Positions 1 through 38,171 of a stretch of DNA of 38,171 nucleotides are shown piece after piece. A program made the translations under genes and the position numbers. A model generated the notes under the pieces. That model was not told where the DNA came from. It did no database searches and saw only the letters and a list, made by a program, of their open reading frames with translations. The DNA is taken from the IMG/VR virus record IMGVR_UViG_3300027969_000210, positions 1 to 38,171 of that record; one strand, given 5' to 3'. The stretch's first letter is position 1. Each line of letters opens with the position of its first letter. Source of the DNA: a virus.

Positions 1-127
1 CGGAGCCCAAGGTCCGGCAGGATTAAAGGGAGACACCGGATCAGTCGGAGCCCAAGGTCCGGCAGGTGCTAAGGGAGACACCGGATCAGTCGGAGCCCAA
101 GGTCCGGCAGGTCCTAAGGGAGACACC
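1..127. repeat. Terminal direct repeat (left copy), circular-map overlap
   Basis: Bases 1-127 match 38045-38171 exactly. The reading frame of the fibre gene is preserved across the join: the right-hand part (37479-38171) ends on a codon boundary and the left-hand part resumes in frame at 128. I infer that this is an assembly overlap of a circular or circularly permuted molecule rather than a biological terminal repeat. The exact length of 127 is a common assembler k-mer size. The unique length would be about 38,044 bp. Because the overlap lies inside a tandem repeat, the true repeat copy number may be wrong. Confidence 0.85.
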
Positions 128-265
128 GGATCAGCCGGAGCCCAAGGTCCGGCAGGTCCTAAGGGAGACACCGGATCAGCCGGAGCCCAAGGACCAGCCG
201 GAGCCCAAGGTCCGGCAGGATTAAAGGGAGACACCGGACCAGCCGGAGCCCAAGGTCCGGCAGGT
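1..265 (+). repeat. 45-bp collagen-coding tandem repeats (left part)
   Basis: Tandem units of 45 bp encode 15-residue blocks of the form GAQGPAG-x-KGDTG-x-x, continuing the array that starts at 37866. On the left side there are about five units, one of them shortened to GAQGPA, and the array ends at 265. Differences between units are mostly in the variable codon (L, A or P) and in the last two codons (PA, SA, SV). Such arrays form a triple-helical fibre shaft. Copy number may vary between genomes or be collapsed by assembly. Confidence 0.9.
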
Positions 266-2341
266 TCTGTCACGAACATTCTGCCCCCCGTGAGTTCTGT
301 TACAACTCTTCACACAGATACAGCTTTTAACCAAGCGCCGACAAATATTGCCTTATATTCAAATCGCCTTGAATTATTGCCAAGCGGTTATTACTACGCA
401 GGAGATCTCGCGGTATTAAATAACGCTTTTCCTGTCGGCACTGTCGTAACAATTTCAGGAATAACTTTTGGCGCCGCTCCAGTAAGTTATCAATTCACTG
501 TCACTGGTCCGGCTGTCTTGATAAATGGTTCGGACATCAGTTTTCCTTGCGCAGTTGCTACCGGAATCATGGGTTCTGTTGTATTTATTGGCGATGCTAC
601 GTTGGTTGGTGGAGTGTCAACCGCAGGGAAGTATCTTTCAAATAACGGCACCTCAGCATCTTGGGCACCGATCGACAATCTAGCCAACGCAACACTGGCC
701 AATCCGAATCTTGAGTACGGTCAAAATGCGCTCATCATCTTGTCTGAAGGTTACGGCGCAAACGGAATTTCAAATGACGGCGGACAAACCTGGACAAGAC
801 CTTTGCCTGAAGGAGTCAGCGGATCAGCTCAATGGAGGGGGTTCGCTTTTGGAGCTGGAAAGTTCGTTGGAGCTAATGGAAGCTATATGGGCGGGGCACT
901 GCTCTATTCAACCGATGGAGTGAGCTGGAGTGAAAGCCCGAGCACTTACGGCAATTGGCGGAGTGTAATTTTTGGAAACGGTACTTTCTTTGCTCATGCT
1001 TATTATTCAACAGATGCAAAGATTTCAAGTGATGGAGTTAACTGGACAAGTGTCACAATTCCAAATGGTAATTGGGCAGCTGCTTCCTTTGGAAATGGTC
1101 TTCTTGTGCTTGTTGGGCAGGATTCTTATTCTGGCGGCATAGCTACTTCGTCCAATGGTGGAATCTCATGGACACTATCTACTTTGCCGTCCTGGATTAA
1201 CTACGCCGCAGATCTACTCTTCGGAAATGGCGTCTTCGTAATTATCGGTGGGAACTATGATGACTATTTAACGGCCAGTTCAACAGATGGTCAAAATTGG
1301 ACACAGAGTCAGACAATTCCTCCCCTTGTGCAATTCGGGGAAATCGCAAGCGCTACTTTTGGACTCGGAAAATTTCGGGCTTTTGTTTCAATGACCGGAG
1401 GGGTCATATCGTCTTCCGATGGAATTACTTGGACAGAAGATCGCTTTGCGTACCCATATCAATACGATGGACCGTACAAGGCTTTCACTTTTACTGGATC
1501 AGGTTTTTTTGCTTATCATCCTTATCAGCAAAAATTTATTCGCTCAGTTGATGGAGTAAATTGGACAACTGATCCGACCCTTTACAATTTTTATAGCTAC
1601 CAGTTCAAAACGGCAGTTGGTCAGATTAAGGCTTCAGGCAAGCTTTCGATTGCAGGAAATAGCGGCGCCAAAGGTGAAGTCCTGAAATCAACAGGCACAG
1701 GAGTCAAGTGGGGCAAAGTATTCCCAAGCGCACCTTATGAATCAGGCTTGGTTCTTACTTCACCAGGTAGTCAGGTATCAAGCCAAGAGCCTTATTGGGC
1801 AACTGTTGAAAAGCCTTCCGTAGAGCTTTTGAGCATCGATGCGCATACCTTAAGAACCAACGGCAACGTGACCTCTATTGGCTTCTGGAATCTCACACAA
1901 TATAAGGCCGTCAAAATTATTTTTGAAGGAATAAAGGGCAACGCCAGCCATGGCGCAAATATTCGCTTTCCGAATTCTTACGGCTTTGGTCCTTTCGGCA
2001 GGCGCCATACACTTGAACACACTAACTACACCCAACAGGCATGGTCTTTCTTTGATTATTCAGTGGATGGCATCGATCTTGTCGGCGTGAACGGGCCACT
2101 TTCTGGCACAGAGTTGCCATGGTCAGCAACAGTCATGATTCATGGTCTTTCGAGTCAAAGTCCTCTGATCTCTGCCGAGTCCTTCTTTTTTGACGCCTAT
2201 CAGCAACCAAGAGTCTACGACTTCAAGCTGTATATGGACAAACGCCAATGGTATATGGGCATCGATCGACTACAAATTGAACTTACTGGCGCTGCGAACT
2301 ATTACGAATCCGGCACGATAAAAATTTACGGAATTAACTAA
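1..2341 (+). CDS. Collagen-like tail fibre with Asp-box propeller (C-terminal part; gene starts at 37479)
   Basis: This is the 3' part of the fibre gene that begins at 37479 and crosses the circular join. The joined protein is about 968 residues. It enters the window in frame (first whole codon at base 2) as G-X-Y collagen repeats up to about 265. A GTG at 290 is an internal codon, not the likely start. From about 770 to 1565 there are seven Asp-box motifs of the form S-x-D/N-G-x-x-W (for example [21 protein letters not shown]), each paired with an FGNG or FGxGxF strand. This strongly suggests a seven-bladed beta-propeller, a fold often used for sugar binding. A linker and a distinct C-terminal domain of about 190 residues follow and end at TAA 2339-2341. 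Base use is more AT-rich than in neighbouring genes. The likely role is host receptor binding at the virion tail. The fold assignment is good; the ligand is unknown. Confidence 0.88.
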
Positions 2342-2368
2342 ATCAATTCAAATGAAATGAGGGATGCA

Positions 2369-2710
2369 ATGTCGATCACATACGAAATCGATTCAGATAA
2401 CACAGTAAAGGTGATGAGCTCAGATTTTGAGTTTCCGATCTTGGTCCAACCAACGTGGCCCAACGGTGAAGCTTGGTCGGATTCAGCTGAGGCAGCTGCA
2501 TGGGCTGAGCTTTACGTCGTTGAGATTACTAACGAGGATTCACTACTTGCACCATTCGGAAGAGGTCTACCTGGTCGTCCACGATTGACAATCGAACAAA
2601 TGCAAGCGGCGGACAAGCTACGCGAAGACGTAGACAAGGCCAAAACTCCAGAAGAACGAGAAGCAGCCATTCAAGCTTTACGCGCTGCAACCCCTCAGAT
2701 CAATCCCTAA
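2369..2710 (+). CDS. Small protein downstream of tail fibre (possible fibre chaperone)
   Basis: This 113-residue protein starts at ATG 2369, chosen over the in-frame ATG at 2357 because a GAGGG ribosome site (2359-2363) lies five bases upstream of 2369. The N-terminal half is beta-rich and carries the phrase 'ILVQPTWPNGEAW' followed by an Ala-rich helix. The C-terminal half is a charged helix with repeated Glu/Lys/Arg and Ala. I do not recognise a defined family with certainty. Its size, acidic character and position directly after the fibre gene resemble fibre-assembly chaperones or accessory fibre proteins of other phages, but that role is inferred from position only. Confidence 0.7.
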   Translation: MSITYEIDSDNTVKVMSSDFEFPILVQPTWPNGEAWSDSAEAAAWAELYVVEITNEDSLLAPFGRGLPGRPRLTIEQMQAADKLREDVDKAKTPEEREAAIQALRAATPQINP

Positions 2711-2713
2711 TCT

Positions 2714-2739
2714 TCGGCAAGAGCCGACGCTAAGCAGCG
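2714..2739 (+). promoter_or_regulatory. Two tandem small stem-loops before the terminase genes
   Basis: TCGGC (2714-2718) pairs with GCCGA (2723-2727) around a four-base loop. It is followed immediately by CGCT (2728-2731) pairing with AGCG (2736-2739). They fill most of the gap between the fibre accessory gene and terminase. There is no U-tract, so they are not a convincing terminator; they could be an RNA processing or translation-control element. Confidence 0.3.
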
Positions 2740-2755
2740 ACAAAGGAGACACATC

Positions 2756-3202
2756 ATGGCAGGCAGAGGCCCCGCACCGAAACCAGCTGACCAACGCAGA
2801 CACCGCATCCCAGATCCAATCGCAACAACTGATCTCGTCGATGATGGTGCAAAGCTAGGTCCAGAACTTCAAGATCTAACTGGTCGAACAAATTTTCCGC
2901 CAATGGTTTTGAAATGGTACGACACTTGGAGAACTTCACCCCAGGCAAAGTCATTCATCGCAACTGACTGGCAACGCTTGGGAATGGTTGCATTCATTTT
3001 CGAGCTTTACCTGGCAGAGCCAAAGGCAACACTTCTTTCAGAGATCCGTCTCAATGAAGAACGCCTCGGAGCGACGATCGTCGATCGTCAGCGAGCTCGC
3101 ATGAATGTCGAACGAACTGAAACTAAGAGCGCGCAAGTCTTATCTCTTGCACCTGGATCTTCAGCTCGCGACCGAATCGCAAAGCGAGAAGCTGCGAAGT
3201 GA
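2756..3202 (+). CDS. terS: Terminase small subunit
   Basis: This 148-residue protein has the basic N-terminus MAGRGPAPK, which is characteristic of actinophage small terminase subunits. It is preceded by the ribosome site AAGGAG. A helical middle region (WQRLGMVAFIFELYL) and a basic Arg/Lys-rich C-terminus follow. The family recognises phage DNA and delivers it to the large subunit for packaging. The gene overlaps the large subunit by four bases (GTGA, 3199-3202), which supports the assignment. The family call rests on the N-terminal motif, size and position; the sequence is too diverged for a finer grouping by eye. Confidence 0.85.
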   Translation: MAGRGPAPKPADQRRHRIPDPIATTDLVDDGAKLGPELQDLTGRTNFPPMVLKWYDTWRTSPQAKSFIATDWQRLGMVAFIFELYLAEPKATLLSEIRLNEERLGATIVDRQRARMNVERTETKSAQVLSLAPGSSARDRIAKREAAK

Positions 3203-4830
3203 TCGTTGACCGTCACGGTGCGGTCATCACTCGTCCTGAAGGTCTTCCTGAATATTCCCTCGGATACGAGATCATCGACTGGGTAGAAAATTTTCTACTT
3301 CAGCCAGATGGACCCAATGCCGGTGAACCTTTCAGCTTTACCAGGGAGCAAGAAGACTTCCTTCTTTGGTGGTACGCCATCGATGAAGCTGGGCGCTTTG
3401 CTTTTCGCAGAGCTGTTCTTCGCAGATCCAAGGGATGGGGCAAGTCGCCATTTTTGGGCGCGATCTGTCTTGTCGAGCTAGTCGGTCCCTGCCGCTTTGA
3501 TGGCTGGACTGGCAAAGGCAAGCAGAAGTCACCAGTTGCAATTCCGCACTCGATGCCCTGGATCAATCTCGCCGGTGTCTCTGAAGTCCAGACAACAAAC
3601 ACCATGAGCGTCGTTCTCTCGATGCTCGATGGATCAGCTCTCGTCGATGAGTACGGTCTCGACGTTGGCATGACTCGAATTTATACACCAGGAGGCGGTC
3701 GCCTTGTCCCAATCACAGCATCAGCTCCCAGCGCTGAAGGTGCTCGCCCATCTTTCGCAGTCATGGACGAAACACATCACTGGTCCGAGTCCAATGGTGG
3801 CGCAAAGCTGGCTCGCGTTATTCGACGCAACCTTGCAAAGTCAAGAGACGGCGCAGCTCGCGCAATCGAAACAACCAACGCTCACGCACCAGGCGAGGAA
3901 TCGGTAGCCGAAAAGTCTTTTCAAGATTTCCTCTCTATTCAAGAGGGACGCAGTAAATCAACAGGTCTTCTCTACGATTCCAGAGAAGCTCCAGCTGAGA
4001 TCGATCTTGCAGATCGCACAGCTTTGATCAAGGGATTGAAAGCAAGCTACGGCGATGCTTCCTGGGTTGATCTTGAGCGAATTGCAGATGAGGTCTACGA
4101 CCCTGGCACTCCCCCAGAAGAATCACGACGCTTCTATCTCAATCAGATCGTCGCCGCAGCTGATGCCTGGATTTCACCGGCTGAATGGGATGCCAACCAT
4201 CGCGAAGATCTCGAACCTTTGGCAGAGGGTGACGCAATCACACTCGGCTTCGATGGATCTTTGACAGATGACTCGACTGCACTCGTTGCATGTCGACTTT
4301 CAGATGGTGCTCCATTCCTTCTCGGACTTTGGGAAAAGCCAACAGGTCCGCAAGGTCAAGGATGGCACGTACCAAAAGACCAAGTCAGAGATCTAGTCGG
4401 TCACACCTTTGCCAACTATGACGTCATCGGATTCTTCTCTGACGTTGCTTACTGGGAAACAGACGTCGACTATTGGCGTGAACAGTACGGCGAACAGTTA
4501 CTGATCAAGGCAACAATCAAACATTCAATCGCCTGGGATATGCGCGGCCATGCAGCCGACACAGTCAGAGCAGTTGAAGCACTCAATCGAGCCATCGTTG
4601 ATGGAGAGTCTCCACATGATGGCGACCTAAAGCTAGGTCGACACGTAAAGAATGCACGTCGACGTCCCAATCGATGGGGCGTCTCCTTCGGAAAAGAATC
4701 GCGGGAATCCCCGCACAAAGTCGACGCACTCGCTGCGTTCGTACTGGCAAGAATGGCACGCCAAAGAGCCCTCGCAGAAAACGTCATCGGCAAGCGCCGA
4801 GTCGCAACTGGTCGTCTCGTTGGCTTCTAA
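3199..4830 (+). CDS. terL: Terminase large subunit (packaging ATPase and nuclease)
   Basis: This 543-residue protein is the motor that translocates and cuts concatemeric DNA at the portal. The ATPase P-loop is the actinophage form RRSKGWGKSP at residues 75-84. Walker B is SFAVMDETHHW at 185-195, with D190 and the catalytic E191. The C-terminal RNase H-like nuclease shows the expected three acidic positions: D352 in 'GFDGSLTDDST', D415 in 'FFSDVAYW' and D509 in 'HKVDALAAF'. Translation starts at GTG 3199, overlapping the small-subunit stop by four bases, which implies coupling. Length and domain order are normal, and all catalytic residues are present. Confidence 0.96.
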   Translation: MIVDRHGAVITRPEGLPEYSLGYEIIDWVENFLLQPDGPNAGEPFSFTREQEDFLLWWYAIDEAGRFAFRRAVLRRSKGWGKSPFLGAICLVELVGPCRFDGWTGKGKQKSPVAIPHSMPWINLAGVSEVQTTNTMSVVLSMLDGSALVDEYGLDVGMTRIYTPGGGRLVPITASAPSAEGARPSFAVMDETHHWSESNGGAKLARVIRRNLAKSRDGAARAIETTNAHAPGEESVAEKSFQDFLSIQEGRSKSTGLLYDSREAPAEIDLADRTALIKGLKASYGDASWVDLERIADEVYDPGTPPEESRRFYLNQIVAAADAWISPAEWDANHREDLEPLAEGDAITLGFDGSLTDDSTALVACRLSDGAPFLLGLWEKPTGPQGQGWHVPKDQVRDLVGHTFANYDVIGFFSDVAYWETDVDYWREQYGEQLLIKATIKHSIAWDMRGHAADTVRAVEALNRAIVDGESPHDGDLKLGRHVKNARRRPNRWGVSFGKESRESPHKVDALAAFVLARMARQRALAENVIGKRRVATGRLVGF

Positions 4831-4850
4831 CTATTAGAGAGGAGCTCGAA

Positions 4851-6203
4851 GTGGCAATGACCACCGCAGCTGTTGAGAGTCTCGCAGCTGAAATGATCGA
4901 GCATCAAAAGCATCTCAAGTCTCGCGATGGCCGTATTGGAAAGATCGAGCGCTACCTGGCTGGAGATCACGATTTCCCTTACATGCCAAAGACAGCGAAG
5001 AGCGAATACAAGCACCTCGCGCAGAGATCGATCACCAACTGGCTTCCACTGATTGCCGACACTTTTGCAAAGGGTCTCTTCGTCGATGGATACCGACCAG
5101 CAAAGGCCTACGACAATGCTGCGCCTTGGACTTACTGGCAAGCCAACGGTCTTGATGCACGTCAGACGATCACACATCGCGGAGCTTTGGAATATGGCGC
5201 AAGCTATGTCCTTGTCCTTCCTGGAGATCGCTCACCGCTGATCCGTCCTCTCTCACCAACTCGAACTCATGCTCTCTATGCCGATCAAGATGATGAGTGG
5301 CCTGTCTATGCACTCGTCGAATCTGGCAATGATGGAGCTGGAAAACTTTGGCGCCTTTATGACAATGAAGCCGCCTACACACTTCGCATCGGAAAAGATT
5401 CCGATAAGCCTCAGCTTTTGCTTACCGAATCGCACAACCTCGGAGTCACTCCGCTTGTCCGATTCCGCAGCTCTCTATCGGATAACTCCAAGGGAATCAT
5501 CTTCCCATTGATGACAATTCAAGATCGCGTCAACGAAAGCGTCTTCTCATTGATGATCGCTCTCCAATACGCTTCTTTCCGTCAACGTTGGGCGACTGGT
5601 CTTGCAATTCCTGTCGCAGAAGATGGCAAGCCGATTGAACCTTTCAAGTCAGCTGTCGATCGTCTTTGGGTAACAGATTCACCAGATGCAAAGTTCGGCG
5701 ACTTTGATCAGACAGAAGTCTCAGGACACTTGGAAACTTACGCCTCAACAGTTCGCTCGATGGCAGCTGTTGCACAGACTCCCCCTCACGTTCTTCTCGG
5801 TGACTTGGTCAATCTTTCAGCTGATGCACTTGCAGCGGCAGAGGCTTCAACTCAGCGCAAGATTGGTGAGTACGAAACAATCTTTGGCGAGAGCTGGGAG
5901 CAGGTTCTTCGCCTAGCTGCCGCAGCTGATGGAGACGTTGCATCTGCTCAAGATGAATCTTCTGAAGTTCGCTGGCGTGATACTGAAGCTCGATCACTAG
6001 CTCAGACAGTCGATGCACTCGGCAAGATGGTCCAGATGCTCGGAGTCCCAGCTGAAGCAGCTTGGGAAAGAATTCCAGGAGTGACAGATCAAGACGTCGA
6101 ACGTTGGAAGACACTTCGCACGCAAGGAGACGTCTTTGGCGCTCTCTTGGGCGACATACAGCGACAGAACACGCCGCAGGCAATCACGACTCCTCAGGCG
6201 TAG
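4851..6203 (+). CDS. Portal protein (SPP1 gp6-like)
   Basis: This is a protein of about 450 residues. GTG 4851 is chosen as start because GAGGAG (4839-4844) sits six bases upstream; ATG 4857 is an alternative. Longer in-frame reading begins inside terminase and is not supported. Recognisable portal segments include 'RSITNWLPLIADTFAKGLFVDGYR', abbreviated here to its ends (RSITNW to DGYR), then 'HRGALEYGASYVLVLPG' and 'QDRVNESVFSLMIAL'. A C-terminal stem with 'PHVLLGDLVNLSADAL' and long helices follows. The portal forms the dodecameric ring at one capsid vertex through which DNA enters and leaves. It sits between terminase and the MuF protein, the canonical order. Confidence 0.92.
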   Translation: MAMTTAAVESLAAEMIEHQKHLKSRDGRIGKIERYLAGDHDFPYMPKTAKSEYKHLAQRSITNWLPLIADTFAKGLFVDGYRPAKAYDNAAPWTYWQANGLDARQTITHRGALEYGASYVLVLPGDRSPLIRPLSPTRTHALYADQDDEWPVYALVESGNDGAGKLWRLYDNEAAYTLRIGKDSDKPQLLLTESHNLGVTPLVRFRSSLSDNSKGIIFPLMTIQDRVNESVFSLMIALQYASFRQRWATGLAIPVAEDGKPIEPFKSAVDRLWVTDSPDAKFGDFDQTEVSGHLETYASTVRSMAAVAQTPPHVLLGDLVNLSADALAAAEASTQRKIGEYETIFGESWEQVLRLAAAADGDVASAQDESSEVRWRDTEARSLAQTVDALGKMVQMLGVPAEAAWERIPGVTDQDVERWKTLRTQGDVFGALLGDIQRQNTPQAITTPQA

Positions 6204-6206
6204 CCC

Positions 6207-9032
6207 GTGGGATTCGTTGAACAGGCACGACTTGCAGAGTCTCATCGCTTAGCTCAGGCAAAGCTTCAAGCTCTCGCAGTCCAGGACATGGCAAAGGCTT
6301 TTCCACTGCTTGACGTCAACAATATTGACAGAAGCTTTGGACCATTCTTTGAGTCAGCTTATTCATCGATCACCGCAAGACGAACAATGAGCTCAGCTCT
6401 CGGAGCTGCCTTCTACGATGGAATCCGTAAAGATTACAATCTTGACAATCTATTCACTCCCATCCTGGAGTCCGTCCCACCAGCTGACAAAGTCTTCACC
6501 TCGCTTCTTGTCACCGGACCGATTGCCATGAAGAAGAATCTTGCAGCTGGCGTCGATCCTTTGATAGCAAAGCAGTCGGCTCTCAAAACGGTTTCAAAAG
6601 CTGCTCAGCGTCACACGATTGATGGTGGCCGAGAGACTGTCAGGAAGTCAGTTGCTCGAGATCGATATGCGATCGGATGGGCTCGTCTCACCGATGGCAA
6701 GCCTTGCGCGTTCTGTGCGCTCCTAGCTTCTCGAGGACCTGCCTACAAATCTGAAGGCACCTCAAAATTCAGATCTCATGATGGATGCGGATGCACAGCT
6801 GTCCCCGTCTTTGATGCGAATGCCCCCTGGCCTGGCCGAGCTCAAGAATTTCGAAAAGCTTATGACGAAAATATTTCAGGCAAGTTCGTCGGTGGAGATG
6901 GAAACAACCCAGCTGTCAAAGCCTGGAGAAACTACTACGACATCAAAGTTGAACCGACTCCGATCAATTCGGCGCGAGCTGTTGCAAGCAACCTGGTCGA
7001 AAAGGCTCGCAAAGTTGAGCCAGTTCTTACAGATCAGATGGAAACTCTTGCGGCTAAAAACAACGCAGAGCTCAAAGGTCTTGAATATCGACTCAAGGGT
7101 GAAGATTCGCTTACACGAAAAATTCTCAAGGACGTCGAAGAAGGCAAGGGCCTTGTCACCGCTGAAGAAATCGGCGGAAAAATTTTCGACGTCAATCGCT
7201 ACACAATGCAGCTGGCAGATGACGAATATGTCTCAGGAGCTCAGGCCATCATCGATGAGCTTGAAGAGACCGGACATTCTCTCAAAGTCAAAAACTATTG
7301 GACTGTCGACGATAACCCTTACCAGGGAATCAATATCCAGGTCACTGCACCAGATGGCACTCAATTTGAGCTCCAACTTCATACGGGCAAGTCTCTTGAA
7401 GTAAAAGAAGGCGAACTGCACTCAATCTATGAGCTGGCTCGCAAAGAAAAGAATCCGCTCAAGCTTGCTGAATATGATCGCCAAAGCTTTGCAGCTGCGA
7501 AAAAAATCCCCGTGCCTAAAGGTATCGAAACGGTTGGCTCAAGAAGTGCGGCAGCTGCGCCGAAGCCAGTTGCTCCCTGGAGACAAAAATTTGATGATGC
7601 AAAGAAGAGACTTCCGGCGGATCGATCCAGGATCGGTCGCAGAGGTGGAAGAGATCTGACAGCTGTTGAGCTCAAAGAACTTGATGACGCGAAGAAGGCC
7701 CAGGACTTCGTTGAGCGTTGGGAAAAAGACCTAAAAAATGCCACCTCGAAAAATGATGAAGTTCTAAAGCAGGCACTTTTCAAAGAATTCGAGAAAACAA
7801 CGGGAATCGCGCCAACTGTCAATCAATACGGCACAGTCCCTGAAGCTCGTGAAATCTGGGGAAATTCTTTCAGGACCCAGAAAAAATTTGATCTTCTAAA
7901 GCGCGGCGAAATAGATGCCGGCGAATACATTCGTGCCGGACGAGGCAAGTTGAAACAAAGAGTTGGCGCAGAAGCAAGCGCTCATCTTGAAGATATTCTT
8001 GAGGCCGGAAAATCCCTGAGAGTTGAGCTCGATCTGAGAATTGCTGCAAGAATCCAGGCTGAATCTCTTGGTCGAAATATTGACGAGATCAATGATGCAA
8101 TCAAAGCTCAAAAGAAGCTTGAGAAGTCTCTTGAAGAATTGACTGAAAAGAGAAACGTCGAACGTCTCAGAATTCGAAAGAATTTCGAAACAGAGTCAAG
8201 AGTCAGAAGTTTCAGCGACGAAGATTCCCGCCTAAGTTGGATCGATATTCAGACCAATCTTTACAGTCGGATCGACCCCGCAGTGGCTAAATTAGATAAA
8301 GAAATTTACTTGGTAACAAAAGATCTCAAGACAACCGTCAAGCAGGTCAAAGACATCTCCGGTGAAATAGTGCCGGGAACAAAACTCTTCGGCACAATTC
8401 AACGCGAAGAGACCCTGAAGCTTTTGGCTGAAGTTCGCTCAATGGACGGAAGAGTCACTTCTTACGTTGGAGCTCGTGGCGGAGCTGTGTCGGCTGAATT
8501 AGCCGATGCGATGAAATTCGCGGACGATTCTTTTCCTCGTGACTGGATTGATACCGTGAACGAGAAATATGATGAAATCTCAATCGGCACTTCAGGTCGC
8601 GGCTACAATCGCGGAGGAAATGAGATCAGATTATCGCAACACTTTGAGACCAATGTCGTTGATGACAAGGGTTACTTTGCTGTCGCAGTCCACGAGCTAG
8701 GCCACTCAATGGAAAAGACTGTCCCTGGTCTCAGTGAGATGGAATGGGCATTCCACTCCCGCCGAGCTTTGATCACTACTCCAAAGGGTGATCAATTCGA
8801 GCCTGAAAAATGGCTTGGAAGCGGTTATCGCCGAACAGAAAAATCGGTCTTTGATGCTTGGACGACCGCGTACACAGGAAAAGTGTACGAGGGAGACCCC
8901 GAAGGATCTTGGGAAGTTTTCACAACAGGAATCGAATCTCTTTTGGCCGGATCGAAATACTTTGGTGGCGGTGTAGTAGACTTGGACGACGATTTCCGAG
9001 ACTTCTTGATTGGGGTATTGAGTGTCCTCTAA
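6207..9032 (+). CDS. MuF-like capsid protein fused to RelA/SpoT-like domain and zinc metallopeptidase
   Basis: This 941-residue multidomain protein starts at GTG 6207, three bases after the portal stop. Residues 1-240 are a MuF/head-morphogenesis domain with the cysteine-histidine signature C167-x2-C170, H191-x2-C194-x-C196. Residues of about 275-420 resemble the RelA/SpoT nucleotide pyrophosphokinase fold: YRLKGEDSLTRK (294-305), DVNRY (328-332), NPYQGIN (370-376), FELQLHT (387-393) and H405 in 'ELHSIYE'. A long charged coiled-coil-rich region follows (about 450-740). The C-terminus has HELGH (829-833) with E903 in 'SWEVF' as a possible third zinc ligand, a zincin-type peptidase. MuF proteins sit inside capsids and can enter the cell with DNA. 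In MuF polymorphic toxins the C-terminal part varies. Enzyme activity is inferred from motifs. Confidence 0.85.
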   Translation: MGFVEQARLAESHRLAQAKLQALAVQDMAKAFPLLDVNNIDRSFGPFFESAYSSITARRTMSSALGAAFYDGIRKDYNLDNLFTPILESVPPADKVFTSLLVTGPIAMKKNLAAGVDPLIAKQSALKTVSKAAQRHTIDGGRETVRKSVARDRYAIGWARLTDGKPCAFCALLASRGPAYKSEGTSKFRSHDGCGCTAVPVFDANAPWPGRAQEFRKAYDENISGKFVGGDGNNPAVKAWRNYYDIKVEPTPINSARAVASNLVEKARKVEPVLTDQMETLAAKNNAELKGLEYRLKGEDSLTRKILKDVEEGKGLVTAEEIGGKIFDVNRYTMQLADDEYVSGAQAIIDELEETGHSLKVKNYWTVDDNPYQGINIQVTAPDGTQFELQLHTGKSLEVKEGELHSIYELARKEKNPLKLAEYDRQSFAAAKKIPVPKGIETVGSRSAAAAPKPVAPWRQKFDDAKKRLPADRSRIGRRGGRDLTAVELKELDDAKKAQDFVERWEKDLKNATSKNDEVLKQALFKEFEKTTGIAPTVNQYGTVPEAREIWGNSFRTQKKFDLLKRGEIDAGEYIRAGRGKLKQRVGAEASAHLEDILEAGKSLRVELDLRIAARIQAESLGRNIDEINDAIKAQKKLEKSLEELTEKRNVERLRIRKNFETESRVRSFSDEDSRLSWIDIQTNLYSRIDPAVAKLDKEIYLVTKDLKTTVKQVKDISGEIVPGTKLFGTIQREETLKLLAEVRSMDGRVTSYVGARGGAVSAELADAMKFADDSFPRDWIDTVNEKYDEISIGTSGRGYNRGGNEIRLSQHFETNVVDDKGYFAVAVHELGHSMEKTVPGLSEMEWAFHSRRALITTPKGDQFEPEKWLGSGYRRTEKSVFDAWTTAYTGKVYEGDPEGSWEVFTTGIESLLAGSKYFGGGVVDLDDDFRDFLIGVLSVL

Positions 9033-9309
9033 CTGGACAGCTAAAGCGCAAGACTGGACAGTGTCCTGGTCTAGTGCTTCGCCCTACCTTGAAGGCTCTG
9101 GTGCAGTCATTGTCGAAATTCTTCGCGAGCTATTTCAAAGCGATGGCGTTCTTGTCACACCAACTGGACCAGCGATTTCAGCTGAGGTCAGCTCTAGCGA
9201 AGCAACTGCGCTGACTCTGGCAAGACTCTACCCATCCGCAACTTTTGAAAATTTTCCTGACATTGAAGCTCTATGGGACCAAAATATTCCCGAGGATGCT
9301 GTCTTCTAA
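9022..9309 (+). CDS. Small protein overlapping MuF gene; candidate immunity protein
   Basis: This 95-residue protein starts at GTG 9022, overlapping the last 11 bases of the MuF gene, and stops at TAA 9307-9309. I do not recognise its family. The N-terminus is Trp/Ser-rich ('SSNWTAKAQDWTVSW') and the rest is acidic with a mixed alpha/beta look ('GAVIVEILRELFQSDG'). Translational coupling to a polymorphic-toxin-like gene makes an immunity or accessory role plausible, but this is position-based inference only. Its 3' end overlaps the 3' end of the convergent minus-strand gene by four bases. Confidence 0.72.
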   Translation: MSSNWTAKAQDWTVSWSSASPYLEGSGAVIVEILRELFQSDGVLVTPTGPAISAEVSSSEATALTLARLYPSATFENFPDIEALWDQNIPEDAVF

Positions 9310-9509
9310 TTCTTAAAGGCTAAGACAAACTCTGATCGTGCTTCGGTCTCAGTGATTGGGTCAATGTCGTGACGTTCACCGGCAAAATATTCAAGCACTA
9401 ACCCAGTCGGACTCCAAAGAGATCCGTCAAACAATTCATGACCAGAATCTGAAACACGCAAAAGAGCTTTTGGTTCTGGAAGATCCCAAGTGAAATATTT
9501 CGCGCTCAT
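9306..9509 (-). CDS. Hypothetical 67-residue protein, last gene of inverted cassette
   Basis: This minus-strand gene reads from ATG 9509 to TAG 9306. The start overlaps the stop of the preceding ribbon-helix-helix gene as ATGA, so the two are translationally coupled. The protein is acidic ('WDLPEPKALLRV', 'SLWSPTGLVLEYFAGERHD') and has no membrane segment or recognised domain. Because it directly follows a small DNA-binding protein it could be the partner in a two-gene regulatory or toxin-antitoxin-like unit, but nothing in its sequence proves this. The stop codon overlaps that of the plus-strand gene ending at 9309. Confidence 0.68.
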   Translation of the reverse strand: MSAKYFTWDLPEPKALLRVSDSGHELFDGSLWSPTGLVLEYFAGERHDIDPITETEARSEFVLAFKN

Positions 9510-9679
9510 TTTTTGACCACCCTTCTTTTCTCGATTGCATCATATCGATTTTCTGCATATTGCGTCAGTGCAATTCTTACAATGTCAGAGACCGTTCGCT
9601 GCTCTAGCTCGGCTCGCTCTTTTGCTGCTTCCCAGAGCTCATCGTCCACTCTGATCGCTCGCTGCTTCGTATTAGCCAA
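9506..9679 (-). CDS. Ribbon-helix-helix DNA-binding protein
   Basis: This small gene of 57 residues starts at TTG 9679, with a GAAGGGA-type ribosome site upstream, and ends at TGA 9506. The protein begins MANTKQRAIRVDDELWEAAK and continues through 'ERAELEQRTVSDIVRIAL'. That is a clear MetJ/Arc ribbon-helix-helix pattern: a short beta strand with alternating polar and hydrophobic residues, helix A, a turn, then helix B. Such proteins bind DNA as dimers and often repress their own operon. It overlaps both neighbours (TTGGCTAA upstream, ATGA downstream), supporting its reality despite its size. It is a candidate regulator of this cassette. Confidence 0.8.
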   Translation of the reverse strand: MANTKQRAIRVDDELWEAAKERAELEQRTVSDIVRIALTQYAENRYDAIEKRRVVKK

Positions 9680-9923
9680 GATGCTTCGTCCCTTCAGTCT
9701 GCGCGCTCCACTTGGTATCGAAAAACAAACCGCACTTCGCGCCGCCGATTACTTGCCAAGCCCAACGATTGTGATCATATTTAACCTGGACACCGCTGAC
9801 GTGGATCCAGTGCTTCTTCCCCTTGCCCTGGCTAACCCATTCGCTGGGAATAACCGATGACAACATTCTCTCATAAACATTGACTTTATTCACTGCACTT
9901 CCTTTCGTTGATTCTGACTTCAT
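9672..9923 (-). CDS. Hypothetical 83-residue protein
   Basis: This minus-strand gene runs from ATG 9923 to TAA 9672 and overlaps the upstream zinc-finger gene by four bases. The sequence is Trp- and Lys-rich in the middle ('SEWVSQGKGKKHWIHVSG', 'VKYDHNRWAWQVIGGAK') and looks like a compact beta-rich domain. I do not recognise a family. Operon position and strict overlap spacing argue that it is a real gene. No signal peptide or membrane helix is visible. Confidence 0.68.
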   Translation of the reverse strand: MKSESTKGSAVNKVNVYERMLSSVIPSEWVSQGKGKKHWIHVSGVQVKYDHNRWAWQVIGGAKCGLFFDTKWSAQTEGTKHLG

Positions 9924-10144
9924 GCACTTACTCCATAAGCTTCTCTCCAGTTGAATCCAGCTGCATCGTCAAGAGCTTGAGCAGCTTTGATCCTGTCCGC
10001 GTGAATCTCGGAAGCTTTATGACCAGAAGGTCTCATGCAAGATCTTCCAGGAGTCGCCTGACAGCTAGGACAGACAACAGCTTTGAAGCAGGTGTCCCCT
10101 CTACTTGTACCCTCGCAGAACTCACATTCTTTGATCTCGATCAT
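9920..10144 (-). CDS. Zinc-finger protein, actinophage CPxC type
   Basis: This 74-residue protein runs from ATG 10144 to TGA 9920. It has a first pair C7-x2-C10, C19, and the signature 'CPSCQATPGRSCMRPSG' (C25, C28, C36), followed by H42 and H48 in 'GHKASEIHADRI'. This arrangement is common in short actinobacterial and actinophage zinc-finger proteins thought to bind nucleic acid. The C-terminal tail is short and acidic. It is coupled to both neighbours by four-base overlaps. The precise DNA target is unknown. Confidence 0.82.
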   Translation of the reverse strand: MIEIKECEFCEGTSRGDTCFKAVVCPSCQATPGRSCMRPSGHKASEIHADRIKAAQALDDAAGFNWREAYGVSA

Positions 10145-10281
10145 GCTGCCACCTTCATCTCCACTGCAATTCCAGCCTTTTCATAAGCTTTGATCAAAGC
10201 TTTGATTCTTGTCGCACTCAATTCAGCTCTTGCGAACTCTTCCTGAGATTCTATTGAAACGATGCTGACTAAAGTTTTCAT
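10141..10281 (-). CDS. Very small hypothetical protein (46 residues)
   Basis: This gene reads from ATG 10281 to TGA 10141. It overlaps the preceding gene by four bases at its start and the next gene by four bases at its stop, which is the main evidence that it is translated. The product begins MKTLVSIVSIESQEEFARAE and is predicted to be mainly helical, with a basic, Ala-rich middle. No family is recognised. Confidence 0.65.
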   Translation of the reverse strand: MKTLVSIVSIESQEEFARAELSATRIKALIKAYEKAGIAVEMKVAA

Positions 10282-10616
10282 GCTGATAACCTCTCTCCGA
10301 ACTCTTCGTTGGATCTAAAGCAAGAAGCTTGATATGCGACCTCACCGATATTTTCGCAATACACGCCCTCGACGGATCCTTTGATGAACATCTTTCCCCC
10401 ACGCTTGAACATTCTTCGGACTGTATAAGTATCGTCCCAAGCTAAATCGATCATGACTGAATAGCCGTTACTCACTGGCAAAGTGATTCCTGTTTTACGA
10501 ACCTCAACTCGACCACCAGAGATCGCGAAAATATTCATTTTTCCGATCTGAGAGATCAATTCTTGAGAGCTACATTCACGCATAAATTCAAAATGCTTTC
10601 CTTCTAAGATTTCCAT
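10278..10616 (-). CDS. Conserved-type actinophage hypothetical protein, first gene of inverted cassette
   Basis: This 112-residue protein runs from ATG 10616, with an AGGGA ribosome site just upstream, to TGA 10278. The core contains 'IGKMNIFAISGGRVEV', 'LPVSNGYSVMIDLAWDDTY', 'TVRRMFKRGGKMFIKG' and 'GEVAYQASCFRS'. I associate this pattern with a widespread actinophage family of unknown function, usually found among early or lysogeny genes. The protein is probably a small soluble beta-rich domain. It is the promoter-proximal gene of the six-gene minus-strand operon. Confidence 0.75.
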   Translation of the reverse strand: MEILEGKHFEFMRECSSQELISQIGKMNIFAISGGRVEVRKTGITLPVSNGYSVMIDLAWDDTYTVRRMFKRGGKMFIKGSVEGVYCENIGEVAYQASCFRSNEEFGERLSA

Positions 10617-10650
10617 TTCTTTCCCTTCGTTGGTTTCCCTTACATAAGCA

Positions 10651-10679
10651 AAGCTACTCTTCTGTCACGACATTGTCAA
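10651..10679 (-). promoter_or_regulatory. Sigma70-like promoter for the inverted cassette
   Basis: On the minus strand a perfect -35 hexamer TTGACA (10679-10674) is followed after exactly 17 bases by TAGCTT (10656-10651), a reasonable -10. The predicted transcript would start near 10644 and have a leader of about 28 bases before ATG 10616. This is the clearest sigma70-type promoter I found in the window. It would let the cassette be expressed independently of the late operon, for example in a lysogen. Confidence 0.6.
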
Positions 10680-10854
10680 CACACCACGAGACCAAAAAAA
10701 TGCACTCCTTGGGTGTACGGTTTCCTCAGGGATAAGTCGGAAGATTTTCATTTCGCCCCCAACCCGGACAAGCCAGTGCCCACGAGGCGCTTTTCGCCAT
10801 GTCCAAAAGCTTTCCTGAAGCGAGGTGCTTTGGGTCTATCCCAGGAGGATGAAA
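10680..10854 (+). promoter_or_regulatory. Leader region before scaffold gene, with small hairpin
   Basis: This gap separates the divergent minus-strand cassette from the capsid genes and holds no convincing coding frame. CCAAAAGC (10803-10810) can pair with GCTTTGG (10827-10833) with one bulged A, placing a hairpin just before the strong ribosome site AGGAGG (10843-10848). A plus-strand promoter for the capsid genes would be expected here because transcription from upstream must cross an antisense operon. I did not find a good -35/-10 pair. Confidence 0.35.
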
Positions 10855-11391
10855 ATGGCCAATGAGCCTGAAGATAAGACAGCGGCACCAGCCGACGTCG
10901 ACAACAACGCCGCACCAACCCCACAAGCTGAGGACAAGGGTCCAGGCTGGGAGGGTGAATTCGATGAGGAGCGAGCAAAGCGCCTAGTCACAAATCTCCG
11001 CGAGGAGACAAAGAAGACAAAGGACGAGCTCGCAGAACTTCGCAAGAAGCTCAACGAAAAAGAGGATGCGGAGAAAAGTGAGTATCAAAGACTCCAGGAG
11101 CGCGCAGAGCGTGCCGAATCGGAACTCAATGAGACTCGATCTGCTCTTCTCGTCGCTGAAATTTCCAAGGAGTACGGCGTCCCTGCCAATCTCTTAACCG
11201 GAAAAGATCGCGAAGAGATCGAAGCGAAAGCAAAGGCCCTATCTGAATGGGCCGGAGCCGCAAAACGCCCAGCGGATGACGTACCTGGAAAGCCGCGACC
11301 AAAGCTTGTCTCTGGCTCCGGTGCACCCGACACAGATGGCGAAGCCTTCGATGCGATGGCTACCGCCAAAAAGATTCGCGAACGCTACTAA
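10855..11391 (+). CDS. Scaffolding protein
   Basis: This 178-residue protein starts at ATG 10855, six bases after AGGAGG. An in-frame reading from 10825 would place the ribosome site inside the gene and is rejected. The protein has an acidic, Ala/Pro-rich N-terminus, a highly charged coiled-coil middle ('EETKKTKDELAELRKKLNEK' to 'ERAERAESELNETR') and a basic C-terminal end ('AKKIRERY') suited to contact the capsid inner surface. Size, composition and position directly before the major capsid gene are typical of tailed-phage scaffolds, which organise procapsid assembly and then leave. Confidence 0.88.
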   Translation: MANEPEDKTAAPADVDNNAAPTPQAEDKGPGWEGEFDEERAKRLVTNLREETKKTKDELAELRKKLNEKEDAEKSEYQRLQERAERAESELNETRSALLVAEISKEYGVPANLLTGKDREEIEAKAKALSEWAGAAKRPADDVPGKPRPKLVSGSGAPDTDGEAFDAMATAKKIRERY

Positions 11392-11430
11392 ACCAATACA
11401 CACGGTCCTCCTGAAAGGAAACCAAGCCTC

Positions 11431-12339
11431 ATGGCAAACACATTCAACACAGACAAAAACGTTGCTGGCAAAATGGCTGCAACAGCTCTCGGACTACTAC
11501 TTCCGGACATGGTGCTTGCACGCACAGTCAACCGCGACTTCGAAGCTGACTTCGCTGGTGGAGTTGGAAACGTTGTCAACGTAAAGCGTCCTCTTGCTCT
11601 CACAGCTAACGAGCGCGCCTACGGTGCAACATCAGCAATCACAATCAGCACAATCACTGAGCCAGCTGTTCAACCTGTAACAATTTCAAAGCAGGTTTAT
11701 AGCGCTGTTTCAGTAACAGACGAAGATCTAAACATGGAGCTTGAAGACTTCGGTCGTCAGGTACTTCTCCCACAGACAACAGCTGTGGCCTACGCAGTTG
11801 AGAAGGCAATCGCTGACGAAATTGCAGCGCTTCCAGGCTCAGGCATCTCATGGGGCAGCGACTACATCGCAGCATTCGCAGAAGCACGCAAGAAGCTTCG
11901 TGAAATGGGAGTCCCAACAACAAACCTCGTCGCAGCTATCGGCACAGACGTCGCAGCTGCACTATTGAAGTCAGACCTTCTTCGCAAGGTTGATTCTTCA
12001 GGTACAGGCGACGCTCTACGCGAAGCAACAATCGGACGCCTAATGGGCTTCGACGTAATTGAAAGCAACATGCTTCCAGCTGGCGCAGGTTACTTCTACC
12101 ATCGCGACGCGTTCACTCTTGCAGTGCGTGCTCCTCGCGTACCAGAAGGCGTCACATTCGGTCAGTCAGTTGCAGCCAATGGCTTTGCAATTCGCTACGT
12201 CCGCGACTATGACCCAACTGTCCTAGCTGATCGCTCAATCTTGAGCACATTCATCGGCACAGAGACAATGTCATTGACAAAGCAGAAGGACGGCACAGCT
12301 GTTGTCCCTGCAATCAAGGTATCTGCCAACGGTTCATAA
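11431..12339 (+). CDS. Major capsid protein
   Basis: This 302-residue protein follows the scaffold gene and has an AAAGGAAA ribosome site. It begins MANTFNTDKNVAGKM and shows typical segments of the P22-coat-like/HK97-fold actinophage capsid family: 'NVKRPLALTANERAYG', 'TEPAVQPVTISKQVYSAVSV', 'MGFDVIESNMLPAGAGYFYH' and 'GFAIRYVRDYDPTVLADR'. It forms the icosahedral shell. There is no N-terminal delta domain, in agreement with a separate scaffold protein. Codon use favours GCA, CTC/CTT and ACA, as expected for a highly expressed gene here. Confidence 0.93.
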   Translation: MANTFNTDKNVAGKMAATALGLLLPDMVLARTVNRDFEADFAGGVGNVVNVKRPLALTANERAYGATSAITISTITEPAVQPVTISKQVYSAVSVTDEDLNMELEDFGRQVLLPQTTAVAYAVEKAIADEIAALPGSGISWGSDYIAAFAEARKKLREMGVPTTNLVAAIGTDVAAALLKSDLLRKVDSSGTGDALREATIGRLMGFDVIESNMLPAGAGYFYHRDAFTLAVRAPRVPEGVTFGQSVAANGFAIRYVRDYDPTVLADRSILSTFIGTETMSLTKQKDGTAVVPAIKVSANGS

Positions 12340-12381
12340 ATAACCGAAACCAATCTCGGCTCTGACTAGATAGGACATCAC

Positions 12382-12816
12382 ATGAGCGCACTTGCAACAA
12401 TCGCAGCGATCGAAACTCGGCTAGGACTTGAAATCGGGTCCTTGCAAGGTGCCGATCTTGCGCGTGCGAATGCTGCTCTTGATGATGCTTCTGCTCTAGT
12501 CAGAGCCGAGGCTGGCAAGCCTTGGATCACTGAAGAGGGAATTGTCATCGCTCCCCCTGAAGTCATCACAATCGTCATCAAAGCATCAATTCGCGAATTC
12601 AAAAATCCTGACGGATTCTCAACCGAACAGCTCGGCGATTACAGCTACCGAACCGAAAACACCGGCGGCGTATATCTCACAGATGAAGAGCGTCGCATCA
12701 TTCGCAATGCTTCTGGATCTGGAGCTCACGGCGTCTGGTCTCCAAGAACTCCAAGCGCTTACGGCGACAAGGTTGTTCTTGCTCATGATTACTATATGGG
12801 TGATCTCGAGTCATGA
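12382..12816 (+). CDS. Head-tail adaptor (connector) protein
   Basis: This 144-residue protein begins MSALATIAAIETRLGLEIG. An all-helical N-terminal half ('ADLARANAALDDASALVRAE') is followed by 'IVIKASIREFKNPDGFSTEQ' and a C-terminal region with 'DYSYRT' and 'LTDEERRII'. These features match the gp6/gp15-type adaptor that docks under the portal in siphoviruses. The gene overlaps the next one by four bases (ATGA at 12813), marking the start of the head-tail joining cluster. Confidence 0.85.
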   Translation: MSALATIAAIETRLGLEIGSLQGADLARANAALDDASALVRAEAGKPWITEEGIVIAPPEVITIVIKASIREFKNPDGFSTEQLGDYSYRTENTGGVYLTDEERRIIRNASGSGAHGVWSPRTPSAYGDKVVLAHDYYMGDLES

Positions 12817-13157
12817 TCTTCACCAACCTTCCAGATGAAGTGTTGATCATCCACCCAGCAAAAATCTTGGACGAATATGGCAATCCATCACTGTCTTTCA
12901 ATGATGACAGTGAGATTGATTCAACTCGCGGATGGCTTCAACGTGAGCAAGGGATCGGTGGCGAATCCACCAGCGTAGAGCGCAACAGCTCCGCATCACT
13001 TTTCAGATTATTCCTTCCAGCTGGCACAGAAATTTCAGCTCGTGATCAAATCCAGATTGAAAGCAACACCTACACCGTCGATGGTGAGCCCGTCGTATCT
13101 CGTGGACTTCGCGGCACAGCTCACATCAAAGCTCGTCTTCGCAGACTCGAGGGCTGA
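12813..13157 (+). CDS. Head-tail stopper protein
   Basis: This 114-residue, beta-rich protein is coupled to the adaptor by ATGA overlap. It contains 'RGWLQREQG', 'LFLPAGTEISARDQIQIESN' and 'TYTVDGEPV', the pattern of SPP1 gp16-like stoppers and related neck proteins that close the portal channel after packaging. Function is assigned from this pattern, size and gene order, and is moderately secure. Confidence 0.78.
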   Translation: MIFTNLPDEVLIIHPAKILDEYGNPSLSFNDDSEIDSTRGWLQREQGIGGESTSVERNSSASLFRLFLPAGTEISARDQIQIESNTYTVDGEPVVSRGLRGTAHIKARLRRLEG

Positions 13158-13445
13158 ATGGGACGCATCGTCAAGATTCGTCGAGCTGGAGTTGTCGAGG
13201 TTCTCAAGTCAATGCCGGTTCGCAAAGAGATCAGTGGCGTTGCAGAAGGAATCGGAAACGCAGTTCGTGGCGATGAACCAATTCTTCGCCATGGAGCTGA
13301 CATCAAAGTTGAAAATTACACAACAGACCGCGCCGCTTCGGCAGTCCTGATCATGCACCCAGTCGGAATGGGCATCCAGGCAAAATACGGCACTCTCACC
13401 CGAGCTGCATCAAGTGCGGGTCTTCAGGTTAGGAATAAAAAATGA
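13158..13445 (+). CDS. Neck/tail-completion protein (HK97 gp10-like position)
   Basis: This 95-residue basic protein starts immediately after the previous stop. It has helical stretches ('RRAGVVEVLKSMPVRKEISG', 'VAEGIGNAVRG') and a C-terminal 'YGTLTRAASSAGLQVRN'. Proteins of this size and order in actinophages sit between the stopper and the tail terminator and join head to tail. Sequence evidence for a named family is weak, so the role is largely from synteny. It overlaps the following gene by ATGA. Confidence 0.75.
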   Translation: MGRIVKIRRAGVVEVLKSMPVRKEISGVAEGIGNAVRGDEPILRHGADIKVENYTTDRAASAVLIMHPVGMGIQAKYGTLTRAASSAGLQVRNKK

Positions 13446-13855
13446 AGCCGCTGATTGTTTTTCCTGACGCGATGCTTGCAGTTGTTGAAACTTTGCGCGA
13501 TCGCTTAGAGATGATCGAAGAAGGTGCCGGAGTAACGGTCGGCACAAAGGTCGCCTTCGATCGCTCACTCGATAAATCAAATCTTCCTTATGTCCTCGTC
13601 CGACTTGATGGCTCATCACTGAGTCGCCAGGTTGATGAAGAGGCAACTGTAAGAGTGTCGGTCTGGCACAAGACAGAAGCAAAAGGGCTTGCACTTGCGC
13701 AAGCCTGTCGAGCGTTGCTGCTCTCTTATGAGGGCGGCGCAAAAATCCGCGTGATTACCCCACTGACGGGAGCTATTCCCACCAGTGATCCAGAGAGCGG
13801 CGATCCACTCTCTAGCTTCACGGTCGCAGTTCGCTTGCGACCATCCACCATCTAA
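13442..13855 (+). CDS. Tail terminator protein
   Basis: This 137-residue protein has an N-terminal helix ('DAMLAVVETLRDRLEMIEEG') and strands typical of lambda gpU/SPP1 gp17-like terminators: 'LPYVLVRLDG', 'RQVDEEATVRVSVWH' and 'SSFTVAVRLRPS'. A helix ('KGLALAQACRALLLSY') lies between the strands. This protein caps the tail tube and forms the joining surface. It precedes the major tail protein, as expected. Confidence 0.83.
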   Translation: MKPLIVFPDAMLAVVETLRDRLEMIEEGAGVTVGTKVAFDRSLDKSNLPYVLVRLDGSSLSRQVDEEATVRVSVWHKTEAKGLALAQACRALLLSYEGGAKIRVITPLTGAIPTSDPESGDPLSSFTVAVRLRPSTI

Positions 13856-13869
13856 GTTAGGAGAACAAC

Positions 13870-14421
13870 ATGGCAGGAGATGCCACAAACGCCGCACTTT
13901 GGCAAAACGCGGACGTCTACATTGCAGCCGCGAACGCAGCTGGTCCCTCAAACGTATCCTCAGCATGGGGAATCGCTTGGTCAGCTGTTGGACTACTCGA
14001 CGGAGAGGCCGGCTTTGCTGAGTCTCGCGAAGAAGAGTCGAACGAGATTTATGCATGGGGCGGCCTTCTTGTAAAGAAGACAAAGTCCAAGCACAAGCGC
14101 ACCATCAAATTCGTAGCTCTTGAGAACAACGCGACCGTCTTTGGTCTCGTCAACCCAGGATCAACTCGCACAACTGCTTCAGGTTTAACAACCGCCAGCA
14201 TCAAGACTCCAAAGCTCACAGAGTTCGCAATCGGATTCGAGTCACGCGATGGAGTAACAACAAAGCGCCGCACAATCAAGCGCGCAGTTGTTGAAGAAAT
14301 TGGCGAGACAGTGGAATCAGAATCAGGTCTCACAGTTTATGAAATCACTGTGACTATCTATCCAGAGACAGACGGCACGCTATACACCGAAATCTCTGGC
14401 TCGACTTCAGCTTCTTCATAA
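13870..14421 (+). CDS. Major tail protein
   Basis: This 183-residue protein is preceded by TTAGGAGAAC. It begins MAGDATNAALWQNADVYIAA, with 'WGIAWSAVGLLDGEAGFAES' and 'EIYAWGGLLVKKTKSKHKRT' in the middle and a Thr/Ser-rich end. This is the actinophage tail-tube family. It polymerises in hexameric rings around the tape measure. A strong hairpin lies 20 bases after its stop, consistent with making more of this protein than of the downstream genes. Confidence 0.92.
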   Translation: MAGDATNAALWQNADVYIAAANAAGPSNVSSAWGIAWSAVGLLDGEAGFAESREEESNEIYAWGGLLVKKTKSKHKRTIKFVALENNATVFGLVNPGSTRTTASGLTTASIKTPKLTEFAIGFESRDGVTTKRRTIKRAVVEEIGETVESESGLTVYEITVTIYPETDGTLYTEISGSTSASS

Positions 14422-14440
14422 GAAGGAACTGAATAGGGGC

Positions 14441-14470
14441 GGCAGGGTCGTTGCGCGGAGCGACCCTGCC
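14441..14470 (+). terminator. Strong stem-loop after major tail protein (attenuator)
   Basis: GGCAGGGTCG (14441-14450) pairs perfectly over 10 bp with CGACCCTGCC (14461-14470) around a 10-base loop. The following bases (ACTCTCTTAT) are pyrimidine-rich but are not a clean U-tract. I interpret it as a partial terminator or mRNA-stabilising 3' hairpin that sets the expression step between the highly expressed major tail protein and the chaperones. Confidence 0.65.
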
Positions 14471-14513
14471 ACTCTCTTATCCGCAGACACCGCGCACCGC
14501 GAAAGGGAAAAAC

Positions 14514-14786
14514 ATGACCGCAGTTGAAAACGCAGCAAAAGCAGAAGCTCTCAAGAAGGCACATCACTTCACCTTTGATGGTGAAAAGTATTCGGTCGCT
14601 CCAACAGTTGACTGGGACGTCGAAGTCCTAGAAGCAGTGGAAGACGAAAAGATTGTCGCCGTAGTTCGAGCAATCCTCGGCGAAAAGCAATGGACACAAT
14701 TCAAGGCAAAGAAGCGCAAAGTCGAAGATCTCACTCGCCTCTTTGAAGCTATCTCGAAGGCAGCTGGTCTCCAGGGAAACTCCTAG
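14514..14786 (+). CDS. Tail assembly chaperone G
   Basis: This 90-residue protein starts at ATG 14514 after GAAAGGGAAA. A longer in-frame reading starting at 14451 would run through the hairpin and is rejected. It is Lys/Glu-rich with 'VDWDVEVLEAVEDEKIVAVV' and 'LTRLFEAISKAAGLQ', like gpG-type chaperones that coat the tape measure before tail assembly. Its last codons contain the slippery heptamer GGGAAAC (14774-14780) six bases before the TAG stop, allowing a fraction of ribosomes to make the longer GT form. Confidence 0.87.
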   Translation: MTAVENAAKAEALKKAHHFTFDGEKYSVAPTVDWDVEVLEAVEDEKIVAVVRAILGEKQWTQFKAKKRKVEDLTRLFEAISKAAGLQGNS

Positions 14787-15142
14787 AGCTCGTCAGATTT
14801 CTTCGCGAGCACGAGGAAGCTGTCGAGGCTGATCTTCAGCGCTACTACAACATCGATCTCGCAAAGTTGTATCTGGGCGAGCTCTCACTTCGACGCTACT
14901 CGGTTCTCATTCATAACCTTCCACCAGGCTCTTCGGTCTGGGCAATCTCAAACGATATTCCCCTGGGCTGGACGATGAGCGACTTCTTGCTTGCTGATTT
15001 ATTCCACGCCTTTTCTGGTGAAGCACATCCAGCTCGTCCAACGGGCAAGGAAAAATCTGCTCAGGCCAGAGTCAAGCAAGTTGCATCAAAACTTCTTCAA
15101 CAGCAACAACGGCTTCAAGCCGATTCCACATCAACTTCATAA
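14514..15142 (+). CDS. Tail assembly chaperone GT, made by -1 frameshift
   Basis: Ribosomes slipping -1 on G-GGA-AAC (14774-14780) leave the G frame and continue in the frame that reads LLELVRFLREHEEAVEADLQ and onward to TAA 15140-15142. The fusion is about 209 residues. The T part contains 'YYNIDLAKLYLGELSLRRY' and 'DIPLGWTMSDFLLADLFHAF', typical of siphovirus T domains. The downstream frame is open through the slip site and lacks a good start of its own, and the geometry matches a -1 shift exactly. A fixed G to GT ratio is known to be needed for tail assembly in lambda-like systems. Confidence 0.88.
14774..14780 (+). promoter_or_regulatory. -1 ribosomal frameshift slippery site GGGAAAC
   Basis: The heptamer has the canonical X-XXY-YYZ form in the zero frame (G GGA AAC). 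Both tRNAs can re-pair after moving back one base. The zero-frame stop follows two codons later, and the -1 frame stays open for 120 codons encoding a T-like domain. Confidence 0.88.
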
Positions 15143-15151
15143 GGAGGACTC

Positions 15152-17518
15152 ATGGCTACTTCCGTCGGATATGCGACGCTCCAAGTAATTCCATCAGCCA
15201 GAGGCTTCGGAGCTGCACTGGAATCTCAAGTCGCCCCTGGTGTTGCAGGAGCTGGGGCGTCAGCTGGAAAGTCTTTCGGCGGTAGCTTTGCAAAAATTGC
15301 CGGACCTCTAGCTGCCGCAGCTTCTGCCGCTGCAATCGGAGGCTTCGCAAAATCTGCAATCACCGCAGCTTCTGGTCTCAATGAAACCATTTCAAAGACC
15401 GGACAAATCTTTGGCACGTCGGCAGCTGGGATTCTTGAATGGTCCAAGACTTCAGCAACAGCTCTAGGCCAATCTCGCCAGCAAGCTCTTGACGCAGCTT
15501 CAACCTTTGCAATCGTTGGAAAAGGAGCCGGGCTTTCAGGCGATGACTTGACTGGATTCTCCACAAAGCTCGTCGGCCTATCAGCTGACTTCTCCTCATT
15601 TTTTGACGCCTCTCCTGATGAAGCAATCACCGCAATCGGTGCAGCTCTTCGAGGCGAATCCGAGCCAATCCGCCGATTCGGCGTTCTGCTCAATGACTCG
15701 GTCTTAAAGCAAGAAGCTCTGAAAATGGGTCTGATCAAAACTACTTCCGAAGCTTTGACTCCTCAAGCTAAGGCGCTGGCTTCTTACCAAGTCATCATGA
15801 ATCAGACAAAAGATGCCCAAGGTGATTTTCAACGTACAGCCGACGGCGTTGCCAACAGCTCTCGAACAGTCAGCGCACGCTTCACAGATCTCAAAGCTGT
15901 CATCGGTGCTTCGCTTCTTCCCGTTGTTAAGCAGCTCCTCAACTTTGCTGGTCTATTGATTCAAGGTTTCCTTGCAATTCCTGGACCTGTCAAGATATTC
16001 ATCGCAACATTCGCCGGACTAATCACGACTTTCATTCTGGTCAAAAAGGCAATCCTGGCGACAAAGGCAGCAATGCTCCTTCTCAATACAGCCATGAAAG
16101 CCAACGTCGTCCTTTTGATTGTCAGTGCAGTCATCGCTCTTGGTGTCGCGATGGTTGCGGCATATAAGAAGAGCGAAACATTCCGAAAGATTGTCAATGA
16201 CGTCTTCAGAGCTGTTGCAAAAATTGTGGGGACTGTCATCGGATATGTCATCGGATACATCTCTTCCATGGTTAAGGCCTGGACATTGGGGATGAAGGCA
16301 GTTCTTACCTTGCTTTCAAAGCTCCCGAAAGTTGGCGGATTCGCAAAGAAGGCACTTGCTGGAATTGACTCTCTTACTGGTGGACTCGACGATCTTGCAA
16401 AGAATGCGAAGGGCATGGTCACAGGTCTAACCGCCGGACTAAAAGATGAAATTCCAAAAGCTGCAACTGACGGAGGCAAGGCCGCAGCTGATGCGCTCAA
16501 GCTTGCTGGCGGAGAATTCAATCTTGCAGGTGCAGATCTTGGAGCCGCTGGCGCAGCTGGCGCAGCTTCTGGGGTAGCAAAGACAAAAGCTCAACTCACA
16601 AAAGATCTGACAAAGGGAATCGGATCAGCTTTCATCAAGGCTGTTCAAGGTACAGCTGAGCAGGTCAAAACAGCTTTCGAAAAGCTTGCAGAAGACATCA
16701 AGGCAACTGGCTCAAAGAAGCTGATCAGCGCTGTCGCTGATACACAAAAGAAAATTCTTGCACTTGTAGGAAAGCGCGACGTTCTGCGCGACGTCTACTC
16801 TGAAGCAAAGTCCTCACTTGCCGACTTGAAGAAGGAAGCGGCTGACTACGTCAAGACCGTTGCAGAGTCCGTCGTTGCAACTGGCAACATCTCAGAATCA
16901 AAATCATTCGCTTCAATAGTTCGAAACCTTACTGAATCGGTCAGCGTTGCAAAACAATTCGCATCGGTAATCGCTTCCCTGAAAACTTCTGGCTTAAACA
17001 ACACCGCGCTGGGACAGCTTGTATCCGCTGGACCAGAAGCGAGCTTGAAAGCCGCTCAAGCTCTACTCGCATCAGGCTCAGTCGGAATTCAGACCATCAA
17101 CTCTCTCCAGGCAGAACTTGCAGCTCAGGGAGAGGCAATCGGATCGACAATTTCAGGATCGATTTACGATGCAGCCATTGCCGATGGCGAAAAAGTTGTC
17201 AAGAAAATCGGCGACGAATTGACTTCAATCGAAAATCAGATTGTCAGCGTTGCAGCTGCCTTCGCGAAAGAGCTTGCAAAGATTGGCAAGATTCCAGCTC
17301 CTGCCTGGCTAAAAGATCTCACCGCTGCCACAAATTACACGGTCAAAAATCCTGTCGCACCAAAGTCGCCAGTGACAACAACTGCGACAAATGATGCGGC
17401 CAACGCGGCACGACTTGGATCAACGGTGACAGTCAACAACTACAACCCAGTCTCAGAGCCTTCGAGCGTTACTACTTCAAAAACATTGGCAAAGCTCGCA
17501 ATTCTAGGGATTGGATAA
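15152..17518 (+). CDS. Tape measure protein
   Basis: This 788-residue protein has a strong ribosome site TAAGGAGGA and is the longest gene of the tail-tube module. It is Ala/Lys-rich and mostly helical. The N-terminal part includes 'SASAAAIGGFAKSAITAASG' and 'FGTSAAGILEWSKTSATALG'. Around residues 263-336 there is a cluster of hydrophobic helices ('VKIFIATFAGLITTFILVKK', 'VVLLIVSAVIALGVAMVAAY') that could insert into the host membrane during DNA entry. The C-terminus is polar. At about 0.15 nm per residue a tail near 118 nm would be expected, a rough estimate only. Confidence 0.93.
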   Translation: MATSVGYATLQVIPSARGFGAALESQVAPGVAGAGASAGKSFGGSFAKIAGPLAAAASAAAIGGFAKSAITAASGLNETISKTGQIFGTSAAGILEWSKTSATALGQSRQQALDAASTFAIVGKGAGLSGDDLTGFSTKLVGLSADFSSFFDASPDEAITAIGAALRGESEPIRRFGVLLNDSVLKQEALKMGLIKTTSEALTPQAKALASYQVIMNQTKDAQGDFQRTADGVANSSRTVSARFTDLKAVIGASLLPVVKQLLNFAGLLIQGFLAIPGPVKIFIATFAGLITTFILVKKAILATKAAMLLLNTAMKANVVLLIVSAVIALGVAMVAAYKKSETFRKIVNDVFRAVAKIVGTVIGYVIGYISSMVKAWTLGMKAVLTLLSKLPKVGGFAKKALAGIDSLTGGLDDLAKNAKGMVTGLTAGLKDEIPKAATDGGKAAADALKLAGGEFNLAGADLGAAGAAGAASGVAKTKAQLTKDLTKGIGSAFIKAVQGTAEQVKTAFEKLAEDIKATGSKKLISAVADTQKKILALVGKRDVLRDVYSEAKSSLADLKKEAADYVKTVAESVVATGNISESKSFASIVRNLTESVSVAKQFASVIASLKTSGLNNTALGQLVSAGPEASLKAAQALLASGSVGIQTINSLQAELAAQGEAIGSTISGSIYDAAIADGEKVVKKIGDELTSIENQIVSVAAAFAKELAKIGKIPAPAWLKDLTAATNYTVKNPVAPKSPVTTTATNDAANAARLGSTVTVNNYNPVSEPSSVTTSKTLAKLAILGIG

Positions 17519-17521
17519 ACG

Positions 17522-18331
17522 ATGACGGCACTGACTCCTCGCACAGTAATCATCGACGGAATTCGTCTGGATTCTTTTGCCTACGCAATTACTTCACGAA
17601 CCGGATGGGAATCAACTCCAGGGCTGACCGGAGGAAATATTCGAGTCCCTGGTCGAGATGGTGAAATCTGGCAAGCCAAAGACTATGGCACAGGACAGAT
17701 CGTTCTTGATCTCTTCGTGCAGGGAACTGACGCCGATGGTGATATCCCGGCCGGATCAACAGCTGAAAAAACATTCCGAGCCAACGTCGATGCACTGCTT
17801 GCAACATTCAGCAAGAGATCCGGACTTCTTACAGTCGACAAGGAAATTGAAGACGGCACAATTCGTCGCAATTTTGCAGAAATTGGCACAGTCATTCAGC
17901 CGAACTACCTAGATGGTGACACAGTTGCGACCTTTACGGTTGAGCTTATTTTGCCAGACCCCCTTTGGAAATCCACAACAATCACAACTTCAACAGGTAC
18001 AGGATCGCTTGCAGCCTTTGCAGGAATCACAGCTCCGATCTCAGATGCACTCATCACAGTTGCAGGACCTGCAACAAATCCCAAAATCACTGACACGGTA
18101 TCCGGATCATGGATTCAATACACCGGATCCGTACCTGGAGGATCATCCTGGGTCATCGATTGTGCGACTTTCAGCTCAAAGATTGGCGCTTCAAGTGTTA
18201 TCGCTTCGACAACGTTCAATCCAGGACCGCGATTCTTTTCACTGACTCCGAACTCATCTCTTGTCCCTAGCATCACCCTTTCCTCAGGATCATCGATCTC
18301 GATTGCAGCTGCTCGGAGGTTTATTGCATGA
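17522..18331 (+). CDS. Distal tail protein (Dit-like)
   Basis: This 269-residue protein begins 'MTALTPRTVIIDGIRLDSFA' and includes 'VPGRDGEIWQAKDYGTGQI', 'DPLWKSTTITTSTGTGS' and a C-terminal beta domain with 'GSVPGGSSWVIDCATFSS'. This is the typical arrangement of siphovirus Dit proteins: an N-terminal ring-forming domain and a C-terminal galectin-like beta sandwich. It forms the hub at the tail end between the tube and the tail-tip protein, with which it overlaps by four bases (18328-18331). Confidence 0.88.
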   Translation: MTALTPRTVIIDGIRLDSFAYAITSRTGWESTPGLTGGNIRVPGRDGEIWQAKDYGTGQIVLDLFVQGTDADGDIPAGSTAEKTFRANVDALLATFSKRSGLLTVDKEIEDGTIRRNFAEIGTVIQPNYLDGDTVATFTVELILPDPLWKSTTITTSTGTGSLAAFAGITAPISDALITVAGPATNPKITDTVSGSWIQYTGSVPGGSSWVIDCATFSSKIGASSVIASTTFNPGPRFFSLTPNSSLVPSITLSSGSSISIAAARRFIA

Positions 18332-21300
18332 TCTCGCTTCGTCTTTATGATCGAGATGGGACCACAGCTCTTGGACTTCTTGCTGAGCCGGTTGGCTTTC
18401 AGATCTCAGTTGAGTTTTCAGATCTTGGGGCGCTGCAATTCGAATATCCAATCAATGGCGTCAATGCATCCCAGATCGAAATCATGCGCGAGATTGCTAT
18501 TACCAACGAAAATGGCACCGAATTTTCGAATGCTCGCTACGTCATCAGCAACATCAATCGCGATCGACTTGCTTCCACGGGAACAATTACAGTCAGCGCC
18601 AGGTCGCTCTTGTGGCGCTTTGAAACAGCTCTGGCATATCCAGACGGCGGAGTTCTATCTGGTGAAGTAAAGCGCACCTTTCAAACTGCCACAGCTGGCA
18701 CGATCATCAAAACTTTGATCGATGATGCAAAAAATCGCGGAGCTTTGACCGGCATCGGATACAGCTTCTCGAATTCCAGTGATTCAAATTCAATGGGCTG
18801 GTCTGATACGACAGACTCTGAATATACGGCTCGATCAACAATCCTTTCAGTGATCAGACAGCTTGCTGAGCTTGGTCTTGTAGAAGTACAGATGAATGGT
18901 CGAGTGCTCAAAGCTACGCGTCCAGAAGGAATCGGATCAGATTTAACAATCACCGCCAATCCAATCGTCCTTCGTGATGGCTTCAACTTGACGCAAGCTC
19001 CTGAAGAGATCAACGCTGACAAGCTGGCAGCTGTCGCACTTGTCGAAGCTGATGAAGGTCAACTCCTAGAGCGCAGCAATAGCTCAACTCTTGCCACCTA
19101 TGGCCGTCTCGAGACAAGCTTTACCGCATCGGGAATCGATGATCCTGTTGTCATCAACGATCTTTCAGACAGCTATCTCACCAACGTTGCAACACCAAAG
19201 CGTCAGCTGACAGTTGGCTTGACGATGCAATCTGGTGCACCTCAACCTTTGAAAGACTTCACCGTTGGCGACTATGTCTACACGGCGACCAGTGTTGGCT
19301 TGGAAAGAGTTCGCGTTCGCCAGGTAACAATCACAATGAGCAACGGCAGCCTTTCAGCAACCGCAACACTTGGCGATCGCATCTTTGAAAACGAGATTCG
19401 TCAGACCAGACGCCTAGCTGCGATCACCTCCGGATCGGTCAACATCGGCAATGGATCCGAACCTTCGAGCACTCCCGTAGTCGAGCTCACTCCTGACACA
19501 ATTCCCCCAGCTCCACCAACAGCTTTGACGGGAACCTCGACCTTCTATCTAGAGGGATCAAATCCACGAGCTCGGGTTCTTCTGACATGGACTGCACCAA
19601 CTCTCAACGAAGATGGATCTCCGATGATTGATCTTGGGGGTTATGAGGTCAACCTTCGTCGATCAGCAAGTGACGCCTGGGAATTTTCTGGAGTAGTTTC
19701 AAATCCGACCGCAACCTTGAGCGGACTTGAACCTTCGAAGAGCTACCAGTTCAAAGTCATAGCTGTTGACGCCTACAACAATCGCTCAACCGATTCAAAC
19801 ATTTTCACTCATACAACTGCGACTCAAACAGTCTTCAGCACAACTCCAAGCACTCCGACAGCTACTTCCCGACTTGGGACAGTTTCGATCACTTGGAATG
19901 GCCTGAGCAATCTAGGCGGATCCATGCCGGTCGACTTCTCTTATGTCAACGTCCATGCATCGACCACAAACAATTTTACGCCAACAACTTCGACAATCGT
20001 TGGAAGAATGAATGGCGCAGAGACCTTCGTGAAGACGGATCTGACTTACGGCGTCGCTTACTTCTTCAAGCTCGTTGGATATTCCACGAGCGGAATCGCA
20101 TCGACTGCTTCTGGAGAAGCAACAGCAACAGTCACCCCCCTGGTCAACACTGATCTGATCGGCAAAGTGCTCAGCTCGGCGAATTTTCAAGAGGGATCAG
20201 TCGACACCGCAGCTCTTGCAAGTGGAGCGGTGAATGCAGCGAAGCTAGTTGATGGGGCTGTCATTGCTTCGAAAATCCTGGACGGAGCCATTGATTCTTT
20301 GAAGCTTGCTGACTCAGCGGTCTCAGCTGCAAAGATTGCGACTGGCGCGGTCGGTTCGAATCAGATTTCAGCTGGTGCAATCGTCGCCGGAAAGATTGCA
20401 GCTGGTGCCATCACATCGGAAAAAATTGAAAGTGGAGCAATCACCTCAGCAAAGATCACAGCTGGCGCGATCGGCGCAACTGAAATCGCAGCTGGTGCAA
20501 TTACTGCCGCAAAGATTTCAGCTGGCGCGATTGGTGCGACTGAAATTGCAGCCAATGCGATAGTTGCCGGAAAGATCGCAGCCGATGCAGTTACCGCAGG
20601 CACCATCGCAGCTCTTGCGATCGAAGCCGGAAAGATTGCAGCCAATGCCATCACAGCTGACAAAATCGAAGCTGGTGCGATCACAACTGTAAAGCTTGCA
20701 GCAACAGCGATCACCGCTGAGAAAATTGCAGCTGACGCAGTAACGGCAGCAAAGATCAGCTCGACCGCTATTGACGGAAAGACAATTACCGGGGCAACAA
20801 TCCGCACAAGTGCCAACACGGCTCGGGTGGAAATGACTAGCTCAGGGCTTTTCGTCTATAACTCTTCAGGCACCGCCGTTGTTTCACTCAACGCATCAGG
20901 CACCGCCTCTTTCACCGGCACAGTCAACGCGACATCTGGCACGTTCTCGGGAACGGTGAACGCTGGATCCGGCTATCTTGGAAGCGCATCCACTGGCTGG
21001 AATTTTTCCTCTTCGGGATACCTATACAACAACGGAAGCACGACAATTCTTTATCCAACCGGAAATTCATACGCGCTGATCACTGATAAAGGAGTCAGCG
21101 CCGCCGATGGGTATCAGGCAAAACTTGGATGCGTCTTTGACGTAGGCGGATCGACAACATCGAACTCATATTGGAAATCCAATGCTCGAATCATTCCTGG
21201 CACAGATAACTCTTTCAGTCTTGGAGCTTCAAGTTTTCTTTGGTCGGTTGTCTATGCAAAGACAGGCACAATCAACACCTCAGACATTCGAGCAAAAACT

Positions 21301-21636
21301 GAAATCACTCCGAGCGTACTTGGACTCGATTTCATCAAATCTCTTAATCCAGTTTCCTACAAGTTCAAAGTCGGTGGCAATCAAGTCGACAAGGAAACCG
21401 GTGAAGTCACTGCCATCCCTGGCGCTAGAACTCATTTTGGTCTTCTCGCTCAAGAAGTCAAAGCTTCGCTTGATGAGCTGGCACCGGGTCAAGACTTTTC
21501 TGGCTGGGTTCTGATGGACATGGATGATCCAGACTCATATCAAGGTCTTCGATATGACTCTTTCATCGCACCAATGATCAAAGCTATTCAAGAACTTTCC
21601 GCGAAAGTCAAAGCCCTGGAGGAATCAAATGGATAA
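18328..21636 (+). CDS. Tail-tip/baseplate fibre protein with FN3 domains and C-terminal S74 chaperone
   Basis: This protein has 1102 residues. Residues 1-385 resemble the siphovirus tail-associated Gp37-like hub ('YDRDGTTALGLLAEPVGF', 'ARSLLWRFETALAYPDGG', 'RQLTVGLTMQSGAPQPLKDF'). Two fibronectin-III-like domains follow (about 390-505 and 505-605; 'LTWTAPTLNEDGSPMIDLGG', 'SYQFKVIAVDAYNN'). Residues of about 628-818 are short AGAIT-x-x-KI-x repeats forming a fibre shaft. The end (about 980-1102) is a peptidase S74 intramolecular chaperone: 'TSDIRAKTEITPSVLGLDFI', 'LNPVSYKFK' and 'GLLAQEVKASLDEL'. Known S74 domains trimerise the fibre and cut themselves off at the conserved Ser. This would be a second fibre system besides the collagen-like one. 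Confidence 0.9.
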   Translation: MISLRLYDRDGTTALGLLAEPVGFQISVEFSDLGALQFEYPINGVNASQIEIMREIAITNENGTEFSNARYVISNINRDRLASTGTITVSARSLLWRFETALAYPDGGVLSGEVKRTFQTATAGTIIKTLIDDAKNRGALTGIGYSFSNSSDSNSMGWSDTTDSEYTARSTILSVIRQLAELGLVEVQMNGRVLKATRPEGIGSDLTITANPIVLRDGFNLTQAPEEINADKLAAVALVEADEGQLLERSNSSTLATYGRLETSFTASGIDDPVVINDLSDSYLTNVATPKRQLTVGLTMQSGAPQPLKDFTVGDYVYTATSVGLERVRVRQVTITMSNGSLSATATLGDRIFENEIRQTRRLAAITSGSVNIGNGSEPSSTPVVELTPDTIPPAPPTALTGTSTFYLEGSNPRARVLLTWTAPTLNEDGSPMIDLGGYEVNLRRSASDAWEFSGVVSNPTATLSGLEPSKSYQFKVIAVDAYNNRSTDSNIFTHTTATQTVFSTTPSTPTATSRLGTVSITWNGLSNLGGSMPVDFSYVNVHASTTNNFTPTTSTIVGRMNGAETFVKTDLTYGVAYFFKLVGYSTSGIASTASGEATATVTPLVNTDLIGKVLSSANFQEGSVDTAALASGAVNAAKLVDGAVIASKILDGAIDSLKLADSAVSAAKIATGAVGSNQISAGAIVAGKIAAGAITSEKIESGAITSAKITAGAIGATEIAAGAITAAKISAGAIGATEIAANAIVAGKIAADAVTAGTIAALAIEAGKIAANAITADKIEAGAITTVKLAATAITAEKIAADAVTAAKISSTAIDGKTITGATIRTSANTARVEMTSSGLFVYNSSGTAVVSLNASGTASFTGTVNATSGTFSGTVNAGSGYLGSASTGWNFSSSGYLYNNGSTTILYPTGNSYALITDKGVSAADGYQAKLGCVFDVGGSTTSNSYWKSNARIIPGTDNSFSLGASSFLWSVVYAKTGTINTSDIRAKTEITPSVLGLDFIKSLNPVSYKFKVGGNQVDKETGEVTAIPGARTHFGLLAQEVKASLDELAPGQDFSGWVLMDMDDPDSYQGLRYDSFIAPMIKAIQELSAKVKALEESNG
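20209..20780 (+). repeat. Short AGAI-type coding repeats in fibre shaft
   Basis: Degenerate in-frame repeats encode blocks such as AGAITSEKIESGAI, AGAIGATEIAAGAI and ANAIVAGKIAADAV. The period is near 30-45 bp and the Ala-Gly-Ala-Ile or Ala-x-Ala-Ile core recurs more than ten times. These resemble left-handed or coiled fibre-shaft repeats. The matching antisense reading frame is only a shadow. Confidence 0.75.
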
Positions 21637-21751
21637 CGAAATCAGAATTGATGACGTGCTTGCATCATTGCGAGAAATGATCGGCACTCAAGCCCAGGAG
21701 ATTGCAATCCTTCACGCAACTATTGCAGCAATGAAGTCAACTGAATCATGA
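21629..21751 (+). CDS. Small coiled-coil protein (40 residues)
   Basis: The gene starts at ATG 21629, with GGAGG (21619-21623) in the end of the preceding gene, and overlaps that gene's stop by eight bases. It ends at TGA 21751, overlapping the next ATG. The product begins MDNEIRIDDVLASLREMIGT and is a single helix with heptad-like hydrophobic spacing. No family is recognised. Tight overlaps on both sides and a good ribosome site support translation. It may be a small tail or lysis accessory protein. Confidence 0.65.
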   Translation: MDNEIRIDDVLASLREMIGTQAQEIAILHATIAAMKSTES

Positions 21752-22044
21752 GCTCTGAGTACGACGATGCTAGGGAGTTCAAAATAACCACGAAGGAGGT
21801 CTGGCGCGACATGCAGGAATTTCGCAACGAAACCCGAGAAGAAGCCTCTGAAGTTCGCCAGCTTCTTTCGAAGATCGATGCAAAGCTCGACGTTGCCCTG
21901 GTATCAGTTGAGCACTCAAGCAAAGCGGTCGCAGATCACGAGGCTCGAATCCGCGTCATTGAAAAGGCCGTCTGGCGAGCAGCTGGTGCAGCTGCATTCT
22001 TAGGCGGAGTCGCCGGCATCATCGTCAATCAGATCACAAAATAG
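21748..22044 (+). CDS. Membrane-anchored coiled-coil protein, holin-like (XhlA type)
   Basis: This 98-residue protein has a long charged helix in the N-terminal two thirds ('NETREEASEVRQLLSKIDAK') and one C-terminal membrane segment ('AAGAAAFLGGVAGIIVNQ'). This topology matches XhlA/haemolysin-type accessory holins, found next to endolysins. It lies directly before the endolysin and is coupled to the small upstream gene by ATGA. A holin-associated role is likely; a tail or membrane protein of other function is possible. Confidence 0.7.
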   Translation: MSSEYDDAREFKITTKEVWRDMQEFRNETREEASEVRQLLSKIDAKLDVALVSVEHSSKAVADHEARIRVIEKAVWRAAGAAAFLGGVAGIIVNQITK

Positions 22045-22052
22045 GAGTCAAA

Positions 22053-22508
22053 ATGCCAACACATAAACTCTGCGCCGCTGGAGTAACACTTAGAAATCAA
22101 GTGAATAGCAAGTGGCCAAAGCGCGACAAAGCAAGTGATGGATGGATTGGAAATCTAGCCCATCAAGAGACAAAGTCGGATCACAATCCAGACATGGCAG
22201 CCGGTGGAATTGTGAGAGCTATCGACATCGATGCCGACCTAGACGTCACAACTGGCGATCATGCTCTAGCTGAGCAACTAGCCGAAGAGATCCGTCTACA
22301 CGCAAAGCAACTCGGCGCATCTTCACGCATCTCCTACATCATTTTCCAGGCACAGATCGCATCAGAAAAGGCGGCTTGGTCCTGGCGTCCTTACTCCGGA
22401 CAGAACGCGCACAACCATCACCTCCACGTCTCCTTCAATACAAAAGGCGACATCGATGGCGCAAAGTTTCCACTTTCAATTCTCAAGCTCAACGTTCTCG
22501 GCAAGTAA
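22053..22508 (+). CDS. Endolysin, peptidase M15-like
   Basis: This 151-residue protein has ribosome site TAGGAG. It has the zinc-peptidase pattern of M15/D-Ala-D-Ala carboxypeptidase-like phage lysins: H44 in 'TKSDHNPD', D58/D60 in 'VRAIDIDADLD' and the C-terminal 'AHNHHLHVSF' (H123, H125). Such enzymes cut cross-links in peptidoglycan to release progeny. There is no signal peptide and no separate wall-binding domain, so export would depend on the neighbouring holin-like proteins. The catalytic metal ligands appear complete. Confidence 0.88.
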   Translation: MPTHKLCAAGVTLRNQVNSKWPKRDKASDGWIGNLAHQETKSDHNPDMAAGGIVRAIDIDADLDVTTGDHALAEQLAEEIRLHAKQLGASSRISYIIFQAQIASEKAAWSWRPYSGQNAHNHHLHVSFNTKGDIDGAKFPLSILKLNVLGK

Positions 22509-22527
22509 CTTCAACCGAAAGGCAATC

Positions 22528-22752
22528 ATGAAAGCCATCAAGCAATTCGCACATCAAAATCCCGTTCGCGTCGCTGCATTCGTATCTTCGGCAGTGGCAT
22601 TGATCATCCCTGCATTCATGCCAGAGATTCCAACAGAGGCAGTCGTTGCCTTCGTACTTTCATCTCTTGGACTTGGTGAATATGCGCAACGTGTAGAAAA
22701 TGTCAAAACAGATGAAGCACTCTTCACCGATCCTTCAGAGGCTATCGAATAG
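22528..22752 (+). CDS. Holin-like small membrane protein
   Basis: ATG 22528 is preceded by GAAAGG; upstream in-frame codons lie inside the endolysin gene and are rejected. The 74-residue product has two hydrophobic stretches ('VRVAAFVSSAVALIIPAF' and 'EAVVAFVLSSLGLG') followed by a polar acidic tail. This hairpin topology is typical of small phage holins of actinophages. It completes a lysis module with the preceding two genes. Confidence 0.75.
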   Translation: MKAIKQFAHQNPVRVAAFVSSAVALIIPAFMPEIPTEAVVAFVLSSLGLGEYAQRVENVKTDEALFTDPSEAIE

Positions 22753-22780
22753 GACACAAAAAAGTCGACGATTCGCTCTA

Positions 22781-22808
22781 CCCTTTTCAGTAACGGAAAG
22801 GGCGTTAC
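22781..22808 (+). promoter_or_regulatory. Mutually exclusive hairpins before the HTH gene
   Basis: CCCTTTT (22781-22787) can pair with GAAAGGG (22796-22802, one G-T pair). Alternatively GTAACG (22790-22795) can pair with CGTTAC (22803-22808). The two helices share bases and cannot form together. The purine tract GGAAAGGG, the only ribosome-site-like sequence before ATG 22813, is hidden in the first and exposed in the loop of the second. This could be a translation switch or a protein-binding dyad. Confidence 0.4.
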
Positions 22809-22812
22809 CAAC

Positions 22813-23082
22813 ATGGCGAAAAGTTCATTGCAATCTTCAATCTCGGCACTCGTTGCCAACCCTCCGCTTCGCTCAGGCTATCCCTGCAAAATAGCTGTGA
22901 TCCTGAGCGAGCTTGAGGGTGAAGACAAGCAAGCATTGATCAACCTCGTCGATCACTCTGGAATTTCAACTGTTGCAATCGCGAAGCTGCTCAACGAGCA
23001 CAACTACGAGATCAAGTATCAGACAATCGCAAAGCATCGAAAGCGCGCCAATGGCGCTGGCTGTCGCTGCCCGAAAGGCTAG
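22813..23082 (+). CDS. Helix-turn-helix DNA-binding protein
   Basis: This 89-residue protein has 'SGISTVAIAKLLNEHNYEIK' followed by 'YQTIAKHRKRANGAGCRCP'. The helix-turn-helix reads as a site-determining domain in which 'TVAIAKLL' is the first helix and 'YQTIAKHRK' the recognition helix, as in small phage proteins that accompany packaging or regulation. The end carries Cys-x-Cys. It lies between the lysis genes and the metallophosphoesterase. It could be a repressor or a late regulator, but the sequence gives no target. Confidence 0.75.
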   Translation: MAKSSLQSSISALVANPPLRSGYPCKIAVILSELEGEDKQALINLVDHSGISTVAIAKLLNEHNYEIKYQTIAKHRKRANGAGCRCPKG

Positions 23083-23085
23083 TCG

Positions 23086-24276
23086 ATGAGCTTGAAACAG
23101 AGCGCTCAAGCTCTTGTCGATCTCGGCAAAGTCGGATCAGATATTCGCAACAACAACACCCCTGACGCCTGGCGTCCTCGCCTGGAAGTTGACGCCGATG
23201 GCGGCTACTTCATTCCAAAGGCTCGCGAAGTTGGCAACCTACCCGACGCAATCGATCTTCTCAAAGAATTCGATCTGAGTCCGGAAGAGTGGAAAGTCAC
23301 CTCAGTCCGACGATCACGCTGGCAAAAGTACGACGGCGACTGGCTTGAATCAGCTCGGATCTCAATCGCACCAGCTGGCGGATCTGCAACACAATCGACG
23401 GCAGATCTTGATCAGCTGATCGATGAGATCAAGAAGTGGCGTCCAACAAAAGGGATCAAAGCTACAACTGGAGATCTCTCTGCGATCTATGCGATCGGCG
23501 ATACTCAATACGGTAAAGATGCCGGAGACGGATCTGAAGGCACGACTCGACGTGTTCTCTCCGCACTCGATGAAACCGTCAACCGTCACAAAGAATTCAC
23601 AAAGATTGGCCGACCAATCGGATCAATCATCTTGCCTCAGCTCGGAGATTGCATCGAAGGCTCAACAAGCCAACATGGCAAAGTCCTCGGCAGATCAGAT
23701 CTGACAGTCACCCAGCAAGTCCGACTCGGTCGCAGACTTTTGATGACATGGGTCAAAGCTTTCGCTCCAATGACAGAGCAGCTCATCATCCCTGTCGTAC
23801 CTGGCAACCATGACGAAGCTCATCGAATCGTCATCTCAGAGCCCGGCGATTCTTGGCAGATTGAAATCGTTGCAGCTGTGCAAGATGCTTGCGCGGAGAA
23901 TGACGCACTCGCTCACGTCGAATTCCGTTATCCGGAAAAAGATTTCGGCACTCTTGCAATCAATATTCAAGGACAAATTTTGGGAATGGCTCACGGTCAT
24001 CAAGCTCGCGATCTAGCAAAATGGTGGCAAGGTCAAGCAACTGGTCGCACTCCGATTGGAGATGCCGACGTACTTCTGAGCGCTCACTATCACCATTTCA
24101 AAGCCAATCAAGTTGGTCCCAGATTATGGATTCAAGTGCCAGCAATGGACGGCGGATCTCCTTGGTTTCGCGAACGACAAGGCATCGAATCCCCCACAGG
24201 AATCGTCAGCTTTATCATGGGCGATGATTACGATCCACGCCGCGATCTTGCAGTCCTTGCAGGTGAAGCACGTTGA
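23086..24276 (+). CDS. Metallophosphoesterase (calcineurin-like phosphatase/nuclease)
   Basis: This 396-residue protein has a C-terminal calcineurin-like fold. Metal-binding motifs appear in order: 'IGDTQYGKD' (D139), 'QLGDCIEGS' (D188), 'VPGNHDEAH' (240-245), 'MAHGHQA' and 'SAHYHHF'. The first 125 residues are a variable N-terminal domain without recognised fold. Related phage enzymes are annotated as phosphoesterases or Mre11-like nucleases, and the substrate cannot be told from sequence. It starts three bases after the HTH gene stop and is followed by a tiny overlapping gene and a nucleotide kinase, suggesting a DNA or nucleotide metabolism role. Confidence 0.88.
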   Translation: MSLKQSAQALVDLGKVGSDIRNNNTPDAWRPRLEVDADGGYFIPKAREVGNLPDAIDLLKEFDLSPEEWKVTSVRRSRWQKYDGDWLESARISIAPAGGSATQSTADLDQLIDEIKKWRPTKGIKATTGDLSAIYAIGDTQYGKDAGDGSEGTTRRVLSALDETVNRHKEFTKIGRPIGSIILPQLGDCIEGSTSQHGKVLGRSDLTVTQQVRLGRRLLMTWVKAFAPMTEQLIIPVVPGNHDEAHRIVISEPGDSWQIEIVAAVQDACAENDALAHVEFRYPEKDFGTLAINIQGQILGMAHGHQARDLAKWWQGQATGRTPIGDADVLLSAHYHHFKANQVGPRLWIQVPAMDGGSPWFRERQGIESPTGIVSFIMGDDYDPRRDLAVLAGEAR

Positions 24277-24347
24277 TCGAACGCTTCGAAGATTTTCCTC
24301 GCGATGGTGAGATCAGTCCGTACATCGATTTCGAGAATCACAAATGA
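24273..24347 (+). CDS. Tiny gene (24 residues) bridging phosphoesterase and kinase
   Basis: Reading from TTG 24273 gives a 24-residue peptide, M-I-E-R-F-E-D-F-P-R-D-G and onward to TGA 24345-24347. Its start overlaps the phosphoesterase stop (TTGA) and its stop overlaps the kinase start (ATGA), the same four-base linkage seen across this genome. That perfect bridging is the only evidence for translation. It may serve mainly to couple translation. No function is suggested by sequence. Confidence 0.45.
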   Translation: MIERFEDFPRDGEISPYIDFENHK

Positions 24348-24892
24348 TCATCGGTCTGAGTGGATACGCAAGAAGCGGCAAAGACACAGTCGCCTCACTC
24401 TTCCCCGATTACCAGCGCAGGGCATTCGCCGATCCAATGCGAGAAGCTTTGCTTCGACTCAATCCCCTGATCTCATCTTCAATGACTGTCCAAGAAGCTG
24501 TCGAGATTCACGGCTGGGATACTGCAAAGACTGTCTTTCCGGAGATTCGTCGGTTGCTCCAAGTGTTGGGCACAGAAGTCGGTCGCAACATGATCGATGA
24601 AAATGTCTGGGTCAACATCGCAACAAAAGATCTCAACTCAGATGATGACATCGTCTTTGCTGACGTTAGATTTCCGAATGAAGCTCAAGCCATCAAAGAG
24701 CTCGGCGGACAGATCTGGCGAATCAATCGTCCAGAGATCAGCGCAATCAACCTTCACAGCTCAGAGTCTTCGATGGATCACTGGCCATTCGATGCCTGGC
24801 TAGACAATTCAGGATCAATCGAAGATCTCCAAGCACAAATCGAAACAGCTCTCCTGATCCATAGATTCCACGTCGCTTCTGCGACTGGCTAG
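24344..24892 (+). CDS. Deoxynucleoside monophosphate kinase-like protein
   Basis: This 182-residue protein has an N-terminal P-loop in 'MIIGLSGYARSGKDTVASLF' (GYARSGKDT, residues 7-15), a lid/base region 'RRAFADPMREALLRLNP', and 'LQVLGTEVGRNMIDENVWVN' followed by 'VFADVRFPNEAQAIKELGG'. This is the pattern of phage dNMP kinases (T4 gene 1-like), which phosphorylate dNMPs to feed DNA synthesis. It is the last plus-strand gene before a strong bidirectional hairpin and the convergent integrase. Confidence 0.88.
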   Translation: MIIGLSGYARSGKDTVASLFPDYQRRAFADPMREALLRLNPLISSSMTVQEAVEIHGWDTAKTVFPEIRRLLQVLGTEVGRNMIDENVWVNIATKDLNSDDDIVFADVRFPNEAQAIKELGGQIWRINRPEISAINLHSSESSMDHWPFDAWLDNSGSIEDLQAQIETALLIHRFHVASATG

Positions 24893-24894
24893 AG

Positions 24895-24955
24895 GCCCTC
24901 CCTTCAGGGCTTCCACTTAGCGCCCCACCGTTGGTCCCCCCAACGGTGGGGCGCT
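24895..24955. terminator. Bidirectional terminator between kinase and integrase
   Basis: A small hairpin GCCCT (24895-24899)/AGGGC (24906-24910) is followed by a perfect 16-bp stem: 24919-24934 pairs with 24940-24955 around the five-base loop TCCCC. The larger stem reads AGCGCCCCACCGTTGG on its 5' side. TTTCGT follows on the plus strand. It stands between two converging genes and should stop transcription from either side. Confidence 0.88.
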
Positions 24956-24961
24956 TTCGTG

Positions 24962-26194
24962 TCATTTTCGAGGCTTCTTGTATCGAGGATTCTGGTGAAC
25001 AGATCTGACTTGATCGACGTCACTCCAATCAACGTCATCAAATAACAAATCAACCGCAGCTCTCTCTTCATCGTTGATGAGATCGGCATATCTCATCGTC
25101 ACAATCGGCGAAGCGTGGCGCATCAGTCTCGAAGTCACGACGAGATTGCCTCCAGATTTTCGAAGCATCTCGGTTGCGAAGAAGTGTCTGAAGCTGTGAA
25201 AGCTCAATCGACTTCCATTCTTGTCGTTGTTGTGCTTGGTCATAACACCAAGACGGCGCATCTCTTGACAAGCTTTGCGACTCAAATAGTTGGGCTGAAT
25301 GTCGTACAACTTTCCCAGCGTCTTCTTCGATTGAATCAGCTCGACAACTTTGGGATGCGCTGGGACAAGGAGTTCGGTGTTCCCTTTTCCCCTGATTCGA
25401 AGCATCCAATTTCCACCATGATTTTCAAGCCAGGATCCTTCAACCATTGAAACCTCGCAAGCTCTCATCCCAGTAAGAGCAGCCAGGGTGAACCATTCCT
25501 TCTCTGGCAAGGTTGCTTCTGAAATCAAGTGAAGCACCTGTTCTCGACTCAATGGACGAGGTGATGCTCGATTGACTTTGATCTTGGGCAGACCATCATC
25601 TGGTCGGTGAGTCAATGGAATCACGCCCATCATTCGAAGTGAATTGAAAACGCTTCGACATCTTCCAACGTAGGACTCTCGACTGGATTGAGTCTGCGCT
25701 CGCAGGACTTGATCCTCAAGATCTTGCAAGAAGATCTCAGACGGGTGCCGATCTCCGCAGACTCTTTTCAGCATCGACCAATCGGACATGAACAAAGTTC
25801 GCGCCCAACCGCTGAGCTCGTATCGTCTAGCCAGGAGATCTCCGACCTCCTTGTGCCAGGGCTGGGTTGGCTCCCCTCCCCTTAAATAGATCTCTTCAAC
25901 ACTTGTCATCTCGCAAAAGACCGGATCCCTGCCTCGCAGATAGCTAGTCCGTACTCCTTCACCCCTTGCGACAGGTGAGGCGGAATTGCCGGAAAGTTGC
26001 CTCTTTCGTCCTGGCTTCCGCGAAGAAATTTCCAGAACATTGTCGGCGTGTCTTTCCGAACCATTGACATCAATGTCAAGAGTGGAGGTACTATTCATTC
26101 TTGGAGGGGCGCTAGTCAAGGGGTTTAACCCAAGACTTTCAAAAGTTGTGAAACTGTTATTCATAGCCGCAGAGCTTGAATTGCTTGATTTCAT
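24962..26194 (-). CDS. int: Tyrosine-family integrase
   Basis: This 410-residue protein runs from ATG 26194, chosen because GAAAGGAAA lies just upstream; an in-frame GTG at 26224 falls inside the promoter repeat. All catalytic residues of the phage-integrase family are seen: R244 in 'LTGMRACEV', K270 in 'RGKGNTE', H333-x2-R336 in 'HSFRHFF', H360 in 'LMRHAS' and nucleophile Y369 in 'TMRYADL'. A core-binding helical domain lies near 120-190. The first 90 or so residues are Ser/Asn/Arg-rich with no obvious arm-binding fold, which is unusual. The enzyme integrates the phage genome at a host attachment site, marking the phage as temperate. Confidence 0.94.
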   Translation of the reverse strand: MKSSNSSSAAMNNSFTTFESLGLNPLTSAPPRMNSTSTLDIDVNGSERHADNVLEISSRKPGRKRQLSGNSASPVARGEGVRTSYLRGRDPVFCEMTSVEEIYLRGGEPTQPWHKEVGDLLARRYELSGWARTLFMSDWSMLKRVCGDRHPSEIFLQDLEDQVLRAQTQSSRESYVGRCRSVFNSLRMMGVIPLTHRPDDGLPKIKVNRASPRPLSREQVLHLISEATLPEKEWFTLAALTGMRACEVSMVEGSWLENHGGNWMLRIRGKGNTELLVPAHPKVVELIQSKKTLGKLYDIQPNYLSRKACQEMRRLGVMTKHNNDKNGSRLSFHSFRHFFATEMLRKSGGNLVVTSRLMRHASPIVTMRYADLINDEERAAVDLLFDDVDWSDVDQVRSVHQNPRYKKPRK

Positions 26195-26215
26195 TGCTTT
26201 CCTTTCAACTATTAC

Positions 26216-26358
26216 GTGAGACAACTACATAGTGAGGAAAGTTCACCAAGGCTGTAACCTTGAGAAATGTCGAGTGAGAATTGACCGTTCGGACACGAAT
26301 GGTCAAATCTTCACGCTCAACATAACGCGTGAACTTCCTTACCATGTAGCTGTTTCAC
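26216..26358. promoter_or_regulatory. Mirror-image divergent control region (operator/promoter, possible attP)
   Basis: Two inverted arms, 26216-26246 and 26329-26358, match at about 26 of 31 positions with one gap. Read outward, both contain GTGAACTT, CCT, AC, ATGTAG, TGT and TCAC blocks. The arms end 21 and 20 bases before the integrase ATG (26194) and the early-gene GTG (26379). Between them lies an imperfect 26-bp palindrome (26281-26306) with arms TTGACCGTTCG and CGAATGGTCAA. CAAGG/CCTTG (26248-26263) is a further small dyad. This looks like a shared divergent promoter with operator. The palindrome could instead be an integrase core site with flanking arm sites. Confidence 0.65.
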
Positions 26359-26378
26359 CTTATTGACTAGGGGGAAAC

Positions 26379-26519
26379 GTGCGATTTTCATTGTCCACAC
26401 TTAACGCAACAAAAGCAATTCTCAACGCACCAAAAGACATCTTTTTTTCTTGGGTCCATGGTCGCCAGGTGGATTCTTCGCCTGAGTGGCAATCACTGAT
26501 CAAGGAAGAAAAACGATGA
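26379..26519 (+). CDS. Small early protein (46 residues)
   Basis: The gene starts at GTG 26379, with the strong purine tract AGGGGGAAA directly upstream, and ends at TGA 26517-26519. It is the first gene after the divergent control region. The product begins MRFSLSTLNATKAILNAPKD and ends 'SLIKEEKR'. No family is recognised. Its position opposite the integrase is where phages often place an excisionase or early regulator, but the sequence does not show a clear DNA-binding motif. It overlaps the next ATG by four bases. Confidence 0.65.
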   Translation: MRFSLSTLNATKAILNAPKDIFFSWVHGRQVDSSPEWQSLIKEEKR

Positions 26520-26665
26520 GCGTGCCATTTTGGTTCGTCATGACATCGCTGGCGATTGCATCAGGAGCCGCGCTCTTTTCATTCATCTGGAAGTCTGACG
26601 AAGACTTCTACGGCATTGATGAATTCAAAGACTTTCAAGAGGCACTCAAAAGAGGCAAGCGATGA
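26516..26665 (+). CDS. Small single-span membrane protein (49 residues)
   Basis: This gene starts at ATG 26516 (ATGA overlap) and stops at TGA 26663-26665 (ATGA overlap with the next gene). The product has an N-terminal membrane segment (FWFVMTSLAIASGAALFSFI) followed by a short acidic then basic cytoplasmic tail. Small early membrane proteins of this kind in temperate phages can block superinfection or modify the host membrane, but no specific function can be assigned. Confidence 0.65.
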   Translation: MSVPFWFVMTSLAIASGAALFSFIWKSDEDFYGIDEFKDFQEALKRGKR

Positions 26666-26775
26666 GCTGCCCAACATGCAAAAGATCTGACACTTATGTC
26701 ATCAGCTTCGACAAAGAGTTCACCCTCTTTGGTTGCAACTGCGGCCGAGCCTTTGGCGTCCAGGTGAAACGATGA
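26662..26775 (+). CDS. Zinc-ribbon micro-protein (37 residues)
   Basis: The gene starts at ATG 26662 and ends at TGA 26773-26775, overlapping genes on both sides. The product begins MSCPTCKRSDTYVISFDKEF and continues 'TLFGCNCGRAFGVQVKR'. The two pairs C3-x2-C6 and C25-x-C27 form a minimal zinc ribbon. Such proteins bind nucleic acid or act as adaptors. The reality of the gene is supported by the overlaps and the complete cysteine set. Confidence 0.68.
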   Translation: MSCPTCKRSDTYVISFDKEFTLFGCNCGRAFGVQVKR

Positions 26776-27104
26776 AGAAGATCATCGGTCACATCGAGGT
26801 CCCAGCCGGTGCGGTCATCGAAAGATCGCTGGATGAATCAGTCGCATTCGAACGCGTGATCGCCAATGGTGGCAAGTATCCAGTCAGCCTTGATGCTGAT
26901 GGCACCTACTACTTTGCCGAAATAGTCGGCACCCGCGTTGAAGCTGGCGAGGTTGCCTTCGTCGATGGCCGTCACCAGATCCGCAAAGACTTTGAGCAGA
27001 TCCAGGACTACAAAACAGGACTTGGATGCTGGTCAGACTTCTTCAAGATCTCCGATGAGCTATTTCGTGGATTCGACTTTGAGGCAATCGAGGTCAACCA
27101 ATGA
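26772..27104 (+). CDS. Hypothetical early protein (110 residues)
   Basis: ATG 26772 is used because it overlaps the preceding stop (ATGA); an earlier in-frame start lies inside that gene. The product begins MKKIIGHIEVPAGAVIERSL and has 'YFAEIVGTRVEAGEVAFVDG' and 'DYKTGLGCWSDFFKISDELF'. It appears as a small alpha/beta protein without recognised domain. It is followed by a membrane protein with another four-base overlap. Confidence 0.7.
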   Translation: MKKIIGHIEVPAGAVIERSLDESVAFERVIANGGKYPVSLDADGTYYFAEIVGTRVEAGEVAFVDGRHQIRKDFEQIQDYKTGLGCWSDFFKISDELFRGFDFEAIEVNQ

Positions 27105-27352
27105 CGATCTCACTTCCAACTCCTGAAAGCATTCTTGCCTTCAGCTTTTGCCTGGGTGTTGCTTGCGCAATCTTCGGCGCTCTCTTGGGTCAAGCTTACG
27201 AATCGGAAAAGCGCGAAGGCACTCGTGCTCTTCGCAAAGCTCTTCGCTTTGCCTATGAGGAAAGCGATGGCTTGCGAGAGATCATCCGCCACAAAGAGCA
27301 GATGGATCGCATCGAATCATTTCCGCTCTTCAACTACGAAGATCACAAATGA
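27101..27352 (+). CDS. Small N-terminally anchored membrane protein (83 residues)
   Basis: The product begins MTISLPTPESILAFSFCLGV, with a hydrophobic segment at about residues 10-30 ('ILAFSFCLGVACAIFGALLG') and then a long charged helix ('ESEKREGTRALRKALRFAYE'). Predicted orientation places the helix in the cytoplasm. No family is recognised. It is the second small membrane protein of the early operon and overlaps its neighbours by ATGA. Confidence 0.7.
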   Translation: MTISLPTPESILAFSFCLGVACAIFGALLGQAYESEKREGTRALRKALRFAYEESDGLREIIRHKEQMDRIESFPLFNYEDHK

Positions 27353-27702
27353 GCGCGGCTCGACAGAAGGGCACTCTTGCAGAGACTGCTCTCGTCAAAT
27401 TCCTTGCCTCTCATGGTTTCCCCCATGCCGAGCGACGCGCACTTCATGGCACAGAAGACAAAGGTGACATCACCGGCACTGTCGGTCTTGCCTGGGAAGT
27501 AAAAAATCACAAGACCTATCAGATCCCAGCTTGGGTGAAGGAAGCTCTTGTCGAAGCTCAGAATGCAGAAGCCGACTATGGCCTTCTCGTTATCAAACCC
27601 AATCGAGTCGGCGTCGAAAGCGTCGAAGACTGGTGGGTTGTTCTTCCAGTCGGATCAGCTGTGCAGCTATTGAGAGAAGCTGGCTATGGCGATCCAATAT
27701 GA
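27349..27702 (+). CDS. PD-(D/E)XK nuclease, Holliday-junction resolvase-like
   Basis: This 117-residue protein begins MSAARQKGTLAETALVKFLA, with E12 on the first helix. It has 'TEDKGDITG' with D40 and 'LAWEVKNHK' with E50-x-K52, the classic order of the PD-(D/E)XK core in archaeal-type Holliday-junction resolvases and related phage nucleases. Such enzymes resolve branched DNA during replication and packaging. Size fits the single-domain family. ATGA overlaps link it with both neighbours, including the WhiB-like gene. Confidence 0.82.
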   Translation: MSAARQKGTLAETALVKFLASHGFPHAERRALHGTEDKGDITGTVGLAWEVKNHKTYQIPAWVKEALVEAQNAEADYGLLVIKPNRVGVESVEDWWVVLPVGSAVQLLREAGYGDPI

Positions 27703-28106
27703 GCGATTCACCATTTTGGCTTCCAACAATGCCGCACTTCCCAGAAGCTGCGTGCGCAGACATTGAAGACACTGAAATCTTCTTTCAGACCAAAACAAAA
27801 GAGATCGAAAAGGTCATCGACCAAGTTCGTGAACTCTGCTTCTCATGTCCTCATCAAAAGGATTGCGTTGAGTACGCAATCGATGAAGAGATCGAATATG
27901 GAATCTGGGGCGGATATACAGCTTCACAAAGGAAACGCATGAAACCGAAAAAAATTGTCAAGCACAGATCTGATCTTGGTCAAAAGGCATTCTTGATGAG
28001 AGAGGCCGGTGCAACTTTCAGAGAGATTGCAATAGAGCTCGACTGCACCGTCTCAGCTGCACAAAAGGCCGTCAATCGCTTCACCATGGAAGGAGCACAG
28101 AGCTGA
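27699..28106 (+). CDS. whiB-like: WhiB-like iron-sulfur transcription regulator
   Basis: ATG 27699 overlaps the nuclease stop; an earlier in-frame start is rejected. The 135-residue protein has the four invariant cysteines C19, C47-x2-C50 and C56, followed by the turn 'YGIWGGYTASQRKRMK' (GIWGG 68-72). A C-terminal extension, 'AFLMREAGATFREIAIELDC', looks like an additional helix-turn-helix. WhiB proteins are restricted to actinobacteria and their phages and bind the main sigma factor. A phage copy could redirect host transcription or control lysogeny. This is the strongest single marker of an actinobacterial host. Confidence 0.92.
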   Translation: MSDSPFWLPTMPHFPEAACADIEDTEIFFQTKTKEIEKVIDQVRELCFSCPHQKDCVEYAIDEEIEYGIWGGYTASQRKRMKPKKIVKHRSDLGQKAFLMREAGATFREIAIELDCTVSAAQKAVNRFTMEGAQS

Positions 28107-28534
28107 TGAGTTTCTATGCCCAAGTCGTTGCAAGAGTCAGCCTGCTTGTGTTCATCGGTGCAACTTTTGGAATTTTCTTCTCAAACATTGTCAACGAACC
28201 TCGCATCGTTGTTGTCTCAACAGTCAAAGAGGTTGCGATGAAATCAGTGGATGCAGATGCAATCGCCAGGGAACTTCTTACGGCTGAGAGCTACAAGTGT
28301 CTCAAGCGGATCATCCATCTTGAAAGCAGAGGCAATTCAGAATCAAAGAATTCCGATTCCAGTGCCAGAGGAATCGGCCAGCTTCTCTCCTCCACATATC
28401 GCAATCTCGGGATGAGGCATTCGGAGGATGAGAAGTCACAGCTCATCGCACTTCTGGCATATATCGGCAGGAAATACGGCAGCGGCGGTCCTTGTGCGGC
28501 GCTGGCCTTTCATTCAAAGCATCACTACTTCTAA
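28106..28534 (+). CDS. Membrane-anchored transglycosylase-like (SLT) protein
   Basis: This 142-residue protein starts at ATG 28106 in TGATG overlap with the WhiB-like stop. An N-terminal membrane segment lies at about residues 8-28 ('VARVSLLVFIGATFGIFFSN'). The C-terminal part has the soluble-lytic-transglycosylase pattern: catalytic Glu in 'IIHLESRGNSESKNSDSSAR', then 'GIGQLLSSTYRNLGM' and 'LLAYIGRKYG'. This fold cleaves peptidoglycan glycan strands. It is found in the early operon rather than among tail or lysis genes, so it may act from the host membrane in superinfection exclusion or cell-wall remodelling. Confidence 0.78.
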   Translation: MSFYAQVVARVSLLVFIGATFGIFFSNIVNEPRIVVVSTVKEVAMKSVDADAIARELLTAESYKCLKRIIHLESRGNSESKNSDSSARGIGQLLSSTYRNLGMRHSEDEKSQLIALLAYIGRKYGSGGPCAALAFHSKHHYF

Positions 28535-28547
28535 AGGGGGAAAGAAA

Positions 28548-28871
28548 ATGACAACAGTCGGAAACGGATTTACGACAGAGCCGCTGGAGCTTCCATCTCC
28601 AATCGTCAACTGGCTTGGGCAATACAAGAAGATCCAGCAAGAGATCAAAGATCTGAGCGAAAAGCTCGACATCGCACGAGCTCACATCGAGCTTGCGATG
28701 GGTGATGCAGAGATTGGCCTGATTGATGGCAATCCAGTCGTCAAGTGGGGCTTCATTGAAAGCAATCGCTTTGATCAGAAGAAGGCAAAAGAGATCATGA
28801 CGCCGGAGCAGATTTCCGAGTGCACAGTGGTCCAGCGTGTTCGTCGCTTTGAACCGGTGCGTGAGGCATGA
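28548..28871 (+). CDS. YqaJ-associated-type recombination accessory protein
   Basis: ATG 28548 is preceded by AAAGGGGGAAAG. The 107-residue product has a helical part 'QYKKIQQEIKDLSEKLDIAR', then 'LAMGDAEIGLIDGNPVVKWG' and a C-terminal 'IMTPEQISECTVVQRVRRFE'. This helix plus GDAE-G-x-I/V-D-G-x-P-V-V-x-W module also occurs at the C-terminus of YqaJ-type phage exonucleases and as a stand-alone protein near RecB/Cas4-like nucleases. Here a Cas4-like nuclease lies one gene downstream, consistent with a shared DNA-processing role. Confidence 0.72.
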   Translation: MTTVGNGFTTEPLELPSPIVNWLGQYKKIQQEIKDLSEKLDIARAHIELAMGDAEIGLIDGNPVVKWGFIESNRFDQKKAKEIMTPEQISECTVVQRVRRFEPVREA

Positions 28872-29080
28872 ACATCATCACGCAGCTGATCAATCTTCGT
28901 CGACTCAATCGCATCGTCTGGGCAATGAATAACGGTCATCACCTGGCTGTTGCCGATTACTTCGGAATCATCTGGGATGACATGAGCGTTGAAGAGCTTG
29001 CTCAAGCTTTGCAAGTACGCATCACAGAAGTTCACGCCGCAGTCATTCCAGCTTTATTTCCTAACGTGGTCAACAAATGA
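28868..29080 (+). CDS. Hypothetical 70-residue early protein
   Basis: The gene lies between ATGA overlaps (28868 and 29077). The product is mainly helical with 'LINLRRLNRIVWAMNNGHHL' and 'MSVEELAQALQVRITEVHAA', possibly a small HTH-like domain. No family is recognised. It sits between the YqaJ-associated protein and the Cas4-like nuclease and may belong to that unit. Confidence 0.68.
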   Translation: MNIITQLINLRRLNRIVWAMNNGHHLAVADYFGIIWDDMSVEELAQALQVRITEVHAAVIPALFPNVVNK

Positions 29081-29790
29081 TTGACGTCCAGGAGCTCGGT
29101 TCGGAGATCAGAGGTCGCATCAGTAACGGTGCGGCCAATGCTCCGAGGTCGAAGCAGAAGTCAATCGGTCCGAGCGAGGTTGGTACCCCTTGCATCCGGC
29201 GGATCGGTTACAGACTGCTCGAAGTCGAATCCGTCAATCAAGCCGACACCTGGCTGGCGACAATCGGTACGGCGGTGCACAGCTGGCTCGCCACTACCTA
29301 TGAAGCAGCCAATCAAGCTCTTGGACGAGAACGCTACTTGGTCGAACAACGCGTTCAAGTAGACGAGTCACTAGGCGGATCGGTCGACATATATGACGTC
29401 GACCGACGCCTGGTGCTTGACTGGAAAATCGTGGGTGACTCATCACTCAAGAGGTACAAAGCCAATGGTCCTGGTCAGCAATATGAAACCCAAGTCCATC
29501 TTTACGGCAAGGGCTTTGCTAACGCTGGCCACCCTGTCGAACATGTCGGAATTGCATTCCTTCCTCGCGGTGGATCACTTCGAGGACTTCACATCTGGAC
29601 TGCTCCTTATGACGAGAACAAAGCAAAGACAGCGTTGCAACGTCTTGAAGTTGCAAGACAAGTGATCGACACAGCTGGTCTCGATTCACTTTCGTTGCTT
29701 CCGGCAGTTGAGAGCTATTGCAACTTCTGCCCGTTCTTCCTTCCAGCATCAACCAATCTTCGCGTCGGTTGCCCCGGCGCGGATGCCTAA
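29077..29790 (+). CDS. Cas4/RecB-like exonuclease with probable iron-sulfur cluster
   Basis: This 237-residue protein has the RecB-nuclease motifs in order: 'GTAVHSW' (H68), 'GGSVDIYD' (D104), 'VLDWKIVG' (D115-x-K117) and 'ETQVHLYG' (Q139). Four cysteines, C39 in 'TPCIRR', C215-x2-C218 and C232 in 'GCPG', match the positions of a [4Fe-4S] cluster in Cas4/AddB-type nucleases. The enzyme probably resects DNA ends for recombination or replication. There is no CRISPR array or other cas gene in the window, so this is a stand-alone phage version. Confidence 0.86.
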   Translation: MIDVQELGSEIRGRISNGAANAPRSKQKSIGPSEVGTPCIRRIGYRLLEVESVNQADTWLATIGTAVHSWLATTYEAANQALGRERYLVEQRVQVDESLGGSVDIYDVDRRLVLDWKIVGDSSLKRYKANGPGQQYETQVHLYGKGFANAGHPVEHVGIAFLPRGGSLRGLHIWTAPYDENKAKTALQRLEVARQVIDTAGLDSLSLLPAVESYCNFCPFFLPASTNLRVGCPGADA

Positions 29791-29825
29791 CCCAACCCAA
29801 CCCAACAAAAGAAAAGGAAACACCA

Positions 29826-30263
29826 ATGACAACATCACCCTGGGACGATCCGTCCCTTCGCGTCGGAGGCGACTACGTCAAATTCGACAACATCGGCGAC
29901 TCAGTATCTGGCGTCGTAGTAAATGTCGGGATGCATCGCTGGGATGACGGAAGCGTCTCTCCTCAGATCGTGCTCGACACAGTTGATGGAGAAAAGACCA
30001 TCACGGCTGGCCAGATTCGCTTGAAGGTTGCACTTGCAGAAAAGCGTCCAGAGATCGACGACACACTCACAATCAAGCTCACTGATATTGAAAAGCGCGC
30101 TGGCGGAAAAACGCTTAAGCACTTTGAAGTCACCGTCGTAAAAGCATCAGGCGGATTCACAAAGTCAGCACCAGTGCGCGCAGAAGCTGACGACGTACTT
30201 GCAGGAATGGATCCTGAAGTAGTAGCAGCGCTCCAAAAGAAGCTCGGAGCGACACCCTTCTAA
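29826..30263 (+). CDS. SSB-like OB-fold protein
   Basis: ATG 29826 follows AAAAGGAAACACC; earlier in-frame starts fall inside the nuclease gene. The 145-residue product begins MTTSPWDDPSLRVGGDYVKF and has a beta-rich core ('DSVSGVVVNVGMHRW', 'VSPQIVLDTVDGEKTITAGQ') with a C-terminal end 'VVAALQKKLGATPF'. This organisation resembles actinophage single-stranded-DNA-binding or replication accessory proteins. It sits between a Cas4-like nuclease and the primase-helicase. Family recognition is moderate. Its stop codon lies inside the first helix of a structured RNA element. Confidence 0.68.
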   Translation: MTTSPWDDPSLRVGGDYVKFDNIGDSVSGVVVNVGMHRWDDGSVSPQIVLDTVDGEKTITAGQIRLKVALAEKRPEIDDTLTIKLTDIEKRAGGKTLKHFEVTVVKASGGFTKSAPVRAEADDVLAGMDPEVVAALQKKLGATPF

Positions 30264-30374
30264 GTCTTAGGACTTAGGGCGCGCTCAGTCGTTGGGGAAG
30301 GCGAAGAGCGCGAACCGCTGGCAGAAGATGCAATCGACCCGCGAATCGATTTCAGGTGCAACACCTGACAGCGG
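30260..30374 (+). ncRNA. Structured RNA element with three-way junction (unclassified)
   Basis: Five helices can be drawn without conflict. H1: 30260-30266 with 30271-30277 (7 bp, loop TTAG). H2: 30280-30286 (CGCGCTC) with 30306-30312 (7 bp, 19-base loop). H3: CCGCTG 30315-30320 with CAGCGG 30369-30374. Inside H3, H3a: 30332-30337 with 30346-30351 (6 bp), and H3b: 30352-30358 with 30362-30368 (7 bp, loop CAA). H3a, H3b and the closing strand abut with no spare base, a compact three-way junction. An A-rich unpaired tail follows, so it is not a terminator. It may be a cis-regulatory leader for the primase operon or a processed small RNA. No known family is recognised. Confidence 0.6.
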
Positions 30375-30404
30375 ACAAAAAATAAACGAAAAGAGAGCGA
30401 ATAC

Positions 30405-30530
30405 ATGAATCAAGTTGAGATTGAAAAGGTGTGTCAACTCCTTGTCGATCTGGGCTTCATCGTTGAGTCAATCGACATCGACGCTGAGCGATTCACAATC
30501 CGCACAAAACCGACTCGGGAGAATAAATGA
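30405..30530 (+). CDS. Small protein before primase-helicase (41 residues)
   Basis: The gene starts at ATG 30405, after AAAAGAGAGCG, and ends at TGA 30528-30530, overlapping the primase start (ATGA). The product begins MNQVEIEKVCQLLVDLGFIV and ends in a basic tail 'RTKPTRENK'. It is a small alpha/beta protein of unknown function. It is the first coding sequence downstream of the structured RNA. Confidence 0.65.
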   Translation: MNQVEIEKVCQLLVDLGFIVESIDIDAERFTIRTKPTRENK

Positions 30531-32707
30531 CAATCGCTACACGACCAGAGCTGCCAACTAACATGCTTCAAGCTGCTCTTGCCTTTGCTGCCAGCGGTTG
30601 CTCGGTTGTACCTGCATCGATGAACGGCACCAAAGCTCCGATTAAAGCTTGGAAAGAGTTTCAAACAGAGCGCGCCAACGCGATGCAGATTGCTCACTGG
30701 TACAAAGATGGAGGCACAGGCCTCGGAGTTGTCACCGGTAAAGTTTCGGGAAATCTCGAAATGCTCGAGCTCGAAGGTCGCGCAGTATCTGGCGGAATGC
30801 TCGATGAGATCAAAGAGATTGCAATCAACTCAGGTCTTGAAGAGATCTGGAAGATCATAAATGCCGGCTACGTTGAGCTCACTCCATCAGGCGGAATTCA
30901 CTGGCTCTACCGAATTGCAGATGCACCGGTACCAGGCAACACAAAGCTTGCACGACGACCAGGAGAAAACGGTGGCGTCGAGGTCCTTGCAGAAACTCGC
31001 GGCGAAGGAGGCTATGTCGTTGTCGCTCCTTCTTACGGACCTGTCCATCCATCCGGCCAACCCTGGATCCAGATTCACGGATCTCCAGCGCTGATTCCAA
31101 CTATCAGCTTGGATGAACGCGAAGCAATCCATGCAGTCTTTCGCTGTCTCGACTCGATGCCAACGGCGCAGAGTGTCAAAGAAGCAGTCACGGTCAAAAG
31201 CGATGGCATCTCTCCAGGTGATGACTACAACAACCGCGCCAACTGGGATGAGCTTCTGCTCCCCCGCAACTGGATCAAGGTCTACACAGCTGGCGGAGTT
31301 ACATATTGGCGACGACCAGGCAAAGACGTCATCGGTGGCATCAGTGCAACAACTGGCCGCAACGATGGCGACAATCTCTACGTCTTTTCAACATCAACCG
31401 AGTTCGAAGCAGAGCGTCCATATTCAAAATTCGCAGCTCTTGCACTTCTCGAACACCAGGGAGATTTCAAAGCTTGCGCAAAAGATCTTCGTCGCAATGG
31501 TTACGGAAGCCCATCTCTTGCACCAGCTTCATCACTTGTCGCGGTTGGAGTGCCAGCGACTGCACAAGAGATCGAAGCAATCATCAGTTCAAGCACTGAA
31601 GAAGTAACGCCAGAGACTCCCGAAGTCGTTTATGATCAACGCGAACGGACAAGCTGGTGGCCAAAGCCTTTGGATCTTGATAACACTCAAGAGGAGCCAG
31701 AGCCGGCATTCCTGGCTCGCGAAGATGGCAAGCGACTTCTCTATCGAAGCAAAGTCAACGCACTCATGGGCGAATCAGAATCGGGCAAGACTTGGATTGC
31801 ACTCTTTGCAGTCCAGCAAGCGCTCGCAGAAGGTGCTCGAGTTCTCTATCTCGATCTCGAAGACAGCGCTCGCGGAGTTCTTGGACGCTTGCGAGCGCTT
31901 GGTTCAATGGATCATCAGCTGGCCAATCTTGTCTATGCCCAGCCAGATGAAGGCATGAGCGCAGAAGCTGCCGCCGATCTTTATGAGTCACTCTCGAATT
32001 GGAAGCCAGATCTTGTCATCGTCGATGGAGTCAACGCTGCCATGACATTGCTCGGCCTAGACCTTAACTCCAACACCGATGCAACCAAGTTCTCACAGAT
32101 GGTCCTTCGTCCTCTTAAAAGAGGCGGAGCGGCAGTGCTAACAATCGACCACGTGCCAAAGTCAAAGGAAAATCGTGGAAATTACGCAATCGGCGCGCAA
32201 GCCAAGCGCGCAGACATAGACGGCGTCGCATTCTCGGTCGAGGTCGTCGCGCCATTCGGTCGCGGTCAAAGCGGTGAGCTCAAGCTAACCGTCACCAAGG
32301 ATCGTCCTGGCCATGTCAGAGCTATCGCAGTGGGTGCAAAGCACGCCGGCATCGCGCACCTTCGCTCCAGTGGAGAAAATAAGGTCCGCCTTGCCATCGT
32401 GCCTGTCGGTCACAACGGCACCGGTGCCTTCAGACCGACCCATCTGATGGAGAAGGTATCGAAGCTGCTTGAGGCTGCGCCGTCGCCGTTATCCAAGAAC
32501 GCCGTCGAAAGTGGCGTTGAGGGAAAGCGCGAGGCAGTCCGAGCCGCTGCCCAGATTCTGATCGTTGAGGGCTATGTCGAGGTCGAAAACGGCAGTCGCA
32601 ACTCGCTCCTTTTGCGATTCGTCAAGCAATATCGAGAAGCTGAAGACGTCTTGAGTGAGGTCGCTCGCGTCAATTCTGCCTTTGGAGATGACGAAAATGA
32701 GCTCTAA
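30527..32707 (+). CDS. Bifunctional primase/polymerase fused to RecA-like helicase
   Basis: This 726-residue protein has an N-terminal archaeo-eukaryotic-type prim-pol domain (about 1-210): 'FAASGCSVVPASMNGTKAPI', 'GLGVVTGKVSGNLEMLELEG', 'ELTPSGGIHWLYR' and 'GGVEVLAETRGEGGYVVVAP'. The metal motif reads E-L-E rather than the common D-x-D. A RepA/AAA_25-type ATPase follows, with Walker A GESESGKT at 415-422, Walker B 'LVIVDGVNAAM' near 495 and 'GGAAVLTIDHVPKSKENRG'. The C-terminus looks like a winged-helix region. It likely primes and unwinds the phage origin, with host polymerase doing synthesis, as no DNA polymerase gene is seen. Confidence 0.9.
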   Translation: MTIATRPELPTNMLQAALAFAASGCSVVPASMNGTKAPIKAWKEFQTERANAMQIAHWYKDGGTGLGVVTGKVSGNLEMLELEGRAVSGGMLDEIKEIAINSGLEEIWKIINAGYVELTPSGGIHWLYRIADAPVPGNTKLARRPGENGGVEVLAETRGEGGYVVVAPSYGPVHPSGQPWIQIHGSPALIPTISLDEREAIHAVFRCLDSMPTAQSVKEAVTVKSDGISPGDDYNNRANWDELLLPRNWIKVYTAGGVTYWRRPGKDVIGGISATTGRNDGDNLYVFSTSTEFEAERPYSKFAALALLEHQGDFKACAKDLRRNGYGSPSLAPASSLVAVGVPATAQEIEAIISSSTEEVTPETPEVVYDQRERTSWWPKPLDLDNTQEEPEPAFLAREDGKRLLYRSKVNALMGESESGKTWIALFAVQQALAEGARVLYLDLEDSARGVLGRLRALGSMDHQLANLVYAQPDEGMSAEAAADLYESLSNWKPDLVIVDGVNAAMTLLGLDLNSNTDATKFSQMVLRPLKRGGAAVLTIDHVPKSKENRGNYAIGAQAKRADIDGVAFSVEVVAPFGRGQSGELKLTVTKDRPGHVRAIAVGAKHAGIAHLRSSGENKVRLAIVPVGHNGTGAFRPTHLMEKVSKLLEAAPSPLSKNAVESGVEGKREAVRAAAQILIVEGYVEVENGSRNSLLLRFVKQYREAEDVLSEVARVNSAFGDDENEL

Positions 32708-32834
32708 AACGACTTCGCCCGACTTCGCCCCGACTTCGCCCCGCGAACTCATCCCAATACCCAACGACTTCGCCCCAACTCTCTCCCCCCTTAAGGGGAG
32801 AGGTGGCGAGGTCAGGTTGGGGCCTCAATCGTGA
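32697..32834 (+). CDS. Small proline-rich ORF over direct repeats (45 residues)
   Basis: Reading from ATG 32697, which overlaps the end of the primase gene, to TGA 32832-32834 gives a 45-residue peptide with repeated 'DFAPTSP' and 'NDFAPTLSP' segments, MSSKTTSPDFAPTSPRELIP at the start. Its stop overlaps the GTG start of the next gene (GTGA). Overlap structure supports translation. The DNA is dominated by direct and inverted repeats, so the peptide may be secondary to a DNA or RNA function. Confidence 0.45.
   Translation: MSSKTTSPDFAPTSPRELIPIPNDFAPTLSPLKGRGGEVRLGPQS
32711..32775 (+). repeat. Four direct GACTTCGCCC repeats (iteron-like)
   Basis: GACTTCGCCC occurs at 32711, 32721, 32732 and 32766, the first three spaced 10-11 bp apart, one helical turn. 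The array lies directly downstream of the primase-helicase gene, a common place for a phage replication origin. Iterons bound by an initiator would look like this. A coding explanation (DFAP peptides) is also possible. Confidence 0.5.
32772..32823 (+). promoter_or_regulatory. Nested inverted repeats before the 32831 gene
   Basis: GCCCCAAC (32772-32779) pairs with GTTGGGGC (32816-32823). Inside it CTCTCCCC (32781-32788) pairs with GGGGAGAG (32795-32802) around CCTTAA. The result is a strong, branched hairpin ending eight bases before GTG 32831. It might be an origin stem-loop, an attenuator or a translation-control structure. No U-tract follows. Confidence 0.55.
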
Positions 32835-33280
32835 CCCTTTTCCAACCCGATCTCTGGGGCGAGGTCAAAGCCTCAATTCCAAGACCTGTGGACAACTTCT
32901 ACCGTCGTCCCAACGGTGAAGACTTTCCGAGCTATCGCCTGGACGAGTACGCCAATCCTGACCGATGCTGGAAGTGCAAGTCGGCGATCTGGGTCGCACT
33001 CTGCCGAACAGGATTTCGGACCGAGCTCGATGATCAGCTGGTAACGCCTCAGCAAGATCTTGACTACTACCTGACTCGGCGAAGGACCTATGAGGTGTTC
33101 AAGCTAGGCGATCGATTCATGATCCAGATGCGCTCGCCTCAGATGATCCTTTCCGATCGAGGCGATCGACCAGCTCTGCCAGAGCACAAATGCGACTTCT
33201 CCAATATCCGCAAAGAGATTCAACTTCCATGGACAACAACCGAGACAAAAACTGAGACCACTGAGGAGGCTCCCTTCTGA
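32831..33280 (+). CDS. Hypothetical protein with Cys motif (149 residues)
   Basis: The gene starts at GTG 32831 and ends at TGA 33278-33280. The product has 'DRCWKCKSAIWVALCRTGFR' (C46, C49, C58), a possible zinc site with H178-type ligands lacking, then 'LTRRRTYEVFKLGDRFMIQM' and a Thr/Glu-rich tail. It is related in position to small actinophage proteins that follow the primase. No function is assigned. It overlaps the following gene as TGATG. Confidence 0.7.
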   Translation: MTLFQPDLWGEVKASIPRPVDNFYRRPNGEDFPSYRLDEYANPDRCWKCKSAIWVALCRTGFRTELDDQLVTPQQDLDYYLTRRRTYEVFKLGDRFMIQMRSPQMILSDRGDRPALPEHKCDFSNIRKEIQLPWTTTETKTETTEEAPF

Positions 33281-34071
33281 TGAACGATCTAGCAACTGCA
33301 ACCCGATCACTGTGCCAACTGTGCAGCTACCAGATTCCAAGCGAAGGTCTATGCCCGAAATGCTTTGACAAGCTCTACATCCAGATCGAGGATCTTCTCG
33401 AGCTGTGGATGCTGGCTCACGGAGAGCTCAATCCCAGCCGAGGCGGAAATAGTGGCGGAGGATCTAGCTCTGAGCCATCTCTGGGAATCAACGTCTCAGC
33501 TCTCAACTTCATCGCTGGATCTGACATCATCGGAATTTTGCATGAGTGGGAGAAGGAGATTCGTTCTGAGCGAGGTCTAACTCCCCCGGCGCTATTGAAG
33601 AAGGGAAGCGTTGCCCATGAGGTCAAGGCAGCTGTCGAGTTCGCAAAGACTCACCTGGAATGGTCATCAAAGCAACCCTGGATTTCAGATTTTGCCAAAG
33701 AGATCAAGGCTCTTCATAGCCAGGGAATGTCAGCTGCCAGGAAGTACGTCATCCACTCCAGGAAAATCGCTTGTCCGGCAGATAACGCCCAGGGCTTGCA
33801 GTGCGGCCAATATCTGCCTCTCCAGGATGATGATCTGATGGCGCTTTTCAGCTGCAAAAGATGCGGATCTGAATGGAGCACTTTTCGACTCATAGCTGTT
33901 GCAATCGCTCATCCGTACGCAGAATTCTGGCTTGATGCCGAAGCGATCGCTTCCTGGCTATCGATCAGCGAGCGCCGAGTGCACCAGATCGTCAAGACAA
34001 ACTCCATCGCAAAACGGGGTCAGCTCATCGACGTCAAATCAGTAATTGCAGCTCGAAAGAAAGAGTTCTAG
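33280..34071 (+). CDS. Zinc-finger and helix-turn-helix protein
   Basis: This 263-residue protein has an N-terminal zinc ribbon C12-x2-C15 and C25-x2-C28 and a Gly/Ser-rich linker ('GGNSGGGSSSEPS'). A helical middle is followed by a second cysteine set ('KIACPAD', 'LQCGQY', 'FSCKRCGSEW'). The C-terminus carries a winged-HTH or MerR-type motif: 'FWLDAEAIASWLSISERRVH'. This organisation recurs in actinophage DNA-binding proteins near the end of early operons. It may be a transcriptional regulator or excisionase-like factor. It is followed by a terminator. Confidence 0.78.
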   Translation: MNDLATATRSLCQLCSYQIPSEGLCPKCFDKLYIQIEDLLELWMLAHGELNPSRGGNSGGGSSSEPSLGINVSALNFIAGSDIIGILHEWEKEIRSERGLTPPALLKKGSVAHEVKAAVEFAKTHLEWSSKQPWISDFAKEIKALHSQGMSAARKYVIHSRKIACPADNAQGLQCGQYLPLQDDDLMALFSCKRCGSEWSTFRLIAVAIAHPYAEFWLDAEAIASWLSISERRVHQIVKTNSIAKRGQLIDVKSVIAARKKEF

Positions 34072-34132
34072 GACAAAATCTTTCATTGAAAATCGTTACA
34101 CTTTCAGCGTCAGCGGCTTTCATGCACTGATC

Positions 34133-34159
34133 AAAGCCTCAGCCATTCGCTGGGGCTTT
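34133..34159 (+). terminator. Intrinsic terminator at end of early operon
   Basis: AAAGCCTCAGC (34133-34143) pairs with GCTGGGGCTTT (34149-34159) with one G-T pair, around the five-base loop CATTC. This 11-bp stem ends in a T run followed by CGTCATT. It lies in the 111-base gap after the early operon and before the HslV-like gene, with no coding frame in the gap. Confidence 0.75.
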
Positions 34160-34182
34160 CGTCATTACCAAGGGGGAAATCG

Positions 34183-34752
34183 ATGACAACCATTGCCGCG
34201 ATTCAAGGTGATGGCTTTGCAGTCATTGCAGCTGATCGACGTGCATCTGATGACGATGGTTTCACCGTCGACATGGTTTCACCAAAGATTTTCAAGAACG
34301 GAATCGCTCTTATCGGAGGTGCTGGATCTGTTCGCGGTCTTAACATTTTGGAATTCGGTTGGACAGCTCCTGCTTTTGCACAAAGCAAAACAGTTGAGCA
34401 CTATCTGACTCAAAAATTCATTCCATCGCTTCGCTCTGCTTTCATCGAAGCTGGCTATGACATGAAAAGTGACAAAGAAGCCGCAGAGCAAGACAACGAT
34501 CTTGTCATCTGCATCAAGGGACAAGTTTTCATCATTGCCGGAGATTACAGCTGGGATCGATGCTCCAGAGGAATTCATATTGCAGGAAGTGGCGGAAAGT
34601 ACGCCCTGGGTGCACTAGCTGCTTTGGGTGCTACCGATAAAAAAATCACAACTGAAAAGGCTGAAGCTTTACTTCGCAAGTCAATCGCAATCGCAATGCG
34701 TTGGGATGCATATTCTGGCGGAGAAGTAGACGTCTTCACTCAAGAGGCTTGA
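34183..34752 (+). CDS. Proteasome/HslV-like Ntn-hydrolase (phage-encoded)
   Basis: This 189-residue protein is preceded by AAGGGGGAAA. It begins MTTIAAIQGDGFAVIAADRR. Removal of Met gives an N-terminal threonine, the catalytic residue of proteasome beta subunits and HslV. D18 in 'AADRRAS' and K35 in 'SPKIFKNG' sit where D17 and K33 are expected, allowing a one-residue insertion. 'HIAGSGGKYALGALAALGAT' (133-151) closely follows the HslV signature around S-G-G with the following helix, and 'EVDVFTQEA' ends the domain. A 12-mer peptidase ring is therefore plausible. No HslU-like unfoldase is in the window, so it may use a host ATPase, act alone, or have another Ntn activity. Confidence 0.78.
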   Translation: MTTIAAIQGDGFAVIAADRRASDDDGFTVDMVSPKIFKNGIALIGGAGSVRGLNILEFGWTAPAFAQSKTVEHYLTQKFIPSLRSAFIEAGYDMKSDKEAAEQDNDLVICIKGQVFIIAGDYSWDRCSRGIHIAGSGGKYALGALAALGATDKKITTEKAEALLRKSIAIAMRWDAYSGGEVDVFTQEA

Positions 34753-34755
34753 TTG

Positions 34756-35058
34756 ATGGCTTGGGAAGGATCCACTCGCCGAGCAAGACTTCCCAAAGAT
34801 TGGCATCAACGCCGAAGAGCAGCTCTTGCAAGAGATCAACACAAGTGCCAGATCCTTTCCGAAGAGACTGGATTCATCTGCGCTGAAAAGGCCACTGAGG
34901 TCGACCACATTCGACCGGGAGATGATCACAACATGAGCAACCTTCAAGCAATCTGCACCTGGCATCATCTTCGAAAGTCTTCAGCTGAAGGCAACGCAGC
35001 AAAAATCAAATTCGCTCCACGCAATCGTCCATCTGAAAAGCACCCCGGCTCACTATGA
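34756..35058 (+). CDS. HNH endonuclease
   Basis: This 100-residue protein starts at ATG 34756, four bases after the previous stop; TTG 34753 is an alternative. It has 'RRRAALARDQHKCQI' and then the HNH core 'EVDHIRPGDDHNMSNLQAIC' followed by 'TWHHLRKS'. In many siphoviruses a small HNH protein assists terminase in cutting concatemers. Here it lies far from terminase in linear order, with a glycosyltransferase and the fibre genes between. A packaging role, or a role as a nicking enzyme, is therefore inferred. It overlaps the next gene by ATGA. Confidence 0.86.
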   Translation: MAWEGSTRRARLPKDWHQRRRAALARDQHKCQILSEETGFICAEKATEVDHIRPGDDHNMSNLQAICTWHHLRKSSAEGNAAKIKFAPRNRPSEKHPGSL

Positions 35059-36011
35059 GAGTCGCAGCTTTCCTCATGTCTTACCCACCAGAGCGCATGG
35101 TGGGAGCAGAACTCATGTCGAGCGAATTCCTAGAAGCATTGGTGGACGCCGGTCACGAAGTCACTGTCTACGCAGATCTCATCTCTGAGGCATACGAACG
35201 CAACGGCGTCCACGTCAAATCTCGCAAGGATTTCAACAAACTAAAGCGGTCGGCTGATCTGATCTATTCTCATCCTGACCTTGGATCCATTGGGTACATT
35301 GTCAGTCAACTGCACCAGATCCCTTATGTCGCAGTCGTTCACAACATTGGATCTCTCAATGCCTGGCACTTAGCTCATCACAAGCCAACACTGACAATCT
35401 GGAATTCGGAATCCACCAGGACAGCTCTTAAAGGTGAAGGAGGCCTGGTAGTTCGCTCCCCTATTAAGGTGTCAGACCACAAGGTCAAGCCTGGCAAAGC
35501 ATTCACCCTGGTAAATCTATGCAAGGACAAGGGTGTCGATACATTCACAGCTCTAGTCAAGCAGCTGGACTTCCCCGCCCTGGCTGTCGCTGGAGGCTAT
35601 GACGTACAAGAGATCGACCAGGTCAAGAAATCTGGAGCAACCCCCACCCCCCTTGTCCAGTTTTCAGAAATGCCACCCCTAGTCTGGTCACAAACCAAAG
35701 TCTTACTGATGCCCAGTGTCTCTGAGTCTTGGGGACGTGTAGGGGTTGAAGCTCTATGCAGTGGCATTCCAGTCGTAGCTCATCCAACACCTGGGCTAAA
35801 GGAATCACTGGGCTCAGCTGGAATCTTTATTGATCGAGACGATCACCAAGCTTGGGCTGATGAAGTTTCACAGCTGATGACAGACGATGCTTACTTTGCA
35901 GCTGCCAGCAAAAAGGCCAGTGCCCGAGCTCGCTCACTCGAGAAGCAGACAGCTAGTGATCTGGCTTTATTCCGAACCGCTTGTGAAAAGTTAACTCAAC
36001 CTCAGCTCTAA
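35055..36011 (+). CDS. Glycosyltransferase family 4-like protein
   Basis: This 318-residue protein has a GT-B fold. The N-terminal half begins 'MRVAAFLMSYPPERMVGAEL' with 'EFLEALVDAGHEVTVYADL'. The C-terminal half has 'VLLMPSVSESWGRVGVEALC' followed by 'SGIPVVAHPTPGLKESLG', containing the E-x7-E motif that binds the sugar nucleotide. The substrate could be DNA, a virion protein or a host envelope sugar. It is coupled to the HNH gene by four-base overlap. Codon use (CTA, CCC, GTA) looks slightly different from neighbours, suggesting separate acquisition. Confidence 0.86.
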   Translation: MRVAAFLMSYPPERMVGAELMSSEFLEALVDAGHEVTVYADLISEAYERNGVHVKSRKDFNKLKRSADLIYSHPDLGSIGYIVSQLHQIPYVAVVHNIGSLNAWHLAHHKPTLTIWNSESTRTALKGEGGLVVRSPIKVSDHKVKPGKAFTLVNLCKDKGVDTFTALVKQLDFPALAVAGGYDVQEIDQVKKSGATPTPLVQFSEMPPLVWSQTKVLLMPSVSESWGRVGVEALCSGIPVVAHPTPGLKESLGSAGIFIDRDDHQAWADEVSQLMTDDAYFAAASKKASARARSLEKQTASDLALFRTACEKLTQPQL

Positions 36012-36139
36012 TTTCTAAGCGTGCACCAATCTCACACTCACCTCAACCAATAGGGGTGGGGAGGGACCCCCTGGTAACTGAGCTCTCTACCGAGGCGGCA
36101 TAGCTCAAGAGATTCTGTATAGGTCTGGCAATTTTTTCG

Positions 36140-36157
36140 GCAAAACAATTCTTTTGC
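36140..36157. promoter_or_regulatory. Operator-like palindrome in leader of tail-fibre/late operon
   Basis: GCAAAACAATTCTTTTGC is an 18-bp near-perfect palindrome (two mismatched positions). It lies 55 bases before the first late tail gene, inside the 201-base gap 36012-36212. That gap holds no coding frame and also has a GC-rich dyad (AGGGG/CCCCT) near 36050-36072. I found no strong -35/-10 pair. The palindrome is a good candidate operator or activator site for late transcription. Confidence 0.5.
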
Positions 36158-36212
36158 ACAGATATTCACCTCAGATCGACCCTCACACACTCCGCATCGA
36201 AAGGAGGCGCTC

Positions 36213-36566
36213 ATGGCAGCTTCAACAGATCTCGTGATCGACCAATTCTCCACATTCCGAACTTCTTTTCGCTGGGAGACCAAGTCCACAGGCGCGGCAG
36301 TCAACCTCACTGGATATTCGGCAGCGATGCAGATCCGTCGCACGCCAGCTGACGCCACGGCGCTGATCTCATTGACGACGGCGGCAGGCGGAGGACTCAC
36401 AATCGAGGGAACAGCCGGTCGCGTCAGAGTCGAAATCACGCCAGCAAAGTCTTCAGCTTTGGCGCCTGGGAAATACGTCTACGACCTGGTCCTGACAGAT
36501 CTTCAATCAAAGAAGAAGCGCCTCATCGAAGGCGTCGTCCGACTAGATGCAGGAGTAACCCGATGA
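36213..36566 (+). CDS. BppU-like baseplate/tail protein
   Basis: This 117-residue protein has ribosome site AAAGGAGG. The sequence pattern 'FRTSFRWETKSTGAAVNLTG', 'YSAAMQIRRTPADATALISL' and 'GKYVYDLVLTD', ending 'VVRLDAGVTR', is typical of the N-terminal domain of BppU-type upper baseplate proteins and related fibre-attachment proteins in siphoviruses. It probably connects the fibre proteins encoded next to the tail. It overlaps the next gene by four bases. Confidence 0.78.
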   Translation: MAASTDLVIDQFSTFRTSFRWETKSTGAAVNLTGYSAAMQIRRTPADATALISLTTAAGGGLTIEGTAGRVRVEITPAKSSALAPGKYVYDLVLTDLQSKKKRLIEGVVRLDAGVTR

Positions 36567-36814
36567 GTGAAACCGTATCCAGGGAAAACATCGACACAGA
36601 CATCATCATTGTTGGCCTGGAAGGACCCCAAGGTCCTGCCGGTGCTTCAGCCTACGAAATCGCACGCGCTGCCGGATTCGTTGGCTCCCAACAGGACTGG
36701 CTTGACCAGTTCGGAAGCCAGCTAGTCAACACTCACATCGCAGACCCAACTCCGCATCCGGCCTACGACGATCTCCCATCACTAAAAATCCTCTTCGAGA
36801 ATGGACTCATCTGA
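36563..36814 (+). CDS. Small tail protein with short collagen-like segment
   Basis: This 83-residue protein has 'GLEGPQGPAGASAYEIARAA', a two-turn G-X-Y segment leading to the common phage fibre motif 'GASAYEIA' and 'GFVGSQQDWL'. It ends with 'HIADPTPHPAYDDLPSL'. These short motifs are frequent in actinophage minor tail proteins. It likely forms part of the fibre base. Confidence 0.75.
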   Translation: MSETVSRENIDTDIIIVGLEGPQGPAGASAYEIARAAGFVGSQQDWLDQFGSQLVNTHIADPTPHPAYDDLPSLKILFENGLI

Positions 36815-36815
36815 A

Positions 36816-37475
36816 ATGTCACTATCCACCAACGTAGTAAATCTCGCCACCCGTGTAGCGACAGAAGTCAAGGCAGTCCGTACCTTGATCAATGGAAACG
36901 CGGCAGATCTCTCAGCTTTAACGACATCGGCAAAGGGCAACCTTGTAGCTTCTCTCAACGAGCTCAAGTCTGGTCTTACAGCTCTATCAACTGAGCTCGG
37001 CACATACAAGACCTCCAACAATGCTGAGGTCACAACGATCAAAGCCAACATTGCCACAATCAATGGCACTTTGACATCGATTCAAAATGCAATCAACTCT
37101 CTTGACGTATCAGCTCAAGTTCTAGCTCTTATCAATGACAACACAACATCGACAACAAAGGTCTGGTCTTCAAGCAAGACCAGCGCAGCTATCACAACAG
37201 CTGTCGGCGACGTTGTTGCGATGGCTCCTGGCGCTCTCAATACTCTCAAAGAGCTTGCAACAGCTTTGGGCGATGACGCTAACTTTGCGGGAACAATCAC
37301 CGGACTCATTTCCGGCAAGGCTGCTCTGGGACACACTCACTCAATTTCAGAGGTTGTCAATCTTCAGGATTCACTTGATTCAAAGGCAACAAACGCAGCT
37401 TTGACCTCTTTGGCAACAGCTGTCGGCGATACGACTACCAACTACGCAACTACCTTCGAGGCTGGATTGGCATAA
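36816..37475 (+). CDS. Tail fibre-like coiled-coil protein
   Basis: ATG 36816 is preferred over the in-frame ATG 36801 because it gives the N-terminus MSLSTNVVNLATRVATEVKA, which matches the start of the next gene (MTLSHNVNELATRIATEINS). The 219-residue protein continues as Thr/Ala/Asn-rich helices ('LVASLNELKSGLTALSTELG') and has the fibre motif 'GALNTLKELATALGDDANFA' followed by 'GKAALGHTHSISEV'. It is probably a trimeric fibre segment sharing an attachment sequence with the collagen fibre. Confidence 0.8.
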   Translation: MSLSTNVVNLATRVATEVKAVRTLINGNAADLSALTTSAKGNLVASLNELKSGLTALSTELGTYKTSNNAEVTTIKANIATINGTLTSIQNAINSLDVSAQVLALINDNTTSTTKVWSSSKTSAAITTAVGDVVAMAPGALNTLKELATALGDDANFAGTITGLISGKAALGHTHSISEVVNLQDSLDSKATNAALTSLATAVGDTTTNYATTFEAGLA

Positions 37476-37478
37476 CCA

Positions 37479-38171
37479 ATGACCCTGTCACATAACGTCA
37501 ACGAATTAGCAACGCGGATCGCAACAGAGATCAACTCTGTCCGCGACGAGCTCGCGTCTGCTCCGGGCATTCCCGGTCCGCAGGGCGAAACTGGCCCAGC
37601 TGGAATTCCTGGACCCAAAGGTGACAAGGGCGACGCTGGAAACAATGGAGCTCTTGGTGCAACTGGCCCAGCTCCATTCACAATTCTCGGCGAATATAAC
37701 AATGGAGCTGACTATGGATATGGAGATGCTGTCTACTATCAAGGCGGCACCTACGTTCGAACAGGTAATCCCCTAAATCCAGGCTACCCACCGACTCGAG
37801 GAGCTATAAACGCTTCTTGGACTCCGATTGCCGACAAGGGCGACGATGGTTCAACCGGACCAGCCGGAGCCCAAGGTCCGGCAGGATTAAAGGGAGACAC
37901 CGGACCAGCCGGAGCCCAAGGTCCGGCAGGATTAAAGGGAGACACCGGATCAGCCGGAGCCCAAGGTCCGGCAGGATTAAAGGGAGACACCGGATCAGCC
38001 GGAGCCCAAGGTCCGGCAGGATTAAAGGGAGACACCGGATCAGTCGGAGCCCAAGGTCCGGCAGGATTAAAGGGAGACACCGGATCAGTCGGAGCCCAAG
38101 GTCCGGCAGGTGCTAAGGGAGACACCGGATCAGTCGGAGCCCAAGGTCCGGCAGGTCCTAAGGGAGACACC
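37479..38171 (+). CDS. Collagen-like tail fibre (N-terminal part; continues at base 128)
   Basis: This is the 5' part of the fibre gene whose 3' part is 1-2341 (joined at 38171/128). The N-terminus is MTLSHNVNELATRIATEINS, then a first G-X-Y stretch ('PGIPGPQGETGPAGIPGPKG'). A small aromatic domain ('ILGEYNNGADYGYGDAVYYQ' to 'TYVRTGNP') follows; it resembles carbohydrate-binding-type modules with the 'W/Y-x-G-D-x-V-x-Y' pattern. The long collagen array begins at 37866. The gene has no stop before the window end. The combined protein would be about 968 residues if the repeat number is right. Confidence 0.88.
   Translation, partial: MTLSHNVNELATRIATEINSVRDELASAPGIPGPQGETGPAGIPGPKGDKGDAGNNGALGATGPAPFTILGEYNNGADYGYGDAVYYQGGTYVRTGNPLNPGYPPTRGAINASWTPIADKGDDGSTGPAGAQGPAGLKGDTGPAGAQGPAGLKGDTGSAGAQGPAGLKGDTGSAGAQGPAGLKGDTGSVGAQGPAGLKGDTGSVGAQGPAGAKGDTGSVGAQGPAGPKGDT
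37866..38171 (+). repeat. 45-bp collagen-coding tandem repeats (right part)
   Basis: Seven units of 45 bp start at 37866, each encoding GAQGPAG-x-KGDTG-x-x. They are nearly identical at DNA level and continue across the circular join into 128-265, giving about ten units in total. Long antisense and alternative frames over this array are shadows produced by the repeat. Confidence 0.9.
38045..38171. repeat. Terminal direct repeat (right copy)
   Basis: Identical to 1-127; see the left copy. It lies inside the collagen-coding array. Confidence 0.85.

Follow-up and report, generated by a model that had tools for sequence, protein, structure and literature searches.

MuF proteins with RelA/SpoT domains have been on record since 2012 (PMC3482391) and were described again in 2017 (PMC5576092, PMC5512222), and one family of this kind, Apk2, has already been assayed, so that the basic idea of the arrangement described here is not new. 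Apk2 consists of MuF and an adenosine 3'-pyrophosphokinase and is found in Streptococcus, Mannheimia and Pasteurella prophages; its pyrophosphokinase domain is toxic in E. coli and makes (p)ppApp only, and it is neutralised by IapK through binding and by Aph1 through hydrolysis (PMC12226406). The exported alarmone synthetase of Streptomyces albidoflavus, SaEAS (PDB 8vx3), produces pppApp as well as pppGpp, with a preference for guanine nucleotides (PMC12691689). A further point of reference is the polyvalent phage proteins, which bring several effector domains together in one virion-associated polypeptide, with zincin and RelA/SpoT domains recurring (PMC5512222). According to the same source, the zincins of polyvalent proteins are proposed to be releasing proteases, and P1 DdrB, which ends in a zincin-type domain, is cleaved before packaging.

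The virus record analysed here, 38,171 bases in length, is referred to throughout as the window. It encodes an integrase (24962-26224), and the phage is therefore regarded as temperate. The presence of a WhiB gene, together with TerL and portal proteins whose nearest relatives are those of Arthrobacter phages (64-66% identity), points to an actinobacterium as the host. A PADLOC run gave no matches. In another part of the window, a gene for a proteasome/HslV-type peptidase (PF00227, phrog_1040; 34183-34752) adjoins a GT4 glycosyltransferase gene (35055-36011).

The gene studied here, P0001, has terminase and portal genes upstream and scaffold and major capsid genes downstream. Its product starts with a MuF/VG15 part, followed by an RSH-type synthetase (SYNTH, about residues 254-446), a charged spacer and a C-terminal zincin (table 1). 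The MuF part matches Pfam PF25310 (VG15) over residues 9-220 (E 2.6e-34) and phrog_193 (E 1.9e-48), is 35% identical in alignment to the bare 264-aa MuF protein of Curtobacterium phage Cappuccino, and contains a metal-binding signature formed by CAFC (167-170) and HDGCGC (191-196; nt 6705-6794 for the two together); PF04233 was not reported for it at E 1 in the Pfam search. An earlier sequence-only reading of this DNA had described a single frame with a MuF Cys/His signature, an ordered RelA/SpoT motif set and an HELGH motif with E903, and all of these elements are present. The spacer, which the earlier reading had called a coiled coil, looks helical and is rich in charged residues (E 10%, K 10%, R 11%), and family searches with it gave no matches.

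Table 1. Features of the P0001 locus and their positions in the window
Feature	Position	Strand	Evidence
P0001, single open frame, GTG start, 941 aa	6207-9032	+	
MuF-type (VG15) head domain, P0001 residues 1-240	6207-6926	+	Pfam PF25310, phrog_193, Cappuccino alignment
SYNTH, RSH-type pyrophosphokinase, P0001 residues about 250-450	6954-7556	+	phmmer, profile, AlphaFold2, VIA, dN/dS
Charged, mostly helical-looking spacer, P0001 residues 451-690	7557-8276	+	composition, no family matches
C-terminal zincin module, P0001 residues 691-941	8277-9029	+	homologous loci, invariant metal ligands
ORF9022, 95 aa, predicted zincin partner (immunity or inhibitor)	9022-9309	+	HMM, position, hhalign
ORF9306m, 67 aa, predicted IapK-family immunity protein, converging on the candidate toxin gene	9306-9509	-	HMM, hhalign, phmmer
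Ribbon-helix-helix (CopG) protein, 57 aa, TTG start	9506-9679	-	Pfam RHH_1
Four overlapping small genes (9672-9923, 9920-10144, 10141-10281, 10278-10616)	9672-10616	-	overlapping ends, dN/dS 0.045-0.139

The identity of SYNTH as an RSH-type synthetase is certain. The motifs YRLKGEDSLTRK (294-305), DVNRYT (328-333), NPYQGIN (370-376) and FELQLHT (387-393) and the histidine in position 405 are found in this domain, and PDB 8vx3 matches residues 262-443 of P0001 with E 1.5e-17 in phmmer. A profile of 22 SYNTH sequences finds 8vx3 at E 7e-32 and the type VI toxin Tas1 at E 6e-4. The sequence-only reading had placed a RelA/SpoT-like domain on a MuF capsid protein and proposed structure prediction and a fold search of this region as a check, and the outcome is an RSH fold: the AlphaFold2 model has a pLDDT of 92 and a pTM of 0.85, Foldseek gives E 2.3e-13, and superposition on SaEAS (8vx3) gives a VIA Z of 20.9 over 197 residues at 2.8 A, as against a Z of 12-13 for other small alarmone synthetases and Tas1. 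D121, R124, N169, E182 and Q184 of SaEAS align with D328, R331, N376, E388 and Q390 of P0001, and K154 aligns with K360, two positions before the lysine (K362) that is invariant across MuF synthetases. Because these residues line up with those of SaEAS, the active site of SYNTH is considered intact, with D328, R331, K360/K362, N376, E388 and Q390 as its catalytic set, and the essential residues are retained in all homologues aligned. SaEAS is thus the closest solved structure, but it is a Sec-secreted stand-alone enzyme without an immunity gene. A further resemblance links SYNTH to a part of XopAD, an effector of plant pathogens.

Comparison with a related locus, the 94% identical L002, indicates how selection is distributed along the protein. 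The dN/dS ratio is lowest in SYNTH (0.028) and amounts to 0.078 in the MuF part, 0.049-0.085 in the spacer and 0.052 in the zincin, so that purifying selection is acting on every part of P0001. The ratios for the two small genes next to it are 0.095 (ORF9022) and 0.058 (ORF9306m).

To place this build among its relatives, it was compared with 97 SYNTH loci that do not belong to the window group (the window itself together with L002 and L012). These loci come from phage records and from viral contigs and genomes scanned with the synthetase alignment. In the complete proteins of the other MuF-SYNTH loci the synthetase is C-terminal, with a tail of 0-4 aa (35 aa in L014 and L016), whereas in the window group it is internal and followed by spacer and zincin (495 aa in the window and in L002). 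The double build of SYNTH and zincin was found in these three related phages only, all of them from metagenomes. In L012 the frame is interrupted at 2230-2340, by either a sequencing error or a true break; the idea that L012 is a shorter version lacking the zincin was rejected, since the same domains can be read in the broken frame. A tree built from 22 synthetase domains places the window group, with good support, together with L014, L016 and L013, and the simplest history is the insertion of SYNTH into a MuF-zincin protein. Among these other loci, the 800-aa MuF-synthetase protein of Haemophilus phage Aaphi23 (L008:2150-4552) contains, as seen by eye, an intein-like stretch in its MuF part, from FNCFPGQ to VFVSNC.

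The same genomic place is occupied differently in related phages. Arthrobacter phage Soondubu carries a VIP2-like ADP-ribosyltransferase there and Curtobacterium phage Cappuccino carries nothing, and the TerL proteins of both are about 65% identical to that of the window. Payloads are thus swapped at the MuF site among related phages. A MuF N-terminus with a toxin-type extension that is exchanged between related phages, in a temperate phage and with a small ORF of less than 150 aa downstream (here ORF9022), is what P0001 shares with the MuF polymorphic toxins (PMC5576092). These relatives also bear on the view that the C-terminal 700 aa serve mainly in head assembly or DNA entry, as a maturation protease with an enzyme-like scaffold, and are not toxic, to which we return below.

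In the zincin module, the HELGH motif occupies residues 829-833 (nt 8691-8705) and the third ligand is E903 (nt 8913-8915); H, E, H and E903 are invariant in 46 of 46 aligned sequences. A model of residues 691-941 built from a six-sequence alignment had a pLDDT of only 47, and the fold search with this low-confidence model gave no match. Nothing significant came from profile searches of the PDB with the zincin either, and its homologues show weak, sub-threshold matches to Pfam M90 and M64. The same module is present in 73 further viral loci, without SYNTH and nearly always as the C-terminal end of the protein; most MuF-zincin proteins have 580-720 aa, with the zincin last and no synthetase. 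The likeness of P0001 to the MuF metallopeptidase toxins (PMC5576092) is one of domain type, and the MuF-zincin proteins found here share with it the C-terminal HExxH...E zincin and an ORF of about 95 aa but lack SYNTH, both modules occurring together in the window group only.

The MuF proteins that end in a zincin (L092-L178) form a large family in their own right. Most are followed by a gene of 79-104 aa apparently belonging to one family, whose products have the motif V.P.GP or VGPVG and end in P.GA[IV], a candidate toxin-immunity or protease-inhibitor pair. The zincin proteins can be as long as 1044 aa (L166:1546-4680) and 1087 aa (L163:2118-5381), and the L166 polypeptide joins a weak MuF match, HTH/Cox-like domains and a zincin.

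ORF9022 overlaps the stop of P0001 and lies directly downstream of it. The genes found directly 3' of MuF-zincin genes have the same small size, and their spacing is -3 to +19 nt in most loci. A profile trained on these loci detects the partner family (about 95 aa) at 66 of the 73 zincin loci and at no synthetase locus out of 97, while a half-trained profile recovered 14 of 22 held-out partners and, again, nothing in the synthetase loci. An HMM of ORF9022, run against 3762 ORFs from zincin loci, has genes that immediately follow a zincin as its top six matches and as nine of the best 11 (p about 3e-15). Hypergeometric p values of this kind ignore the relatedness of the loci and are therefore too low, although the difference from the controls holds. 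Other small ORFs of the window gave little or no signal in the same test. In hhalign, ORF9022 reaches E 4e-4. The search with the partner profile does not recover ORF9022 at E 0.01, and it is from the reverse search and from position that ORF9022 is predicted to be the cognate partner of the zincin.

What, then, could the zincin do? The sequence-only reading had offered a release or a maturation protease. Of these, release is one of two readings that are still live; maturation is less probable, as in this place a Curtobacterium phage whose terminase is 65% identical encodes nothing more than a bare MuF protein of 264 aa. The zincin family comes with a small partner gene of its own, and the case for an effector role is for that reason no weaker than that for release. 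We lean slightly towards the zincin being a second toxin, since it usually occurs without another enzyme and yet with its own small partner gene, and consider a releasing protease the less probable of the two.

In its most definite form, the release reading takes the zincin as an autoprocessing protease that releases SYNTH by cleaving the spacer, either inside the head or once the protein has entered the cell, with ORF9022 as an inhibitor delaying the cut. The zincin does lie at the end of the protein, behind a long spacer, and polyvalent-protein zincins have been proposed to act in this manner, and P1 DdrB is cleaved before packaging (PMC5512222). However, the 73 zincin loci without SYNTH usually have no such payload to be freed, the partner gene accompanies the zincin, and Apk2 proteins have no zincin; autoprocessing is therefore rated as rather unlikely, and action of the zincin as a toxin of its own remains the preferred reading.

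The second small gene, ORF9306m, lies on the opposite strand and resembles the IapK immunity family. An HMM built from 26 IapK-family genes located behind other MuF synthetases ranks ORF9306m first among the 948 ORFs of the window, with E 4e-4 against 3.1 for the next, and hhalign aligns it to the family with a Prob of 93.7 and E 2e-7 (at most 0.3 for 13 control ORFs). In phmmer, 10 of the best 11 matches of ORF9306m are adjacent downstream genes of SYNTH toxins, and the remaining one, in L019, likewise follows the toxin gene, at a distance of 85 nt. A narrower IapK profile, made from five sequences, missed ORF9306m in its search of the window. An immunity role is predicted on the basis of this family resemblance. 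The orientation is peculiar: in all 97 other SYNTH loci the IapK-family gene directly follows the toxin on the plus strand (a consequence of how the profile was built), the minus-strand version is confined to the window group, and zincin-only loci contain no member of the family. In two of the loci whose MuF synthetases are among the nearest to that of the window, an XkdF-type (S78_2) phage protease gene begins with a fused IapK-like domain (L014:5660-6655 and L016:5660-6400; Pfam on L014), so that the IapK-like immunity is built into a head protein there.

The start of the iapK-like gene overlaps the stop of the ribbon-helix-helix (RHH) gene as ATGA; the RHH_1 match of the latter has E 5.8e-5 and 23.3 bits against a cut-off of 20.5 (Pfam). 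Upstream of this pair, within the late region, the four small minus-strand genes are shared by the window and L002 and absent from L012, and 9920-10144 encodes a phage zinc-finger protein (PF24623). L012 retains the RHH and iapK-like genes alone, behind a promoter-like TGGACA-17-TAGATT with TG before the second hexamer, where 0.6 such matches would be expected by chance in the scan, and the promoter scan of the minus-strand unit of the window gave no clear site. With one site at chance level and no clear one in the window, it is the layout that suggests expression of the iapK-like gene in lysogeny.

Set beside Apk2, P0001 has the same MuF N-terminus in the terminase-portal packaging module, a SYNTH 32-36% identical to the phage MuF-SYNTH proteins of Apk2 hosts, with RYT, GxN and intact catalytic residues, and an IapK-family gene nearby. 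On the other hand, SYNTH is internal in P0001 and 495 aa with a zincin follow it, and whereas iapK and aph1 follow Apk2, here the iapK-like gene lies on the opposite strand, after an extra ORF and beside an RHH gene, and the search for Aph1 found none (best E 1.8). With a synthetase that is not C-terminal and without the iapK-aph1 order, P0001 is not classed as a plain Apk2, but it very probably works like one. Polyvalent proteins share the principle of several effectors in one polypeptide; P0001 differs in its MuF toxin position beside the portal gene and in its two separate candidate partner genes, which the accessible part of PMC5512222 does not describe.

The likely product of SYNTH follows from the same comparison. 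The RYT signature of syn2 and the GxN signature of syn3 are those of the (p)ppApp-only Apk2 toxins (PMC12226406), which makes ATP the likely acceptor and (p)ppApp a likelier product than (p)ppGpp. Two features make the product uncertain: the residue adjoining the syn4 histidine is Leu391 in P0001 and Tyr in the characterised Apk2 toxins, and SaEAS makes both alarmones, with a preference for guanine nucleotides. We expect (p)ppApp, with (p)ppGpp as a possible product. It is improbable that SYNTH makes mainly (p)ppGpp and tunes the stringent response of the infected host in favour of the phage, without killing rivals: the preference of SaEAS, the nearest solved relative, would fit, but the syn2 and syn3 signatures match toxins that make only (p)ppApp, and an IapK-type immunity gene suggests toxicity. 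The proposal that this locus encodes a virion-delivered alarmone effector thus holds as regards SYNTH on a MuF protein, is shifted towards (p)ppApp, and is extended by two immunity-like genes that the sequence-only reading had not mentioned. The non-toxic head role named above is very improbable. All neighbours are head genes and PHROG labels the matching MuF family 'head maturation protease', but one close relative has a bare 264-aa MuF and another an ADP-ribosyltransferase in this place, strong selection keeps the SYNTH active site complete, and there is an IapK-family gene close by.

P0001 is probably a MuF polymorphic toxin that is delivered by the virion, carries two payloads and has a candidate cognate partner for each. 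By analogy with the MuF family, the MuF domain would place a few copies of P0001 in the phage head, from which the protein would enter the next cell along with the DNA. There SYNTH, judging from the Apk2 motifs, would use ATP to pyrophosphorylate adenine nucleotides at their 3' end and so drain ATP into (p)ppApp, possibly with some pppGpp, while the zincin would either be a second toxin that cleaves a host protein or release SYNTH from the capsid part. Each payload may have kept its own partner, ORF9022 with the zincin and the IapK-like ORF9306m with SYNTH. Located on the minus strand behind the RHH gene, the iapK-like gene could have its own promoter and be readable while the late genes are silent, and lysogens would thereby survive the toxin from sibling phages. 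More tentatively, the complete picture could be that of one virion protein with two toxins, each with a small neutralising gene, in which antisense, RHH-controlled immunity to SYNTH lets only lysogens survive particles of their kin.

Alarmone-type MuF head toxins were already known; the double build, the flipped immunity gene and a candidate partner gene for each module are new variants. On the one hand, two payloads with two separable immunity candidates make the timing of immunity, in lysogeny as against lytic growth, accessible to experiment, and the double-payload gene allows one to ask which payload acts in the infected cell. On the other hand, the MuF zincin family with its partner gene provides a large set of toxin-immunity candidates.
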